Assembly: GCA_009920665.1 (NCBI GenBank)
Contig: RFZL01000008.1
Coordinates: forward strand, 1-63,562
DNA length: 63,562 nt
Direction of reading: 5' to 3'
DNA from: Alphaproteobacteria bacterium
Lineage (GTDB): Bacteria; Pseudomonadota; Alphaproteobacteria; Puniceispirillales; Puniceispirillaceae
The translations under genes were made by a program, and so were the position numbers. Below, one piece after another: positions 1 through 63,562 of the stretch. The notes below the pieces were generated by a model. It saw only the letters and a list, made by a program, of their open reading frames with translations. It searched no databases and had not been told where the DNA came from. Numbering within the stretch: the stretch's first letter is position 1; every line of letters begins with the position of its first letter.

Positions 1-26
1 GCTCTATCCAGCTGAGCTACGAGCGC
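1..26 (-). tRNA. tRNA 5' half (probably tRNA-Arg), cut by window edge
   Basis: Read on the reverse strand, the first 26 bases form a tRNA 5' end: a 7-base acceptor strand GCGCTCG, then TA, D-stem GCTC, loop AGCTGGATA and D-stem GAGC. The anticodon lies outside the window. Similarity to alphaproteobacterial tRNA-Arg is my basis for the isotype, so the isotype is a guess; that it is a tRNA is fairly safe. Confidence 0.8.
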
Positions 27-228
27 ATTCCATGACAGCGGGCAATGCCCCTGTTCAGGGAGGCCGCACCATAGGCGAAGCCGGCGGGGCTGGCAAGCCC
101 TTTCCGGGCACGTGTCTGACCGACAAAACAGGCTTGTCAATGGCGGCTGAATGGCTAATGTCAGGCGGTCCGGTTTTCCTGCCGGCATTCAGGCTTGGCG
201 TTCTGTGACAGCTTCAGGGGTGGCAAAC

Positions 229-711
229 ATGGCGGACGGTTATGACAAGGCGTTTCCGGTCTCCTGGGAAGAACTTCATCGTACATCCAAGGCGCTTGCC
301 TGGCGGCTGCTCGAGCTTGGGCCCTTCAAGGGCATTGTCGCGGTCACCCGCGGCGGCCTCGTGCCGGCGGCGATTGTCGCGCGTGAACTTGAAATCCGCC
401 TGATCGAGACAGCCTGCCTTTCATCCTATCACGGCAGCGAACAGGGCTCACTCGACATTCTGAAAGAGGCGCCAAGTGCCGGCACCGGCGCCGGCTGGCT
501 GATTGTTGATGATCTGGTTGATACCGGCGAGACGGCGAAGGCGCTGCGGGCGATGATGCCGGAGGCGCATTTTGCGACCGTCTATGCCAAGCCGGCGGGA
601 CGTCCGCTTGTCGACACCTTCGTCACCGAGGTGTCGCAGGATACCTGGATCTTCTTCCCCTGGGACATGGAACCACAGCCTTCAACGCCGATCATCGGCC
701 GCCGCGACTGA
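229..711 (+). CDS. gpt: Xanthine(-guanine) phosphoribosyltransferase
   Basis: A 160-residue purine-salvage enzyme that moves phosphoribose from PRPP to xanthine or guanine. The PRPP-binding loop [10 protein letters not shown] is at residues 91-100, TRGGLVP at 40-46, and the Gpt-type C-terminal [10 protein letters not shown] at 137-146. Its length matches the E. coli enzyme. I chose the ATG at 229 because AGGGG at 216-220 is a good ribosome-binding site and family alignments begin here; an upstream in-frame ATG at 151 gives an unrelated extension. The 3' end overlaps the convergent kinase gene by 30 bp. Confidence 0.92.
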
Positions 712-1938
712 CGCATCGCCGCCCGCGTCATCGGCGCTGGCCGGATCGCTGAACATCTCGATGGGAAGCTGCAACCTGAATTCACTGCCATCATCGGTCG
801 AGCGGGTCAGTTTCAGATTGCCGCCCTGCGCCACCGCAAGGTCGCGCGCAATGGCCAGCCCGAGCCCGGTGCCACCGCGCCGGCGGCTGCGAAATGCCAG
901 AAACAGATCCTCCCACTGCGCGCGCGCAATGCCCGGCCCGTCATCGGCGATGTCGACAACGCCAAGCCGCCCGGCGCGCCAGATGTCGATGGTGATCGCC
1001 GTAGCGCCGGCGGCGGCGGCGTTGCGCGCCAGGTTCAGCAGGACCCGCGCCATCATGGTGCGGTCAAGATAGAGCCGGTCCGGCCCGCTATATGCCACCT
1101 CGAGTCCCGAATCGGCGGCGGTTTCGGCCGCAAGATCGGGCATCGTGATGATCTCGGGTTCGGGAATGGGTGTTTCGGCAAGATAATCCAGCATCGACTG
1201 ACACAGCGTCACCGACTGTTCCAGCGAGCGCACGACATGCGGCGCGGCCCTGCGGACCCGCGGGTCCTCGGAGGCGATCAGCGTGTCGGCGACAAGGGTC
1301 GCCGAACTCAGCACATTGCGCATGTCATGATTGATCTTGGCGACGGCCTCGCCGATATCGGCAAGCCGTTCGCGCTGGCGAAGCGCGACCAGCGTGTTGC
1401 GTTGCAGCGAATCAAGCGCCCCTGCCGCGGCGATGAACTCCGGCGAACTGGTCACCGCATCGGGGATCGGGCTGGCCACCGACGGGTTGTCGCTGAATTC
1501 GTTGATGGTGTCGATCAGCGCCGTCAGCGGCGCCGAATAATGGCGGTCGAGGAACCGGCGCACCTGCCAGACAATCAATCCCGCCACCGCCGCCATTGCC
1601 AGCAGCCATTTCAGGAAGACAAGCCGCAGGGCGCTGCGAAGATCCGGACGCGTCGGATCGAACAGCCGGCGCGCGGCATCGCCCGGCCCGGTGACGGAAA
1701 GCGTACCGCGCGTCCCCGGCAGGACCAGGTTGAGGCTGGTGCCGAGAAGCGTCAGCGTCGATACCGCCTGCAAATCGATGGTGGGTGCGGCGTCCTGGTG
1801 ATCCGGCACCACCGGTGTGGCATCGGGGGACAGCGCCATCTGGCGATAGAGTGCCGGCGTGGTGGCAAGACCGGAGATGAAGACCATCACGAGGAACGCC
1901 ACAACAAGAATCGCCGGGAGTAAAGCCGAGTGGCGCAT
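682..1938 (-). CDS. Membrane sensor histidine kinase (orphan)
   Basis: A 418-residue two-component sensor. TM helices are at about 5-27 and 104-126 with a roughly 75-residue periplasmic segment between them. The HisKA phospho-acceptor is His204 in KINHDMRN. The HATPase_c boxes are N ([12 protein letters not shown], about 300-311), G1 (DDGPGIA, 332-338) and G2 (GGTGLGLA, 355-362). The start at 1938 is preceded by a GGGGA-type site; an upstream in-frame ATG at 2154 would translate a tandem repeat and is rejected. No response regulator is nearby, so the partner and signal are unknown. The last 30 bp overlap gpt tail to tail. Confidence 0.88.
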
Positions 1939-2043
1939 CAGAATCGTCCCCACTGCCAGAACAGAACCAGAAAAGTTCACGCAGTATAGCCGAATTAGCC
2001 TTCGCGGGGTCAGGGATTCGTCTCGGGCAATGACCTTAGGACA

Positions 2044-2118
2044 ATGACGGGGCGTGGAATGACGGGGCGTGCGATGACAGGGCGTGCAATGACCGGGCGT
2101 GCATTGACCGGGCATGCC
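2044..2118. repeat. 15-bp tandem repeat, five copies
   Basis: Five consecutive 15-bp units close to ATGACGGGGCGTGCA fill the spacer between the divergent histidine kinase and rpmH genes. Units differ by one to three bases; the last begins TTGACC. The array ends 29 bp before the -35 box of the rpmH promoter. It could be translated only if the kinase began at 2154, which is unlikely. Confidence 0.9.
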
Positions 2119-2147
2119 GCCTCCCGCGGCAGAATGGCCAAAAACAA

Positions 2148-2176
2148 TTGACACCTGCCCGCCCGCCCCCTACAAC
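2148..2176 (+). promoter_or_regulatory. Sigma70-type promoter of rpmH
   Basis: A perfect -35 TTGACA (2148-2153) and a -10 TACAAC (2171-2176) are separated by 17 bp. They lie about 48 bp upstream of the rpmH start, with a GAAGGGAG ribosome-binding site between. It likely drives rpmH-rnpA-yidD-yidC. Confidence 0.75.
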
Positions 2177-2223
2177 GCCAGCAGTTTCTGACAACCTGTT
2201 GACCGCGCGAAGGGAGCGTCGCC

Positions 2224-2358
2224 ATGAAACGCACCTATCAACCCAGTGTTCTCGTCCGCAAGCGCCGGCACGGTTTCCGTGCGCGCATGGCTACTGTTGG
2301 TGGCCGCCGCGTCCTGCGGGCCCGCCGCGCCAAGGGTCGGGCACGCCTGTCCGCCTGA
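2224..2358 (+). CDS. rpmH: 50S ribosomal protein L34
   Basis: A 44-residue basic protein beginning [18 protein letters not shown] and ending in an Arg/Ala-rich tail, the full-length L34 pattern. It lies 18 bp before rnpA, the conserved bacterial order. The start is set by the GAAGGGAG site about 8 bp upstream and by exact family length. Confidence 0.97.
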
Positions 2359-2376
2359 CGGCGTGAAGGCGCCGCG

Positions 2377-2748
2377 GTGACCGCGCTGGTCAGCATTCCG
2401 TCGCGCGCCGGATTTCTGGCGGCCCGCGACAGCGGCATGAAAGCGGTATCGCGCGGGTTCATCCTGCAGGCCGCACCCACCGGACGGCGGGACTGGCGTC
2501 TCGGTCTGACCGCAACACGGAAAATCGGCAATGCGGTGCGCCGCAACCGGGCGCGCCGGCGTCTGCGCGCGCTTGCGCGCACGGAACTGGCGAGGCGCGC
2601 CAGGACAGGTATCGATTATGTGATGATCGCCCGCCAGGGAACGGCTGATCGGGACTGGAATGACCTAGTCAGCGATCTTGGCAAGGCTGTCGGCTATCTG
2701 CACCGCACGATGGACCGCGAGGCCAGCGCGCCGGTGGAGACATCGTGA
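2377..2748 (+). CDS. rnpA: Ribonuclease P protein component
   Basis: A 123-residue basic protein that binds the RNase P RNA for 5' maturation of tRNAs. The family signature [17 protein letters not shown] is at about 48-64. The start is a GTG at 2377. The stop overlaps the yidD start in ATGA, so the two are translationally coupled. Confidence 0.93.
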
Positions 2749-3059
2749 TGTCTCCGCGGATGATGTCTTCGGGGAATCGTCTCCGGCGTGCCGTGCTGTA
2801 TCTTTTGGCCAGCCCGTTGATCCTCGCCATCCAGCTCTACAGACTGTTCATTTCGCCGCTTCTTGGTGCGAATTGCCGCCATTTGCCGACCTGTTCGCAA
2901 TATGCCGTCGAGGCGTTGCAGTGTCATGGCCCCTTGCGCGGTGGAATCTTTGCGCTAAAACGTATCTCGCGCTGTCATCCGTGGGCGACGCCGGCATTTG
3001 ACCCGGTACCGCAACCGGGCGAGGATGGCGCGGCCGGGCAAGACCGGCACCATGGCTGA
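2745..3059 (+). CDS. yidD: Membrane protein insertion efficiency factor YidD
   Basis: A 104-residue membrane-associated protein with an amphipathic N-terminal region and the family core [11 protein letters not shown] at about 48-58, followed by the conserved [15 protein letters not shown] segment. It helps YidC insert membrane proteins. The ATG at 2745 overlaps the rnpA stop by 4 nt; an adjacent ATG at 2748 is possible. yidC starts 47 bp downstream. Confidence 0.92.
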
Positions 3060-3106
3060 GCGCCTGTTTCACATCTGGTGCATATGAACGCACAGGGACG
3101 CGATTG

Positions 3107-4843
3107 ATGAACCCCGAAAACCGTAACATGATCCTTGCCATCACCCTGTCGATGGCGGTGCTTTTTGGCTGGCAGGTCTTCGTCGTCGGTCCGGAGCTGG
3201 AAAAGGAGGCGGCACGCCAGCAGGCGGTCGCCGAAATGCAGGCCGAGGAGGCCGGAAAGGCCACACCGCAGGCTGACAGCGCCTCGGCAACATCTTCAGG
3301 CGTGACCGTCACCGAATCACGGCCGGCCGACAACGCGCCACGAATCACCATCGACGCGCCGCTCGTCTCGGGGTCGATCTCGCTGGCCGGCGCGCGGATC
3401 GACGATGTGATGCTGAAAGGCTATCGCGAGACGCAGTCAGAGGATTCGCCCTTTATCCAGTTCCTGCAAAAGACAAGTTCCGACCTTCCCTATTTCGCCG
3501 AGTTCGGCTGGGCAGCCGGCAGCGGCAACCAGCCCATGCCGACGTCAGACAGCCTGTGGGTTGCGGATCGCCAGACCCTTGCACCGGGCGCGCCTGTGTC
3601 ATTGTCCTGGGACAATGGCAAGGGTCTGACCTTCCGGCGGACGCTGTCGATCAATGACGATTATCTGATCACCGTAGATGACAGTGTCGAGAGCCGTCTC
3701 GAGGCGCCGGTGACGCTGTTCCCCTATGGACTCGTCAGGCGGCATGGCACGCCGCCGACCACCGGCATCTACATCCTCCACGAAGGCGCGCTCGGTGTTT
3801 TCGACGAGACGCTCCGCGAGGAGGATTATGATGACATGAAGGATGCCGATGGCGGGGTGATCGATGTCGCCCCGGAAGGCGCCGGCGGCTGGATCGGCAT
3901 CACCGACAAATACTGGCTAGCCGCGCTGGTGCCGGACCAGTCGGTGCGGATCAATTATGCGTTCAAGTCACTTGGTGGCGGTGAGGACCGCTATCAGGTG
4001 GACTATATCGCCGCCGAGGGGCAGCTGTTGCAACCGGGACAGGTTGTGGCCAGCAAGACACGCCTTTTCGCTGGCGCCAAGAAGGTCTCGCTTCTTGATC
4101 AGTATTCCAAGGAATTCGGCATTCCCAATTTCGACCTGGCGATTGATTTCGGCTGGTTCTACTTCCTGACCAAGCCGTTCTTCCTGGTCATCAACTGGCT
4201 GTATGGCATCCTTGGCAATTTCGGCGTCGCGGTGCTGGCCTTCACGGTGATCGTGAAGCTTGTCTTCTATCCGCTGGCCAACAAATCCTATCGCTCGATG
4301 GGCAAGATGCGGCTGATGCAGCCGAAGATCCAGCAGATCCGCGAGAAGCATTCTGAAGACCGCATGGCGATGAATCGCGAGATGATGGAGCTCTACAAGA
4401 CCGAGAAAATCAACCCGGCAGCGGGATGTCTTCCGGTGCTGCTGCAGATTCCGGTTTTCTTCGCGCTCTACAAGGTGCTGTTCGTGACCATCGAGATGCG
4501 GCACGCGCCGTTCTTCGGATGGATCACCGATCTGTCGGCGCCCGATCCGACCTCGGTCTTCAACCTGTTCGGGCTGCTTCCCTATTCGGTCGGCTTCCTG
4601 CCACCATTCCTGCAGCTTGGTATCTGGCCGATCCTGATGGGGATTTCGATGTTCCTGCAAATGCGGCTGAACCCGGCACCGCCGGATCCGGTGCAGGCGA
4701 AAATCTTCCAGTTCATGCCGCTGATATTCACCTTCCTGCTGGCCACTTTCCCGGCCGGTCTGGTGATCTACTGGACCTGGAACAACCTGCTTTCGATGGC
4801 GCAACAATGGTACATCATGCGCAGAATAGCGAAGGAGAGCTGA
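3107..4843 (+). CDS. yidC: Membrane protein insertase YidC
   Basis: A 578-residue inner-membrane insertase. The first TM helix is at about 7-25, followed by a low-complexity linker, a large periplasmic domain (about 80-340) and the conserved five-TM 60KD_IMP core (about 355-575) including the NFGVAVLAFTVIVKLVFYPL segment. I chose the ATG at 3107 (AGGGA at 3094-3098) over the TTG three bases earlier. The tail overlaps the likely engB start. Confidence 0.95.
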   Translation: MNPENRNMILAITLSMAVLFGWQVFVVGPELEKEAARQQAVAEMQAEEAGKATPQADSASATSSGVTVTESRPADNAPRITIDAPLVSGSISLAGARIDDVMLKGYRETQSEDSPFIQFLQKTSSDLPYFAEFGWAAGSGNQPMPTSDSLWVADRQTLAPGAPVSLSWDNGKGLTFRRTLSINDDYLITVDDSVESRLEAPVTLFPYGLVRRHGTPPTTGIYILHEGALGVFDETLREEDYDDMKDADGGVIDVAPEGAGGWIGITDKYWLAALVPDQSVRINYAFKSLGGGEDRYQVDYIAAEGQLLQPGQVVASKTRLFAGAKKVSLLDQYSKEFGIPNFDLAIDFGWFYFLTKPFFLVINWLYGILGNFGVAVLAFTVIVKLVFYPLANKSYRSMGKMRLMQPKIQQIREKHSEDRMAMNREMMELYKTEKINPAAGCLPVLLQIPVFFALYKVLFVTIEMRHAPFFGWITDLSAPDPTSVFNLFGLLPYSVGFLPPFLQLGIWPILMGISMFLQMRLNPAPPDPVQAKIFQFMPLIFTFLLATFPAGLVIYWTWNNLLSMAQQWYIMRRIAKES

Positions 4844-5472
4844 CGGACGAGGCCCTCGAGGCCGGCCGTCTTCTGTTCGCCGGAAGCTGCGACTTCATCG
4901 CGGCCGCCAACAACATGCGCGTATTGCCGCCGGAAGGCCTGCCCGAAATCTGCTTTGCCGGCCGCTCGAATGTCGGCAAATCTTCGCTGATCAACGCGCT
5001 GACCGGCCGGCGGGCGCTGGCTCGCACCTCGCAGACCCCGGGGCGGACCAGGCAACTCATCTTCTTTGATCTTGCAAGCCGGCTGCAGCTTGTCGATCTG
5101 CCCGGCTATGGCTATGCGTCGGCGCCAAAGACCGACATCAAGGCCTGGACAACGCTGACCCGTAAATTCCTCGCCGGACGGGCCTCATTGCAGCGGGTGT
5201 TCCTGCTGGTTGATTCGCGACGCGGGGTTGGGGCCGCGGATTCCGAGATCATGTCGCTGCTTGATGCCAGCGCCGTGTCATGGGCGGTGGTGATGACCAA
5301 GGCCGACAAGCTGAAGCCGGCCCCGCTGGCGGCGGTCTGCGACGCGACCGCCGAGACGATCGGTCGCCATGTTGCTGCCTATCCCCATATTTTTGTAACC
5401 TCGTCACAGGAAGGTGACGGCATCGCCGAATTGCGGGCCCATCTGGCCGGGCTGGCCCTGCCACGCGGCTAG
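4807..5472 (+). CDS. engB: Ribosome biogenesis GTPase EngB/YsxC/YihA
   Basis: A GTPase needed for large ribosomal subunit assembly. G1 AGRSNVGKSS is at about 51-60, G2 TPGRT at 77-81, G3 DLPG at 97-100, and G4 TKAD near the C-terminus. The start is uncertain. The nearest ATG (4807) lies inside yidC, 37 nt before its stop, and gives 221 residues. A CTG at 4840 would give the usual alphaproteobacterial N-terminus but sits only 2 nt after AGGAG. Either way, translation is coupled to yidC. Confidence 0.9.
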   Translation: MVHHAQNSEGELTDEALEAGRLLFAGSCDFIAAANNMRVLPPEGLPEICFAGRSNVGKSSLINALTGRRALARTSQTPGRTRQLIFFDLASRLQLVDLPGYGYASAPKTDIKAWTTLTRKFLAGRASLQRVFLLVDSRRGVGAADSEIMSLLDASAVSWAVVMTKADKLKPAPLAAVCDATAETIGRHVAAYPHIFVTSSQEGDGIAELRAHLAGLALPRG

Positions 5473-5572
5473 CCTGCACCGGACGGGTGCGCGAACAAGA
5501 CTTGCGCCGAGTACTGGCTTGCCGATAGTTTGACGCGCGGCGCGGGACAGCGCCGGTGGTATGAAAGGCAAA

Positions 5573-6484
5573 ATGATGGACGACACATCTTCTTCCCTGC
5601 AATCGAAGCTGATCGAGCGGACGGGCATGCTTGTCGAGGCGCTTCCCTTCATGCGCCGCTATTCCGAGCAGACGATTGTTGTGAAGTTCGGCGGTCATGC
5701 CATGGGTGAGACGGAATATGTCGCCGCCTTTGCCGCCGATATCGCGCTTCTGGATCAGGTTGGCGCGCGCCCTGTCGTCGTCCATGGTGGTGGCCCGCAG
5801 ATTGGTGAAATGCTGGCGAAGCTGGAGATCGAATCGAATTTCGTCGACGGGCTGCGGGTGACCGACGAGGCCACCATTTCGGTTGTCGAGATGGTGCTTG
5901 CCGGCGGCATCAACAAGGCGCTTGTGGCGGCGATCGCACGTGCCGGAGGCCGTGCTGTCGGCATCAGCGGCAAGGATGGCGGGCTGATCCGGGCACGCAA
6001 GCTTCTTGGCAAGAGCCGCACCGAGGGAAGCGCCATCGAACAGGCCATCGATCTCGGCTTTGTCGGTGAACCGGAACAGATCAATACCGATGTGCTGGAC
6101 GCGCTGAATGCCGGCGATCTGATTCCGGTTGTGGCGCCGGTGGGAAGTGATGCTGCCGGCGAGACCTATAATATCAATGCCGACACGGCGGCCGGTGCCA
6201 TTGCCGCCGCGCTTGGTGCGACGCGCATGCTGATGCTGACCGATGTTGCCGGCGTTCTGGACAAGGAAGGCGAGCTGATTACCGAACTGACGGTCAGCCA
6301 GGCCGAATCGCTGATCCGTGACGGGACGGTTTCAGGAGGCATGATTCCGAAAGTCGAAACCTGTATCAATGCTGTTCTCGGGGGAGCCGAAGCCGCGGTG
6401 ATCATGGATGGGCGGGCGCCGCACGCGCTGCTTGTCGAATTGTTCACCGAGCACGGAATGGGAACCATCATCAAGGCCGATTGA
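5573..6484 (+). CDS. argB: N-acetylglutamate kinase
   Basis: A 303-residue amino-acid-kinase family enzyme that phosphorylates N-acetyl-L-glutamate in arginine synthesis. Signatures are VVKFGGHAM (lysine and glycine loop), [10 protein letters not shown] and a C-terminal [12 protein letters not shown] region typical of arginine-sensitive ArgB. Three in-frame ATGs exist (5561, 5573, 5576). AAAGG at 5564-5568 lies inside the longest reading, so the start is probably 5573 or 5576. Confidence 0.93.
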
Positions 6485-6514
6485 CCGGCCATTTCCGCGA
6501 AAGGCAGCCATCCG

Positions 6515-7207
6515 ATGTCACCTGTTTCAAAGTCGCCGCAGAGCTTTCCCACCGATGAGATTCGGGACTGGGTGTTCGATCTCGACAACACCATCTATCC
6601 GGCACGCTCGCAGCTGTTCCTGCGCGTCGCCGTGCGGATCACCGATTTTGTCGCGCAGCATTTCAGGGTGCCGCATGACGAGGCGCGGGTGATCCAGAAG
6701 GATCTGTTCTATCGCTATGGCACGACCATGCGCGGGCTGATGGTCGAGGAAAATCTGGCCCCCGAGGATTATCTGCATTTCGTTCATGATATAGATGTCA
6801 GCGACCTGCCGCGTGAGACCGAGCTTGACCGGATGCTGGCGAACTTGCCCGGGCGCAAGCACATCTTCACCAACGGCACGGTGCCGCATGCCGAGAATAT
6901 TCTCGACGCCTATGGCATCCGGCATCATTTCGATCATATCTTCGATATTGTCGGGGCCGATTTCGTGCCGAAGCCGGAACAGAAGGCCTTTGACAGTTTC
7001 GTGTCGACAACCGGCATAGACCCGCTTGGTGCGGTGATGGTCGAGGATATGGCCCGCAATCTGGAACCGGCGCACGCGCTTGGCATGCGCACCGTGTGGC
7101 TTGTCAGCGATCATGACTGGGCCGCCAAGGGTGCCGACGAGCCCTATGTGCATTTTGTCGCCGAGGATCTGAAGAGCTTCCTTTCGGCCCTTGCCATTCC
7201 GACCTGA
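6515..7207 (+). CDS. HAD-family pyrimidine 5'-nucleotidase-like hydrolase
   Basis: A 230-residue HAD phosphatase. Motif I is [10 protein letters not shown] near residue 20, motif II is in FTNGT, the motif III lysine is in VPKPEQKAF, and motif IV is VEDMARN. It resembles the SDT1/pyrimidine 5'-nucleotidase subgroup often found between argB and dapD in alphaproteobacteria. It lies 30 bp after argB. The natural substrate cannot be read from sequence. Confidence 0.85.
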
Positions 7208-7289
7208 AAGGTCGATATCAACAACAGATCATATCATGGCGAGAACGCGGAGACGCCGGCCTCGCCAACAGACACAAGTGGAGACGAAG

Positions 7290-8150
7290 ATGGATTTGGC
7301 GCAGCTGGAACAGGACATCAACGCGGCGTGGGACGCGCGTGACACGATTGGCGCCGAGACCACCGGCCCGGTTCGTGATGCGGTATCGGCGGCGCTGCAT
7401 ATGCTGGACAGTGGCGCGGCGCGTGTCGCCGAGCCGCGCGGCGACCATCAATGGCATGTCAATCAGTGGCTGAAAAAGGCCGTGCTGCTGTCCTTCAGGC
7501 TGAATGACATGGCGGTGATCCCGTCCGGCACCACCTATCCCGGCCATGGCGAGGCGGCCTGGTGGGACAAGGTGCCATCGAAATTCGCCGGTTGGGGCGA
7601 GTCCGAATTCCGCGATGCCGGCTTTCGCGCCGTGCCGGGCTGTGTTGTCCGGCATTCGGCGCATATCGCCGCCGGTGCCGTGCTGATGCCGAGCTTTGTC
7701 AATCTCGGTGCCTATGTCGACAGCGGCACCATGGTCGATACCTGGGCGACGGTCGGGTCCTGCGCACAGATCGGCAAGAATGTGCACCTTTCTGGCGGCG
7801 CCGGGATCGGCGGCGTTCTGGAGCCGCTGCAGGCCGGCCCGGTGGTGATCGAGGATGACTGCTTCATCGGCGCCCGTTCCGAGGTTGTCGAGGGGGTGGT
7901 TGTCGAGCAGGGCGCGGTGCTGTCGATGGGTGTCTTCATCGGTGCCTCGACAAAGATTGTCGACCGCGTCACCGGCGAGGTTCATATGGGCCGCGTGCCG
8001 GCCTATTCTGTGGTTGTTCCCGGCGCGCTTCCCGGCAGGCCGCTTGCCGACGGCTCGCCCGGCCCGTCGCTTGCCTGCGCTGTGATCATCAAGAAGGTCG
8101 ATGAAAGAACCCGCTCGAAGACCTCTGTCAACGAATTGCTGCGCGACTGA
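7290..8150 (+). CDS. dapD: 2,3,4,5-tetrahydropyridine-2,6-dicarboxylate N-succinyltransferase
   Basis: A 286-residue lysine/diaminopimelate enzyme that succinylates tetrahydrodipicolinate. It has an N-terminal helical domain and a left-handed beta-helix of hexapeptide repeats from about 110 to 230 ([37 protein letters not shown]). The ATG at 7290 follows GGAGA and gives the family length; an upstream GTG/ATG reading adds an Arg-rich non-homologous leader. The stop overlaps the dapE start (TGATG). Confidence 0.95.
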
Positions 8151-9304
8151 TGGCACCGTCGCTGTCGCATGCTGTCGAACTGACCCGGCGGTTGATCCGC
8201 TGTCCGTCGGTGACGCCGCATGAAGGCGGTGCGCTTGACTGTCTGGAAGGCGAGTTGACGGCGCTCGGCTTTGTCTGCCAGCGGTTGCCCTTTGGCGAGG
8301 GTGACGGGCGGGTCGACAATCTGTTCGCCCGCCGCGGCGGTGATGGTCCGCATATCAGTTTCGCCGGCCATACCGATGTGGTTCCGGTTGGTGACCGCGG
8401 GGCCTGGACACATGACCCGTTCGGCGCGGTGATCGAGGATGGGCGACTCTATGGCCGTGGCGCGGCCGACATGAAAAGCGGAATTGCCGCCTTTGTCGCC
8501 GCTATCGCCCGCCTTCCCGCCGACAAGGCCGGCGGGTCGATCAGCCTGCTGATCACCGGCGATGAAGAGGGCGATGCCGTCAACGGCACCGCGAAGATGG
8601 TCGAATGGGCGGCGGCGCATGGCCATCATCCCGACATGTGCATCGTTGGCGAGCCGACCAACCCGACGGCGCTTGGCGACGTGATCAAGAATGGACGGCG
8701 TGGCAGCCTGTCGGGACATCTGGTTGTCGAGGGACGGCAGGGGCATGTCGCCTATCCGCATCTTGCCGACAATCCGGTGACAAGATTGCTGGCCATGCTG
8801 GCACCGGTGAATGGCTGCGAGCTGGATTCCGGCACACCGCATTTTGGCCCGTCGGTGGCGCATGTCACCACCATTGATGTGGGCAATCCGGCGACCAACG
8901 TCATTCCGGCGCGGGCCGAGGCCCGCTTCAACATCCGCTTCAATACCGAGCACAGCGCGGACAGTCTGGTCGGCTGGCTGGAGGAGCATTTCGGCCGGAT
9001 CGGCGGTGACTGGACGGTCAGCTGGAAATCGAACGCCGCGCCCTTCATCACCGCGCCCGGCCAGTTGACCGACCTGCTGGCCGATGCCAGCGAGGCCGTG
9101 ACCGGGCGCCGTCCGGAGCTGTCGACCACGGGCGGCACCTCGGATGCGCGGTTCATCACAAATCTGTGTCCGGTAGCCGAATTCGGCCTTGTCGGACAGA
9201 CCATGCACCAGGTTGACGAGCATGTCCTGACCGCCGACATCGATGGTTTGAGCGCGATCTATGAGGAATGTCTGCGGCGCTTCTTTTCCGGAGGTGCGGC
9301 GTGA
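8150..9304 (+). CDS. dapE: Succinyl-diaminopimelate desuccinylase
   Basis: A 384-residue M20 metallopeptidase-family enzyme that removes succinate from N-succinyl-LL-diaminopimelate, two steps after DapD. Metal-site motifs are FAGHTDVVPVG, GRGAADMKSG (Asp ligand), DEEGDA (catalytic Glu and ligand) and VGEPT. The ATG overlaps the dapD stop by 1 nt, and its own stop overlaps the next gene by 4 nt, so this is a coupled three-gene unit. Confidence 0.95.
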   Translation: MAPSLSHAVELTRRLIRCPSVTPHEGGALDCLEGELTALGFVCQRLPFGEGDGRVDNLFARRGGDGPHISFAGHTDVVPVGDRGAWTHDPFGAVIEDGRLYGRGAADMKSGIAAFVAAIARLPADKAGGSISLLITGDEEGDAVNGTAKMVEWAAAHGHHPDMCIVGEPTNPTALGDVIKNGRRGSLSGHLVVEGRQGHVAYPHLADNPVTRLLAMLAPVNGCELDSGTPHFGPSVAHVTTIDVGNPATNVIPARAEARFNIRFNTEHSADSLVGWLEEHFGRIGGDWTVSWKSNAAPFITAPGQLTDLLADASEAVTGRRPELSTTGGTSDARFITNLCPVAEFGLVGQTMHQVDEHVLTADIDGLSAIYEECLRRFFSGGAA

Positions 9305-9867
9305 ACGAGGCTGACAATTCACTGGCATTCGCACGCCTTGCCGAGCTGTTCAGGCGCACCCTACTGGTGATGCTGGGACGCCGGCCGATCAGCGGCAGCT
9401 ATGTGTTCGACGCACCGGCGGTCTGGCAGGCGATCTGGGCGTCGGTGATCTTCACCCTCATCGTATCGGTCTATCCCGGCCTTCGCTCCGGCATCGCCGT
9501 ACTGGCGGCCAATCTGATCCTGCAGCTTGTCGCCGTCGTTCTGATGGTGCTGCTGTTCGCGATGATCCTGCGCGGTGCCGGCCTGTCCAATCGGCTGTTC
9601 GCCTTCGCCGTGCCGTTCCTGTGGGTCGAGAATGTTCAGCATCTGGTTGGCGGGCTGGTGCAGAATCTGGTGATCCTGTCGGGTGACGCGACCATGCTGA
9701 TCCTGCTCACGCCGTTGATCTTCTGGACCATCTACTGGCTGTGGCGAATTGGCCGTGACCAGCTTGGCCGTGGCGGATGGTTCGCCACCGGCCTGTTGTT
9801 CCTGTCATTCGTGATCGATGCCGGATTGTTCCTGTTCGTGCAGTCACGCGTGCAGATTCCCGGCTGA
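9301..9867 (+). CDS. Yip1-like multi-pass membrane protein of unknown function
   Basis: A 188-residue hydrophobic protein with about five TM helices (near 45-60, 65-90, 98-115, 128-148 and 160-180) and short charged ends. The GTG start at 9301 follows GGAGG (9289-9293) and overlaps the dapE stop as GTGA. It resembles Yip1-domain proteins common after dapE in alphaproteobacteria, but no function can be assigned. Confidence 0.75.
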   Translation: MNEADNSLAFARLAELFRRTLLVMLGRRPISGSYVFDAPAVWQAIWASVIFTLIVSVYPGLRSGIAVLAANLILQLVAVVLMVLLFAMILRGAGLSNRLFAFAVPFLWVENVQHLVGGLVQNLVILSGDATMLILLTPLIFWTIYWLWRIGRDQLGRGGWFATGLLFLSFVIDAGLFLFVQSRVQIPG

Positions 9868-9896
9868 TCCCATGCGGTTGATCTGAACCGACCGAC

Positions 9897-10643
9897 CTAG
9901 AACGGGTAGGTTACCCCGGTCAGATACAGCCCCTGTGGCGGGGCGGTCGGGCCGGCGGCGGACCGGTCACGGGCCTGCAATGTTGCCACGACATCCTGCG
10001 CCGTCCATTTGCCGGTTCCCACCAGCGCCAGCGTGCCGACGATGTTGCGCACCTGATGATGCAGAAATGACCGGGCCGCTGCATGCACATGCACTTCCTC
10101 GCCAGCCATTTCGACCCGCAGCACGTCAAGCGTTCGCAGCGGGCTGTCGGCCTGGCACTGGCTGGCGCGAAAGCTGGTAAAGTCATGCCGTCCGACCAGA
10201 TGTGCGGCCGCCTCGCCCATCGCCGACACATCGAGGCTGGCCCGGTGATGCCAGACCCGCCCCCGATCCAGTGCCGGCGGAGCGCGCCGTGGCAGAATGC
10301 GATAGAGATAGCGCCTGCCGGTGGCCGAAAATCTGGCATGAGCATCGGCCGGCACCTCGCGCGCGGTGCGGATTGTCACCGGATATGCGGCTGTCAGCGC
10401 GTTCAGCGCCGCCATCACCCGCGGTGCATCAAACTTGTCGGGAGCGTCGAGATGCGCCACCTGGCCGGTAGCGTGAACACCCGAATCGGTGCGGCCAGCA
10501 CCCTGCACCGGGCAATCACCGCCGGTCAGTTCGCGCGCCGCGTCCTCCAGAACCTGCTGAACCGACAGGCCGTTATCCTGACGCTGCCAGCCGACAAAGG
10601 GCCCACCATCATATTCGACGGTGATGAAGATGCGGCGCGTCAT
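9897..10643 (-). CDS. truA: tRNA pseudouridine(38-40) synthase
   Basis: A 248-residue enzyme that makes pseudouridine in the tRNA anticodon stem-loop. The catalytic Asp53 is in GAGRTDSGVHA; YDGGPFVGWQRQ (11-22) and HHQVRNIVGTL are also conserved. It overlaps fmt by 4 nt (ATGA) and is read after it. The C-terminus converges on the membrane-protein gene 30 bp away. Confidence 0.95.
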   Translation of the reverse strand: MTRRIFITVEYDGGPFVGWQRQDNGLSVQQVLEDAARELTGGDCPVQGAGRTDSGVHATGQVAHLDAPDKFDAPRVMAALNALTAAYPVTIRTAREVPADAHARFSATGRRYLYRILPRRAPPALDRGRVWHHRASLDVSAMGEAAAHLVGRHDFTSFRASQCQADSPLRTLDVLRVEMAGEEVHVHAAARSFLHHQVRNIVGTLALVGTGKWTAQDVVATLQARDRSAAGPTAPPQGLYLTGVTYPF

Positions 10644-11590
10644 TCGTCAGTTGCGCCGAGCGCGCTGCCAACGGCTACCGGATTGCCGTTCAGAAAGGCG
10701 CGCGCCGACATCGGTTTGCCGCCGGCAGGTTGCAGCTCGTCGAGGATGACCTCGCCACCGCCGGTGCCGATGCGCATGCCGCCCGCCGGATCAAGCCCCA
10801 GAAAATGCCCGGGCTTGGCGGCGCTTGTTTTGTCACCGCGCCGTGCCGCGCGCACCCGGATTCGCCCTTTCGGACCGATGAACCAGGCGCCCGGCACCGG
10901 GGTGAAGGCCCGGATCTGCCGGTCGATGATCAGCGCCGGCAGGGACCAGTCGATCTCGGCCTCGGCCGGCGTCAGTTTTGGCGCATAGATCGCGGCTGCA
11001 TGATCCTGCGGCTGTTGCCGGTCGAGGATGCCGGGGAGACCGGCCACCACCTCGCCAAGCAGCTCGGCGGTGAGGCTTGCCAGCCTGTCATGGAGGCTGG
11101 CGGCGGTGTCGGTATTGCTGATGGCGCATTCCCGCCGCGCCAGCACCGGGCCGGTATCAAGCCCGGCCTCCATCACCATCGCGCAGACGCCGGTTTTCGT
11201 GTCGCCGGCGGCGATGGCGCGCTGGATCGGTGCCGCACCGCGCCAGCGTGGCAACAGCGAGGCATGGCCGTTGATACAGCCGAAGCGCGGAATCGCCAGC
11301 GCTGGAGACGGCAGGATCAGCCCATAGGCGACGACGATAAAGACATCCGCCTCGAGCGCCGCCAGCGCGGCGGCCTCCTCGTCGGTCTTCAGGCTTTCCG
11401 GATGGCGAACCGTCAGCCCGCGTGTGGCGGCATGCGCCGCTACCGGTTGCGGGGTTTCGCGCATGCCGCGACCGGCGCGGCGTGGTGGCTGCGTATAGAC
11501 GGCCAGCACATCATGATCGTCGGCAAGCCGGTCAAGCGTCGGAATGGCGAAAGCCGGACTTCCCATGAAGACGATCCGCCGGCGTGTCAT
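10640..11590 (-). CDS. fmt: Methionyl-tRNA formyltransferase
   Basis: A 316-residue enzyme that formylates initiator Met-tRNA. It has an N-terminal formyltransferase domain (FMGSPAFAIPTLDRL near 8-22; GCINGHASLLPRWRGAAPI with the catalytic Asn-His; GLDTGPVL) and a C-terminal OB-like tRNA-binding domain. It follows def by 9 bp and overlaps truA by 4 nt, so def-fmt-truA is one operon. Confidence 0.95.
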   Translation of the reverse strand: MTRRRIVFMGSPAFAIPTLDRLADDHDVLAVYTQPPRRAGRGMRETPQPVAAHAATRGLTVRHPESLKTDEEAAALAALEADVFIVVAYGLILPSPALAIPRFGCINGHASLLPRWRGAAPIQRAIAAGDTKTGVCAMVMEAGLDTGPVLARRECAISNTDTAASLHDRLASLTAELLGEVVAGLPGILDRQQPQDHAAAIYAPKLTPAEAEIDWSLPALIIDRQIRAFTPVPGAWFIGPKGRIRVRAARRGDKTSAAKPGHFLGLDPAGGMRIGTGGGEVILDELQPAGGKPMSARAFLNGNPVAVGSALGATDE

Positions 11591-11599
11591 GGCCGCCTC

Positions 11600-12118
11600 C
11601 TAGTCGCCACCATTGACCTGACGAAGCTCTTTCAGGGCGCGCCGCACGATCATGTCACGCTTCAGCCGCGAGATATGGTCGATGAACAGGACCCCGTCCA
11701 GATGATCGATTTCATGCTGCACGCAGGCGGCAAGAAGCCCCTCGCACCGCATCATCTGTTCATGGCCGTCAATATCGACATAGCGGACATCGACATGGGC
11801 CGGCCGTTTGACCTCGGCGGTCTGTTTCGGGATCGACAGGCAGCCCTCTTCCATCACCGCTGTCTCGTCCGACCTGCCGATAATCTCCGGATTGATCATC
11901 CTGTGAAGTTCCGGCGCGTCGTCTGGCCCGCAATCCATCACGATCAGACGTTCAGAGATATTGATCTGCGGTGCTGCAAGGCCGATTCCCGGCGCGTCAT
12001 ACATCGTCTCGGCCATGTCGTCGAGAAGCTGGCGAACGCCGTCCGTCACCTCGCGCACCGGCGCGGCGACCCGGCGAAGCACCGGGTCGGGAATGCAGAT
12101 GATGGGGATCAGCGCCAT
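11600..12118 (-). CDS. def: Peptide deformylase
   Basis: A 172-residue metalloenzyme that removes the N-formyl group from new proteins. The three motifs are present: GIGLAAPQ (44-51), EEGCLSIP (90-97, Cys ligand) and QHEIDHLDG (134-142, two His ligands and catalytic Glu). The start at 12118 is preceded by AAAGGCAGGG; a longer reading to 12184 adds a non-conserved leader. First gene of def-fmt-truA. Confidence 0.95.
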   Translation of the reverse strand: MALIPIICIPDPVLRRVAAPVREVTDGVRQLLDDMAETMYDAPGIGLAAPQINISERLIVMDCGPDDAPELHRMINPEIIGRSDETAVMEEGCLSIPKQTAEVKRPAHVDVRYVDIDGHEQMMRCEGLLAACVQHEIDHLDGVLFIDHISRLKRDMIVRRALKELRQVNGGD

Positions 12119-12292
12119 TGCCCTGCCTTTCATGGCCGTCTTGTTACAGGTCTTTGGAGTAGGGGAAGCCGGCGAAGCAGTCAAGTTGCAGTCGGCCGGT
12201 CGTCATGCCAGACTGGCAGTATCTGTCGACGCGGTGATTCCATGCTGTCGGCAGGACTGTCCTGACCCGCCCTGCAGACGGATTTTCCGCCC

Positions 12293-13393
12293 ATGCCGCT
12301 CGATATGATGACCATTCTTCTGGCGCTTGTCGTCATTGCCGTCCTTGTCGTCATGCTGGTGCGCCAGCGCACCGCCGGGCGTGATGGCGGGCATGACAGC
12401 GAAGCCCTGGCCGAACTGAAGGGACAGCTTGCCCAGCTTGCCGCGCAATCCGGCGAGCTTCACAGGACCGTCGCCGCGCAGATGCAGGAAACCGAGGGCC
12501 GTCTTGGCACGCGTCTTGAAAACTCGCTTCGTGACCAGAATGAGCGCACCAACCGCTCGCTCACCGGCATGGCCGAGAAGCTTGTGGTCATCGAGCAGGC
12601 AAACGCGCATATCTCGGCGCTGTCGGGGCAGGTTGGCGAGTTGCAGAACATCCTGTCGAACAAGCAGGCGCGCGGCAGCTTCGGTGAGGTGCAGCTGGAA
12701 AATCTGGTCCGTGACGCGCTTCCCGAAAGCGCCTTCAGTTTCCAGCACACGCTGTCAAATGGCCGCCGGGTAGATTGCTTTCTGGATATGCCGGCACCGC
12801 CCGGCGCGATCTGTGTCGATTCCAAATTTCCGCTGGAATCCTATCGTGCGCTGACCGCCGCCGGTGGCGAGGCTGACCGCACTGCGGCGCGGCGGGCGAT
12901 GGAGACAGATGTGAAGAAACATATCGCCGACATCGCCGAGCGCTACATCATCCCCGGTGAGACAGCGGACAGCGCGATCATGTTCCTGCCGTCGGAATCG
13001 GTCTATGCTGAGATCAACCTGCAGCTTCCCAAGCTTGTCGAGGAAAGCCGGCGGCGGCGCGTCTATATGGCCGGGCCGGACAATCTGATGCTGATCCTGC
13101 ATACGGTACGGGCGATCCTGCGCGATGCGCGCATGCATGAGGCCGCCGGCGTGATCAAGGCCGAGGTCGAGACGATGCTGCAGGATGTGGCGCGGCTGGA
13201 TGAGCGGATCAAGAAGCTGGCAACGCATTTTGGCCAGGTGGAAAAGGATATCGACGATATCCAGATCTCCAGCCGGAAGATTTCCTCACGCGGAGCGAAG
13301 ATCACCCAGATCGATGTCAGCGATGACAGCACGCCGCCACCCGAGTTGCCGACTGAATTGCCGGGCGACCCGTCCGGCCAGGGGGGTCACTGA
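12293..13393 (+). CDS. rmuC: DNA recombination protein RmuC
   Basis: A 366-residue membrane-anchored protein with an N-terminal TM helix (about 5-24), a coiled-coil stretch (about 40-105) and the RmuC domain from roughly 110 to 310 (RGSFGEVQLENLVRD, VDSKFPLESY). RmuC limits DNA inversion at short repeats in E. coli and resembles restriction-endonuclease folds. The 3' end overlaps recR by 7 bp tail to tail. Confidence 0.92.
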   Translation: MPLDMMTILLALVVIAVLVVMLVRQRTAGRDGGHDSEALAELKGQLAQLAAQSGELHRTVAAQMQETEGRLGTRLENSLRDQNERTNRSLTGMAEKLVVIEQANAHISALSGQVGELQNILSNKQARGSFGEVQLENLVRDALPESAFSFQHTLSNGRRVDCFLDMPAPPGAICVDSKFPLESYRALTAAGGEADRTAARRAMETDVKKHIADIAERYIIPGETADSAIMFLPSESVYAEINLQLPKLVEESRRRRVYMAGPDNLMLILHTVRAILRDARMHEAAGVIKAEVETMLQDVARLDERIKKLATHFGQVEKDIDDIQISSRKISSRGAKITQIDVSDDSTPPPELPTELPGDPSGQGGH

Positions 13394-13983
13394 CCGCCAA
13401 TACGTCCCCGCGCCTTCAGCGCCTGTGCCAAAGTGCCGTCATCGAGAAAATCCAGCTCGCCGCCAACCGGCACGCCATGTGCCAGCCTCGTCACCTCGAT
13501 CGACAATGGTGACAGTTTTTCATGGAGATAATGCGCCGTCGTCTGTCCTTCGACGGTGGCCGGCAGGGCAAGGATCACCTCACCGACATCCTCGCGCGCG
13601 CGGATCAGCAGCCGGTCGATAGTGAGCTCCGACGGCCCGCGCCCGTCAATGGCGCTGAGTGTACCGCCAAGAACATGATACAGGCCGCGATATACGGCGG
13701 CGCGTTCCATCGCCCACAGATCGCCGACATCCTCGACAACGCAGATGGTCTGCCGGTCACGCTGTGTATCGCGGCACAGCGCGCAGATATCGCCAGTGTC
13801 CAGATTGCCGCAATCGGCACAGCTGCGGATACTGCGCGCCACCCGCCCCAGATCCTCGGCAAGTGGCAGCATCAGCCGGTCGCGGTTCTGTAGCAGATGC
13901 AGCACCGCGCGCCGCGCCGAGCGCGGGCCAAGCCCCGGAAGGCGGGCCAGCCGGCGGATCAGATTGTCGAGCTGGGAATCCAT
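13387..13983 (-). CDS. recR: Recombination mediator RecR
   Basis: A 198-residue RecFOR-pathway protein. It has an N-terminal helix-hairpin-helix (LARLPGLGPRSARRAVLHL), a zinc finger with Cys pairs in CADCGNLDTGDICALC near 55-70, and a Toprim domain (ICVVEDVGDLWAMER). It is the last gene of dnaX-ybaB-recR, a conserved bacterial unit, 14 bp after ybaB. Confidence 0.95.
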   Translation of the reverse strand: MDSQLDNLIRRLARLPGLGPRSARRAVLHLLQNRDRLMLPLAEDLGRVARSIRSCADCGNLDTGDICALCRDTQRDRQTICVVEDVGDLWAMERAAVYRGLYHVLGGTLSAIDGRGPSELTIDRLLIRAREDVGEVILALPATVEGQTTAHYLHEKLSPLSIEVTRLAHGVPVGGELDFLDDGTLAQALKARGRIGGQ

Positions 13984-13997
13984 CGGGGTCGTGCGGA

Positions 13998-14336
13998 TCA
14001 GAAGGGCAATGACATGCCCGGCGGCAGGGGCAGGCCGCCGGTGATGTCCTTCATCCTTGCCGCCATGGCCGCATCCGCCTCGCCTTTCGCCTTGTTTGCC
14101 GCAAGGATGATCATATCCTCGAGGATCGACATGTCATCACTGTCGCTGTCGTCGGCGATGGCGGCCGGATCGATCTTCACGCCGCGCATTTCACCCTTGC
14201 CGGTGACGGTCACCGTGACCGCGCCGCCACCAACGCTGGCGGTGAATTCGGTTTCGGCCATTTCCTGCTGCAGCGCTTCCATGCGCGCCTGCATCTCCTG
14301 AACCTTTTTCATCATGCCGGCCATATTGCGCATCAT
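13998..14336 (-). CDS. ybaB: YbaB/EbfC family nucleoid-associated protein
   Basis: A 112-residue small DNA-binding protein with a Met/Gln-rich N-terminal helix (MMKKVQEMQARMEALQQEM), a conserved beta sheet (VTGKGEMRGVKIDP) and a C-terminal helix. The start overlaps the dnaX stop (ATGA) and is preceded by GAGGAT at a good distance; a second ATG directly follows. Confidence 0.93.
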   Translation of the reverse strand: MMRNMAGMMKKVQEMQARMEALQQEMAETEFTASVGGGAVTVTVTGKGEMRGVKIDPAAIADDSDSDDMSILEDMIILAANKAKGEADAAMAARMKDITGGLPLPPGMSLPF

Positions 14337-16168
14337 CTCGGAATATCCTCATCTGACTGGTCTTCAGGGGGGTGTTCCGCCGCTGTGACGGATTCGATTT
14401 CGGCGCCGGGGAACATCTCGGTGATGGCTCTGACCAGAGGTGCTCCGGCGATGGCCTCGATCTCGCGCTGTTGCGCCGCACGCCGTTCCTCGGTGATGGT
14501 CATGCCGCCGGGGCCATCCGACAGGCTGACCATCCAGCGCTCACCGGTCCAGTCGCTGAGCCGGCGAGCCATGTCGCCCGGCAGGCTGTCCGGTGCGCCG
14601 TCGGTGAGGCAGATATCAAGAAGGCCGGGCTGCAGGCGGACAAGCCGCACATGGCTGCGGATATGCGCCGCCAGCAGCGGGTCGTCATGCGCCTCGGCAA
14701 GTTCGGAAATATCCAGCAGGGATTCCGGTTGCGGCGGTGTCGCATTGTCGGACTCGGCGACGGGCATTGGAGCCGGCGCCGGAACCGGCGTTGCAACTGG
14801 TGCTGCAGCCGTTGTTGGCTGGAGTGATGGCTGGGCCGCCACCGCCTCGCCGCCGCCGGCATGCATCGTGGCAGGTGGCGGGTCGTCTGCCGCTGCGGGT
14901 GTTGTCATGTCGGGTTGCGGTGCCGGCATTGTTGGCGCGGGCGCGGTTTCGGTCGGGCCTCGGGCCGGGCCTGGAGCCGGGCCTGGAGCGGGGCCTGGGG
15001 CTGGTGATGTTGGCTCGGTGCCTGCCAAACGTTGAACGATGTCACCCGGAGTCGGCATATTGGCAATGTGCGCCAGCCGGATGACCAGCATTTCGGCAGC
15101 GGCTGGCGGTTGTGGCGCCGAGGTGACTTCGCCATGACCCTTGAGCAGCATCTGCCAGGCCCGGCCCAGACGCGCGATCCCGAGCCGTGCCAGCGCGTCG
15201 ATGGCGTCCCGTTCGGATTCGAGAAGCGTGTCGAGCGTGCCGCCGGCAGCTTTCTGGCTGGCGCGGTGAACAAGATCCATCAGATCTGCGATGATCATCT
15301 CCGGCTCGGCGCCGCCGGCCATGGTTGCCGCCAGTGCAGCAAGCGCGCCGGCCGTATCGCCCCGCATCGCCCGGTCAAGGATGGCGATGGAGTCGGCCCG
15401 CCCGGGCCGGCCAAGCATCTCGGCAATGTTGTCGATCGTCATCCTGTCGGCGGTCATCGCCGCCGCCTGGTCGAGAAGCGACAGCGCGTCGCGGACCGAT
15501 CCCTCGGCGGCGCGGGCAATGGCGGTGATCGCCTCGGCATCGGCGGTGATCGATTCGCGCTCGCAGATCATCTCAAGATGCGCGGCCAGCATATCGGTTG
15601 GCACCCGCCGCAGGTCAAAGCGCTGGCATCGTGACAGGATCGTCACCGGCACCTTGCGAATCTCGGTTGTGGCGAAGATGAATTTCACATTGTCGGGCGG
15701 TTCCTCAAGCGTCTTCAGAAGCGCGTTGAACGCGCTTTTCGACATCATGTGGACCTCGTCGATGATATAGATCTTGAAACGTCCGGAGACCGGCCGGTAG
15801 CCGACACCCTCGATGATCTCACGCGCGTCATCGACACCGGTATGGCTAGCCGCATCGATCTCCAGAACATCGACATGGCGTCCGGCGGCGATGGACTGGC
15901 AGGGCTCGCAGGCACCGCACGGCTCCAGCGTCGCGCCGCCTTCACCATCCGGTCCGATGCAGTTCAGCCCGCGCGCCAGAAGCCGTGCCGTCGAGGTCTT
16001 GCCGACGCCGCGAACGCCGGTCAGCACAAAGGCATGCGCCAGCCGCCCGAGTGACAGCGCGTTTTCCAGCGTGCGGACAAGCGCTTCCTGGCCTATCAGC
16101 TCGGAAAAACGTTCGGGGCGGTACTTGCGGGCAAGTACCCGATAACCTGTCAGGACGCTGTCGCTCAT
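14333..16168 (-). CDS. dnaX: DNA polymerase III subunit gamma/tau
   Basis: A 611-residue clamp-loader ATPase. Walker A GVRGVGKTS is near 50-58, a zinc module (CGACEPCQS) follows, the DEVHM Walker B and the SRC sensor in ILSRCQRFDLRR are present, then domain III. A Pro/Ala-rich linker (about 385-470) leads to the tau C-terminal domain that contacts the polymerase. I see no strong slippery heptamer for a gamma frameshift. Confidence 0.95.
   Translation of the reverse strand: MSDSVLTGYRVLARKYRPERFSELIGQEALVRTLENALSLGRLAHAFVLTGVRGVGKTSTARLLARGLNCIGPDGEGGATLEPCGACEPCQSIAAGRHVDVLEIDAASHTGVDDAREIIEGVGYRPVSGRFKIYIIDEVHMMSKSAFNALLKTLEEPPDNVKFIFATTEIRKVPVTILSRCQRFDLRRVPTDMLAAHLEMICERESITADAEAITAIARAAEGSVRDALSLLDQAAAMTADRMTIDNIAEMLGRPGRADSIAILDRAMRGDTAGALAALAATMAGGAEPEMIIADLMDLVHRASQKAAGGTLDTLLESERDAIDALARLGIARLGRAWQMLLKGHGEVTSAPQPPAAAEMLVIRLAHIANMPTPGDIVQRLAGTEPTSPAPGPAPGPAPGPARGPTETAPAPTMPAPQPDMTTPAAADDPPPATMHAGGGEAVAAQPSLQPTTAAAPVATPVPAPAPMPVAESDNATPPQPESLLDISELAEAHDDPLLAAHIRSHVRLVRLQPGLLDICLTDGAPDSLPGDMARRLSDWTGERWMVSLSDGPGGMTITEERRAAQQREIEAIAGAPLVRAITEMFPGAEIESVTAAEHPPEDQSDEDIPR
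14954..15001. repeat. 12-bp tandem repeat inside dnaX linker
   Basis: Four 12-bp units near CGGGCCTGGAGC lie in frame in dnaX and encode a Pro-Ala-Pro-Gly type repeat in the flexible tau linker. In-frame length change here should be tolerated. Confidence 0.85.
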
Positions 16169-16293
16169 GATGTCAGGAATCTAGCGCAGCAGGGGCGGCT
16201 TTGCCACCGGTAACTGCCACGCCCTGGCCTCCGGCCCGCATGCTGGCGCCAAACATCTGGCCGACCATCTGGCCAAACATATGACGGGGAAAG

Positions 16294-16385
16294 CGGAAGA
16301 CTGAACAACCCGCGCGAAAACGACCCTGGCTGCTTCCTCTCGGACCTGACCGGTTAGACCGACAGCACGTCCGTCCAGCCTTCCT
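16294..16385 (-). ncRNA. ffs: Signal recognition particle RNA (4.5S type)
   Basis: The reverse strand carries the SRP domain IV core: GGTCAGGTCCG followed by AGAGGAAGCAGCC. Outer ends pair as GGAAGGCTGGAC with GTTCAGTCTTCC (a 12-bp helix allowing G-U), which sets the approximate ends. The apical loop reads as a variant with an extra base compared with the E. coli GGAA loop. It lies just upstream of dnaX on the same strand. Confidence 0.88.
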
Positions 16386-16389
16386 GATC

Positions 16390-16420
16390 TCTATATGGAT
16401 GAAAGCGGCAGGGGGGACAA
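16390..16420 (-). promoter_or_regulatory. Candidate promoter of the SRP RNA
   Basis: On the reverse strand, TTGTCC (16415-16420) and TATAGA (16390-16395) lie 19 bp apart, and the -10 ends about 5 bp before the mapped RNA start. The spacing is long for a sigma70 promoter, so this is tentative. Confidence 0.4.
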
Positions 16421-16479
16421 GCCATTAATGCCGGATCTGGCGGGTGGCTGGTGGCGCTGCTGTCCGTTGTGGTGGTGGG

Positions 16480-17334
16480 TCAGCTGCTGGCGCGCACCGG
16501 GCTTGCCGGATAGGTGCCGAGGATCGTCACCTCGCCATCCTGGCAATAGAAGCGCAGCTCTTCCATGGCGAGCTGCATGTCCGGGGCGTCGATATGGCCC
16601 TCGACATCGACATAGAACTGCGCATGTTCGGCCGATCCCGGCCGCAGATAGCTTTCCAGCTTGGTCAGGTTGATGCCGTTCGTGGCGAACCCGCCAAGCG
16701 CCTTGTAAAGCGCCGCCGGCACGCTGCGAAGCTTGAACACCATGGTTGTCATCATCCGCTCGCCATTCAGCGGTGGCGTGACGTCGGTGCGCGACATGAC
16801 GAGAAATCGTGTGGTGTTGTGCTCGGCATCCTCGGCCGAGGCCAGCAGCACATCGAGGCCATAGATCTGGCCGGCCAGTTTCGAGGCGATGGCGCCAACG
16901 GATGTGTCGCCGCGCGCCGCGATATCCTTTGCCGCGCCGGCGGTATCGGCGTGCATCACCGGCGTCAGGCCGAGCGAGCGCAGCCGCTCGCGGCATTGCG
17001 CAAGTCCCTGCGCGTGGCTGTGTACCTCGACAAGCGAGTCGAGCGTGGCTCCCGTCGGCGCCAGCAGGTGATGATTGACCCGCTGGAAATGCTCGCCATT
17101 GATGAACAGGCCGGAATCGGGAAGAAGGTGGTGGATGTCGGCCACCCGTCCGGCGATCGAGTTTTCGACCGGCACCATGGCCAGCGCGGCGCGCCCCTCC
17201 TGGACGGCGAGGATCATGTCCTCGAACGAGGCGCAGGCAAGCACCTCCATCTCCGGCTTCACCGCCTGGCAGGCCATGTGCGAATAGGCGCCGGGCACGC
17301 CCTGAAACGCGATGATGTTGCTGCTGTCGCTCAT
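16480..17334 (-). CDS. pheA: Prephenate dehydratase
   Basis: A 284-residue enzyme that converts prephenate to phenylpyruvate for phenylalanine synthesis. The PDT domain (about 5-185) shows FQGVPGAYSH, VPVENSIAG and the catalytic NTTRFLV. The ACT domain follows (about 198-275) with LTKLESYLRPGS in place of the classical ESRP motif, as in many alphaproteobacterial enzymes. There is no fused chorismate mutase. It sits downstream of kdsB on the same strand with a 141-bp gap. Confidence 0.94.
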   Translation of the reverse strand: MSDSSNIIAFQGVPGAYSHMACQAVKPEMEVLACASFEDMILAVQEGRAALAMVPVENSIAGRVADIHHLLPDSGLFINGEHFQRVNHHLLAPTGATLDSLVEVHSHAQGLAQCRERLRSLGLTPVMHADTAGAAKDIAARGDTSVGAIASKLAGQIYGLDVLLASAEDAEHNTTRFLVMSRTDVTPPLNGERMMTTMVFKLRSVPAALYKALGGFATNGINLTKLESYLRPGSAEHAQFYVDVEGHIDAPDMQLAMEELRFYCQDGEVTILGTYPASPVRASS

Positions 17335-17475
17335 AGACTGGGTATCCGTTGCTGTCCTCCGGCGACATCCCGCCGGCGCGCGAGTATCATGTCATGGTCG
17401 GAAGCTGTCAATCTCGGTGGTCATGCGGTTGGGCAGGTCAGCCCGGCGGTTCAACCAGTCCGGCAACCCGGTCAG

Positions 17476-18258
17476 TCATCCACCGCCAAGGCGTTGCCGG
17501 GTCGCGGCAAGGTCTTCCTCGGTATCGACTCCGGCCGGAGCTTCGGCGATCTCGGCGACGGCCACTGTCATGCCGGCCTCAAGGGCGCGAAGCTGCTCCA
17601 GCCTCTCGGCCATTTCCAGCGGTGACGGGGGCAGGTCGACGAATCGCGCCAGCGCGGCGCGCTGCCATCCATAGACTCCGACATGATGGTATTTCGGTGC
17701 GTCTCCGGTCGGCACCGGAGCACGGCTGAAATAGAGCGCGGTACCAATGCGCGGGATATCATTATGGGAGGCGTCATTGCCGGGTGGGGCGGTGTCATCC
17801 CGCCAGCTGACGACCGCCTTGACGATTTGCGCGCGCGCCGCCTCGGTCTCGTCGGCAAGGGTGACAAGAGTCGACAGCGCGGCCCGGCTGTGCTGCGCCG
17901 TCGCCAGAAGTGTCGCCGGGATCATCGGGTCGAGCTCGGGAAGGTCGCCCTGAAGATTGAGGATCATGTCGAAATGCCGGTCCGGATCGATCCGCTCGAC
18001 CGCCTCGAAGGTGCGGTCGGACCCGGACGGATGGTCGGCCCGCGTCTTCACCGCATTGCCGCCGGCCGCCTGCACGGCCGCAATGATGGCGTCGTCGTCG
18101 CTCGCCACCCAGACCGGCGCGATATTGGCGGCCATGGCACGCTCCCAGACATGCTGGATCATCGGCTTGCCGGCGATGTCGGCAAGCGGCTTTCCGGGCA
18201 GCCGGCTGGCCGCCATGCGGGCGGGAATGATGATGACAGGCGACAAGGTCGAACTCAT
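17476..18258 (-). CDS. kdsB: 3-deoxy-manno-octulosonate cytidylyltransferase
   Basis: A 260-residue CMP-Kdo synthetase that activates Kdo for LPS core synthesis. Conserved: IIPARMAASRLPGKPLADIAG (about 7-27), WVASDDDAI, and the QGDLPELDP metal/CTP region. I took the ATG at 18258 because homologues start just before the PAR motif; an in-frame ATG at 18273 is an alternative, and neither has a strong ribosome-binding site. Divergent from the cytochrome c gene. Confidence 0.93.
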   Translation of the reverse strand: MSSTLSPVIIIPARMAASRLPGKPLADIAGKPMIQHVWERAMAANIAPVWVASDDDAIIAAVQAAGGNAVKTRADHPSGSDRTFEAVERIDPDRHFDMILNLQGDLPELDPMIPATLLATAQHSRAALSTLVTLADETEAARAQIVKAVVSWRDDTAPPGNDASHNDIPRIGTALYFSRAPVPTGDAPKYHHVGVYGWQRAALARFVDLPPSPLEMAERLEQLRALEAGMTVAVAEIAEAPAGVDTEEDLAATRQRLGGG

Positions 18259-18434
18259 GATGCGGCAATTCATCACATAATCTTCGATTTGCCTAGGCAA
18301 AAGGCGCAAATAGGCTGATCGGGGGCTTGAGGGCAACCGGCAATTTCGCTAAGAGATGGGCGTTGGGTCGGCCTTGTGGTGGCCGGCCGCCAGACAGTTT
18401 AGGGGGAGCTTCCGCATCCGCGGGAGAGTTGAGC

Positions 18435-19007
18435 ATGGACGAACTTGGTCTGAACAAGCTTTTTGCCGGCATTCTCGTCGCCGGCCTGCTGCTGATGACA
18501 GGGGTGAAGCTTGCCGAAGTCCTCGTGCCGCACAGCGAGCTCGAGCAGAATGCCTATGTGATCGAGGTGCCTGAGGGTGATGCCGCCGGCGCTGCCGCGG
18601 CGCCTGCCGCCAAGGGTCCCGAGCCGATCATGGCGTTGCTGGCCAGCGCGGATGCCGTTGCCGGCGAGAAACTGGCCAAGAAATGCACAGCCTGCCATGT
18701 GTTCGACAAGGGCGGTGCCAACAAGGTTGGCCCGGGGCTCTGGAATGTCGTCAATGCGGACAAGGGCGTGGTTGACGGGTTTGGCTACTCGAACGCGCTG
18801 ATCGAATTTGGAGGACAGTGGGATTATGCGGCGTTGAATGCTTTTCTGGCCAAGCCGAAAGCCTATATCTCCGGCACGAAGATGAATTTTGCCGGGCTGA
18901 AGAAGCCGCAGGACCGCGCCAACATGATTGCCTATCTGCGTCAGCAGGCGGATTCGCCGGCCGCGCTGCCGACCGCCGAGCAGATTGCCGCCGAAAGCGG
19001 CAGCTGA
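18435..19007 (+). CDS. Membrane-anchored class I cytochrome c (CycM-like)
   Basis: A 190-residue c-type cytochrome. An uncleaved N-terminal TM anchor (about 7-27) is followed by an Ala-rich linker (45-62) and one heme domain: CTACH at 84-88 covalently binds heme and Met150 in GTKMNF is the likely axial ligand. It resembles CycM/cytochrome c552, which carries electrons from the bc1 complex to oxidases. Start by GGAGAG 6 nt upstream. Confidence 0.9.
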   Translation: MDELGLNKLFAGILVAGLLLMTGVKLAEVLVPHSELEQNAYVIEVPEGDAAGAAAAPAAKGPEPIMALLASADAVAGEKLAKKCTACHVFDKGGANKVGPGLWNVVNADKGVVDGFGYSNALIEFGGQWDYAALNAFLAKPKAYISGTKMNFAGLKKPQDRANMIAYLRQQADSPAALPTAEQIAAESGS

Positions 19008-19013
19008 GGCACC

Positions 19014-19817
19014 GTGAGCGATATCAGCCGAGTCCACAGCCAGCTTAGCAATGCCGAGCTGGCTGAGTTTCTTTCCGGGCTTCCCGCGGTCAGCCGGCCG
19101 GTCATCTCGAACTGGTTTCGCAGCGGCGGCACCATCGAATGGAAGGCCGATGATTCGCCAGTGACGCTTGCCGACAAATCGGCCGAACTGGCGCTTCGTG
19201 ACGCCCTCGTCGCGCAATTTCCCGATGACGATATCCTTGGTGAGGAACACGCTCCGCATCGCGGCAGCAGCGGCTATGCCTGGATCATCGACCCGATCGA
19301 CGGCACCCGCGCCTTCATCTGCGGCCGGCCGGTCTTCGGCACGCTTGTCGGGCTGGTCAGGAATGACGTACCGATCGCCGGTCTGATCGACATGCCGATG
19401 CTGGATGAATGCTATGTCGCCGTCGGCGATGTCGCGACACTGAACGGCACCGCCATCAGCACCAGCAATGTCACGACGCTCCGCCAGGCACGGCTTGCCA
19501 CAACCGCGCCGGAAGCGCTTCTCGCGGACAGCCTTGATGCCTTCAACAGGCTCAGTGCCGGCGCGGCGACCAACAGCTATGGCGGTGACTGTCATAACTA
19601 TGCGCTGCTGGCCGCAGGCCATCTCGATCTTGTTCTCGAAGACGGGCTGGCGACACATGACATCATGGGGGTGGTGCAGGTGATCCGCGCTGCCGGCGGT
19701 GTGGTCACCGACAAGGCCGGAGCGCCGGTATCTATGCGCGAGACGACGAGCCTGCTTGCCGCCGCGACCCCGGCGCTTCATGCCGAGGCGCTTGCCATCG
19801 TCAGGGGCAAGAGCTGA
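19014..19817 (+). CDS. Inositol monophosphatase family phosphatase (HisN-like)
   Basis: A 267-residue Mg-dependent phosphatase. Metal ligands are visible in GEEH (about 76-79) and IDPIDGTRAFI (about 93-103), and the C-terminal Asp in HDIMGVVQVIRAAGG. The closest subgroup is the HisN type of histidinol phosphatases, but inositol-1-phosphate or other substrates cannot be excluded. The GTG start at 19014 follows GAGG, which overlaps the cytochrome stop, suggesting co-transcription. Confidence 0.85.
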   Translation: MSDISRVHSQLSNAELAEFLSGLPAVSRPVISNWFRSGGTIEWKADDSPVTLADKSAELALRDALVAQFPDDDILGEEHAPHRGSSGYAWIIDPIDGTRAFICGRPVFGTLVGLVRNDVPIAGLIDMPMLDECYVAVGDVATLNGTAISTSNVTTLRQARLATTAPEALLADSLDAFNRLSAGAATNSYGGDCHNYALLAAGHLDLVLEDGLATHDIMGVVQVIRAAGGVVTDKAGAPVSMRETTSLLAAATPALHAEALAIVRGKS

Positions 19818-19830
19818 CAGGGAGGGTAAG

Positions 19831-20760
19831 ATGATCCGGATCGGCTTTTACGGGAATGCCAGTGCCATTGCCGACTGGGAATCCTCACTTGCCACAAGGC
19901 TGCCGGCATTCGAGATCAATGAGTTGCCGAGCGAGGCCGGCGCGGCAAGCGACGTCGCGCTTGTCTGGGCGCCGCCACCAAACGCTTTCGCCAATTGTAC
20001 CAGTCTTCGCGGCATCATCATGCAGGGCCAGGGTGTCGACCATATGATGCGCGACAGCACCGTGCCGCGCGACATTCCGCTGGTGCGGCTGATCGATCCC
20101 GACATGGCCAACGCGCTCAGCCACTGGGCGATTCTGAACGCACTGGATTTCTGGCGCGACGGTGCCGCGTACCGTGCCCAGGAGGCAATGCGGGACTGGC
20201 GCTCGCTGCCGCAACGGCCGTCTACCGGGGGGCGTGTCGGCATCCTGGGCGTCGGCGCTATTGGCACGGTCATCGCGCGGCGGTTCGCGGCTTTGGGATT
20301 CAGCGTCCGCGGTTTTGCCAGATCACCGAAGCAGATTGACGGAGTCGAAATCTTTGTCGGTATGGACCAGCTTGCCGATTTCGCCGACGGGCTCGACATT
20401 GTCGTGTCAGTGCTGCCGCTGACCCCGCAGACAACCGGCATCATGAATGCCGGCTTTTTCGACCGGCTGGCGCCGGGGGCCTTCATCATCAATGGCGGGC
20501 GTGGCCCGCAGGTGAATGATGACGATCTTCTTGCCGCCCTTGATTCGGGCCGGCTTGGCGGGGCGGCGCTCGATGTGTTCGCGGTTGAACCGCTGCCGGA
20601 CGAGCACCCGTTCTGGACGCATCCGAATGTACGGGTCTGGCCGCATGTGGCGGCGCAGACCAATGCCACCTCGGCAGCTGACCAGGTGGCGCAGGCGATC
20701 CTGCGGATGATGGCCGGCGAGGAGCCGGCGAACCGGGTCGACTGGACGCGCGGTTACTGA
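19831..20760 (+). CDS. D-2-hydroxyacid dehydrogenase, glyoxylate/hydroxypyruvate reductase A type
   Basis: A 309-residue NAD(P)-dependent reductase. The Rossmann motif GVGAIGTVIARRF is near 139-151. The catalytic triad appears as Arg in NGGRGPQV, Glu in VEPLPDEHPFW and His in WPHVAAQT. Divergence in the N-terminal half matches the GhrA branch, whose usual substrates are glyoxylate and hydroxypyruvate. Start at 19831 by a strong GGAGGG site; it is 13 bp downstream of the phosphatase gene. Confidence 0.87.
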   Translation: MIRIGFYGNASAIADWESSLATRLPAFEINELPSEAGAASDVALVWAPPPNAFANCTSLRGIIMQGQGVDHMMRDSTVPRDIPLVRLIDPDMANALSHWAILNALDFWRDGAAYRAQEAMRDWRSLPQRPSTGGRVGILGVGAIGTVIARRFAALGFSVRGFARSPKQIDGVEIFVGMDQLADFADGLDIVVSVLPLTPQTTGIMNAGFFDRLAPGAFIINGGRGPQVNDDDLLAALDSGRLGGAALDVFAVEPLPDEHPFWTHPNVRVWPHVAAQTNATSAADQVAQAILRMMAGEEPANRVDWTRGY

Positions 20761-20773
20761 CAGCACCTCGGTT

Positions 20774-22195
20774 TCAGCCGGCAAGGCTCTCGATATAGGT
20801 GAACAGCGCGCGAAGCCCCATCGCCTCGCCACCCTTCGGCCGGCCGGGGCGACCAGCCAGGTTCCACGCCATCACATCGATATGCGCCCAGTTCGTGTCT
20901 TTGCCAGCAAAGCGCCGCAGGAACAGCGCCGCGGTGATCGCCCCGCCATAGCCCGACGGGCCGGTGCTGGACAGCGCCACATGGCCGGCATCAAGATGAC
21001 GCTCATAGGGCTCGAACAGCGGCAGCCGCCAGAGCGGATCGGCCGCCGCCGCCGCCGCCGCGAGGATGCCGGCGGCGGTGTCATCGCGGTTGGCGAACAG
21101 CGCCGGCAGTTCGGTGCCGAGCGCCACCCGCGCGGCGCCGGTCAGCGTGGCAAAGTCAATCATGAAGTCGGGCTCGTCCTCGCAGGCAAGCGTGATCGCA
21201 TCGGCCAGGACAAGCCGCCCCTCGGCATCGGTGTTGCCAACCTCGACCGGCAGGCCGGCACGGGTGTCGATGACATCGAGCGGCCGCATCGACTTCGATG
21301 ACACCGCGTTTTCCGCTGTCGGCACGAGAACCCGCAGCTGCACCGGCAGCCCGGCCATCATCACAGCGTTGGCAAGGCCAAGAACCGTTGCCGCGCCGCC
21401 CATATCCTTTTTCATCAGCTCCATCGCCTTTGACGGTTTCAGGTCAAGGCCGCCGGAATCAAAGGTGATCCCCTTGCCGATAAGGGTGATTTTCGGGCCG
21501 TTGTCACCCCAGCGCAGGTCGATCAGCCGCGGCGCGATCTCGGCGGCGCGCCCCACCGTGTCGATGGCGGGATAGTCGCTGGCAAGCGCCGCGCCGGCGG
21601 TGACCTCTATGACGGCATCGAACCGTTCGGCGAGATGACGTGCCGCCGCCTCAAGCCCGGCCGGGGTCATGTGATTTGGCGGCGCGTTGATCAGGTCGCG
21701 GCAAAAAGCGGTGCCGGTGGCCAGTCCGGTCACACGCCGGCGCGCCGCATCATCCGATATCGCGGCGAGGCTGAGTTCGCGAACGGCCCGTTCCGGCGCC
21801 TTCGCCTTGCGATAGGCGGTGAAGCGATATTGCGCCAGTGCCCAGCCAAGCCCGATCGCGGCAAGGTCAAGCGCCGGATCGCATGGCCCGGCCACAGACC
21901 AGCGTCCGGCCGGCAGCTGGGTGGCGATCGCGGCAGCATCCCAGATGGCGTTTGCCGGATCGACGATCCCGACAGCATCATCGCGGTCAGAATCCTGGCT
22001 AATAGCCGGCAGAAGACAGGCCTTGCCGGCTTTGGCGACAAAGTCGCTGGCGGCGATCCAGTCCCGCGTGGGCGCGTCGGCGTCGTCACGCCAGGCGTCA
22101 TATTCCTGTGGTGTCAGCAGGCGCAGGGAGCGTGCGTCCAGGTCATCCGTGACAAGGCCGAGTTCATCTGGTTCGCGAAGCGGAAATCTGGTCAT
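20774..22195 (-). CDS. M17 family leucyl aminopeptidase
   Basis: A 473-residue cytosolic aminopeptidase with two metals. Ligand motifs: GKGITFDSGGLDLKP (Lys, Asp), KKDMGGAA (Asp) and the signature NTDAEGRLVLADAI (Asp, Glu, catalytic Arg). The N-terminal domain is poorly conserved, as usual. The start ATG overlaps the MATE gene stop by 4 nt. Confidence 0.92.
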   Translation of the reverse strand: MTRFPLREPDELGLVTDDLDARSLRLLTPQEYDAWRDDADAPTRDWIAASDFVAKAGKACLLPAISQDSDRDDAVGIVDPANAIWDAAAIATQLPAGRWSVAGPCDPALDLAAIGLGWALAQYRFTAYRKAKAPERAVRELSLAAISDDAARRRVTGLATGTAFCRDLINAPPNHMTPAGLEAAARHLAERFDAVIEVTAGAALASDYPAIDTVGRAAEIAPRLIDLRWGDNGPKITLIGKGITFDSGGLDLKPSKAMELMKKDMGGAATVLGLANAVMMAGLPVQLRVLVPTAENAVSSKSMRPLDVIDTRAGLPVEVGNTDAEGRLVLADAITLACEDEPDFMIDFATLTGAARVALGTELPALFANRDDTAAGILAAAAAAADPLWRLPLFEPYERHLDAGHVALSSTGPSGYGGAITAALFLRRFAGKDTNWAHIDVMAWNLAGRPGRPKGGEAMGLRALFTYIESLAG

Positions 22196-23577
22196 GAGTC
22201 ATCCATCGGGTGTGGGGCAACGAGTGCGCGGACATGCCCCATGCGCATCTGCAAGGTAATTCCGCGCAAACCGAGATATATCGTAAAGGCGGCAAAAAGG
22301 CCATTCAGTCCAAGCCCGCCAAGCAGCAATATGGCAACAGCGAACAGCGCGGCCGAGACCAGCATCGCGTTGCGCATCTCGCGGCTTTGTGTGGCACCGA
22401 TGAACACGCCATCCATCTGGAAGGCAAGGAAGGAGATCGGCGGCAGCAGCGCCGCCCAGTGCCAGTGCGCAAGTGTCAGGGCGGCGAGGTCCTGTTGCGA
22501 GGTCAGGAGACCGACAATCCACGGCCCGCCGAACCAGACAATCGCGCTGATCACAAGCGCCGTGCAGCCCGCCATGACATTGGTCCGGCGCACCACCCGG
22601 TCGAGCATCGGCAGATGGCGGCGTCCAACCGCCTCGCCGACAAGTGCTTCAGCCGCATGGGCAAAACCGTCCAGCGTGAAGCAGATCAGTCCGAACATGA
22701 CGAGAATGAGCTGCATCGCGGCGAGCGACAGATCGCCGATATCTGCCGCCAGATTCAGCAGCACCGCCTCGCTGAGAAGGATCAGCACCGTGCGGATGGT
22801 GATATCGCCGCCAATCTCGAAAAACCGCAGAAAGGCCGCCGGATCGAACCAGGCCGGCCGGCGGGTGAAAATGCGCTGCCTGGCCCCGGCAAGAAGGTCG
22901 CGCCAGTGCCAGGATACCAGTCCAAGCGTTACCGCAAGCCCGGTCCATTGCGCGATGACCGAGGCCAGCGCCACACCCTCGATCGTCATCCCGAGGCCAA
23001 GCACGAAAAACAGGTTCAGCGCCAGATTGGCGAGGTTGATGAAAATGATCTGGACCATCGCCAGGCGCATCTGCTGGCGCCCGAAAATGCACCCCAGAAG
23101 CACCATGTTCGCCAGCGCCGCCGGCACGGCCAGAATACGGATGCCCACATAGTGCCGCATTAGCGATTCGACGGCCTCACTGGCGGTCAGCAGCGCGCCG
23201 GTAACCATATGCACGGCCGGTGTGGCGATGACAAAGATGACGCCAAGGCACAAGGCGAGGATCAAACCGCGGACAAGGTGGCTCTCGATCTCCCGCAGAT
23301 CGCCCCGCCCCTGCGACTGGGCGACCAGCCCGGTCGTGCACATGCGCAGGAAGCCAAGCCCGAAATAGATGAAATTGAAGACCAGGCTGCCAAGCGCGAC
23401 GCCGCCAACAAAGCTGGCATCATCAAGCCGCCCCATCATCGCGGTGTCGGCCGCGCCGACAAGCGGGAAGGTCACATTGGCGATAATGATCGGCCATGAA
23501 ACGGACCAGAGATGGCGCCAGCCCGTCTGTTGCTGCCAGGGGCGATTGCCAGCATTTCCTGCGGAGATGTCGGTCAT
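22192..23577 (-). CDS. MATE family efflux transporter (DinF-like)
   Basis: A 461-residue protein with 12 predicted TM helices in two six-helix halves, beginning with a short cytosolic tail and WSVSWPIIIANVTFPLVGAADTAM-type first helix (positions about 28-50). MATE pumps export cationic drugs or metabolites using Na+ or H+ gradients. It is the first gene of a two-gene operon with the aminopeptidase. Divergent from the glycosyltransferase gene across 145 bp. Confidence 0.9.
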   Translation of the reverse strand: MTDISAGNAGNRPWQQQTGWRHLWSVSWPIIIANVTFPLVGAADTAMMGRLDDASFVGGVALGSLVFNFIYFGLGFLRMCTTGLVAQSQGRGDLREIESHLVRGLILALCLGVIFVIATPAVHMVTGALLTASEAVESLMRHYVGIRILAVPAALANMVLLGCIFGRQQMRLAMVQIIFINLANLALNLFFVLGLGMTIEGVALASVIAQWTGLAVTLGLVSWHWRDLLAGARQRIFTRRPAWFDPAAFLRFFEIGGDITIRTVLILLSEAVLLNLAADIGDLSLAAMQLILVMFGLICFTLDGFAHAAEALVGEAVGRRHLPMLDRVVRRTNVMAGCTALVISAIVWFGGPWIVGLLTSQQDLAALTLAHWHWAALLPPISFLAFQMDGVFIGATQSREMRNAMLVSAALFAVAILLLGGLGLNGLFAAFTIYLGLRGITLQMRMGHVRALVAPHPMDDS

Positions 23578-23722
23578 GATCCCATTGCCGGATGGTGACG
23601 GGATGCCACCCTACATCTGGCGATCCATGCAGGCAATTGATATGGCAAACAGGCCGAAAAAATGCTTTAACCGTCTGGCGGTCACCTGCTGCACAGGCGA
23701 CCGGCCATCCGGAGGATCGTCC

Positions 23723-26194
23723 GTGACCGTGCCATTCAAAAAATCGGCATTGCTGCTGGTGCTGGCATGTCTTGCCGTCGCCGTGCTGATTGGCCACCAG
23801 ACCGTGCCGCCAATGGACCGCGACGAGTCACGCTTTGCCCAGGCCAGCAAACAGATGGCGCAGACCGGCGATCTTGTCACCATCCGCTTTCAGGATGAAT
23901 TGCGGGCGAAAAAACCGGCCGGCATCTACTGGCTTCAGGCCGCCTCGGCATCGCTGTTCGGCGAGGAAGACATCGCGTCCTACAGGCTGCCGAGCCTGCT
24001 GGCCATGTTGCTGGCGGTCTATGGCACCTACCGCATTGCGCGAACACTCTACAAACCGCCGCGCGCGGTGCTGGCTGCCGCCGCCTGTGGCGGCGCTCTG
24101 GTCGTTTTCGCCGAGGCGCATCTGGCGAAGACGGATTCGGTGCTGATGCTGCTGTGCCTGATGCAGCAATTCGGGCTGATGCAGATTTACCGGGCATGGC
24201 AGCATGGACGCCGGCTTTCCTATCATTCCTATCTGTGGGTATGGCTGCCAATGGCGGCGGCGGTGCTGGTCAAGGGGCCGGTGGCGCCGCTGCTGGCACT
24301 GACAACCGTCGCCGCGCTGTCGGCCTGGCATCGCAATCTCACATGGCTTCGCATGTTGCGGGCCGGCCGCGGCCTGTTGATCCTGTGTCTTGTGACGCTT
24401 CCCTGGGCGGTGCTGGTGACACTGGCGACTGACGGGGCGTTTCTTGATATTGCCATTCGCGGTGATTTCCTCGCGAAGGTGCAGAGCGAACAGGAATCGC
24501 ATGGTGCGCCGGTCGGCATCTATCTTGTTCTGGCAACGATCCTGCTCTGGCCGGCCAGCCTGTTGCTGCCGCGCGCCATCAGCCAGATGCCATTGTTGCT
24601 GTCGCATGTCGAAAGCCGGTTCCTGCTGGCCTGGATCCTGCCCTTCTGGGTGGTGATCGAATGCGTGCCGACGAAATTGCCGCATTACCCGCTGCCGGTG
24701 GTGCCGGCGATTATGGCGCTTCTTGTCTGCGCTGTTGACGCGCCGCTTGCCGGCCAGGCGAAAGGTGGCATGCGGGCTGTGGCACGGCGTTGGCTGGCGC
24801 TTGCCGGCGAGGCTGTGATGCTTGCCACCGGACCGGTTCTCGTCGCCTGTTTTGCCTGGGCCGCCCTCACCTATGGCGGGGTGACTGGCGGGCGGGCATT
24901 CGCCTTTGCGCTGCTATGCGTGCTGATGGCCGGGCTGGCGCTGTGGCAGGGCATTGTCTGGCACCGCCAGGGTGGCATCCGGCCGGTGGCAATGGTGATT
25001 GCCGCCGGCGCCATGATGAACCTGATCGCCATTGGCGGGTTGATCCCATCCTTGTCGCGCATTCATCTGGCGCGGTCCATTGACACCATCATAACCGAGG
25101 CCGGCATATCGCCGCCGGCGATCGCCGCCGCCGGGTTTCACGAACCCTCGCTGGTCTTCCAGCTCGGGCGCGATCTGCTGCTTGTCGATGGTGGCGAGGC
25201 GGCGCTGTTCCTCGCCGAGGCACCGGGCGGTCTGGCCATTGTCGAGCGTGACCAGCAGACGGCTTTCCTCGAAATGGCCGACAGTCTGGGGCTGAAAGTC
25301 GAGGCATTCCAACAGATCGAGGGTTTCAACATGTCAAAGGGCAGGGATGTGTTAATTTTCCTTTATCGCGCTGATGCGTTTCCTGCCGCTGCCGAGTGTG
25401 CCTCCATGACCCCAACCAAGGCCGACGCCAATCCGCCATCCGCGATCGAGATCTCGGTGCTTGTGCCAGTCATGAACGAGGCCGGCAATATTCGTCCGCT
25501 TGTCGAGGAAATCACAACCGCACTGGCCGGACGGCGGTTCGAGATCATCTATGTCGATGATGCCAGCACCGATGGCAGTCCGGCCGAACTTGCCGCTTGC
25601 GTTGCCGATGTTCCTGAATTGCGCGTGCTGCGCCACCGGAACCGCGCCGGACAGAGTGCGGCCATTCGCTCGGCCCTGTTGACGGCGCGTGGCAATCTGA
25701 TCGGGGTTCTTGACGGCGATGGCCAGAATGTACCGGCCGATCTGCCGGCGCTTGAAGCCGCGCTGATCGAACATACCGGCGAGACGGGCGGCGTCGGCAT
25801 GGCCGCCGGCATTCGTGCCCGGCGACAGGACAGTCCGATGCGGCTGTTCGCCTCGCGCGCGGCGCGCTGGATCCGGCGCAGCCTGCTTGCCGACACCCAT
25901 CCTGACAGCGGTTGCGGGATCAAGGTGCTGCACCGCGCGCTGTTCCTGCAGCTTCCCTTTTTCAACCATATGCATCGCTTCATGCCGAGTCTGGTGCGGC
26001 GGCATGGCGGTCTGGTGATCGGTGTTGACGTGGCGCATCGTCCGCGTCTTCGCGGCACATCCAAATACCGGATTCTCGACCGTCTGCTGGTCGGGATCAG
26101 CGATATCTTCGGCGTGATCTGGTTGCTTCGCCGCGCCCCGCGCCAGGGTGAGGTGACCGAGGTCACGGCCAACAGGAAGGACACCGGCGGATGA
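23723..26194 (+). CDS. Fused GT39/ArnT-like membrane glycosyltransferase and GT2 polyprenyl-phosphate sugar transferase
   Basis: An 823-residue protein joining two functions usually made by neighbouring genes. Residues about 1-560 are a PMT/ArnT-like multi-TM glycosyltransferase with the luminal acidic motif MDRDESRFAQ (31-40). Residues about 577-790 are a GT2 DPM1/ArnC-like domain with VPVMNEAGN, YVDDASTDGS and the metal-binding DGDGQN. The GTG at 23723 follows GGAGG at 23711-23715; earlier starts overlap the MATE gene and are not homologous. An in-frame ATG at 25406 could restart the GT2 half but has only a weak ribosome-binding site. It probably makes and uses a polyprenyl-phosphate sugar to decorate lipid A or another envelope glycan. 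The stop overlaps the next gene (ATGA). Confidence 0.85.
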   Translation: MTVPFKKSALLLVLACLAVAVLIGHQTVPPMDRDESRFAQASKQMAQTGDLVTIRFQDELRAKKPAGIYWLQAASASLFGEEDIASYRLPSLLAMLLAVYGTYRIARTLYKPPRAVLAAAACGGALVVFAEAHLAKTDSVLMLLCLMQQFGLMQIYRAWQHGRRLSYHSYLWVWLPMAAAVLVKGPVAPLLALTTVAALSAWHRNLTWLRMLRAGRGLLILCLVTLPWAVLVTLATDGAFLDIAIRGDFLAKVQSEQESHGAPVGIYLVLATILLWPASLLLPRAISQMPLLLSHVESRFLLAWILPFWVVIECVPTKLPHYPLPVVPAIMALLVCAVDAPLAGQAKGGMRAVARRWLALAGEAVMLATGPVLVACFAWAALTYGGVTGGRAFAFALLCVLMAGLALWQGIVWHRQGGIRPVAMVIAAGAMMNLIAIGGLIPSLSRIHLARSIDTIITEAGISPPAIAAAGFHEPSLVFQLGRDLLLVDGGEAALFLAEAPGGLAIVERDQQTAFLEMADSLGLKVEAFQQIEGFNMSKGRDVLIFLYRADAFPAAAECASMTPTKADANPPSAIEISVLVPVMNEAGNIRPLVEEITTALAGRRFEIIYVDDASTDGSPAELAACVADVPELRVLRHRNRAGQSAAIRSALLTARGNLIGVLDGDGQNVPADLPALEAALIEHTGETGGVGMAAGIRARRQDSPMRLFASRAARWIRRSLLADTHPDSGCGIKVLHRALFLQLPFFNHMHRFMPSLVRRHGGLVIGVDVAHRPRLRGTSKYRILDRLLVGISDIFGVIWLLRRAPRQGEVTEVTANRKDTGG

Positions 26195-26562
26195 TTGCCT
26201 TTCTCTCAGCGCAGATCGAGGCCGGCGCGCGCGCCTTTGCCAGCCTTCTTGTCACCATCCTGCCCTTTCTTCCCGACAGCCTTGTCACCAATCCGGAACG
26301 GATCATGATCGTTGTCGGCTTCGCCGGCCAGGGCCTGTTCGCGATGCGTTTCATCATCCAGTGGCTGTCTTCTGAGAAGCAGGCGAAATCGGTGATCCCG
26401 ATCGCCTTCTGGTATTTCTCGATCGGTGGCGGCGCGGTGCTGCTTCTCTATGCGATCTGGCGGCAGGACCCGGTGATCATCTGCGGTCAGGGCCTCGGGC
26501 TGTTCATCTATCTGCGGAACCTCTATTTCATCCGCCGTGACACCTCCTCCGGCAGCGACTGA
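26191..26562 (+). CDS. Lipid-A-disaccharide-synthase N-terminal-like membrane protein
   Basis: A 123-residue protein with three TM helices (about 35-55, 68-88 and 93-112) and the conserved MRFIIQWLSSEKQAKSVIP stretch. This is the PF07578-type domain found next to GT2 and GT39 genes in many proteobacteria. It overlaps the fused glycosyltransferase gene by 4 nt, so it is likely a subunit or partner for sugar transfer across the inner membrane. Confidence 0.85.
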   Translation: MIAFLSAQIEAGARAFASLLVTILPFLPDSLVTNPERIMIVVGFAGQGLFAMRFIIQWLSSEKQAKSVIPIAFWYFSIGGGAVLLLYAIWRQDPVIICGQGLGLFIYLRNLYFIRRDTSSGSD

Positions 26563-26567
26563 CCCTC

Positions 26568-26987
26568 TCAGAGGGTGGTTTCACCCATTTCCATGATCAT
26601 GGCCCATTGGTCGGCGGTCACCGGCGTTATCGACAGCCGTGACTGGCGGACAAGCGCCATTTCGGCAAGACGCTCATCGGCCTTGATCTCGGCCAGTGTG
26701 ACCGGCCGAGACATGCTCTTGACGGCTTTCACCGTGACCATGCCAAAACGCCCGCTGCCGTCGGTCGGGTCGGGATGATAAAGCTCGATGACCTCGACGA
26801 TGCCGACAATCTGCTTTTCGTTCACCGAATGATAGAAGAAGGCAAGATCGCCGATTTCCATGGCCTTCATATTGTTCGACGCCTGGTAGTTGCGCACGCC
26901 ATCCCATCCTTCGCCCTCGTCACCCTTCGCCTGCTGGTCATCCCATGACCAGCTCGAGGGTTCCGATTTCATCAGCCAGTAATGCAT
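26568..26987 (-). CDS. EVE domain protein
   Basis: A 139-residue single-domain EVE (PUA-like) protein: MHYWLMKSEPSSWSWDDQ at the N-terminus and GVRNYQASNNMK, AFFYHS and VGIVEVIE in the core. EVE domains bind modified bases in DNA or RNA; here it is a stand-alone housekeeping-type version near gpsA and tsaD. The ATG at 26987 follows GGACAGG; a longer reading to 27122 runs into gpsA and is unlikely. Confidence 0.9.
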   Translation of the reverse strand: MHYWLMKSEPSSWSWDDQQAKGDEGEGWDGVRNYQASNNMKAMEIGDLAFFYHSVNEKQIVGIVEVIELYHPDPTDGSGRFGMVTVKAVKSMSRPVTLAEIKADERLAEMALVRQSRLSITPVTADQWAMIMEMGETTL

Positions 26988-27051
26988 CCTGTCCTGCCTT
27001 TCCGCCATGCCGCCCGGCATGGCTATCCGTAGAGCCGAGGTCGCTCGGCCG

Positions 27052-28032
27052 CTATTCAATGCCGGCGCGCCGCGCCAATAGCCCGGCCACCACGGCGTGC
27101 AGCCCAGCACCCTGATTGACAACGCTGTCGACCCCGGCGGTGATCGGGAGATCGACGCCTAGCTCGTGGCCGCGCGCCGCCAGCGCTGCCACGCTGTGAC
27201 GCCCCTCGGCCAGTTCTGCCGATGGTGTCTCGCCGCGACCGAGGGCCAGCCCATAGGCCATGTTGCGGGAATGCGGGCCGGCACAGCTCAAGGCCAGATC
27301 GCCGGCTCCGGACAGGCCGTAAATGGTGTCGGGCTTTGCGCCGGCTGCGGCGGCGAGGCGTGCCATTTCGGCAAGTCCGCGGGTGATCAGCGCCGCCCGC
27401 GCATTGTCACCAAGGCCGAGACCGGCGGCGCAGCCGGCGGCGATGGCGATGACATTCTTCATCGCGCCGCCAATGGCGACGCCGGTCGGGTCGTGATTGG
27501 CATAGACACGAAGATGGCTTCCGGAAAAGGCCTGCTGGATGGCGGCGATGGCCTGTTCATCCCTGCTGGCGGCGGTGATGGCGGCGGGAAGCCCGCGCAT
27601 CACCTCATCGGCGAAGGTCGGGCCGGAGAGGATCACATGCGGTGTAGCGGGAAGCATCTGCCCGGCAAGTTCCGGCATCAGAAGCGGAGTCCCGCTCTCC
27701 ATCACCAGACCCTTGGCGCACAGCACAACAGGTGTCTGCGTCGTTGTCATCGGCGTGGCGTGCGCCGCAATCAACTGCAGGGCGGCGGCGGTTGCGGCAA
27801 CCGGCACGACGACCAGGATCATGTCGGTATCCGACAGCATGGCCGGATCGGTGGTGGCGTCGAACGGGTCAAGTGGCGGCAGATCGGCAAGCTGTCGACA
27901 GCGGCCGCTGGCCAGCATATCGGCGGTGGCCTGATCGCGCACCAGCAGCGTCGGTGCGGCGCTGCCACAGCGCAGCGCATGGGCAAGCGCGGTGCCCCAG
28001 CTGCCGCCTCCGATGATGGTGGTGCGGATCAT
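27052..28032 (-). CDS. gpsA: Glycerol-3-phosphate dehydrogenase [NAD(P)+]
   Basis: A 326-residue enzyme that reduces dihydroxyacetone phosphate to sn-glycerol-3-phosphate for phospholipids. NAD motif GGGSWGTALAHAL is at 8-20, the GPTFADEV loop follows, and the catalytic Lys is in GAMKNVIAIAAG. The start overlaps the tsaD stop by 4 nt; tsaD-gpsA is a common pair. Confidence 0.95.
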   Translation of the reverse strand: MIRTTIIGGGSWGTALAHALRCGSAAPTLLVRDQATADMLASGRCRQLADLPPLDPFDATTDPAMLSDTDMILVVVPVAATAAALQLIAAHATPMTTTQTPVVLCAKGLVMESGTPLLMPELAGQMLPATPHVILSGPTFADEVMRGLPAAITAASRDEQAIAAIQQAFSGSHLRVYANHDPTGVAIGGAMKNVIAIAAGCAAGLGLGDNARAALITRGLAEMARLAAAAGAKPDTIYGLSGAGDLALSCAGPHSRNMAYGLALGRGETPSAELAEGRHSVAALAARGHELGVDLPITAGVDSVVNQGAGLHAVVAGLLARRAGIE

Positions 28033-29105
28033 GCCCGCACCCCGCGGCCCGGCGGTGGCGCTGCATCGGGATCAAGTGGCCATCGCGGGCGTGGCGCAAA
28101 GTCCAGCCGGTCCGGAGCCTGCCGCCGTTCAAGTGCCGCCCAGGCAATCATCGCGGCATTGTCGGTGCACAGCCAGGCCGGGGGAACGACGAGGCCGAAT
28201 CCCGCCTCTGCTGCTTCGGTCTCCAATCTGTCGAAGATGGCCCGGTTGGCGGCGACACCGCCAGCAATGACCAGTGTCGCGGCGCCATGCGTGGCGGCAA
28301 AGCGGATCATGGCGCGGCGCGCCCGGTCGGCAAGGCAATCGGCGATCGCCGCCTGCAGCGATGCCGCCAGATCGGCCGGCGTGGCATCGTCACCCGCACC
28401 CGCAAGCGCGGCATGCCGGGTGGCCACGGCGGTCTTCAGTCCGGAAAAGGAAAAATGGCAGTGATCGGCCCCCTTCAGCGGCCGTGGCAGCCGGACCCCG
28501 GCGGCATTGCCCGCCACCGCCAGCTGTTCGATCGCCGGGCCGCCCGGATAGCCAAGCCCCATAATCTTGGCGCTCTTGTCGAAGGCCTCGCCGGCCGCGT
28601 CATCCATCGTCGTGCCATAACGTTCATAGTCCCCCGGCCCATGAACGGCCAGAAGCTGTGTGTGGCCGCCCGAGACAAGCAACAGCAGATAGGGAAACGT
28701 CACTGGCGCGACCAGCCGCGGGCTCAGCGCATGGCCCTCAAGATGATTTACCGCGTAATAGGGGATGTCACGGGCGGTCGCGATGGCCTTTGCCGTCACC
28801 GTCCCCACGACAACGCCGCCGATCAGACCGGGCCCGCCCGTCGCGGCCACCCCGTCGATCGCCTCGATGCCGATACCGGCCGTAGCAAGGGCGGCATCGA
28901 TCACCATATCGATGGCGTCAAGATGCGCCCGTGCGGCAATCTCCGGCACCACCCCGCCATGCGCGGCATGGATGTCCATCTGCGAGGCCACCTCGCTGGC
29001 AAGGATGGTGCCGTTTGCGGCCACGATAGCGGCCGCGGTTTCATCACAGCTGCTTTCGATGCCAAGCATCAGGAAGGTGTCGTTCATCAGGAAGGTGTCG
29101 TTCAT
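28029..29105 (-). CDS. tsaD: tRNA t6A threonylcarbamoyltransferase TsaD
   Basis: A 358-residue ASKHA-family protein that adds threonylcarbamoyl to A37 of ANN-decoding tRNAs. It has GIESSCDETAAAIV (about 15-28), the metal-binding HLEGH motif, and SGGHTQL. The N-terminus carries the hexapeptide MNDTFL twice, because an 18-bp unit holding the start codon is duplicated. Three in-frame ATGs (29105, 29087, 29069) are possible. I kept 29105 since only it has a purine-rich AGGGA upstream; homologues begin near 29069. Confidence 0.93.
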   Translation of the reverse strand: MNDTFLMNDTFLMLGIESSCDETAAAIVAANGTILASEVASQMDIHAAHGGVVPEIAARAHLDAIDMVIDAALATAGIGIEAIDGVAATGGPGLIGGVVVGTVTAKAIATARDIPYYAVNHLEGHALSPRLVAPVTFPYLLLLVSGGHTQLLAVHGPGDYERYGTTMDDAAGEAFDKSAKIMGLGYPGGPAIEQLAVAGNAAGVRLPRPLKGADHCHFSFSGLKTAVATRHAALAGAGDDATPADLAASLQAAIADCLADRARRAMIRFAATHGAATLVIAGGVAANRAIFDRLETEAAEAGFGLVVPPAWLCTDNAAMIAWAALERRQAPDRLDFAPRPRWPLDPDAAPPPGRGVRA

Positions 29106-29120
29106 CAGGGGGGTGTCCCT
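29067..29120. repeat. 18-bp tandem repeat spanning the tsaD start
   Basis: Two perfect copies of CATCAGGAAGGTGTCGTT (29067-29084, 29085-29102) and a degenerate third (29103-29120). On the reverse strand each unit begins the reading ATGAACGACACCTTCCTG, so the start codon is multiplied. Confidence 0.92.
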
Positions 29121-29230
29121 ATTGTGCCGTCGGCCCCGGATGATAGGGCATTGCCGCCCGGTTGATAAGTCCCGGCACCGGTGGCTTTTTATTTTGCAAC
29201 TGTGGCGACCGGGCTTTATTACAGGCGCCT

Positions 29231-30166
29231 ATGACAAACCCGTCCGACATCTTTGCCGCGCGCCCGCTCATTCTGGGAAGCCGCGCCTCGGCGCTGGCGC
29301 TGGCGCAGGCCGATATCGTCCGCGATCTTCTGGCGCCGCTGCCAACCGACATCCTGTCACTGACGACGCGCGGTGACCGGATTCTGGACCGTTCGCTTGC
29401 CGATGCCGGTGGCAAGGGGCTGTTCGTCAAGGAACTTGAACGACAGCTTCTTGATGGCAGTTGCGATGCGGCGGTTCATTCGATGAAGGATATGGAAACC
29501 GTGTTCGCCGAGGGCACCACCATCGCCGCGGTGCTGCCGCGCGAGGACCGGCGCGACGCGCTGATCGGACCGTTTGCGACGATTGACTCGCTGCCTCGCG
29601 GCGCGGTGGTCGGTACCGCCTCGGTAAGGCGCCGGGCGCTGTTGCACCATTACCGTCCGGATTTGCGGATCGAACTGCTGCGTGGCAATGTCAATACCAG
29701 GCTGGCGGCACTCGAGGCCGGTCGCTACGACGCCATCATTCTTGCCATGGCCGGGCTGCGGCGGCTGGCGCTTGACGTGCCGCACACGCCGCTTGATCCT
29801 GCGGTCATGCCGCCGGCAGCGGCGCAGGGGGCGCTGGCGATTCAGGTTCGCGGCGGTGATGATGACCGCGCCCGCGCCGTGGCGGTGGTGATCGCCGGTC
29901 TGACCTGCGAACGGGCCACGGCCGAGGTCATGGCAGAGCGCGCCATGCTGGCGCATCTCGACGGGTCCTGCCACACCCCGATCGCCGCCAGCGCCACACT
30001 CGATGACAGTGGCGTGCTGCATCTCGACGGCATGGTGCTGCGTCCCGACGGCACGGCGGCGCACCGCGACTCAGAGACGGCGCCACGGCAAGATGCGGTG
30101 GCACTTGGCCGGCAACTTGGCGCCAGGTTGCTCGAGGCGGCCGGGGGCCGGGATTTTCTCGCCTGA
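29231..30166 (+). CDS. hemC: Hydroxymethylbilane synthase (porphobilinogen deaminase)
   Basis: A 311-residue heme-pathway enzyme that joins four porphobilinogen units. LGSRASALALAQAD is near 16-29, GGKGLFVKELE and VHSMKDME follow, and the dipyrromethane-cofactor cysteine lies in LDGSCHTPIAA. The ATG at 29231 is favoured by family alignment although its ribosome-binding site is weak. First gene of hemC-hemD-mic60-hemY. Confidence 0.95.
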   Translation: MTNPSDIFAARPLILGSRASALALAQADIVRDLLAPLPTDILSLTTRGDRILDRSLADAGGKGLFVKELERQLLDGSCDAAVHSMKDMETVFAEGTTIAAVLPREDRRDALIGPFATIDSLPRGAVVGTASVRRRALLHHYRPDLRIELLRGNVNTRLAALEAGRYDAIILAMAGLRRLALDVPHTPLDPAVMPPAAAQGALAIQVRGGDDDRARAVAVVIAGLTCERATAEVMAERAMLAHLDGSCHTPIAASATLDDSGVLHLDGMVLRPDGTAAHRDSETAPRQDAVALGRQLGARLLEAAGGRDFLA

Positions 30167-30167
30167 G

Positions 30168-30206
30168 GAGATGATGGCTGGAGATGATGGCTGGAGATGA
30201 TGGCTG
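30168..30206. repeat. 13-bp tandem repeat, three copies
   Basis: Three perfect copies of GAGATGATGGCTG begin 1 bp after the hemC stop and end 19 bp before hemD. Each copy holds a GGAG-like/ATG context. Confidence 0.93.
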
Positions 30207-30225
30207 ACCTGGCGGGTGACAGACG

Positions 30226-30990
30226 ATGACCGACCTCATCCTGACAGTACGTTCGGTGCCTGATGCCGACGCCGATGTCGCCGCCCTTCGCCGCCGCGGC
30301 GTGCCGGCGATGGTGGCGCCGGTCATGACAGCCATCTGTCCTGACGACATCGTGCTGCCGGCCGCCGGATCGGTTGGCGGGTTGATCTTCACAAGCCGCC
30401 ACGCCATTGCCGGGTTTCTGGCACTGTGTGGAGGCGTGGTGCCGCCAGAGTGGTGCCGCCTGCCTGTGTTCGCCGTCGGCCGCGCCTCCGGGCGTGTGGC
30501 CCGCGCGGCAGGCTTCACCGATGTGACAATCGGGACCGGTGGCGGGGCCGGCCTGGTGCCGCTGATCCTGGCCCGGTTTCCGGCGCATCGCGAGATGACC
30601 GACGCGCCGCTGCTCTGGCCCTGTGCGGTGAATCGCGGCTTTGACATGAAAGCGGCGCTGGCACCGCGGATCGATGTGACCCTGCTGCCGGTCTATGAGA
30701 TGAAACCGGTGTCGGCGTTCGATGACAGGGCGTTCGCGGCGATTGATCAGGGGCGCGTCGGCGCGGTGATCCTGATGTCGGCACGCTCGGCGCGCCTGTT
30801 TCGTGATATGCTGGTGCGGTATGATCTGGACGCGCGTGTCACCGAGATGGCGCTGATCGCCGGCAGCACCGCTATCGCCGCTGCGGCAGGGGCCGGCTGG
30901 AAAGAGGAATTTGTCGCCAGACGATCAACGCGCGCACGGCTTTTAGCCATCGCTGCTTTGTTCTATCATCGCCGGATGACAGGGCGTTGA
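30226..30990 (+). CDS. hemD: Uroporphyrinogen-III synthase
   Basis: A 254-residue two-lobed enzyme that cyclises hydroxymethylbilane with inversion of ring D. The family is very divergent. The call rests on position after hemC, length, and the GLIFTSRHAIAGF, PVYEM and AVILMSARSARLF motifs, typical of HemD lobes. The start ATG at 30226 lies in TGACAGACGATGACC with weak SD. Confidence 0.87.
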   Translation: MTDLILTVRSVPDADADVAALRRRGVPAMVAPVMTAICPDDIVLPAAGSVGGLIFTSRHAIAGFLALCGGVVPPEWCRLPVFAVGRASGRVARAAGFTDVTIGTGGGAGLVPLILARFPAHREMTDAPLLWPCAVNRGFDMKAALAPRIDVTLLPVYEMKPVSAFDDRAFAAIDQGRVGAVILMSARSARLFRDMLVRYDLDARVTEMALIAGSTAIAAAAGAGWKEEFVARRSTRARLLAIAALFYHRRMTGR

Positions 30991-31008
30991 TGACACGTCA
31001 TGTCCGGA

Positions 31009-31044
31009 CAGCCATGATCAGCCAGCCATGATCATACAGCCATG
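31009..31044. repeat. 14-bp tandem repeat, 2.6 copies
   Basis: CAGCCATGATCAG-type units recur every 14 bp at 31009, 31023 and 31037 (third copy partial) in the hemD-mic60 spacer. Confidence 0.8.
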
Positions 31045-31068
31045 TCGATATAGGGGCCTGACAGCGCC

Positions 31069-32214
31069 ATGACCGTCAAAAAGACCTCTGACACCGATCC
31101 CGAGATAATCGAGGGTGTCGCCATTGAAACGCCCGCCTCCGTGGCCGGCCGACGGCGCTCTGCCGGCCGTGGCAAAGCGCGCGCCAGCGATGCGACATCC
31201 GGGACAAGTTCCGCCGGCGCGGCGGCCGGCAAAGCGGCGCCGGACGACACCAATGCAGACGGGTCCATGAAAGGATCGCCAGACAGCGCAACACCGGCAA
31301 AAACGCCTGCCCGGCGTGCCAGCCTGGCGGTCATGCTTGGTGCCGCCGCCGCGCTTCTGGTGTTTGCCGGGATCGCGATCCAGCAATGGATGATGGCGCG
31401 CCAGGAAGGCCATTATCAGGCCGAGATCGAGGCGTTGGTGGCGCAAATCGATACCACAAACGACATGCTGGCGCGTGCGCAGGCCGAAATTCTTGTCATG
31501 AAGACGAAACAGGATGATCTGGCATCGCGTCTTGCCGGGTTCGAGAACGCCCTGCCAGAGGATCCGGCCGAGGTGCTCGCTGCCCTGTCGGCGCGTCTCG
31601 ACACACTGGCCGCCGATCTGGAATCAAGGCCAGCCGCCAGCAACACTGCGTCACCGCGATTCGAATCAGACCTTGTGCTGGCGCAGGCCGGCCTGGGCGC
31701 GGCAACGGCCATGAATGCGGGCAATCTTGAGGGAGGCGATCCGGCGCAATGGATGCCGGTGCTCCGCGAGCTTGCCTCGGCCGGGCTTGATGTTGGCGAT
31801 CTGTCCCGTCTTGAGGCGGTGCTGATCCCGCCCCCGGTTCCGGTAGCCCGGCTGCTTGCCGAAGGTAGTGGTCTTGCCGCTGGGATCGGGCAGGAGAGGA
31901 GCGGTGTATCCGGTTGGTGGCAGGACACATCCGGCATGATCGCCGGGTTCATCCGGCTCCGCCGCAGCGATGATGCGCCATCTGCCGCCGGGGGTGCCGC
32001 CGGGGCCGCAACACCGATGGATGATTTTGCACGCGCTCTTCGCACCGAGAGGCTTGCCGCGGCGCTTGCCGCCAGCCACCGGATCACACCGATGCCTGAC
32101 GGTCTCGCCGAATGGCAGGCGCGGGCACAAAGGCGTCTTGATCTTGACGCCGCGCTGGCGGCGCTGATGGCGCATATGACAGCGCATCTCGTCTCGGCCG
32201 GGGCGGCAGGCTGA
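31069..32214 (+). CDS. Mic60/mitofilin-like inner-membrane protein
   Basis: A 381-residue protein with a charged, low-complexity N-terminus (1-80), one TM helix (about 84-106), a coiled coil (about 110-190) and a C-terminal mitofilin-like region (about 290-375). Alphaproteobacterial Mic60 homologues lie in the heme operon between hemD and hemY, and they are linked to intracytoplasmic membrane shape and envelope contacts. Sequence identity in this family is low, so architecture and location carry the call. Its stop overlaps hemY (TGATG). Confidence 0.8.
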   Translation: MTVKKTSDTDPEIIEGVAIETPASVAGRRRSAGRGKARASDATSGTSSAGAAAGKAAPDDTNADGSMKGSPDSATPAKTPARRASLAVMLGAAAALLVFAGIAIQQWMMARQEGHYQAEIEALVAQIDTTNDMLARAQAEILVMKTKQDDLASRLAGFENALPEDPAEVLAALSARLDTLAADLESRPAASNTASPRFESDLVLAQAGLGAATAMNAGNLEGGDPAQWMPVLRELASAGLDVGDLSRLEAVLIPPPVPVARLLAEGSGLAAGIGQERSGVSGWWQDTSGMIAGFIRLRRSDDAPSAAGGAAGAATPMDDFARALRTERLAAALAASHRITPMPDGLAEWQARAQRRLDLDAALAALMAHMTAHLVSAGAAG

Positions 32215-33593
32215 TGTTCGCGCGCCTTCTCGGGCTTGTCGTTCTTGTTCTTGCCGGCGCCGCGCTGGCAAGCTGGCTTGGCGCGCAGCCGGGCATGCTG
32301 CAGCTTGAATGGCTGGGATGGCAGCTTGAAATGCGCACCAGCCTTGCGGTGGCGATCCTCGTTATTCTGGCGCTGGCGCTGCTGTTCATCGACCGGCTGT
32401 TTCGCGGGTTGCTTGGCCTGCCGTCATGGCTTGGTCGCAACCTGACAAGGCGGCGCACCGAATCCGGCCACCGCGCGCTGACACTCGGGCTGATGGCGGT
32501 GTCGGTTGGCGAGCCGGATGAGGCACGGCGCCAGGCGGCCCGCGCGCAAAGGCTGCTTGCCGCCCCGCGACTGACCGACCTTTTGTCGGCGCAGGCGGCG
32601 CATATGTCGGGTGACCACAAGGCCGCCGGACGCTATTTCACCTCGCTGACGCGCGACCCGGATACAGCCTTCCTTGGTCATATCGGCCTCGCCAGGCTGG
32701 CGCTGGAGAATGACCAGCCGGAGCAGGCGCTGGCGGCGGCGCGGCGGGCGCTGGATCTTCGCCCGAAATCCGCCCTTGCGGCCCGCCAGGTGATGATGCT
32801 CGAGGCTGAACGTGGCAACTGGTCGGCGGCGCTGCCGGCGCATGCCGTTGTCGCGGCGGCGGACCCGGGTGACGATGCGGCGACGCAGACGGGGCTGGGG
32901 CGGCAAAGGGCAGCGCTTGCCTATCTTGATGCGCTGGCCGGGCTTGAACGGGGGGCGGACCCGAAGTCCCGCCGCAGCGCTGCTGCCGGGCTTGAGGCCG
33001 CCTTGACCGCAGTGCCGGAATTCTGGCCGGCAGCCATGCAGCTCGCCGCGCTCCATGAAGAGGCTGGCAGCCCTCGCAAGGCGGTGAAGTGGCTTGAAAC
33101 AGCTTTCCGGTCGATGCCGCATGACGATCTTGCGGTGCGGCTGCGGACGCTGTGGAAGACAAATGATGGTGCTTATATCGCCAAGCTGATCAAGCTGATC
33201 CCGAAAGGCGAGCCGCGTGCCGCCGAAGGGCGGCGGGTTGTCGCCGGTGCGGCGCTGGCGCACGGCCTTGTTGGTGAAGCGCGCCGCCTTCTGGAGGAGA
33301 TTGAGCCGGTGGACCGTGACGCCGCCGCCTGGCGCCTGATTTCGCGGCTTGCCGCCGAGGCTGGAGACAGCAGGGCGGAAACGGACGCGCTGCGCGAGGC
33401 TGGCGAGGCGCCGCGACCGCGATGCTGGCAATGCACCGCATGTCAGCTTGTCCATGAGTCCTGGCGGGGCCATTGCGCTGGCTGTGCCGGGTTCGCCACG
33501 CTGGAATGGCGGCGGCCCGACGGGGTAACGCCGTTGCTGCCGCCATCATCAACCGCCGATGGCAAGACAGCAGGCGTGAACAAGCCTGATTGA
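32214..33593 (+). CDS. hemY: HemY-like TPR membrane protein
   Basis: A 459-residue protein with two N-terminal TM helices (about 4-22 and 41-60), the HemY_N domain, then TPR repeats (about 85-390). The C-terminal ribbon has two Cys pairs, CWQCTAC and CAGC, as in LapB-like rubredoxin-type modules. HemY is found with heme genes but has no proven enzymatic step in this group. Last gene of the heme operon. Confidence 0.88.
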   Translation: MFARLLGLVVLVLAGAALASWLGAQPGMLQLEWLGWQLEMRTSLAVAILVILALALLFIDRLFRGLLGLPSWLGRNLTRRRTESGHRALTLGLMAVSVGEPDEARRQAARAQRLLAAPRLTDLLSAQAAHMSGDHKAAGRYFTSLTRDPDTAFLGHIGLARLALENDQPEQALAAARRALDLRPKSALAARQVMMLEAERGNWSAALPAHAVVAAADPGDDAATQTGLGRQRAALAYLDALAGLERGADPKSRRSAAAGLEAALTAVPEFWPAAMQLAALHEEAGSPRKAVKWLETAFRSMPHDDLAVRLRTLWKTNDGAYIAKLIKLIPKGEPRAAEGRRVVAGAALAHGLVGEARRLLEEIEPVDRDAAAWRLISRLAAEAGDSRAETDALREAGEAPRPRCWQCTACQLVHESWRGHCAGCAGFATLEWRRPDGVTPLLPPSSTADGKTAGVNKPD

Positions 33594-33618
33594 ACCGGCA
33601 GGTGAAAGCCGCTATAAG
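33590..33618 (+). promoter_or_regulatory. Promoter of tRNA-Thr
   Basis: TTGAAC (33590-33595) and TATAAG (33613-33618) are separated by 17 bp, and the -10 ends 10 bp before the mature tRNA 5' end. The -35 overlaps the hemY stop codon. Confidence 0.65.
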
Positions 33619-33722
33619 CGCTGCCAATGCCCGCTTAGTTAAATGGTATAACAGGTCATTCGTAATGATTAGTTGGGGGTTCGATTCCCTCAGCGGGCAC
33701 CATTTACCGTGTTTCACCTGCC
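33597..33722. repeat. 11-bp inverted repeat flanking tRNA-Thr
   Basis: GGCAGGTGAAA (33597-33607) and its exact complement TTTCACCTGCC (33712-33722) bracket the tRNA gene. The arms are 104 bp apart and lie outside the mature tRNA. Confidence 0.85.
33629..33702 (+). tRNA. tRNA-Thr (anticodon CGU)
   Basis: A complete 74-nt cloverleaf including an encoded CCA: acceptor GCCCGCT/AGCGGGC, D-stem GTTA/TAAC, anticodon stem GGTCA/TGATT with loop TTCGTAA (CGT anticodon), T-arm with TTCGATT. It decodes ACG. tRNA genes are common integration sites, and an integrase fragment begins 75 bp downstream. Confidence 0.93.
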
Positions 33723-33777
33723 ATAAAGCACCTTGATTCAAGCAGTTGGTCAATCACTGCTGAATTGGGTAGGCCGC

Positions 33778-34179
33778 ATGGTAGGTCAAATAAACCATCA
33801 TCTTTATCGTAAACGTGGCTTTTACTACTTCTCCCGGCGGGTGCCGAAGGATGTACAGCCATTGCATGGCAAGCCCGGCATCGTGCTTGCGCTGAACACG
33901 CGCAGCCGTGCCAAGGCACTCAAATACTCTCAGGTCATATGTCAGCGGTTGGATGAACGCCGGCTTCCCATGCGTCTTGATGCGATGGGGCCAGGCAATG
34001 TGCTTGTTGATGATGTGAAGCAGGAGACTGCATCTTTGCTGTCAGAGGCCGTTGCGCAGTACCTTCAGCTAAAGGGCATGCTGCGAAATCGACAGACTCC
34101 GTCGCCTTTGGCAAGCCTGCCTTCTATCAGCAGGTGGAACGCAGCCTTGCTGATGCCTATGGCCATGCGGCGGCGGTGA
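33778..34179 (+). pseudogene. Tyrosine recombinase (integrase), 5' fragment
   Basis: The first about 100 codons read like the N-terminus of phage-type integrases: YRKRGFYYFSRRVPKDVQP near 11-29, followed by the helical core-binding region (NTRSRAKALKYSQ). The catalytic domain is missing. At about 34080 the DNA switches to the 3' end of an unrelated gene in another frame, and the reading frame then runs on to a stop at 34179 with no homology. Directly downstream of tRNA-Thr, as expected for an integrated element. Confidence 0.75.
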
Positions 34180-34265
34180 TGGTGGAGAACATGCTGGCGA
34201 ATGACGCCGAAGAGGGGATTGCTGTCTTTATCGAAAAGTGTGCCCCGAGCTGGACTGACAGCTAG
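34080..34265 (+). pseudogene. Enoyl-CoA hydratase/isomerase, 3' remnant
   Basis: From about 34080 the frame ending at TAG 34263-34265 encodes a typical crotonase C-terminus: FGKPAFYQQVERSLADAY, then VMVENMLANDAEEGIAVF and a final PSW. There is no start codon and the upstream two thirds of such a gene is gone. The junction with the integrase fragment marks a deletion. The stop overlaps the convergent nitrile hydratase accessory stop (CTAG). Confidence 0.75.
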
Positions 34266-34594
34266 CCTTGTCCGCCAAGCGTCACCGGATGGCCATGCGG
34301 TGTCGCCAGATAGGCCTCGGTCCAGGCCACCATCATGGCGCTGATCTCGTCCTCACCGGTAACGCCCCCTTCCGCCAGAAGTCTTTGCAGCGCGGCAAGC
34401 CAGGCGGTGTAATAGTCATCTCCGCCATCCAGATTGCCGGCCCGGCTGTTATCGGCAAGCGCTCTCGCCAGGCTGTCGGCCCATTCGGTCCAGCTGAACA
34501 GGCCACGTTCATGAAGATGCACGGTCAGCGCAAAGGCGGCGGCATGCCAGGGCTGTTCGAAAGGCTGTTCAGGGCGCGGCGCGGTCTGGCTCAT
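34262..34594 (-). CDS. Nitrile hydratase accessory protein
   Basis: A 110-residue protein related to the N-terminal half of the beta subunit (WHAAAFALTVHLHERGLFSW, WTEWADSLARAL). Such proteins help load the metal or assemble the alpha subunit. The start at 34594 overlaps the beta stop by 4 nt (ATGA). Third gene of an alpha-beta-accessory operon. Confidence 0.88.
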   Translation of the reverse strand: MSQTAPRPEQPFEQPWHAAAFALTVHLHERGLFSWTEWADSLARALADNSRAGNLDGGDDYYTAWLAALQRLLAEGGVTGEDEISAMMVAWTEAYLATPHGHPVTLGGQG

Positions 34595-35274
34595 GCCGGC
34601 TCCAGATAGCCTTCCCACAGATCAAGCCGCACCTCGTCATGCGGGGATTCAGCATGCTGCCACAGATCGCCGGCAGCAAAGCTGACCGTGTAGAGATGCT
34701 GCGGGGCCTCACCATTGAAATGGGCGTTGCTGTCGGGAAAGACATGCGCGCCGTGATGCAGAACAACGGTGCCGACGCGGCCGGCGGCATAGGCGGGAAG
34801 GCGGGTATGGCCACCATTCTGCATCCGGTTGCCGGCAATCGCGCTGGTCCGCACCTGCGCGCCGAGCGCAAAAGCCGGGCCATCGCTGCTGTCACGCGCT
34901 GACGGGCCGCCACTGCGAAGCGCCGTTTTTACCCGCGCGGCATCAAGGCGGCGCGCAGCAAGGTCATCCGGTGCCGGCGCGTCACTCCGGCCGGTGGCGA
35001 TTTCCTCGGGGCTGGCAATGCCATGTTCGACCAGAAGATTGGCAAGGCCGGCAAGCCATTTTTCGTAATAGCCGAATCTGGCATAATCCGCCGGTGGCAA
35101 GCATTCCTTCACATGCCGCGAGGCATCGATGTTCCATTTGCCAAGCGCGCCGGCCGCCACCGTCAGGGCGAGGGCGCGCCCATGCCAGTCTTTGGCAAAG
35201 GTGCGGGACTCATCATCCTCACGCGGCACTGGACCATCGCCGAAGCGCCCGCCCATGTCATGGATGCGGGTCAT
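34591..35274 (-). CDS. nthB: Nitrile hydratase subunit beta
   Basis: A 227-residue structural subunit. The N-terminus RIHDMGGRFGDGPV is the family signature, the helical region WHGRALALTVAAGALGKWNI follows, and the C-terminal SH3-like barrel ends in LWEGYLEPA. With the alpha subunit it hydrates nitriles to amides. Overlaps the alpha stop by 4 nt. Confidence 0.93.
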   Translation of the reverse strand: MTRIHDMGGRFGDGPVPREDDESRTFAKDWHGRALALTVAAGALGKWNIDASRHVKECLPPADYARFGYYEKWLAGLANLLVEHGIASPEEIATGRSDAPAPDDLAARRLDAARVKTALRSGGPSARDSSDGPAFALGAQVRTSAIAGNRMQNGGHTRLPAYAAGRVGTVVLHHGAHVFPDSNAHFNGEAPQHLYTVSFAAGDLWQHAESPHDEVRLDLWEGYLEPA

Positions 35275-35897
35275 GCCGTTGTCCCGGCAGAATGTGGCAG
35301 GCCGGTGCCGATCATCGAATCACGGGTAACAAGGCGGGCAAGCGCGGTTTCATCTAGACCTTCGGTTCCGTCCGGCCGCATCGGCAGCACCAGATAGCGG
35401 ATCTCGGCTGTTGAATCCCACACCCGCACCGCGGTCCCCTCGGCAAGGGTGACGCCGAATTCGGCGAGGACAGTGCGCGGCTCCCGCACCGCGCGGGCCC
35501 GGTAGGAATCGGATTTATACCATCCCGGCGGAATGCCAAGTAGCGGCCAGGGGTAACAGCTGCAGAGCGTGCAGACGACAAGGTTATGGGTGTCAGGCGT
35601 GTTTTCCACCACCACCACATGCTCGCCCTGGCGGCCGCCATGGCCAAGCTCGGTGATCACCCGGTCAGCATCGGTCAGCAAAGTGGTGCGGAATTCGGGA
35701 TCGTTCCAGGCGCGGGCGACAAGGCCGGCCCCGATCTGCGGACCAATATCGCGCTCATAAAGGTCGATGATGGCGTCCAGCGCGGCCGGGTCGATCAGCC
35801 CTTTTTCGACCAGAATTGTCTCCAGCGCCTTCACCCGAAGCGCGGGTTCGGACGGCAGAAGGCTGTGCGGGTTATCGTCGTGATGATCATGCGGCAT
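35271..35897 (-). CDS. nthA: Nitrile hydratase subunit alpha, cobalt type
   Basis: A 208-residue catalytic subunit. The metal claw is VCTLCSCY, with Cys109, Cys112, Ser113 and Cys114; the Thr and Tyr positions are those of the Co(III) class rather than the Fe class (CSLCSCT). The two middle ligand cysteines are normally oxidised after translation. ATG at 35897 follows AGGAT; an upstream start at 36017 would add a non-homologous leader. The operon sits between two integrase fragments. Confidence 0.93.
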   Translation of the reverse strand: MPHDHHDDNPHSLLPSEPALRVKALETILVEKGLIDPAALDAIIDLYERDIGPQIGAGLVARAWNDPEFRTTLLTDADRVITELGHGGRQGEHVVVVENTPDTHNLVVCTLCSCYPWPLLGIPPGWYKSDSYRARAVREPRTVLAEFGVTLAEGTAVRVWDSTAEIRYLVLPMRPDGTEGLDETALARLVTRDSMIGTGLPHSAGTTA

Positions 35898-36387
35898 GGC
35901 GTCATCCTGCGCCGGTTTACGGGCCCCTGTCCAGCGCCCGGTATTGGCCCGAAAACATGTCGTGCTTGACCTGTTCAGAATACAAAGATCTGTGAAATCG
36001 AATCTTCCACTGTCCAAGGTTAACCTCGGCGGTGCGACTGGACAACAATTTGATGGAGAACATTCAGCCCACAGTCGCTGAACCCGGTGAAAGGAATTGG
36101 CAAATAACTGAGGGGATATTGATCAATGAAGTCTTTCTTCAACTCATCCAACCTGATGTCATCGATATGCAGATTGGCCGCTTCGGCCAGCCTCATGCCT
36201 GTGTCAGATATCAGGGCAATCAGCCAACGCATGTCATCATCATGCTCCATCCATGACTGCTGTATCTGCCTGTTTGATCAGGGTTGGCACTGGCAGGGGA
36301 TGTCAGCTCGAGATACTGGTCAAATGCATGGGACATATCCGAATTCAGAGGTACGGTGTGTGATCCTGAACTTTGGAAGATGAGGCT
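35898..36387. other. Gene-poor island remnant between nthA and the repeat-protein gene
   Basis: These 490 bp hold the promoter region of the nitrile hydratase operon and one recognisable integrase scrap (listed separately). The rest shows no conserved reading frame and looks lower in GC than its surroundings. I see no direct repeat of the tRNA-Thr 3' end that would mark an attachment site. Confidence 0.55.
36143..36250 (-). pseudogene. Tyrosine recombinase catalytic-domain scrap
   Basis: About 36 codons read like the first part of an integrase catalytic domain: DDDMRWLIALISDTGMRLAE followed by HIDDIRLDE. GMRLAE contains the first catalytic Arg of the family. The frame then loses homology and there is no intact gene on either side. 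Orientation is opposite to the integrase fragment at 33778, so it is either a second element or an inverted piece. Confidence 0.65.
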
Positions 36388-36951
36388 ATGATTTCCAGAC
36401 TGCGACGCAAATTGCTCAAGAGTTCGGCAATGGTGTTGGTTTTGCCCGTCTGCACGTTCGTGTCGAATGCCCACTCAAGCCGTGACAACCCATTTTGGCC
36501 TCTCATTGACGTGTTGAGGTCAATCGGGAAACCTGTATGCGCAGAGGCAGCCGGAAGCTTGTCAGACAAGAACGCCGCGGACAAAAACTACAGCCTTCAT
36601 TTGCGTAATGCCGGTCTGAACTCTGAAGATGCAGGGCAAATCGGGCAGTCCATGAGGGAGGTCCATGCGCGGCATGACATCCGGCTCGACTCCTTCAGTG
36701 CGAGTTACAATGAAGGCCTTGGCAAAAAGGGGGTGGCGCATCTGCTCACCAATCTGCCTGATCATGTTGGGGAACTTGGTTTGGTCGGCTGCAATCTGGA
36801 TGATGCCAGTGCCAGTTTGATTGTTGATTTTATGTCGCGTAGCCAAAGCCTTCGGATGGTTTGCGTGGAAGATAACAATTTTTCGGTATCTGCAAAGGCC
36901 GACATCACCAAAGTCGGGGCAAAGCTGGATGGCTGTGTGACGATTGTCTGA
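36388..36951 (+). CDS. Putative secreted leucine-rich/RNI-like repeat protein
   Basis: A 187-residue protein of unknown function. Residues 1-30 resemble a signal peptide (basic start, then AMVLVLPVCTFVSNA). The remainder has roughly 28-residue repeats of the ribonuclease-inhibitor type: LHLRNAGLNSEDAGQIGQ, then SYNEGLGKKGVAHLL and GLVGCNLDDASASLIVDF. ATG at 36388 is preceded by GGAAG; a TTG 15 nt upstream is possible. Codon usage is less GC-rich than neighbours, which fits an island origin. Confidence 0.6.
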   Translation: MISRLRRKLLKSSAMVLVLPVCTFVSNAHSSRDNPFWPLIDVLRSIGKPVCAEAAGSLSDKNAADKNYSLHLRNAGLNSEDAGQIGQSMREVHARHDIRLDSFSASYNEGLGKKGVAHLLTNLPDHVGELGLVGCNLDDASASLIVDFMSRSQSLRMVCVEDNNFSVSAKADITKVGAKLDGCVTIV

Positions 36952-37146
36952 ATTGCCCGAATGGTCATGACCATCGGCAGGCGCATGAGATCGGCCAACC
37001 CGTCAGCCATGACAGCAGCCCTCCCCATCAGGCATCTTCTCCTCTCGCTTGACAAGCTGGAACCGCCGCGTGCCGATATCATCAGGATTGAAATCTCGAT
37101 TGAGACATGAGCCGCGCGCTATTTGCACAGACGCCCGCGACAAATC

Positions 37147-38811
37147 TCAGAGTTTCATCACGGTCGCTTCCAGAACCGACTCCCACGCCCCGGGTGCGGG
37201 TTGGCGGCAGAGCGTCATGTTCGGGTACCAGCCTGTTGTGTGACCCGCGAGACCCCACCGCCAGTCCGGTATGTAGGGCAGGAGAACGAAACTTCGCAGG
37301 CCCAGCGCGCCAGCAAGATGCGCTACGCTCGTGTCGACAGTCAGTATGGCATTCAGAGTGCTGCAAAGACCAGCCGTGTCGGCAAAGTCTTCAAGCTCCG
37401 GTGTCTCGACCTTAAGTGCCGGCGCCGCATCAATCAGCGCTCTTTCCTCGTCAGTGACATCCTTCTGCAGCGCTACATAATCAGGGCCCTGAGGAAGATG
37501 GTGAAGGAGGCGCTGTAGACCGATGCTACGATTATGGTCATTGACGTGGGTAGGACTGCCACGCCACACGAGGCCAATGGGCCTGGCACCGCCGGGGACA
37601 CACTGATCTGCCCATTTCGCCGCGGCTTCGGATGGCGCTGTCAGGTAGGTCCTGGAAACTGGCAACTCGGTCCAGCGCGAGGCTGTCAGATGCGCGAGGC
37701 TCATCAGCGAACATTGATATTCGCCGCGCACCCGTGTCGCCAGCCGCCCTGTCTGGTTGTTGGTGAACTCGATGAACTCGATGTCAGGGAAACTCGCGGC
37801 GAACAGGCCTTTAAGCCCGCGTTGGACGAGTACCGTGATTCGTGTCGCCGCCGGGTCGAGAAGACTGATGAAGCGCAACATCATGATGCTGTCGCCAAGC
37901 CCCTGTTCGGCATGAATGATCAGCCTCTTGCCGGCGAGTGAAGCAACGCCGTCCCAGGCTGGTTCGGGCCCGTTATACATGACCCTGATCTGACCCGGCA
38001 GGCGTAGCCGCCATTCCGCCGCCTCGAGGCCGGCCTTCACATCGCCTGCGAGGAAATGCGGCAGCGACTTCAGATATTGTGGCTCCGGATTGACCGGGGC
38101 CTTTGCTATCGCCCGATCGAACCAGGTCATTCCGCGATCCAGCGCATGGGAATGAACATGGCACAACCCGATATTGCACATTGTGGATATATGGTCGGGC
38201 CGCAGCCGATGCGCCCGTTCATAGTATGCCAACGCCTCTTCCGGCCTGGCATTGTCGCGGCAGATATTGCCGAGGTTGAAGATGGCATCGAAATGATCGG
38301 CGTCGAGCTCAAGAACACGCTCGAAACACTCACGCGCCGCGTTATGCTTCTTCAAGGCCCGGTTGGCAGTGCCAAGATAGAAGATGGCCGTGACGTTCGT
38401 CTCGTCCCGTTTCACCAGATTTCGAAAATAGCTTGCCGCCTGCTCCGCCATACCTGTCTTCAGACAGGATTCACCAAGCTTCTGGAGGGTGGGGAGATCA
38501 TCTGGTCGGCGTTTCAGTATCGCCCTGAATTGTGTTGCAGCTTTGTCAAAGTCGCCAGCCTGAAAATAGAGATTGGCAAGGTTGTGACGCGCCGAGTTCA
38601 GTCTGGGGTCAAGGCGGATCGCTTCACTGAGGTGGCGTTCCGCAAGGGCGAAGTCCCCTGTCGCGGCAAAGGCCGCACCGGCTAGATCGTGCAGGCCCGG
38701 CACCTTGCGGTGCTTCTTTATCAGCGGCATCACCGCCTTGATCACCAGGCTGAACTTGCCCTGTTGAAACAGTGCCAGCAACTGTGTGATGTCCGTCTGG
38801 TTCAACGCCAT
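37147..38811 (-). CDS. TPR protein with C-terminal heptosyltransferase-like domain
   Basis: A 554-residue protein. The first half (about 5-280) is a run of seven or so TPR units (HLSEAIRLDPRLNSARHNLA, FERVLELDADHFDAIFNLG). The second half (about 310-550) resembles GT9 glycosyltransferases, with HAEQGLGDSIMMLRF and a late TVDTSVAHLAGALG motif typical of this domain. It may glycosylate a surface or flagellar protein; the substrate is unknown. Start at 38811 by AGGTG upstream. Confidence 0.8.
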   Translation of the reverse strand: MALNQTDITQLLALFQQGKFSLVIKAVMPLIKKHRKVPGLHDLAGAAFAATGDFALAERHLSEAIRLDPRLNSARHNLANLYFQAGDFDKAATQFRAILKRRPDDLPTLQKLGESCLKTGMAEQAASYFRNLVKRDETNVTAIFYLGTANRALKKHNAARECFERVLELDADHFDAIFNLGNICRDNARPEEALAYYERAHRLRPDHISTMCNIGLCHVHSHALDRGMTWFDRAIAKAPVNPEPQYLKSLPHFLAGDVKAGLEAAEWRLRLPGQIRVMYNGPEPAWDGVASLAGKRLIIHAEQGLGDSIMMLRFISLLDPAATRITVLVQRGLKGLFAASFPDIEFIEFTNNQTGRLATRVRGEYQCSLMSLAHLTASRWTELPVSRTYLTAPSEAAAKWADQCVPGGARPIGLVWRGSPTHVNDHNRSIGLQRLLHHLPQGPDYVALQKDVTDEERALIDAAPALKVETPELEDFADTAGLCSTLNAILTVDTSVAHLAGALGLRSFVLLPYIPDWRWGLAGHTTGWYPNMTLCRQPAPGAWESVLEATVMKL

Positions 38812-39124
38812 GAAAGAGCACCTATGAGAATCTGCAATAACCTGTCTGACGGCAGGCGCACCGCCATGTCGCAAACTAGACGGTGCAGTGTCGGAAATCC
38901 AGTTGTGCGCCATCGGTCCCTCCAACATCGATTTGCCCAGTTCGGGCCGGCAATATTTCGCGGCACCCCGTCGAATCCGGCAGGCCACCATCCTGCGTGC
39001 GGGTGCAGGACCGAGTAAATTATTTCATTGCAGTGCAACTCCGGGCCGGACTCGGTCGTAACGTTACTGTAAAATTTCACAGGCAAGATTCTCCATTACA
39101 CATAACCCAAGAGGCATGATCATC
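38812..39124. promoter_or_regulatory. Divergent control region of the TPR/GT and 5'-nucleotidase genes
   Basis: This 313-bp spacer has no gene. Near the 5'-nucleotidase side it has a perfect palindrome GTAACGTTAC (39058-39067), an odd palindrome TTGCAGTGCAA (39028-39038) and a possible -10 TAAAAT (39070-39075) without a clear -35. An operator here is plausible but unproven. Confidence 0.4.
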
Positions 39125-40957
39125 ATGAAAACTCGCACAACCCCACGCAGTCTCGGCGGGTTGCTGCAACGCATTGGCGTTGCCGCGGCTGTCGTTGCGG
39201 CCTTTATGTCTAACGCGGCACTGGCCGGCGATCTGAAAATCCTGCATATCAATGACCACCATTCGCATCTGAAGCCGGATGGCCGGATGAGCCTTGATCT
39301 GGATGGCAAATCCACCCGCGTGCGGTCCGGTGGTATGCCCGCCGTCGTTGCCAAAATGAAACAGCTTGAGGAAGGCGCCGGCAACAATGTGCTGAAGCTT
39401 CACGCCGGCGACGCGGTGTCGGGATCACTGTTTTTCACGCTGTTCAAGGGTGAGGCGGACGCGGCGCTGATGAACGAGATCTGTTTCGATGCCTTTGCCC
39501 TTGGCAATCATGAATTCAATGAGGGTGATACCGGTCTGGCAAAGTTCCTCGATTTCCTGAAATCAGGTGACTGCCAGACGCCGGTTCTGGCCGCCAACAT
39601 CAAGCCGGAGGTCGGTGTCTCGGCACTGACGCCGACCAGCGCCACCGATTATATCCAGCCCTATACCGTCATGCAGATCGACGGCATGAAAGTCGGTATC
39701 ATAGGCATCGACATCGTCCGCAAGACCAAGCTGTCCTCCAGCCCGGATGAAACAACGATCTTCCTTGATGAAGCCGAAACGGCGCAGAAAATGGTCGATG
39801 AACTGACCGTATCGGGAATCGACCACATCATCCTGCTGACACATTATGGCTACAGGAACGAGCTTGAGCTCGCTGCCAAAATCGATGGTGTGGATGTGAT
39901 CATCGGTGGTGATTCGCATACCCTGCTTGGTGATTTTGACGATCTTGGCCTGAACGCCGCCGGCCCGTACCCGACAATTGTGACCGGTGCAGGTGGAAAG
40001 TCGGTCTGCGTTGCCACCGCCTGGCAGTACAGCCAGATTGTCGGCGAGCTGGATCTGTCCTTCAACGACGCTGGCGAGATCGAATCATGTAGCGGCACCC
40101 CGCATATGATGCTGGCGGACAGCTTCAAGCGCAAGAATGCCGATGGTGACCGGGTCGAGATCGAGGGTGCGGCGCGTGACGCTGTCTATGCGGCCATCAA
40201 GGCCGACCCGAAATTGTCGATTGTGACCGAGGATGCGGATGCCGCTACGCTTCTCGAGACTTTCAACGTCAAGGTCGAGGAGATGCGTGCGATCAAGATT
40301 GGCGAGGTTGCCGAAAACCTGTGCCTTGCCCGCATCCCGGGTGACGGCCGCTCGAAGATCTGTTCGCCCGAGGAAACCGCACGCAACGGGTCGGACATCT
40401 CGATGCTTGTCGCCCATGCCTTCCGCGAGATGGCGAAGACAAGCGACATCGCGATCCAGAATGGCGGCGGTGTGCGCACCGACATCGCCCGCGGCGACCT
40501 GACGATGGGCGATGCCTATAAGCTGCTTCCCTTCGCCAACACGCTTGTCGAGATGGACATGACCGGTGCCGAGATCAAAGCCGTTCTGGAAGAGGCGCTT
40601 GACTATGCCCTGCAACCTGACGGGTCGACTGGCGCCTATCCCTATGCCGCCGGGCTTCGCTGGCATGTGGATGCCACCAAGGGGCTTGGCGAGCGGCTGA
40701 GCAAGATGGAGTTCAAGGGACGTGATGACGCAGCATGGACCAAGCTGGAGATGAACCGGACCTATCGTTTGGTGACGAACGACTATATCGCCGGTGGCCG
40801 CGACGGGTACAGGAGCTTCAAGACGGTGAAGAATGATGGTCGCTATACCGATACCTATCTCGATTACGCGCAGTCATTCGTCGATTATGTAGAGGAGCGT
40901 GGCACTGTCGGCAAACTGCCGGCCTCCGAATATTCGACGCAGGAGATGGTCAAATAG
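39125..40957 (+). CDS. Periplasmic 5'-nucleotidase/UshA-NadN family
   Basis: A 610-residue metallophosphoesterase. A signal peptide (1 to about 29, cleavage after AALA) precedes the catalytic domain with INDHHSHL, GDAVSGS, GNHEFNEG and GGDSHT metal-site motifs. The C-terminal 5'-nucleotidase domain follows (NGGGVRTDIARGDL). It should release phosphate and nucleosides from extracellular nucleotides. ATG at 39125 is spaced 10 nt from AAGAGG; the ATG at 39116 is too close. A strong terminator follows. Confidence 0.9.
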   Translation: MKTRTTPRSLGGLLQRIGVAAAVVAAFMSNAALAGDLKILHINDHHSHLKPDGRMSLDLDGKSTRVRSGGMPAVVAKMKQLEEGAGNNVLKLHAGDAVSGSLFFTLFKGEADAALMNEICFDAFALGNHEFNEGDTGLAKFLDFLKSGDCQTPVLAANIKPEVGVSALTPTSATDYIQPYTVMQIDGMKVGIIGIDIVRKTKLSSSPDETTIFLDEAETAQKMVDELTVSGIDHIILLTHYGYRNELELAAKIDGVDVIIGGDSHTLLGDFDDLGLNAAGPYPTIVTGAGGKSVCVATAWQYSQIVGELDLSFNDAGEIESCSGTPHMMLADSFKRKNADGDRVEIEGAARDAVYAAIKADPKLSIVTEDADAATLLETFNVKVEEMRAIKIGEVAENLCLARIPGDGRSKICSPEETARNGSDISMLVAHAFREMAKTSDIAIQNGGGVRTDIARGDLTMGDAYKLLPFANTLVEMDMTGAEIKAVLEEALDYALQPDGSTGAYPYAAGLRWHVDATKGLGERLSKMEFKGRDDAAWTKLEMNRTYRLVTNDYIAGGRDGYRSFKTVKNDGRYTDTYLDYAQSFVDYVEERGTVGKLPASEYSTQEMVK

Positions 40958-40988
40958 ATCTGGAAGCGCAAGCAACCCAAAACCGGAG

Positions 40989-41014
40989 AGGGGCGCCGCA
41001 TGGCGCCCCTTTTT
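40989..41014 (+). terminator. Rho-independent terminator after the 5'-nucleotidase gene
   Basis: A perfect 9-bp stem AGGGGCGCC/GGCGCCCCT with a GCAT loop is followed by TTTTT, 31 bp after the stop. Little T-tract exists on the reverse side. Confidence 0.9.
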
Positions 41015-41043
41015 GTGGCATCATGCCGTGACGGCGGCCCCGG

Positions 41044-41472
41044 TCAGTCAACTTTCGCGGTGAGTCCGGCTGCCTTGATGCCGGCGATCGCGGCCGCCTC
41101 GTCATTGTCGGATGTGTCACCCGAAATGCCGACCACGCCAAGCAAGGCGCCGCCAGCGTCAAGGATCAGAACGCCGCCCGGCACCGGCACCATGTCGCCG
41201 CCGAACACGCCATTCACTGCCTGGATGAAATAGGCCTGCTGTTCGGCGCGGTTCATCAGCGCGCGTGTTCCCATGCCAAGGCCGATGGCGGCATTCGCCT
41301 TGCCATGCGCGATTTTCGCACGAAGCTGGCTGCAGCCATCCTCCGATGCCGCGGCGACAAGCGCCCCGCGGCTGTCAAGGATGATGACGCTGAGCGGTTT
41401 CAGCCCCATCTCGCGCCCTGTGGCGAGGGATGCATCGGTGATTGTCTGGGCCTGATGAAGTGTGATGGTCAT
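41044..41472 (-). CDS. HbpS/GlcG-like heme-binding-family protein
   Basis: A 142-residue cytosolic protein with the GlcG/HbpS fold: KPLSVIILDSRGALVA, a KANAAIGLGMGTRAL helix, PVPGGVLILDAGGALLGVVG and the acidic SDNDEAAAIAGIKA end. Family members bind heme or sit with glycolate and propanediol genes; no specific role is shown here. Confidence 0.85.
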   Translation of the reverse strand: MTITLHQAQTITDASLATGREMGLKPLSVIILDSRGALVAAASEDGCSQLRAKIAHGKANAAIGLGMGTRALMNRAEQQAYFIQAVNGVFGGDMVPVPGGVLILDAGGALLGVVGISGDTSDNDEAAAIAGIKAAGLTAKVD

Positions 41473-41659
41473 CTATAATCCTCCTGCAGTGCGCCAGCGA
41501 TAGCAGGGTCGGCATGGCACAACAATGTGAAACTTTTCGCTGCTAGGCCGCAGGCGACATATCCAGGCAGCGTGTGGCAACGAGGTAGGCCAAACTCTCT
41601 TGTCAAGGGCGGTGGCCCGATGGCACTCTCCACCCAATGTGGATTGACAAGGTATTATC

Positions 41660-42769
41660 ATGGTTCCCGCCAAATTTATCCCCCGTGCCGATCATGTCGG
41701 CAGCCTGCTGCGCCCGGACTCGGTAAAGGCCGCGCGCAAGCAACATTATGAGAATGGGGCGCTCTCCGCCGCCGAGCTGGCGAGTATCGAGGACGGGGCT
41801 ATCACCGATCTGGTCCGTATGCAGGAGGCGATCGGCATGCCTGTCGTCACCGATGGCGAGGCGCGTCGGTCATTCTGGCATTATGATTTCATGGGCGGGC
41901 TGACCGGGCTTGATCTCGAGGAACGCGATGAAGGGGTGCAATTTGCCGGCGTCAAGCTCCGCCCGATCTTTCCGGTGATCAACGGCACGCTCGACTTTCC
42001 GGATGACCATCCCATGCTTGATCACTTCAGCTACCTGTCCTCACAGGCAAGCCATCTGCCGAAAATCTCGATTCCGGGGCCAAGCTGCTGTCATTTCCGC
42101 ACCGCGATAGAGGATATCCGCCATGCCCCTTACCATGAGGATGTCGAGGCATTGATGGAGGATCTGGTTACCACCTATCGCAAGGCCGTGCGCGCATTCT
42201 ACGATGCAGGATGCCGCTATCTGCAGATGGACGACATATTTTTTGCCTATCTGTGCGACCCAAAACATCGCGCGGCCAAGGCCGATGCCGGTCAGGACCC
42301 GGACTGGCTGATCGAGAAGTATGCCTACATGATGCGCGAGAGTATCAAGGACAGGCCCGCCGACATGACCATTGGCATGCATATGTGCCGCGGCAATTTC
42401 ATGTCGACCCATGCCGCCGAGGGAAGCTATCACGCTGTTGCGGACGCGGTGTTCAACAAGACCGGCGTCGATGTCTTCTTCATGGAATATGACACTGAGC
42501 GTGCCGGCGATCTGGCGCCGCTTGGCGAGCTGAGCTCCGGCCAGCAACGGGTGATGCTCGGCTTCATCACCACCAAGACAGGCGAGCTTGAGACCATGGA
42601 CCATCTGAAACGACAGTTTGAGAAGGCGGCACAATTCGCCGATATGGACCAGCTAGGCATCGCCCCGCAATGCGGTTTCGCTTCTACCGAGGAAGGCAAC
42701 AGCATCACCGCTGACGATCAGGCGCGCAAACTGGAACTGGTCCTCGAATGCGCGGAAAGCCTTTGGTAG
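41660..42769 (+). CDS. MetE C-terminal-domain-like methyltransferase
   Basis: A 369-residue protein matching only the C-terminal catalytic barrel of cobalamin-independent methionine synthase. The zinc ligands are all present: His241 and Cys243 in GMHMCRGN, Glu276 in FFMEYDTE and Cys338 in APQCGFAS. The N-terminal folate-binding half of MetE is absent, so the methyl donor could differ from methyl-tetrahydrofolate. ATG follows AAGG. Confidence 0.85.
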   Translation: MVPAKFIPRADHVGSLLRPDSVKAARKQHYENGALSAAELASIEDGAITDLVRMQEAIGMPVVTDGEARRSFWHYDFMGGLTGLDLEERDEGVQFAGVKLRPIFPVINGTLDFPDDHPMLDHFSYLSSQASHLPKISIPGPSCCHFRTAIEDIRHAPYHEDVEALMEDLVTTYRKAVRAFYDAGCRYLQMDDIFFAYLCDPKHRAAKADAGQDPDWLIEKYAYMMRESIKDRPADMTIGMHMCRGNFMSTHAAEGSYHAVADAVFNKTGVDVFFMEYDTERAGDLAPLGELSSGQQRVMLGFITTKTGELETMDHLKRQFEKAAQFADMDQLGIAPQCGFASTEEGNSITADDQARKLELVLECAESLW

Positions 42770-42779
42770 CGCGGACGCC

Positions 42780-43709
42780 TCAGCTGCCAGTCTTATAGAT
42801 GCCGATGATTTCGGACAGCAGGTCGAGAGCCTCCTCGCGCGGGCGCTGAAAGGTGTTGCGCCCGATAATCGACCCGTTCGCGCCGCCATCGCGAAGGCCG
42901 CGGATTTCTTCCATCAGACCTTCACGGTCCTTGGCGGCGCCGCCGGAAAAGACGACGATGCGCCGCCCGGCAAAGGAGGCCTGCATGATATGGCGGGTCC
43001 GCTCGGCCAAAGTGGTGCGATCCACACCGACGGATTCATAGACCGCCCTCGCCGCGTCCTGTTCAAGATGATCGCTCGGCGGCTTCACCTTGATGATATG
43101 CGCACCAAGCAGGGCCGCCATATGGGCCGCATAGGCGGCGACATCAAGCGCCGTCTCACCGGGCTTGCTGAGCCCGCCACCGCGCGGATAGGACCACAAT
43201 ACCACCGCCAGGCCGAGCGCTTTTGCCTCGGCGGCCATGTCCTGGAACTGCCCGATCATGTCGAAGGCGGCATCGGAGCCGGGATAGATGGTAAAGCCGA
43301 CGGCACTGCAACCAAGGCGTAGCGCCTCGGCAACCGATCCGGTGATGGCCTGGCTTGGCGCATCGCCGCCACGCGCCAGTGAATTCGAGGAATTGATCTT
43401 CATGATGGTCGGGATCTGGCCGGCAAATTTGTCGGCGCCAGCCTCGATCATGCCGAGCGGCGCGGCATAGGCCGACAGGCCGGCATCGATCGCAAGCTGA
43501 TAATGGTAGTGCGGATCATAGGCATCCGGATTGACAGCGAAGCTTCGCGCCGGTCCATGCTCGAACCCCTGATCGACCGGCAGAATGACAAGCTTGCCAG
43601 TGCCGCCGAGCTTCCCCTGCATCAGGATGCGCGCCAGATTGGCTTTCACGCCGGGACTGTCGGCGCCGTAATTGTCCAGAATGGCTTTGACTTTACGGGT
43701 GATCTTCAT
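42780..43709 (-). CDS. Class I fructose-bisphosphate aldolase, DhnA/archaeal type
   Basis: A 309-residue Schiff-base aldolase. LVILPVDQGFEHGPARSF (near 38-55) and IIKVKPPSDHL (the catalytic Lys) are the family marks; GRNTFQRP closes the phosphate site. It would cleave fructose-1,6-bisphosphate in glycolysis or run the reverse in gluconeogenesis. ATG at 43709 follows AGGTAA; the frame is open 33 codons further upstream but without a ribosome-binding site. Confidence 0.9.
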   Translation of the reverse strand: MKITRKVKAILDNYGADSPGVKANLARILMQGKLGGTGKLVILPVDQGFEHGPARSFAVNPDAYDPHYHYQLAIDAGLSAYAAPLGMIEAGADKFAGQIPTIMKINSSNSLARGGDAPSQAITGSVAEALRLGCSAVGFTIYPGSDAAFDMIGQFQDMAAEAKALGLAVVLWSYPRGGGLSKPGETALDVAAYAAHMAALLGAHIIKVKPPSDHLEQDAARAVYESVGVDRTTLAERTRHIMQASFAGRRIVVFSGGAAKDREGLMEEIRGLRDGGANGSIIGRNTFQRPREEALDLLSEIIGIYKTGS

Positions 43710-43876
43710 CGGGGTTACCTCGCGGAAGATGGTCTCATGGGCATGAACCGGGAATGCGCCGACGTCCCCCGTTACCATAATATGGCCACCGTCGTCCGCC
43801 CCGATCATCTGAAAGATATAATCATCCCGGTGAAAAACACCACCGTAAAGATACCGCCATATTGACTTGTATCACG

Positions 43877-45172
43877 CTAGAATACCCGCAGGTAACGCCC
43901 GGTCTCGAAAGGTGTGACCTGGTGCCAGAAGAATTCCAGCTCGCGCTCGGCCTGCTGCATCCAGATCTCATATTGATCGGCCCCCAGGACCGTGGCCAGC
44001 CAGTCGGAGGCCCGCGCCTGCCTGATCGCCTCGTCAAGTTGCAGCGGGATTGGCGGTGCGGCCGTGTCGAGATAGGCATTGCCCTCGGTCATGGCTGACG
44101 GCTCCATCGCCGCCTCGATGCCGTCGAGACCGGCGGCGATATCGGACGCCAGCAGCAGATAGGGGTTGCAGTCGGCGCCGGCATCGCGCTTTTCGATACG
44201 TGTCGCGCTCTCGCTTCCCTCGATGACACGCAATGCGACGGTGCGGTTGTCATACCCCCAGCTGGCATTGGTCGGGCAGAAGGACAGGGGCTTGCGGCGG
44301 CGATAGCCATTCACGGTCATGGCACCGCAGATCGACATTTCAGCCATCCGATGCTGCAGGCCGGCAAGGAAATGCCGGCCGGCATCGCTGAGCCGTCCCT
44401 TGTCGGAACAGATGTTTCGCCCGTCGGACCAAAGCGAGTAATGAACATGGAAACCGTTGCCGCTCTCCTCGATGAAAGGTTTCGCCATGAAGCTGGCCCG
44501 CAAGCCGTGCCGCGCCGCCAGCTGTTTCACAAGCGACCGGAACATCACCACCCGGTCGGCTGCGATCAGGGCGGCATCGTGGCGGATATTGACCTCGACC
44601 TGGCCGGCCGCATATTCCGGGTTCGACTGTTCGATCGGTATTCCCATAGCACCGATCTGCTCGCGGATCGGCCCCAGGACCGGCTCCAGTTCCGCCGCCC
44701 GGTCGAGACCATAGCAATCATTGCCGCTGTCGCGTGGCAGGCCGGTCTGCGGGTCAAGAAGATAGAATTCCAGCTCGGTGCCGGCGCTGACATCAATACC
44801 CATGGCAGCGGCGCGATCCAGTTGCCGGACAAGTGCCTGACGGGGATCGATGGTCAGGGGTTCGTGATCCATGCTCTCGGCGCGGGCGAAACACAGCGCC
44901 ACGCCGGGTTCCCACGGGATGGCGACCGGCGCGTGCAGCGGGAAGATATGGCAATCGGGAAAGCCGTTCTCGAAACTGACCACCGGCGTGTCCCAGACAT
45001 CACAGGTCATATCCATGGTGAACAGCGACATCGCCAGCGCGTTGCCGGAATTGCAGATCCGGTCCCATTGTGCGGCCGGGATGCGCTTGCCGCGCATGAT
45101 CCCGTTCAGGTCACCGAGTCCGAGCACAACGGTATGTGTTCCCGGCGGTAATGAATGATCTGTCGCGGTCAC
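43877..45172 (-). CDS. Glutamine synthetase-family ligase (glutamate-amine ligase like)
   Basis: A 431-residue GS-fold ligase. It shows the N-terminal DLNGIMRGKRIP, the ATP/metal site GTELEFYLLDP, the GNGFHVHYSLW region and RIEKRDAGADCNPYLLLASD. It lacks the tyrosine adenylylation loop of GlnA and is closest to PuuA-type gamma-glutamyl-amine ligases. Substrate cannot be set from sequence. Confidence 0.87.
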   Translation of the reverse strand: MTATDHSLPPGTHTVVLGLGDLNGIMRGKRIPAAQWDRICNSGNALAMSLFTMDMTCDVWDTPVVSFENGFPDCHIFPLHAPVAIPWEPGVALCFARAESMDHEPLTIDPRQALVRQLDRAAAMGIDVSAGTELEFYLLDPQTGLPRDSGNDCYGLDRAAELEPVLGPIREQIGAMGIPIEQSNPEYAAGQVEVNIRHDAALIAADRVVMFRSLVKQLAARHGLRASFMAKPFIEESGNGFHVHYSLWSDGRNICSDKGRLSDAGRHFLAGLQHRMAEMSICGAMTVNGYRRRKPLSFCPTNASWGYDNRTVALRVIEGSESATRIEKRDAGADCNPYLLLASDIAAGLDGIEAAMEPSAMTEGNAYLDTAAPPIPLQLDEAIRQARASDWLATVLGADQYEIWMQQAERELEFFWHQVTPFETGRYLRVF

Positions 45173-45316
45173 GATGGCTGCGTTCCTTCCTGTGGCCGGA
45201 GAACGGCCCTATCGCGACCTTCCGGCAGCTCTTGCCAGCTTGTTGCGTGATGCAATCACACTGCCACCGGCAATGCAAGAATGCTGCCGCAGACCATGTG
45301 GCGACAGATGGCGGTC

Positions 45317-45643
45317 CTATAGATGGATATCGTGAAGGATGATGCCGCGGGATGGAACATTGATCGCGGGAATGCCGGCGCGCTCGTTCAGCTTTGCCTC
45401 GGCCTCACGGAACAGTGGCTGACAGGCGATGAAGGCCTGCTCATCGACATATTCCCACAGATTGCCGAGAATGAAGCTTCCTTCCTGGTTCCAGACCTGC
45501 GTTACCACCTGCCGCAGCGCGCCGGCCTCCTTGAAACGTGGCAGCATCTCGCCGATGATCTCCTGCCACATGCCTTCCGCCGCCATCATATCGCCCTTGG
45601 TGGCGAATTTGCTGGTTATGTAGCTCATCAGTTTGGGTTCCAT
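45317..45643 (-). CDS. Small dimeric alpha/beta-barrel-like protein
   Basis: A 108-residue protein of unknown function. The pattern of two alpha/beta halves and the phrase LGNLWEYVDEQAFIACQPLF suggest a ferredoxin-like ABM/NIPSNAP-type fold. I used ATG 45643 because GGAG lies 6 nt upstream; in-frame ATGs also occur at 45646 and 45655. It follows the GS-like gene's start region on the same strand. Confidence 0.65.
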   Translation of the reverse strand: MEPKLMSYITSKFATKGDMMAAEGMWQEIIGEMLPRFKEAGALRQVVTQVWNQEGSFILGNLWEYVDEQAFIACQPLFREAEAKLNERAGIPAINVPSRGIILHDIHL

Positions 45644-45954
45644 CATCCGCTCCATTGCTCATGACTGTTGTTCTGTTGCGATGGTGACACAGCCGGGCGC
45701 GGGACCGAAACCATTTAAGCATTTCCTCATACAAGGGGCGTCACGCCCCCTGCCTGGGAAGAATTTCCTCTATCCGGCCTGCCAGCGAAACCTGTTTTCG
45801 CCAGCATGCGCCGCTGCTGAAAAATCCGTGTATCGGCACCGGATATGGTGGATCGAATGCGTCATCGTCAACGAAACTGACAACCAGCTTTCAATTGCGA
45901 ACTAGGGTCCCGAACTAGGGTCCCGAATTATGGCCCGAAACAAAGGAGATACAG
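45644..45954. other. Spacer upstream of the peroxiredoxin gene
   Basis: The 311 bp between divergent genes contain no convincing gene. They hold a hairpin GGGGCG-TCA-CGCCCC (45735-45749) without a T-tract, a 13-bp tandem repeat (45898-45935) and a strong AAGGAG ribosome-binding site at 45943-45948 serving the peroxiredoxin. Confidence 0.55.
45898..45935. repeat. 13-bp tandem repeat, nearly three copies
   Basis: Two perfect copies of CGAACTAGGGTCC (45898-45910, 45911-45923) and a degenerate third, CGAATTATGGCC, lie 8 bp before the Shine-Dalgarno of the peroxiredoxin gene. Confidence 0.88.
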
Positions 45955-46614
45955 ATGGTTCTGCGAATCAACGACATCGCACCGGACTTCACGGCGCAGA
46001 CAACGCATGGCGAGATCAAGTTTCACGACTGGCTGGCGGATGGCTGGGGCATTCTGTTCTCGCATCCCAAGGATTTCACACCCGTATGTACCACCGAGCT
46101 TGGCGCGCTGGCCGGGTTGGAGGATGAGTTCGCAAAGCGCAATGTCAAGGTTATCGGCCTGTCGGTTGACCCGGCGGACGACCACCGGGAATGGCTGTCC
46201 GATATCGAGGATGTGACCGGCAACCGGCCGGAATATCCGATCATCGCCGATACCGACCTGGCGGTCGCCAGGCTCTATGACATGTTGCCGGCGGCGGCGG
46301 GTGACAGTTCGGCCGGCCGCACGGCGGTCGACAACCAGACGGTGCGGGTGGTGTTTGTTGTCGGGCCGGACCGGCGAATCAAGCTGCAGATGGCCTATCC
46401 GATGTCGACAGGCCGCAATTTTGCCGAGCTGCTGCGTGTCATCGACTCACTTCAGCTGACCGCAAGCCACAAGGTAGCGACGCCTGCCGACTGGCAGAAG
46501 GGCGAGGATGTGATCATCCTGTCATCGGTATCCGACGATGAGGCGGCCGATCTGTTTCCGGCCGGCTGGGACAGAGTGAAACCGTATCTTCGCAAGGTGT
46601 CCGACCCGTCGTGA
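45955..46614 (+). CDS. 1-Cys peroxiredoxin (Prx6 type)
   Basis: A 219-residue thiol peroxidase that reduces hydrogen peroxide and organic peroxides. The peroxidatic Cys45 lies in DFTPVCTTELG (41-51), and the long C-terminal domain (VATPADWQKGEDVIILSSV) is the Prx6 hallmark. No resolving Cys is apparent. Start by AAGGAG at a 6-nt distance. Confidence 0.94.
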   Translation: MVLRINDIAPDFTAQTTHGEIKFHDWLADGWGILFSHPKDFTPVCTTELGALAGLEDEFAKRNVKVIGLSVDPADDHREWLSDIEDVTGNRPEYPIIADTDLAVARLYDMLPAAAGDSSAGRTAVDNQTVRVVFVVGPDRRIKLQMAYPMSTGRNFAELLRVIDSLQLTASHKVATPADWQKGEDVIILSSVSDDEAADLFPAGWDRVKPYLRKVSDPS

Positions 46615-46648
46615 CCGTCGGTGGCGGCGTGGTGAGACAGGTGCTGCG

Positions 46649-48490
46649 TCAGCCGCCGCCAAGCAGTTCATCGACCTCGCGGTGGCACTCGATGACATGA
46701 TCCTCGCCTTCGATGCGGCGTGGCGGGGCGGTGATATCGCACGTCCCCTCGATCGCCAGCGGGCAGCGGGCAAAGAACGGGCAGCCGATATCGGTCAGCT
46801 CGACGCCGCCTGTCATGCCGGTGATCGTCTCCTGGCTCGCCACCGTGTCCTCAAGCCAGCCGGTCCGCATTTCCGGCACCGAGGAGATGAGCAGCCTTGT
46901 ATAGGGATGATAGGGCGGCGACAGAACCTTGTCGGTCGGGCCCTGTTCGGCGACCCGCCCGGCATAGAGAACGACGATCTCGTCGGCAAAGGATGCGACG
47001 GTCGACAGATCATGGCTGATAAAGACAAAGGACACGCCAGTTTCGCGGCGCAGTGATTTCAGCAATTCGATGACATTGGCGCCGACGATTGTATCCAGCG
47101 CCGAAGTGACCTCGTCGCACAGAACAACCTCCGGCTCCGCCGCCAGCGCCCGCGCCAGGTTGATCCGCTGTTTTTGCCCGCCCGACAATTCATGCGGAAA
47201 GCGCTCGGCAAAGGGTGGCGGCATTTCCACCATCTCGAGCAGTTCATTGATCCGTTCGGCTTTCCGCGCGCCGGTCAGCCCGCCATAGAATTCCAGCGGG
47301 CGGCCAAGGATGTCATTGATTCGCTGGCGTGGGTTCAGCGCCGTGTCGGCCATCTGGTAGACAAACTGAACACGCCGCAATTCGTCCCGCGTGCGCGCCG
47401 CCAGATTTGGCGCCACCGGATGTCCGTCAAGTTCCAGATCCCCCGCGCTTGGCGGCAATAATCCGGCGAAGACACGCGCCAATGTGGATTTACCGCATCC
47501 GGATTCGCCGATGATGCCGACCGTCTTGCCGCGTTCGATGGCAACATTGACGTCGCGAAGCACCATCGTCTTCGGCGCGCCGTCAGCACCCTTGCCATAG
47601 CCGGCATCGATATTGCGTGCCACCAGCGCCGGTGCATCGCGCATATGCTCATGGTTGCTGGCCTCGCCAAGGCCGGGTTCGGGAAGGGGCTTGATCGCCG
47701 CCATCAGACGCTTGGTATAGGGATGTTCGGATTTGTGGATGATCGTCTCGACCGGACCGGCTTCCTTGATCTCACCATTATAGAGAACGACGATATGGTC
47801 GGCGACCTGCGCCACCACGGCCAGATCATGCGTCACATAGATGGCCGCCGCGCCCTCTTCCTTGATCACCTGCTTGAAGGCCTTCAGCACCTCGATCTGG
47901 GTGGTCACGTCAAGTGCCGTTGTCGGCTCGTCAAGCACCAGCAGGTCCGGCTCGCCGCACAGCGCCATGGCCGCCATCAGACGCTGTAGCTGGCCACCGG
48001 ATACCTGGTGCGGATAACGTGCCCCGATATTCTCCGGATCAGGTAGTTCCAGTGCCTTGTAGAGCGACAGCGCCTTCGCATCGGCCTGCTCGCGCGTCTT
48101 CGAGCCATGAATCACCGGCGCCTCGGTCACCTGCTCGTTGATCAGGATCGACGGGTTGAAGGTGGCGGCGGCACTTTGTGCCAGATAGGCGACCTTCTCG
48201 CCGCGAATGGGCCGTAACGCCTCGGTATCCATGGCGGTGACATTCTCGCCGTTCAGCAATGCCTCGCCGCCGGCGAATTTCAGCCCGGGCTTGCAATAGC
48301 CGAGCGCTGCCAGCGAGATGGTGGTCTTTCCGGAGCCGGATTCACCGATCAGCGCGACAACCTCACCGCGCCGGACCTTGAAATCGACACCCTTGACGAT
48401 GGGAAGTTCGGACCCGTCATCGCGGACCGCGTTGATCTTCAGGTCGCGGGCCTCGAAGATCACGTCATTCGAGTCGGATTTACGCGCCAT
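46649..48490 (-). CDS. Peptide/opine ABC importer, fused dual ATPase
   Basis: A 613-residue protein with two nucleotide-binding domains in one chain (DppD-DppF type). Domain 1 (about 10-265) has GESGSGKTT and [10 protein letters not shown]; domain 2 (about 290-550) has GESGCGKST and [17 protein letters not shown]-terminal oligopeptide-transporter tail with a Cys-rich stretch ([15 protein letters not shown]) follows. It lies 3 bp after the permease gene. Confidence 0.93.
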
Positions 48491-48493
48491 GGA

Positions 48494-49417
48494 TTAAAGC
48501 CTCTTTGACAGCTTGCCGCCGCTATGCGCGGATAGATCATCGACGATCAGGTTGATGGCGACGGTGAGGGTGGCGATGGCCAGAGCCGGTGCGACGACCG
48601 GAATGACCGAGGCGCCATAGGACAGCGCCCCCAGATTCTCGCGCACCATCGATCCCCAGTCCGCCTGTGGCGGCTGCACGCCAAGGCCAAGGAAGCTGAG
48701 GCTGGAGATGAACAGGATGACATAGATCAGGCGCAAGCCGAAATCGGTCAGCAACGGCATCGCGGCGTTTGGCCAGATCTCGCGCGTGATGATCCACCAT
48801 CGTCCCTCGCCGCGGACCCGCGCCGCCTCGACAAAATCCATCACCATGATTTCCTGGCCAAGCGCGCGCGCCAGCCTGAACACAACGGTGGCATAGATCA
48901 CGCCGGCGGTGATGATGAGCACCGGGATCGATGACCCGACCGCGGCGACGACGACAAGGCCAAGCATGATGGTCGGCAGGCTGAGGAAGGCGTCATTGAT
49001 GCGGCTGACGATCATGTCGACGCGCGGTGTGGAAATGGCTGCGCCGATGCCGAGGATAACACCGATGAAATAGGCGAGCACCGTCGCCATGAAGGAAATA
49101 CCGATGGTGCGACCGGCGCCATACAACAGCCGGCTGAGAACATCGCGGTCACTTTCATCAGTGCCAAGCCAGGCACCGGGACGCGGCAGCTGAAACTCGG
49201 AATAGTCATCCGGAAAGGGAAGCTCGTTCTCGCCTATCGGTGCCAGCCACGGCCCGAAAATGGCGATGAAGACCCAGAAACTAACCACAACAATGCCGAT
49301 CCAGCCAGTCCAGGACGGTTTGTAGCGCGTCGATGGCGCGGCGTCGGGAAGCTCGTCAAAGCTGACGCCGGTATCATAGGGCGCGACGTAATGCTCGTTC
49401 TGCCTGGCCTTGCTCAT
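48494..49417 (-). CDS. ABC importer permease, DppC type
   Basis: A 307-residue permease with an N-terminal TM helix, the OppC-N region and five further helices. The EAA loop reads VEAARVRGEGRWWIITREIWPN. Start overlaps the DppB-type stop by 4 nt. Confidence 0.92.
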   Translation of the reverse strand: MSKARQNEHYVAPYDTGVSFDELPDAAPSTRYKPSWTGWIGIVVVSFWVFIAIFGPWLAPIGENELPFPDDYSEFQLPRPGAWLGTDESDRDVLSRLLYGAGRTIGISFMATVLAYFIGVILGIGAAISTPRVDMIVSRINDAFLSLPTIMLGLVVVAAVGSSIPVLIITAGVIYATVVFRLARALGQEIMVMDFVEAARVRGEGRWWIITREIWPNAAMPLLTDFGLRLIYVILFISSLSFLGLGVQPPQADWGSMVRENLGALSYGASVIPVVAPALAIATLTVAINLIVDDLSAHSGGKLSKRL

Positions 49418-50364
49418 TTCGGATGCCTCAGCCTTGCGTTGGATGCAAAGGCCGCGATATCGGCGATCAGCATCAGGATGACATAGGTCAGGCAGAAGAT
49501 CATGCCAAGTCCCTGGATCAGGACATAGTCACGGGTCTGCACTCCCTGGACAATCAGCGTTGCCAGCCCGTTATAGCCGAAATAGACCTCGACCACGATC
49601 ACGCCGGTCACCAGATAGGCAAGATTCAGCGCCACCACATTGACGATCGGGCCGATGGCATTGAGGAGCGCATGCCGGAAGATGATGCGCCGCCGCGGCA
49701 CGCCCTTCAGGATCGCCATCTCGATATAGGGCGAACTCATGACGTTAAGCACTGCGGCGCGGCTCATCCGGATGAGCTGCGAGGCGATGACGAAACACAG
49801 GGTGGTGATCGGCAGCGCGAAATGTGCGATCAGCTCGAACAGACCCTTGCCCTCGGTCGATCCGACGACGATGGCATTGCCGATCCCCAGAACAAAGACA
49901 AACAGCAGCACAAGCAGCGTCGCGGTGAAGAATTCTGGCGCCGCGACGAGCGAGACCGACACCAGCGTCAGCACCCGGTCATACAGCGTGCCGGGATACA
50001 TTGCCGCCATGATGCCAAGCGCCAGCGAGATCGGCACACCGATGGCAGCGGTCAGCGCCGAGACAAAAACGGTGTTCTTGTAACGGTCGGCGATAAGGTC
50101 GGAGATTGGTACGTCACTGGCAAGCGAGGTGCCAAGATCGCCCATCATGAAATTTTTCAGCCAGACGAGATATTGCACAATATAGGGCTTGTCGAGTCCG
50201 AGTCGCGCCCGGAAGGCCGCGACATTTTCCGGTGTCGCCGACTGGCCAAGGCGGATTTGCGCGGCGTCGCCGGGCAGGATTTTCGTACCGAAGAAAATAA
50301 TCAATGAAACCGCCAGAACGGTCACAAGGCCGATTCCCAGTCGTTTCAAAATCAGGGAAGTCAT
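49414..50364 (-). CDS. ABC importer permease, DppB type
   Basis: A 316-residue permease with six TM helices. N-terminal LILKRLGIGLVTVLAVSLII and the EAA loop ILKGVPRRRIIFRHALLNAI are typical. I used ATG 50364; an ATG five codons earlier is less likely. A strong terminator separates it from the upstream binding-protein gene. Confidence 0.92.
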   Translation of the reverse strand: MTSLILKRLGIGLVTVLAVSLIIFFGTKILPGDAAQIRLGQSATPENVAAFRARLGLDKPYIVQYLVWLKNFMMGDLGTSLASDVPISDLIADRYKNTVFVSALTAAIGVPISLALGIMAAMYPGTLYDRVLTLVSVSLVAAPEFFTATLLVLLFVFVLGIGNAIVVGSTEGKGLFELIAHFALPITTLCFVIASQLIRMSRAAVLNVMSSPYIEMAILKGVPRRRIIFRHALLNAIGPIVNVVALNLAYLVTGVIVVEVYFGYNGLATLIVQGVQTRDYVLIQGLGMIFCLTYVILMLIADIAAFASNARLRHPK

Positions 50365-50377
50365 ATCGGGGCGCCCC

Positions 50378-50411
50378 AAAAAAAACAGACCCCGCCTTGC
50401 GGTGGGGCCTG
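50378..50411 (-). terminator. Terminator/attenuator between binding-protein and permease genes
   Basis: On the reverse strand CAGGCCCCACC-GCAA-GGCGGGGTCTG forms an 11-bp stem with one mismatch, followed by eight T. It lies 16 bp after the binding-protein stop and just before the DppB-type start, so it should make the binding protein more abundant than the membrane subunits. Confidence 0.9.
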
Positions 50412-50427
50412 TTCCTTCAGTTCATGG

Positions 50428-52056
50428 TCAGGCGTCGTCGCGCCACAGGGTCACCGGTGCCTCGGCACCACCAAAATTGTTCAGCGGTACATAGGTCAGG
50501 CCCTTCACCTTGTCGGACACGGCGTCGACATAATTCCGGTAGAGCGGAATGATGCTGCCATTGTCATTGTGAATCTTTTCCTGAAGCGTGTGGTACATCT
50601 CCTTACGCTTGGCAGGATCGGTCACACCGCGGACCTCGACCAGAATCTTGTCGAACTCCGGATCCTGGTGATAGGTCTCGTTCCAGGCAGCATCCGACTT
50701 GAAGGCCAGTGTCATCATGATGTTGGCGGTCGGACGCATGTTCCACGACACGACGCACATCGGTGCCTTCAGCCATACGGCGCCCCAGTAACCGTCGGTG
50801 GTTACCTTCTGGACATCGATATTCAGGCCGATTTTTGCGGCCTCGCGCTGCAGGAACAGACACTGGTCAATGGCACCGGGGGCCACTTCGGAGGCGACGA
50901 TCGGCACGGTTGTGTTGCCGATGCCGGACTTCTCGAAATGGAACTTCGCCTTGTCCGGATCCATCATCCGCTGCGGGATGTCCGGGCTGTGGTCGAAATA
51001 GGCCGGTCCGATCGGATGGTCATTACCAAGCGAAGCCTGGCCCTTATAGACACCCTTCACAAGGCGCTGACGGTCCATCAGATATTTCATCGCCATGATC
51101 AGGTCATGATTGCCAGACATCTCCATGTCCTTGCGACATGCGATGTTGATATAGGCGGCCGAGTTCAGCGACCAGACATCCTTGCCGGGTGCTGATTCGA
51201 CCTGTGCGATCGCCTTTGGCGGCAGATTCACCATGGCGTCGACGTCACCGGCGAGGAAGGCATTCAGACGGGCGACCGGGTCACCGATGCCGAAATGCTC
51301 GATCTCGTCGAGATAGCCGCCTTCACCCCAGTAATTGCCATAGCGCTCACCAACAGTGCGGACACCGGGCTTGAACTCCTTGACCTTGTAGGGGCCGGTG
51401 CCGATTGCGGTCGAGAAATCGGTGGTACCGTCCTGCAGGATCTTGAAGTGGAAGGTGCCAAGAGCAATCGGAAGGTCGGCATTCGGCGAGGACAGGACCG
51501 CCTTTACCTCATAGTCATTGACCTTCTTCCATTCCTTTACCATGGCGACAAGTGACGAGGCGTTGGAGATGGAGTCCTTACCCATATGACGGTTCATCGT
51601 GTAGATGACGTCGTCGGCGGTCAGTGTCTTGCCATCATGGAACTCAACACCCTTGCGGATCTTGAAGGTCCATTCGGTGGCACTGTCATTCGACAGTACC
51701 TCTTCGGCAAGCTCGGGCTCGTAGCCGAGATTCTGGGTCAGCCGGGTCAGCGAACCGTAATACATCCGGCCGCGGAAATAATCGACAGCCGAGGTGAACA
51801 GGGCCGGATCAAGCGTGTCGTTCGGTCCGTGCTGGTCGCCGGCAAAGACGACACGGCCACCACGTTTCGGCGTGTTCGCCCAGACATCGGAGACGCCGGT
51901 GAACAATGTGCCGGAAGCAGCAGCAGTGGCGCCGGCAGCCATCATGTAGTGCATGAAGTCGCGGCGGCTGATGCCTTTCTTTATCATGTTCAGAAAATGT
52001 GCGCGGTCAGCTGGGCTCAGCGTCTCGAGCACGGGGTCGTTGCGCTTTTCAGACAT
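50428..52056 (-). CDS. Family 5 extracellular solute-binding protein, Tat-exported
   Basis: A 542-residue peptide/opine/nickel-type binding protein (SBP_bac_5). The signal is of the Tat type: SRRDFMHYMM at 30-39, then a hydrophobic Ala stretch and a likely cut after DVWA-60, preceded by an unusual 29-residue N-region. The body has ATEWTFKIRKGVEFHDGKTL, the classic family motif. Export in folded form may indicate a bound cofactor or fast folding. First gene of the importer operon. Confidence 0.92.
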   Translation of the reverse strand: MSEKRNDPVLETLSPADRAHFLNMIKKGISRRDFMHYMMAAGATAAASGTLFTGVSDVWANTPKRGGRVVFAGDQHGPNDTLDPALFTSAVDYFRGRMYYGSLTRLTQNLGYEPELAEEVLSNDSATEWTFKIRKGVEFHDGKTLTADDVIYTMNRHMGKDSISNASSLVAMVKEWKKVNDYEVKAVLSSPNADLPIALGTFHFKILQDGTTDFSTAIGTGPYKVKEFKPGVRTVGERYGNYWGEGGYLDEIEHFGIGDPVARLNAFLAGDVDAMVNLPPKAIAQVESAPGKDVWSLNSAAYINIACRKDMEMSGNHDLIMAMKYLMDRQRLVKGVYKGQASLGNDHPIGPAYFDHSPDIPQRMMDPDKAKFHFEKSGIGNTTVPIVASEVAPGAIDQCLFLQREAAKIGLNIDVQKVTTDGYWGAVWLKAPMCVVSWNMRPTANIMMTLAFKSDAAWNETYHQDPEFDKILVEVRGVTDPAKRKEMYHTLQEKIHNDNGSIIPLYRNYVDAVSDKVKGLTYVPLNNFGGAEAPVTLWRDDA

Positions 52057-52230
52057 AAATCCCCCCTATGTCCTAATTTGTTTGGAATTGAAAGCCTAAC
52101 ACGTATTTTTTGGGGGGTTCAACCGGACTGGCCGCTTCATTTGTAAAAAAAACGACCTATTGTCCTGTTTCAGACCTGACTTCAAGCCGTCAAACCGGCG
52201 GCAACCCGCCCGTCAGATCATGACATGACA

Positions 52231-52256
52231 GTTGTCATTGGTAGTTGTCATTGGTC
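52231..52256. repeat. 13-bp direct duplication
   Basis: GTTGTCATTGGTA is followed at once by GTTGTCATTGGTC, spanning the last codons of the cupin gene on the reverse strand and its 3' flank. Confidence 0.85.
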
Positions 52257-53045
52257 GCCGGAACGGGCGATTTCAGCCGGGGAGAGTGGCTCGCGATGTG
52301 TAACTTTCCAGCTGGAATCAGCCTGCCTTTGCCAGCAAACCCTGTCCCAGCTTCCGTCCGGCTGTTCTTCCCACCACCAGTTCTCGCCGGTCAGATCGCC
52401 GGTCCAGATATAGGCGATCAGGCAGGCCTCGTCATCGGTTTGCAATTCATGGACCTGATGCGGCGGCGTCACCGAATGGCCGCCGGCCTGAATGCGTTGC
52501 GCCGGCTTTGCCCGGCCATGGCGTATCGACACCGCGCCGGATAGGACATGGTAGATTTCCAGCGACGCATGCTGGTGAAGCGGATAGGTGACATGCGGGG
52601 CGAGAAGAAAGAGCCCCAGATACAGATCGCCACTTGTCAGAAGCCCGCGCCCGCCAATGATCTGGCCTGCCACAAGGCCTGTTGCCAGATTGCCGGGAAT
52701 ATCGTCGCCGTCGAAAATCTGATACCAGTCGACCCGGTCGAGACAGGGCCGCAAGGCGGTGGCGGCCGGCGTTGGTGGCATGGCGGCGGCAAGCGATGGC
52801 AGATAGCGTGACACGCTTGCCGGTAAATCACCGAACTGGGGATCGCTTGCCGACAGCGACCCCGGCTGGCATGACAGGTTCCGCAGATCACCGAGCAGCC
52901 GGTCGATCATCGCGGCATCAGTGGCGGTTGGCGTGATCGTGGCGGCAAGCGCGTCGGCGAGTGATGCCGACAGATCAGTATTGACGGGACTGATGGACAT
53001 GTAACGGGTATCTCGGGCAACCGGCCCGGCAAAACTCTTCGCCAT
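52248..53045 (-). CDS. Cupin DMSP lyase-like protein (DddL/DddQ/DddW family)
   Basis: A 265-residue cupin. The metal site reads HQHASLEIY: His157, His159, Glu163 and Tyr165, with His199 in HQVHEL, matching the HxH-x3-ExY...H arrangement of DddQ, where the His/Glu bind metal and the Tyr is the catalytic base. DMSP lyases of this group cleave dimethylsulfoniopropionate to DMS and acrylate. The Trp-rich C-terminus (about 222-246) is unusual. ATG 53045 or ATG 53000 is possible; neither has a good ribosome-binding site. Divergent from an EamA transporter. Confidence 0.75.
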   Translation of the reverse strand: MAKSFAGPVARDTRYMSISPVNTDLSASLADALAATITPTATDAAMIDRLLGDLRNLSCQPGSLSASDPQFGDLPASVSRYLPSLAAAMPPTPAATALRPCLDRVDWYQIFDGDDIPGNLATGLVAGQIIGGRGLLTSGDLYLGLFLLAPHVTYPLHQHASLEIYHVLSGAVSIRHGRAKPAQRIQAGGHSVTPPHQVHELQTDDEACLIAYIWTGDLTGENWWWEEQPDGSWDRVCWQRQADSSWKVTHREPLSPAEIARSGDQ

Positions 53046-53051
53046 AAAACC

Positions 53052-53095
53052 GCCGGTGTCAATCGCCGGTGTCAATCGCCGGTGTCAATCGCCGG
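53052..53095. repeat. 13-bp tandem repeat, 3.4 copies
   Basis: Three perfect copies of GCCGGTGTCAATC (53052-53064, 53065-53077, 53078-53090) and a partial fourth lie directly upstream of the cupin gene start, where its ribosome-binding site would be. Confidence 0.93.
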
Positions 53096-53201
53096 CATCC
53101 GGACCCGCGGCCGCCCCATGCCGGGTGCATAATTTTGTCGCACGCCGCCACGCACGGCTGTAGGCTGGCACCGGCAGAGTGCCTTGGGATGGTGGCGGCG
53201 C

Positions 53202-54173
53202 ATGAGAATGTCGATTTTTGAGCAGCCACAGGGCGACCGGCCGATGCTGGCGCTGGCACTGCTGCTGGTCGGGGTCAGCATCCTGTCGCTTCAGGATTCG
53301 CTGGTGAAGTTTGTCGCCCCGCACACCAGCTTCTGGCAGGTTCAGATCATCCGCTCCTCCTTCAATCTGGTGATGCTTGCCGGGCTTGCGATATTCACCG
53401 GCGGCATCGGCCTGTTATGGCCGCGCCGGCCGGGCCCGGCCATTCTGCGCGGTATCCTGCTGGCATTGTGCATGGGGTTTTTCTTCGGCGCGGCGCAGCA
53501 GATCACGGTGACGCAGATGGCCACCGGCCTCTATACCTATCCGCTGTTCGTCACCCTGCTGGCCGGGCCAGTGCTTGGCGAGCGTATCGGCCGCTGGCGT
53601 GTCGGCGCGCTGCTTCTTGGCGCGGCCGGGTGCCTGCTGGTGCTGAATCCGTTTGCCGATGCCTTCACGCCCCTGCAGGCCGTTCCGGTGCTGGCGGGGT
53701 TCTTCTATGCCTGCAATATCCTGGTGCTGCGGCGCTATTGCCGGAATGAAAGCCCGCTGGCGCTGGCCTGCATGGTGAACCTGTTGTTCATTGTGACCGG
53801 CATGGTCGGCGCGCTCGCGGCAAGCTGGCTTCCTGTTGATCCGGAATGGCGCGAGGCGATGCCTTTCATCCTGGTCGGCTGGCCCGAGGTTACCACCATC
53901 CTGCTTGGATTTCTGGCCATATTGGCGGTGCTGAACCTGTTCGGGAACCTGTTTCTCAGCCGCGCCTACCAGACGGCGGACAGCTCGCTTCTGGCACCGC
54001 TTGATTTCACCTATCTGCTTCTGATCGCCATCTGGGGCCGGGTGCTGTTCGACAGCTGGCCGACCCCGCTTGCGATCCTGGGCATGGTCATGATCGCGGC
54101 CGCCGGCATGATCACCGCCATACGCGAGCGCCGCCGCCCCGATGCGGTGCCAACGCCGCCACAAAGCGGCTGA
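53202..54173 (+). CDS. EamA/DMT family transporter
   Basis: A 323-residue protein with ten TM helices in two EamA repeats (about 15-145 and 160-300), typical of metabolite exporters of the drug/metabolite superfamily. ATG 53202 follows a GGTGG stretch; ATG 53208 is possible. It is divergent from the DMSP lyase-like gene, so a role in moving DMSP, acrylate or a by-product can be guessed but not shown. Confidence 0.85.
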   Translation: MRMSIFEQPQGDRPMLALALLLVGVSILSLQDSLVKFVAPHTSFWQVQIIRSSFNLVMLAGLAIFTGGIGLLWPRRPGPAILRGILLALCMGFFFGAAQQITVTQMATGLYTYPLFVTLLAGPVLGERIGRWRVGALLLGAAGCLLVLNPFADAFTPLQAVPVLAGFFYACNILVLRRYCRNESPLALACMVNLLFIVTGMVGALAASWLPVDPEWREAMPFILVGWPEVTTILLGFLAILAVLNLFGNLFLSRAYQTADSSLLAPLDFTYLLLIAIWGRVLFDSWPTPLAILGMVMIAAAGMITAIRERRRPDAVPTPPQSG

Positions 54174-54237
54174 CAGGACGCTGGCAATTCAGTACATCTT
54201 GGCCAGTTCGCTTACAGCAGGGACGCTCGGGGATATC

Positions 54238-54597
54238 ATGAAGATCACGGTCAGGGAGTCGCCGATACATGGGCTTGGAGTCTTTGCCCTGCAGGATGTA
54301 GCCGCCGGCGAGACGCTTGAGCGCTGCCCCTATATCGTCATCGATGATGATGATCTGCAGGAGGCCAACCGGCTGAATGACTATCTCTTCACCAGCCCCG
54401 ACGATCCGAATGACTATCTCGTCGTGATGGGATGCGGCATGCTCTACAACCATGCCACGCCGGGCAATGCGAAGTGGGAGGTCGACGAGACCGACAACAG
54501 GTTTCTGCGGTTCTATGCCAGCCACGATATCAAGGCTGGCGAGGAGCTGTTCCATGATTATGGTGAGGAATACTGGACAACCCGCGCCGAGGACTGA
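54238..54597 (+). CDS. SET domain protein
   Basis: A 119-residue minimal SET domain: SPIHGLGVFALQDVAAGETL near the N-terminus, the YNHATPGNAKWEV cofactor motif, and GEELFHDYGEEYW at the end, where Tyr residues form the active site. Small bacterial SET proteins are putative lysine methyltransferases; the target is unknown. Start by GGGGAT. Confidence 0.85.
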   Translation: MKITVRESPIHGLGVFALQDVAAGETLERCPYIVIDDDDLQEANRLNDYLFTSPDDPNDYLVVMGCGMLYNHATPGNAKWEVDETDNRFLRFYASHDIKAGEELFHDYGEEYWTTRAED

Positions 54598-54621
54598 TCC
54601 GCCGAGGCCCGGTTCGGGGGC

Positions 54622-55260
54622 CTACCCGGCCGGCAGCAGGAGCCTGATCACCTCGCGCGCCGTTCCGAATGCCAGCCAGGCAAAGGCGATGGCGCAGATC
54701 CGGTAGGTCCAGACCCGCCAGAGCCCGCCGCGACCGCCAAACAGGCGACTGATCAGGCCGGCGCAGACAAAACACCAGACAAGCGACGAGCCCATGAAGC
54801 CGAAGAAGAAGAGGGTGTAGTCGACGCGGTCCGGGTTGCTGATTCCCAAGGCGCCAAAGGCGCTGCCAAGCGCCGCCCAATAGGCGACATTCTGCGGGTT
54901 CGACAGCGACAGCACAACACCGGACCGCATTGCGCCGGCGCGCCGGTTCGGCACCGCGACCTCGGCATCGCGTCGGCTGGCCTGCCAGCTGTCCCAGGCA
55001 AGCCAGGCCAGGTAACCGGCACCGGCGATGCCAACCGGTATCTTCAGCGAGTCGGCCTGCAGCAGCAGGCCAATGCCGGCAAGGCCCAGCACCGCCCAGG
55101 CCGCGTCACCGACAAGCGAGCCGAACTGCACCGACAGCGCGGCGCGATACCCGCCGGTCAGCCCGTGCCGGATCGTCTCCGCGAATACGGCGCCGGGGGT
55201 GGCGTTGAAGATAAAGCCCAGCAGGAACGCCATGCCGAGAAGTTCAAGGGCGGGGATCAT
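54622..55260 (-). CDS. LysE/RhtB family exporter
   Basis: A 212-residue membrane protein with six TM helices and the family start FIFNATPGAVFAETIRHGLTGG (about 16-37), as well as NPQNVAYWAALG. Family members export amino acids or related compounds. The start ATG 55260 fits alignments; the open frame continues upstream without similarity. It converges on the SET gene. Confidence 0.88.
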   Translation of the reverse strand: MIPALELLGMAFLLGFIFNATPGAVFAETIRHGLTGGYRAALSVQFGSLVGDAAWAVLGLAGIGLLLQADSLKIPVGIAGAGYLAWLAWDSWQASRRDAEVAVPNRRAGAMRSGVVLSLSNPQNVAYWAALGSAFGALGISNPDRVDYTLFFFGFMGSSLVWCFVCAGLISRLFGGRGGLWRVWTYRICAIAFAWLAFGTAREVIRLLLPAG

Positions 55261-55448
55261 CGCAGGTGATAAAGACCGGTATGGTTGCAGCAATGTCGAT
55301 GATTTTCCGGCACGGGCAGAAATCCCGTCATTCTGGCGCGTGTTAAGCTTGCATTTCAAGTGCCACTGCCTAGACTCGCGGCGTTGGCGGGCCGGGGGAG
55401 GCTCGTGCCTATCTCTTTTCAGATCTGCATGTGACAGGAATTGTGCCG

Positions 55449-56867
55449 ATGTCGCCCTCTGCAACCCAGCGTGCCACCAAGATTGTTGCCACCATCGGGA
55501 CGAAGAGTGGCACGCCCGACATGCTGCGGGCGCTGGCCGAGGCCGGGGTGAATGTCTTCCGGCTGAATTTCTCGCATGGCACACAGGCCGAACATGCCAC
55601 GCGCATCCGGGCCATCCGCGATTTGGAAGAGGCAACCGGTCACCCGAGCTGTATTCTGGCCGATCTGCAGGGGCCAAAGCACCGCATTGGCGAGGTGGCC
55701 GAGGGGGTGGTGCTGGCGGTCGGTGACAGTTTCGTCTTTGACAAATCAATGGCGACCGGTGACGCCGGTCGTGTCGGGCTCCCGCATCCGGAGATTTTTG
55801 CTGCGCTGACACCCGGTGCCAGACTGTTGATCGATGATGGCAAACTCGTCCTGCGGGTCACCGCCATCGACAATGACAGCTTTACCACTGTCGTCGAGGT
55901 TGGCGGCGCGCTGAGCAGCCGCAAAGGCGTCAATCTGCCGGATATGGTGATTGCCAGCCCGCCATTGACTGACAAGGACCATGATGATCTCGCCTTCGCG
56001 CTCGCGCATGGTGTTGACTGGGTGGCGCTGTCCTTTGTCCAGCGCGCCAGCGATATTCTGGACGTCAAGGCCCGGATTGATGGCCGTGCGGCATTGATGG
56101 CGAAGATCGAGAAGCCGGCCGCGCTGGCGGAACTGTCGGACATTATCGCGGCGTCGGACGGAATCATGGTGGCGCGCGGCGATCTTGGCGTCGAAATGCC
56201 GCCTGAGGATGTGCCCGGATTGCAGAAGCAGATCATTGCCGAATGCCGGATGGTCGGCAAGCCGGTGGTGGTGGCGACACAGATGCTGGAATCGATGATC
56301 ACCAGCCCGACCCCGACCCGTGCCGAAGCGTCGGACGTTGCCGGTGCGGTCTTTGACGGGGCGGACGCTGTCATGCTGTCGGCCGAGACCGCCGTTGGTA
56401 CGTTTCCGGTGGAGTCGGTGCAAATCATGGCGCGGATCGTCGTGGCTGCGGAGCGCCATATCGCCGGACATCCGGAAACCGCGCCGCCGAAGCTGCCGAC
56501 CGAGCCAAGCCTGTATCACGCTGTCGCGCTGGCCACCGTGTCACTGGCCGAAACGGTCGGTGCCGAAGTGATCATCGCCTTTTCGACCTCCGGCAATACC
56601 GCTGTACGGATCGCCCGCGAACGCCCGCAGATCCCGTTCTTCGTGCTGTCACCCTTCGTCGAGGTGCGCCGCCGGCTGGCCATCCTGTGGGGCACGCAGA
56701 CCGCCGCCAGCACGATCACCGAGGATTTCGAGGCCGCCATCGCCGAGGGGGTGCAGGAAATCACCGACCGCGAGATCGCTGCCACCGGATCGCACGCGGT
56801 GATCGTTGCCGGCATGCCGTTCGGTATCGCCGGCACCACGAATTCCATCCGGGTGACGGTTCTCTAG
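55449..56867 (+). CDS. pyk: Pyruvate kinase
   Basis: A 472-residue glycolytic enzyme that makes ATP and pyruvate from phosphoenolpyruvate. ATKIVATIGTKSG and NVFRLNFSHG open the barrel, MAKIEKPAAL holds the catalytic Lys, MVARGDLGVE and ATQMLESM follow, and the C-terminal domain ends GTTNSIRVTVL. ATG 55449 follows AGGAA; a GTG at 55431 is in frame but less well placed. Confidence 0.95.
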   Translation: MSPSATQRATKIVATIGTKSGTPDMLRALAEAGVNVFRLNFSHGTQAEHATRIRAIRDLEEATGHPSCILADLQGPKHRIGEVAEGVVLAVGDSFVFDKSMATGDAGRVGLPHPEIFAALTPGARLLIDDGKLVLRVTAIDNDSFTTVVEVGGALSSRKGVNLPDMVIASPPLTDKDHDDLAFALAHGVDWVALSFVQRASDILDVKARIDGRAALMAKIEKPAALAELSDIIAASDGIMVARGDLGVEMPPEDVPGLQKQIIAECRMVGKPVVVATQMLESMITSPTPTRAEASDVAGAVFDGADAVMLSAETAVGTFPVESVQIMARIVVAAERHIAGHPETAPPKLPTEPSLYHAVALATVSLAETVGAEVIIAFSTSGNTAVRIARERPQIPFFVLSPFVEVRRRLAILWGTQTAASTITEDFEAAIAEGVQEITDREIAATGSHAVIVAGMPFGIAGTTNSIRVTVL

Positions 56868-56974
56868 CGCCCCCCATATTGTGATCAATTTGCGATTGCA
56901 TTTGCCGCCGCAAGCCTGTTCAACTTTCGGACATCAACACCAAAACTATCAACGCCAAACAGGGGGGATGTCTG

Positions 56975-57934
56975 ATGGTGAAAGTCGGCTTTATCGGGCT
57001 TGGCAATGTTGGCGGCAAGCTGGCTGGCAGCCTGCTTCGCAACGGGATCGACCTGACGGTTCGCGATCTGGATCATGATGCGGCGAAACCCTTTCTCGAG
57101 GGCGGAGCGGTCTGGGGCGAGAGCCCGCGAGCCATGGCGCAAGCCTGTGATGTGATCATCACCTGTTTGCCGTCACCGGCGGCCAGTGCCGCCGTCATGG
57201 AAGCTGAGGATGGCATCCTTGCCGGGTTGGGACCGGACAAGATCTGGGCCGAGATGAGCACCACCGACGAGGCCGAGGTGACACGGCTCGGCGCGAAGGT
57301 GGCGGCCACTGGCGCCGCCGCCGTTGATTGTCCGGTCTCCGGTGGCTGCCACCGTGCGGCGACCGGCAATATTGCCATCTTCGCCGGCTGTGACCGGCCG
57401 GTGTTCGAGCGCATGCTGCCGGTGCTGACGGTGATGGGGCGGCGGATCCTGCATACCGGGCCGCTGGGATCGGCATCCAAGCTCAAGGTGATGACGAATT
57501 ATCTGGCTACGGCGAATCTGATCACGCTGTGCGAGGCGCTCGTGACCTGCAAGGCGACAGGACTTGATCTGAACACCACCTATGAGGCGATCCGTATTTC
57601 CTCGGGCAATTCATTCGTTCATGAAACCGAGAGCCAGGTTATCCTGAATGGCAGCCGCGACATCAATTTCACGATGGATCTGGTGATCAAGGATATCAGC
57701 CTGTTCCAGGAACTTGCCGACCGTGCCGGTGTGCCACTTGAAATTTCGCCGCTGATGATCGAGATCTTCAAGGACGGGGCGGCGCGTTATGGCGAGCGTG
57801 AATGGTCGCCAAACATCATCCGGCGCCTTGAAGAGGCGACCGGGCTTGATATCAGCGCGCCCGGCTTTCCCGATGAAATGGTTGATGATGAGCCCGAGGA
57901 AGCCGGGCATGAGGTAGTGCCGAACCGCGGCTAG
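56975..57934 (+). CDS. 3-hydroxyisobutyrate dehydrogenase-like beta-hydroxyacid dehydrogenase
   Basis: A 319-residue NAD(P)-dependent enzyme. FIGLGNVGGKLAGSLLRNG (6-24) binds the nucleotide, CPVSGG binds substrate, and the catalytic Lys is in SASKLKVMTNYL. The extended C-terminus is acidic. Candidate substrates include 3-hydroxyisobutyrate, tartronate semialdehyde or 3-hydroxypropionate; the last would link to acrylate metabolism, but this is speculation. GGGGGG upstream serves as ribosome-binding site. Confidence 0.85.
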   Translation: MVKVGFIGLGNVGGKLAGSLLRNGIDLTVRDLDHDAAKPFLEGGAVWGESPRAMAQACDVIITCLPSPAASAAVMEAEDGILAGLGPDKIWAEMSTTDEAEVTRLGAKVAATGAAAVDCPVSGGCHRAATGNIAIFAGCDRPVFERMLPVLTVMGRRILHTGPLGSASKLKVMTNYLATANLITLCEALVTCKATGLDLNTTYEAIRISSGNSFVHETESQVILNGSRDINFTMDLVIKDISLFQELADRAGVPLEISPLMIEIFKDGAARYGEREWSPNIIRRLEEATGLDISAPGFPDEMVDDEPEEAGHEVVPNRG

Positions 57935-58743
57935 TCACGATCTCCTGCCTCGAGGATGGTGACCGCCATATCCTCGATACCGTCCGGTGGTACGGACAGC
58001 CGCGCCGTGATCTTGCGCGCGCCACCCGGTGCCAGCGCGGCTTCGCGGATAGCGATCGGGCGTGAAATGACAGTCTTGCCCGCCATGTCGAGAAGGCTGA
58101 CCTCCACGCGCTCGGGCGCGCCGGCGGCGGTGCCGAGATTGGCCAGGGTGACAGTCACCAGAACCGCACCGTCGCCGCCGTCAAGCGCGGTCTCGAAATC
58201 CGCCGCGATGACCGCGAAATATGGTGTTGGGCTGACCACCAGTCCGAAGGGTGTTGGCAATGGCGGCGTGATCCTGAAGATCGCGCTGGCGGCAAAACCG
58301 GCAAGCAGGATGCCGGCCAGCATCAGCGCCAGCAATGTGCCGGCGATCCTCTGCGTCTGCGATGGCGGCGGCGGCGACGCCGGCAGATCGGCAAGCGCAT
58401 CGACGCGGCCGATGTCATCAGGTTGCATCAGATGCCGGCAATGCGGGCATTCCACCATCACCGCTTCTCCGGCCTTCAGCGGCGGCACCGACAGGGTCTC
58501 GCCGCAGCCGGTGCAGACACCCATCCGCGGATTTGGATTCGGCCGGCTTGGCCTTGCCGCGGCCGCTGTCGGTGAATTGTCGTTCAGCGGCTGAAAGATC
58601 TCGTCACATTTGTGACAGGCAATCCGGATCTGCTGGCCGGCGTTGTGTGCCCGTACCACAAGGTCCTTTTGCACGGCGCATTGGGCACCGCAGGCTGGAC
58701 AGCGATGGATGTCGCTCTGCGGGGTATCCAGAATCAGGGTCAT
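57931..58743 (-). CDS. Zinc-ribbon membrane protein
   Basis: A 270-residue protein of unknown function. Two four-Cys ribbons are visible: CPAC/CHKC (about 15-49) and CTGC/CPHC (about 77-102). One TM helix (about 133-153) is followed by an extracytoplasmic beta-rich domain (about 160-268) like DUF3426-type modules. Several in-frame ATGs with the same following bases exist upstream because the start is inside a tandem repeat; I used 58743, the one nearest the conserved Cys motif. It overlaps the dehydrogenase 3' end by 4 nt. Confidence 0.75.
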   Translation of the reverse strand: MTLILDTPQSDIHRCPACGAQCAVQKDLVVRAHNAGQQIRIACHKCDEIFQPLNDNSPTAAAARPSRPNPNPRMGVCTGCGETLSVPPLKAGEAVMVECPHCRHLMQPDDIGRVDALADLPASPPPPSQTQRIAGTLLALMLAGILLAGFAASAIFRITPPLPTPFGLVVSPTPYFAVIAADFETALDGGDGAVLVTVTLANLGTAAGAPERVEVSLLDMAGKTVISRPIAIREAALAPGGARKITARLSVPPDGIEDMAVTILEAGDRD

Positions 58744-58792
58744 GGGGTCGGGGTCAGGGTCATGGCGTCAGGGTCATGGGGTCAGGGTCAAT
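58734..58792. repeat. 14-bp-type tandem repeat at the zinc-ribbon gene start
   Basis: TCAGGGTCATGG units recur at irregular 14-20-bp steps. On the reverse strand they give repeated ATGACCCTGA, the same context as the gene's start codon. Confidence 0.85.
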
Positions 58793-58905
58793 GAGAGGAT
58801 GCCCTGTCAGCCTGTCAGGATGATGATGATTGTCGACACCACTCTACGGGATGGGTGCGACCTGTCAATCAGCGCCGACGGCACCCTGGCGCCGGTGCGT
58901 TCGCC

Positions 58906-58959
58906 ATGCCCGATCAGATTATAATGCCCGATCAGATTATAATGCCCGATCAGATTATA
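58906..58959 (-). repeat. Three perfect 18-bp repeats carrying TATAAT
   Basis: ATGCCCGATCAGATTATA is present three times without mismatch (58906, 58924, 58942). On the reverse strand each unit gives TATAATCTGATCGGGC, so three consensus -10 boxes stand in a row. The first unit also supplies the stop codon of the TPR gene, and the array lies about 165 bp upstream of the zinc-ribbon gene. Confidence 0.95.
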
Positions 58960-59542
58960 ATGGTTGTCCGCGAAGTTGCTGGCGAAGCTGTCTTGCGACG
59001 TCCATCGCCTGCTCAAGATGCGGGTTGACCTGCAACGCCGCTTCGAATGCCTGCAGCGCCCCTGCCGGATCGCCGTTGCGCAAACTGATCATGCCGAGGC
59101 CGCTCAGCGCCCCGAAATGCCGCGGTTCAAGGTCGATCACGCGGGCGATATCACGGCGTGAACCGGTATCGTCACCAAGCAGAAACCGCACGGTTGCGCG
59201 CTTGTTCCAGGCCTCGGCGAAATCTGGACGCTTATAGACAAGTTGGCTGAATATCTGTTCGGCGCCGTCAAGAACGCCCCGGCTCATCAGCGCCATACCA
59301 CTCTGCATCAGCCTGTCGGCATCGGCATCGCCGTCGGACGCGATCCAGCGTGTCCAGATTTCCGATGTCAGCTGTTCTGCCTCGGCGTGGCTGGTTGTCC
59401 GCGCAAGTTCGGTGAAGAGACGATCCAATGCCGGATCGGTCTGGTCGCCGGCGGCTGGCAATCCCCAGCCCATAATGATCAGGCATATCGCGACGCACGC
59501 CCCGGTGAAGCCGTTTCCACGGATTGAATCGCCGGAATTCAT
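58955..59542 (-). CDS. Secreted TPR protein
   Basis: A 195-residue protein with a signal peptide (about 1-32, ending GLPAAGDQ) and TPR-like repeats (about 80-190; IFSQLVYKRPDFAEAWNKRA, ALQAFEAALQVNPHLEQA). No enzymatic motif. ATG 59542 is chosen because it gives a good signal peptide; in-frame ATGs at 59557 and 59566 exist. The stop codon is inside the 18-bp repeat array. Confidence 0.75.
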   Translation of the reverse strand: MNSGDSIRGNGFTGACVAICLIIMGWGLPAAGDQTDPALDRLFTELARTTSHAEAEQLTSEIWTRWIASDGDADADRLMQSGMALMSRGVLDGAEQIFSQLVYKRPDFAEAWNKRATVRFLLGDDTGSRRDIARVIDLEPRHFGALSGLGMISLRNGDPAGALQAFEAALQVNPHLEQAMDVARQLRQQLRGQPL

Positions 59543-59755
59543 ACCTGTCTGCCACATCTTGTCCATAAGGTTGATATGGGGCGTTTTGGAAAACTTCCAA
59601 GTCAACCATATGGCCGCAGCAGGAAGATACCGAAAGGGTGGCGGCGCGGCGTTTATGAAGAGCCGTTGCCTTCGAGGGCTGGCAGCGTTTGTCTCAGAAG
59701 ATAAAATGCCCTAAAATTCGCAGCGTAGAATCTGGGCGCTGTCCCGAGGTCCGCC

Positions 59756-60046
59756 ATGACGCCACATATCCGTAATTCCACCATCACCCCGTTGCTGTCC
59801 GCAATGATGGTGAGCCCTTCATGGGCTGACCACAACCGGACCAGTGACCGGACCAGTGACCGGGCAAGTGACCGGGCGGATGACCGGGCCCTGCATACCC
59901 TTGCCGGCGGGCGCCATGACACCGGTCTGGTTATGCGGCAGACCGTGGCAGGATGGATGGTGGTCAACATTCTGTCCGGCCGCCGGTTCGACTGGCTGTT
60001 CGATCGGGGGCCATGCCTCGATAAAGCCCTGTCAGGTGCGCAATAG
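59756..60046 (+). CDS. Small hypothetical protein with Asp-Arg-Thr-Ser repeats
   Basis: A 96-residue frame with GAGG 6 nt before its ATG. A 12-bp repeat encodes DRTSDRTSDRASDRADDR at about 30-47; the rest is unlike known families. A possible signal sequence at 1-24. It may be a real small secreted protein or a chance frame. Confidence 0.35.
   Translation: MTPHIRNSTITPLLSAMMVSPSWADHNRTSDRTSDRASDRADDRALHTLAGGRHDTGLVMRQTVAGWMVVNILSGRRFDWLFDRGPCLDKALSGAQ
59837..59884. repeat. 12-bp tandem repeat, four copies
   Basis: CGGACCAGTGAC occurs twice exactly, then as CGGGCAAGTGAC and CGGGCGGATGAC. The 12-bp period keeps the reading frame of the small hypothetical gene. Confidence 0.9.
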
Positions 60047-60051
60047 CCCAC

Positions 60052-60327
60052 ATGGTGAAGCCCCGCTCCAGATCAGGGCTTTTCATGCGGCTCTTCGTGC
60101 TTTGCGGGTCGGTAGCGATATTTGGTGCCGCTGTCGCCACATTCACCTTTTACAGCTATCGTACAGCGCTGACGAATGACCGGCTGGCGGCGGAACTGAC
60201 CGCGCAGGCACATGCCATCGCCCCGCTTGCCAGCGCGCGGCTGGAAATCGGCGATGGCGGCCAGCACCACCTTTTTGCCGATCGCCGTCAGATCCGGCAT
60301 TCCGGTAAAATGCCACTCGGCAGGTGA
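60052..60327 (+). pseudogene. 5' fragment of a membrane-anchored protein gene
   Basis: The frame starts normally (ATG 60052 or 60085) and encodes a TM helix (FMRLFVLCGSVAIFGAAVAT region, about 11-30) with a short helical region. At about 60256 it runs into DNA that belongs, in the other direction, to a rhodanese gene, so everything after about residue 68 is not part of the original protein. Confidence 0.5.
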
Positions 60328-60405
60328 CCGGCAATCGACAAGAATGGCCTCGTCGTGACTGGCGAGTTCGGCATAGGTTTCGGCTGGCGTGAGCTCGCGA
60401 AACAT
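60073..60405 (-). pseudogene. Truncated rhodanese-like protein
   Basis: The first 50 codons are a good rhodanese N-terminus: ELTPAETYAELASHDEAILV, then DCRSPAEWHFTGMPDL. A proper GGGGA ribosome-binding site precedes ATG 60405. Homology stops at about 60256; the active-site Cys loop expected about 60 residues further is missing. The remaining frame to 60073 is antisense to the other truncated gene. Confidence 0.65.
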
Positions 60406-60513
60406 CGCTTCCCCTTTGTGCGGCGTTCTGGCAGTTTGGTGCCTGACAGCTTCAGGCCCGGCACCATGTATCCGGCGTAGGGCACGGCATTAAGGCTAGC
60501 AAGGGTAACGGCC

Positions 60514-61506
60514 ATGATTAAAGCGATAATTGTCGAACAGTCCGAGGACCGGACCGTTGCGGCGGCGGTCCGGGACATCGAGGTCTCACAGCTTCCCGAT
60601 GATGGTGACGTCGATATCGCGGTGGAATATTCCAACATCAACTATAAGGACGGCTTGTGTCTCAATGGCCTTGGCGGTCTCGTCCGCAATTACCCGCATG
60701 TTCCGGGAATCGATTTCGCCGGCGAGGTGATTGCCAGCCGCGACCCGAATTTCAAGCCCGGCGACAAGGTGATCATGGGCGGCCAGCGTGGTGGTGAGGT
60801 GCGCTGGGGCGGCTACGCAACCCGGGCCAGCGAGAAGTCGGAACGGCTTGTTCATCTTCCCGAAGGCATGACAACTCGGGAATCGCAGATGCTTGGCACC
60901 GCCGGTTTCACCGCGATGCAGGCGATCATGAGGCTTGAGGCGAACGGCATGGCGCCGGAGGGCGGCGAGGTTCTTGTCACCGGTGCCGGCGGTGGTGTCG
61001 GTTCGATCGCGACGGTGTTGCTGGCCGGCCGCGGCTATCAGGTGGCGGCGATGACCGGGCGCGCCGAAATTGCCGACTATCTGACTGGCCTTGGCGCGAC
61101 GCGAATCGTCAGCCGTGCGGAGATGGCCGATGATCCCGGCAAGGTGATGGAATCGGCCGTCTGGGGCGGCTGTATCGATTGTGTCGGCGGCCAGCTTCTG
61201 GCGCGCGCCATCAAGCAGATGAAGAATGGCGCCGGTATCGCCTCGCTTGGCAACGCCGCCGGCGCGACGATGAATGCCAGCATCATCCCGTTCCTGCTTC
61301 GCGGGGTCTCTGTCTATGGCATCGATTCGGTAACCGTGCCGTTGCCACAGCGGGCCGAAATCTGGGCCGCGCTGGCGGCCGAAATGCCAAAGGATGTGCT
61401 GGCCGGCATGTGCAGCGAGATCGGTCTTGGCGAGGTTATCGACCATGGCCGCCAGATTCTGGATGGCAAGGTACGGGGCCGTATTGTCGTTGATGTGAAT
61501 CGCTAG
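60514..61506 (+). CDS. acuI: Acryloyl-CoA reductase AcuI (YhdH/MDR family)
   Basis: A 330-residue NADPH-dependent medium-chain reductase of the YhdH/AcuI branch. NINYKDGLCLNG and PGIDFAGEV are in the catalytic domain; GAGGGVGSIATVLLAGRGY binds the nucleotide. AcuI turns toxic acryloyl-CoA into propionyl-CoA after DMSP cleavage. The following dddP gene, 152 bp away on the same strand, supports this role. Start by AAGG 9 nt upstream. Confidence 0.88.
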   Translation: MIKAIIVEQSEDRTVAAAVRDIEVSQLPDDGDVDIAVEYSNINYKDGLCLNGLGGLVRNYPHVPGIDFAGEVIASRDPNFKPGDKVIMGGQRGGEVRWGGYATRASEKSERLVHLPEGMTTRESQMLGTAGFTAMQAIMRLEANGMAPEGGEVLVTGAGGGVGSIATVLLAGRGYQVAAMTGRAEIADYLTGLGATRIVSRAEMADDPGKVMESAVWGGCIDCVGGQLLARAIKQMKNGAGIASLGNAAGATMNASIIPFLLRGVSVYGIDSVTVPLPQRAEIWAALAAEMPKDVLAGMCSEIGLGEVIDHGRQILDGKVRGRIVVDVNR

Positions 61507-61552
61507 AATAAACCGGCGGTATGAACGGCAGGGGTGAACCGAATGATTGACA

Positions 61553-61587
61553 TGCTTGCCGTCCGGTCAAAACTGCTTGCCGTCCGG
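61553..61587. repeat. 21-bp-period direct repeat
   Basis: TGCTTGCCGTCCGG occurs at 61553-61566 and again at 61574-61587 in the acuI-dddP spacer. Confidence 0.85.
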
Positions 61588-61628
61588 ATTTAAAGGTCGC
61601 ACAGTTTTCCCGGTTGCAACGCAATCGG

Positions 61629-61652
61629 AATGATCAGGGGAATGATCGGGGG
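61629..61652. repeat. 12-bp duplication at the dddP ribosome-binding site
   Basis: AATGATCAGGGG is followed directly by AATGATCGGGGG. The second copy supplies the purine-rich GGGGG used as Shine-Dalgarno for dddP. Confidence 0.8.
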
Positions 61653-61658
61653 TGTGAC

Positions 61659-62987
61659 ATGGACCAGACCATCATAGGCTCCAACCGCAGGATCGACCCG
61701 ACAAGGCGGGCGCATCTGAAACCCGACCTGACACCGGACGATAATGACCGGGTTGAAATCGGCCCGACCGGGCTGGCATTCGCCGAATGGACGGCGGCCG
61801 GGCTGGCCGCCCCCGACATGCCGGCGCTTCGCGAATACAGGCTGTCGCGGCTGCAGGAACAGATCCGCCAGCATGATTGTGCCGGGCTGCTGTTGTTTGA
61901 CCCGCTGAACATCCGTTACGCCACCGACACCACCAACATGCAGCTCTGGATCGCGCATAACGCGGCGCGGGCCTGTTTCGTGCCGCCAGAAGGCGAGATG
62001 GTGCTGTGGGACTTCCATAATTGCGAGCATCTGTCGGCGCATCTGCCGCTTGTCGGCGAGGTGCGGCATGGCGCCAGCTTCTTCTATTTCGAGACCGGTG
62101 ACAGGACCGCCGACGCGGCGCGCCACTTTGTCGATGAGGTGATCTCGCTGATGCGCCGGCATGGCGGCGACAACCGGCGACTTGCCGTCGACAAGATCGA
62201 GCATGTCGGCTATGCGAATCTGATCCAGCAGGGGGTTGAGGTGCTGGAGGGGCAGAGGCTGACCGAACATGCCCGCTCGATCAAGAACGAGAACGAGGTG
62301 CGCGCCATGCGCTGCGCCATCCATGCCTGCGAGATGGCGGTCGATGAAATGCGGCTGGCGATGCGCCCCGGCGTGTCCGAGAATGAGATGTGGGCGGCGC
62401 TTCATGCCGGCAATATCAAGCGTGGCGGCGAATGGATCGAGACACGGATCCTGTCCTCCGGCCCGCGCACCAATCCCTGGTTTCAGGAATGTGGACCACG
62501 CATCATGCAGGAAGGCGACATGATGGCCTTCGATACCGACCTGATCGGCACCTATGGCTATTGCTGCGATATCTCGCGGAGCTGGATTGTCGGCGATGTC
62601 GCGCCAACCGACGAGCAGCGGGCGCTGTACCGCGTCGCCCATGATCATGTGATGACGAATATCGACCTCATCCGGCCGGGAATGAATTTTGCCGAGATGA
62701 CGGCAAAGGCGCATCGCCTTCCCGAAGCCTATCGGGCGCAGCGTTATGGCGTGATCGCGCATGGTGTCGGGCTGTGTGACGAATATCCCTGTGTCCGCTA
62801 TCCGGAGGATGTCGAGGCGCATGGCTATGAGGGCTGTTTTGCGCCCGGCATGACGCTGTGCGTCGAGGCCTATGTCGGCGCGGTTGGCGGGCGAGAGGGT
62901 GTCAAGCTCGAGGAGCAGGTGCTGGTCACCGAAACCGGCTGTGAGGTGCTGTCACGCTATCCGTATGAAGATGCGTTGCTGGCCTGA
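61659..62987 (+). CDS. dddP: DMSP lyase DddP (M24-fold)
   Basis: A 442-residue enzyme that cleaves dimethylsulfoniopropionate to DMS and acrylate. It has the creatinase/aminopeptidase fold but DddP-specific motifs: NDRVEIGPTGLAFAEW (29-44), FDPLNIRYATDTTNMQLW (80-97) and RTNPWFQECGPR (270-281). The metal ligands of studied DddP are all matched with a constant offset: Asp292, Asp294, Asp304, His368, Glu403 and Glu418. ATG 61659 follows GGGGGTG and gives the family length. Confidence 0.93.
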   Translation: MDQTIIGSNRRIDPTRRAHLKPDLTPDDNDRVEIGPTGLAFAEWTAAGLAAPDMPALREYRLSRLQEQIRQHDCAGLLLFDPLNIRYATDTTNMQLWIAHNAARACFVPPEGEMVLWDFHNCEHLSAHLPLVGEVRHGASFFYFETGDRTADAARHFVDEVISLMRRHGGDNRRLAVDKIEHVGYANLIQQGVEVLEGQRLTEHARSIKNENEVRAMRCAIHACEMAVDEMRLAMRPGVSENEMWAALHAGNIKRGGEWIETRILSSGPRTNPWFQECGPRIMQEGDMMAFDTDLIGTYGYCCDISRSWIVGDVAPTDEQRALYRVAHDHVMTNIDLIRPGMNFAEMTAKAHRLPEAYRAQRYGVIAHGVGLCDEYPCVRYPEDVEAHGYEGCFAPGMTLCVEAYVGAVGGREGVKLEEQVLVTETGCEVLSRYPYEDALLA

Positions 62988-63015
62988 GAGATGATCCGCT
63001 CTGACCGGCGGGGCC

Positions 63016-63043
63016 ATTTTTTGATGACCTATTTTTTGATGAC
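63016..63043. repeat. 15-bp duplication at the hpt 3' end
   Basis: ATTTTTTGATGACCT (63016-63030) is followed by ATTTTTTGATGAC (63031-63043). The inner copy encodes the last codons of hpt on the reverse strand; the outer copy is its 3' flank. Confidence 0.88.
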
Positions 63044-63562
63044 AACGCCGATATGCGGCAGATTGCGCCCCTGCTGCGCGAAATCGATGCCATAGCCGAT
63101 CACGAACTCGTCAGGGATGTCGAACCCGACCCAGTCGATCTCGACCTCGATCTCGCGGCGCGAAGGCTTGTTCAGCAACGCGCAGACACGAAGCGATTTT
63201 GGCTCGCGGGTCTTCAGGATGTCATGCACCTGCGACAGCGTGTGGCCGGTGTCGATGATATCCTCGACGATCAGCACGTCGCGCCCGGCAATCGGCGTCT
63301 CCAGATCCTGGATGATCCGCACCTGGCGTGAGGACACCATCTTGTTGCCATAGCTCGAGACGGTCATGAAATCGACCTCGACCGGCAGGTCGAGGCGACG
63401 CACCAGATCGGCGATGAAGACGAAGGAGCCGCGCAGCAGCCCGACGACGACAAGCTGTTCGGTGTCGCGGTAGTGTTCCGAGATCATCCGCGCCAGCTGC
63501 GTTGTCCGCGCCGCGATCTCGGTTTCGGAAATCAGGATCTCGATATCATGTTCGGCGGACAG
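63029..63562 (-). CDS. hpt: Hypoxanthine phosphoribosyltransferase (5' end outside window)
   Basis: A purine-salvage enzyme that makes IMP or GMP from PRPP. The PRPP loop [16 protein letters not shown] and the [17 protein letters not shown] region are clear. The frame continues upstream of ATG 63487 with family-like sequence ([20 protein letters not shown]) to the window edge, so the true start lies at or just beyond 63562. Converges on dddP. Confidence 0.93.

Follow-up and report, generated by a model that had tools for sequence, protein, structure and literature searches.

A Trp-tailed cupin of the DMSP lyase family and its conserved ABC importer partner in a Puniceispirillaceae genome

The window, a stretch of 63,562 nucleotides of contig RFZL01000008.1 (GenBank assembly GCA_009920665.1; Puniceispirillales, Puniceispirillaceae), contains on its minus strand a gene for a Trp-tailed, DMSP-lyase-like cupin (52248..53000; 250 amino acids from an ATG at 53000). 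On the same strand, 191 nt downstream of the cupin, lies the gene for a substrate-binding protein of the SBP_bac_5 (peptide/nickel) class (50428..52056; PF00496, 225 bits), followed by a first ABC permease (49414..50379; PF00528, 97 bits), a second permease overlapping the first (48494..49417; PF00528, 95 bits) and a fused two-domain ABC ATPase of the oligopeptide class (46649..48490; PF00005 twice and PF08352, oligo_HPY, 76 bits). A transporter of the EamA/DMT family (53202..54173, plus strand; PF00892), the likely ATG of which is at 53202 or 53208, is divergent from the cupin. Further along the plus strand are a YhdH/AcuI-family reductase gene (60514..61506; TIGR02823, 379.5 bits, over the cut-off; AcuI equivalog, 354.7 bits, below the cut-off of 440) and dddP (61614..62987; NF043017, 610.4 bits against the equivalog cut-off of 600; phmmer match to 4rzy, 2e-154). 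The distance from the cupin start is 8.6 kb to dddP and 7.5 kb to the AcuI-like gene. A first-pass annotation of this DNA had described a cupin with an H-x-H-xxx-E-x-Y...H site and an unusual Trp-rich C-terminus, a divergent EamA gene and a dddP about 9 kb away, and each of these is found again here.

The same annotation placed a 13-bp repeat array over the start of the cupin. The array is real (53051..53095; 3.5 copies with 100% matches by repeat detection), and it covers the TTG at 53075 that opens the longest reading frame (52248-53075, minus strand), but the most likely start, to judge from the compared sequences, is the ATG at 53000, which is in line with the starts of the orthologues and with a TTGACA element 57-66 nt upstream in 7 of the 9 genomes that carry the cupin. 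The array thus lies upstream of the gene and not over its start. Minus-strand TTGACA begins at -88, -75 and -62 from this ATG, all within the array; the window has three copies where each of six other genomes has a single one 57-66 nt upstream of the cupin start, so that the array consists of tandem copies of the stretch holding this upstream element, which it triplicates. A 19-base probe across the unit junction, with one mismatch allowed, finds no second site in the 2.69-Mb assembly. TTGACA in the array may belong to a sigma-70 promoter, and a consensus promoter scan reports no promoter at the array.

The cupin is clearly a PF16867 DMSP-lyase-family protein (71.4 bits against a cut-off of 27; E-value 9.8e-20), and no NCBIfam model matches it at E 0.01. 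It scores only 21.5 bits with Cupin_7, below the cut-off of 27, which speaks against the ChrR-like placement that the first-pass annotation had itself raised as a counter-argument to its lyase assignment. Motif 1 (52551..52586, minus strand) reads Y139-P-L-H142-Q-H144-A-S-L-E148-I-Y150 and is aligned to Tyr120, His123, His125, Glu129 and Tyr131 of DddQ, and His184 (52449..52451, minus strand), the metal ligand of motif 2, is equivalent to DddQ His163. The window cupin has therefore all six of the residues reported as essential in DddQ (PMC4437653). This register is fixed by PDB 4la3, titled Y131A, in which exactly that tyrosine is absent from the aligned sequence. The AlphaFold (AF2) model of the window cupin (pLDDT 93.1, pTM 0.91) has DddQ as its top structural match (Z 18.6, rmsd 2.9, 186 aligned residues) and DddY as the second (Z 15.5, 222 aligned); the remaining matches listed have Z of at most 12.0, including ergothioneine dioxygenase (11.7), and DddK, at Z 11.1-11.5, is on the same level as unrelated cupins. 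Collectively, the fold of the cupin DMSP lyases and their catalytic set are present, and lyase chemistry is likely for the window cupin.

These residues are shared far beyond the window cupin. In an alignment (A2) of 36 rows of the family lacking the Trp-rich tail, chosen from loci of the genome, order and class searches, the equivalents of Tyr139, His144, Glu148 and His184 are kept in 36 of 36 rows, that of Tyr150 in 33 and that of His142 in 29. (L029, L033, L034, L041, L044, L047, L053 and L054, which are short, broken, odd or near-duplicate, are left out of A2, as are re-fetched copies and matches without a locus.) Since the six residues recur in 29 to 36 of these rows, they are not diagnostic of a DMSP lyase and do not prove lyase activity. 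Arg replaces His142 in seven rows, which are exactly the clade holding L006, a second PF16867-family member of the window's genome and a candidate third lyase there.

The Trp-rich C-terminal extension (residues 206-238; 52287..52385, minus strand) forms three extra strands in the model, which the DddQ structures cover only up to residue 210-211, and it marks a separate clade within the DMSP-lyase-like family. W209 and W210 are invariant in the 13 rows of an alignment (A1) of W-type cupins, a W-type cupin being one whose open frame itself carries the Trp-rich tail, and the tail that had seemed unusual in the window is common to the whole clade. In one W-type row, that of genome G142, Lys takes the position of Glu148. 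Trees with 15 and then 18 W-type rows (the latter without L104, L105, L107 and the two G1184 genes), computed on columns with at least 60% of rows filled and hence without most of the tail, each unite the W-type rows with 100/100 support. Three PDB rows of DddQ, the named-lyase references in these trees, form another clade (100/98) with L022, a protein of the order; the window cupin falls outside it and within the W-type clade, so that a DddQ identity is not supported.

W-type cupins also occur outside the order. Nine of 136 genomes of the order carry one, out of 37 with a PF16867-family match, and four further genomes are found among 385 drawn from the class (G502 and one match in G299, where the tail region is reached only across stop codons, are left out of this count). 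The family f109 has a W-type cupin in 5 of 14 genomes, two of which the class draw also includes, and the family f26 has one in at least 5 of 315 genomes among the matches listed, where the five that are counted extend to model position 237-246 of 247 and the rest of those listed no further than 221. Both genomes of one f26 genus have it (three genes), one of them being already in the 315-genome draw. A profile of the 13 rows matches 14 of 398 genomes across the phylum; apart from the window's own genome these matches do not extend beyond position 208 of the 247 in the model, the tail lying at about 203-235. Plasmid searches yield family members 28-37% identical and no named DddL (best 30 of 160 records, and 2 of 2).

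The conserved partner of the window cupin is the peptide-class ABC importer. It adjoins the cupin in eight of the nine cupin genomes of the order, two of the eight belonging to another family (cupin 44-45% identical) and two of the eight contigs stopping inside the importer; in the ninth genome the contig ends at the cupin. The first permease and the ATPase keep their order. Binding proteins orthologous to that of the window (at least 68% identity) occur in 11 of 136 genomes, eight of which also have the cupin (Fisher p 6e-10 over the 136 genomes, kinship uncorrected). The contigs of two genomes with the binding protein, G128 and G133, end just after or inside its gene and are uninformative as to the cupin. 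In G119, a genome of the same genus that is 99% complete, EamA is present and is directly followed by a glutamine-synthetase-like gene; the cupin, the importer and two small genes are missing from the locus, and neither a cupin nor an orthologous binding protein is found elsewhere in the whole genome. In G125, EamA and the importer are present with no cupin between them, so that the importer has another use. The gap between cupin and binding protein is 176-235 nt in six genomes and leaves room for a separate promoter.

Outside the order the linkage is partial. In genus g506 of f26 (two genomes, G916 and G1184) the order is binding protein, permease, permease, ATPase, W-type cupin and Rieske oxygenase; G916 has EamA in divergent orientation to the binding protein, and a second Rieske gene stands upstream instead in G1184. 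The nine cupins of the order have that of G916 as their sister (98/89). The G916 binding protein is 28% identical to that of the window, and the G916 cupin sits at the opposite end of the cassette; from the last two points, this pairing is not a simple inheritance of the window's gene order. Among the five W-type loci of the 315-genome f26 draw, an importer is near the cupin in G916 and in G892, the latter with a polyamine-type importer, an amine-oxidase-like gene and a LysR gene. No importer is beside the W-type cupin in G888 (where an ABC ATPase-like match lies about 5 kb off), in G937 or in the visible part of G1118, whose locus is near a contig end so that one side is visible; nor is there one at the f109 loci, in G351 or on the short contig of G142. 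Many W-type cupins outside the order thus have no adjacent importer, and the importer linkage marks one part of the clade.

The substrate of the cassette is approached through its neighbours. The usual ligands of SBP_bac_5 proteins are peptides or metal chelates, and a PDB search with the binding protein gives no ligand clue. A gene of the choline-sulfatase family is linked to the importer in G115 and G125 (597 and 590 bits, cut-off 433). G130 has a dimethylglycine/sarcosine-dehydrogenase-like gene, then TetR and old-yellow-enzyme-like genes, plus MttB (by Pfam), and G131 and G133 have this set minus MttB, judged by the near-identical N-terminal sequence of the dehydrogenase-like gene. The Rieske proteins of G916 and G1184 have GbcA, a glycine-betaine monooxygenase, as their best model, at 185 and 191 bits far under the cut-off of 670. 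The importer-linked enzymes are mostly of the betaine/choline type, although the partner enzymes vary from one genome to another and the order holds many copies of choline-sulfatase-family genes, so that no single substrate is fixed. In f109, within one genus, the gene directly after the W-type cupin best matches 2-oxo-enoate hydratases at five of five loci (about 100-109 bits, below the equivalog cut-offs), and a hydratase in this position would suit an unsaturated product of beta-elimination. A BhcC-like aldolase gene, below its cut-off, is near the W-type cupin at four of the five f109 loci and in G1184. In Ruegeria pomeroyi, a further, unknown transporter for choline-O-sulfate is said to exist (PMC12442346).

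The best explanation, which we hold to be evenly poised between right and wrong, is that the cupin heads a cassette for uptake and breakdown and is a metal-dependent lyase that acts by beta-elimination on a methylated zwitterion brought in by the importer. The cassette consists of the cupin first, then the binding protein, the two permeases and the fused ATPase, with EamA divergent. This compound would be a small methylated onium zwitterion, and in the cupin a single metal ion (Fe, Mn or Zn), coordinated by H142, H144, E148 and H184, would bind its carboxylate. Y150 would then abstract the proton at the alpha position, with beta-elimination of the sulfonium or ammonium group, as in the case of DMSP in DddQ. 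Around the onium head group, the Trp-rich tail may contribute to an aromatic box. The substrate could be DMSP or DMSOP, and a quaternary amine, for example one of the beta-alanine-betaine type, is no less likely, since the importer-linked enzymes in the relatives are mostly of the betaine/choline type; judged on context, DMSP as the main substrate is not favoured. A bolder extension, tentative and on balance rather unlikely, is that the importer-linked Trp-tailed cupins are a new, oxygen-independent type of lyase that splits a marine quaternary-ammonium carboxylate, for instance a compound of the beta-alanine-betaine type or the head group of a betaine lipid, by the chemistry of the DMSP lyases, with trimethylamine released instead of DMS and the Trp tail serving as the onium-binding box.

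The strongest rival, in our estimate unlikely though a serious contender, is that the cupin is a true DMSP (or DMSOP) lyase, which would act beside DddP under other conditions or on the other of these two compounds and pass acrylate to the AcuI-like reductase. The complete catalytic set and DddQ as the nearest structure favour it, and in roseobacters several lyases per genome are usual. Of the 136 genomes of the order, 58 have DddP (at least 390 bits), among them all nine with the cupin (p 3e-4, kinship uncorrected), and the AcuI-like gene is within 8 kb of the cupin. Scores of full-length DddP in the order cluster at about 650-867 and at about 567-616 bits, the window DddP being in the lower cluster. 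DddP and the cupin are on one contig, 7-10 kb apart, in three genomes; in G130 and G131 DddP is on a contig other than that of the cupin, where contig ends leave nearness possible. All known DMSP lyases tested are reported to cleave DMSOP as well (PMC10686828). Against this stand the position of the window cupin outside the DddQ clade and the class of the linked importer, which is not the known OpuAC-type DMSP importer (PMC10030565). Moreover, G119 retains AcuI, DddP and the other compared genes around them without the cupin and the importer, which weakens DddP as a functional partner of the cupin. Shared regulation with dddP, which the first-pass annotation had put forward as a check, is not borne out either, as no 8-, 9- or 10-mer reaches four genomes in each of the two upstream sets (of 6 and 7 genomes), which is a weak test. 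The AcuI-like reductase and DddP close by probably have a role in DMSP use that is independent of the cupin. In SAR116 strain IMCC1322, DMS is made from DMSP and dddP is induced (PMC4304780). What stands of the earlier proposal of two non-homologous lyases in one neighbourhood is that a second lyase in the genome is plausible, because the cupin belongs to the DMSP lyase family, has a fold unrelated to that of DddP and is complete in its predicted catalytic set; its identity as DddQ and a functional partnership with DddP are not supported.

Another possibility, which we consider improbable, is that the window cupin is the gene called dddL in surveys of SAR116, to which the window's order (Puniceispirillales) would correspond. 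Two types of lyase, dddL and dddP, are already published for SAR116 (PMC8547437), and a survey that looked for dddL among lyase genes places lyases in SAR116 subclades I and III (PMC12262181). However, in DddL, DddQ and DddW the cupin domain is described as C-terminal (PMC4437653), whereas about 40 residues follow the DddQ-matching part here, and the surveys may have labelled the commoner family members, 28 of the 37 genomes with a family match in the order being without a W-type gene. An equally doubtful alternative, that of a metal cupin of other chemistry (a dioxygenase, an isomerase or similar) on the shared scaffold, to which the Z of 11.7 for ergothioneine dioxygenase, the LysR and amine-oxidase-like genes by the W-type cupin of G892 and the family survey of Lei et al. 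from 2018, whose title reportedly counts enzymes without a known function among the family, would lend some weight, is countered by DddQ and DddY standing 3-7 Z units above the best other cupin listed and by the presence of both motif-1 tyrosines, which are reported as typical of cupin DMSP lyases and not of other cupins (PMC5395565).

Gene counts of cupin DMSP lyases feed estimates of DMS production in the ocean. If the W-type clade acts on another substrate, such counts overstate the DMS potential of these DddP-carrying bacteria. Should its substrate be DMSP or DMSOP, the cupin is a lyase that has an importer of its own, something reported as uncommon for the majority of DMSP lyases (PMC10030565). 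In either case, the role of the lyase-like cupins of unknown function becomes testable, since the binding protein of the importer can be used to find the ligand.

The Trp-tailed, importer-linked clade is not found described in the accessible portions of the open-access literature, although the survey of Lei et al. may cover it, and its relation to the known systems is as follows. DddQ of Ruegeria (PDB 4la2, 5cu1 and 4b29) has the cupin fold, the N-terminal part and the six essential residues in common with the window cupin, and W199 of the latter sits where the 'LWRG' stretch of DddQ has its Trp; DddQ differs in that identity over the structural alignments is 13-19%, that the two are in separate clades and that DddQ has no Trp-rich tail, and we know of no importer linkage for it. 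DddY (PDB 5xkx and 5y4k) belongs to the same cupin superfamily, as the second-best structural match, but is about 400 amino acids long, with only a short stretch matching the window cupin in sequence. The PF16867 lyase-like cupins of unknown function share the Pfam family and the conserved site with the window cupin, while the Trp-rich tail is that of the W-type clade. The DmpXWV and BCCT importers of DMSP carry out the import of an onium zwitterion, which is also the role proposed for the window's partner genes. DmpX, a known DMSP-binding protein of the OpuAC type with an aromatic box, is reported from SAR116 (PMC10030565), and thus DMSP import there need not depend on the window cassette. 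According to the same source, the DmpX genes lie apart from the known genes of DMSP catabolism, whereas the window combines its cupin with an SBP_bac_5 binding protein and a fused ATPase of the oligopeptide class.

A hydratase-like gene immediately follows the W-type cupin, that is, the PF16867 cupin whose own open frame carries a Trp-rich C-terminal tail, in all five of the family f109 loci (L080, L082, L104, L105 and L107), and AspC is found upstream of the cupin in four of the four that are long enough to reach that position. A BhcC-like aldolase gene lies near the cupin in 4/5 of these loci, and none was seen in L104, a short locus.

W-type cupins are also found in company in two genomes of family f26. 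In G888, which has five PF16867-family matches, one stands in tandem with a different PF16867 protein (L137, 7650-9042). In G1184, two W-type cupins are spaced by about 3 kb (L146, 8869-13288); one is located inside an importer gene run, and the other is followed by genes for a BhcC-like aldolase, an aldehyde dehydrogenase and a short-chain dehydrogenase. In the W-type cupin of L039 (G142), Lys replaces the Glu that binds the metal, and the tail is shorter.

Short tandem arrays, with two to five copies of 12-18-bp units, are frequent across the window (2042-2117, 30167-30206, 45898-45939, 52230-52255, 58906-58962 and 59835-59890), and thus the array at the window cupin is not unusual in kind.

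Full-length DddP scores in Puniceispirillales fall into two groups, about 650-867 versus 567-616 bits, and G111 and G075 each have one DddP per group. The lower group, to which the window's own DddP (61614-62987) belongs, is split by the equivalog cut-off of 600 bits.

The window's genome encodes a second PF16867 protein (L006, G000:C113:41783-42037; 56 bits, above the cut-off). A TauE/SafE-family gene lies close by, as does one for a zinc-type alcohol dehydrogenase. The seven rows that make up the clade of L006 carry Arg where the H-x-H motif begins with His, and this clade is separate from both DddQ and the W-type cupins.
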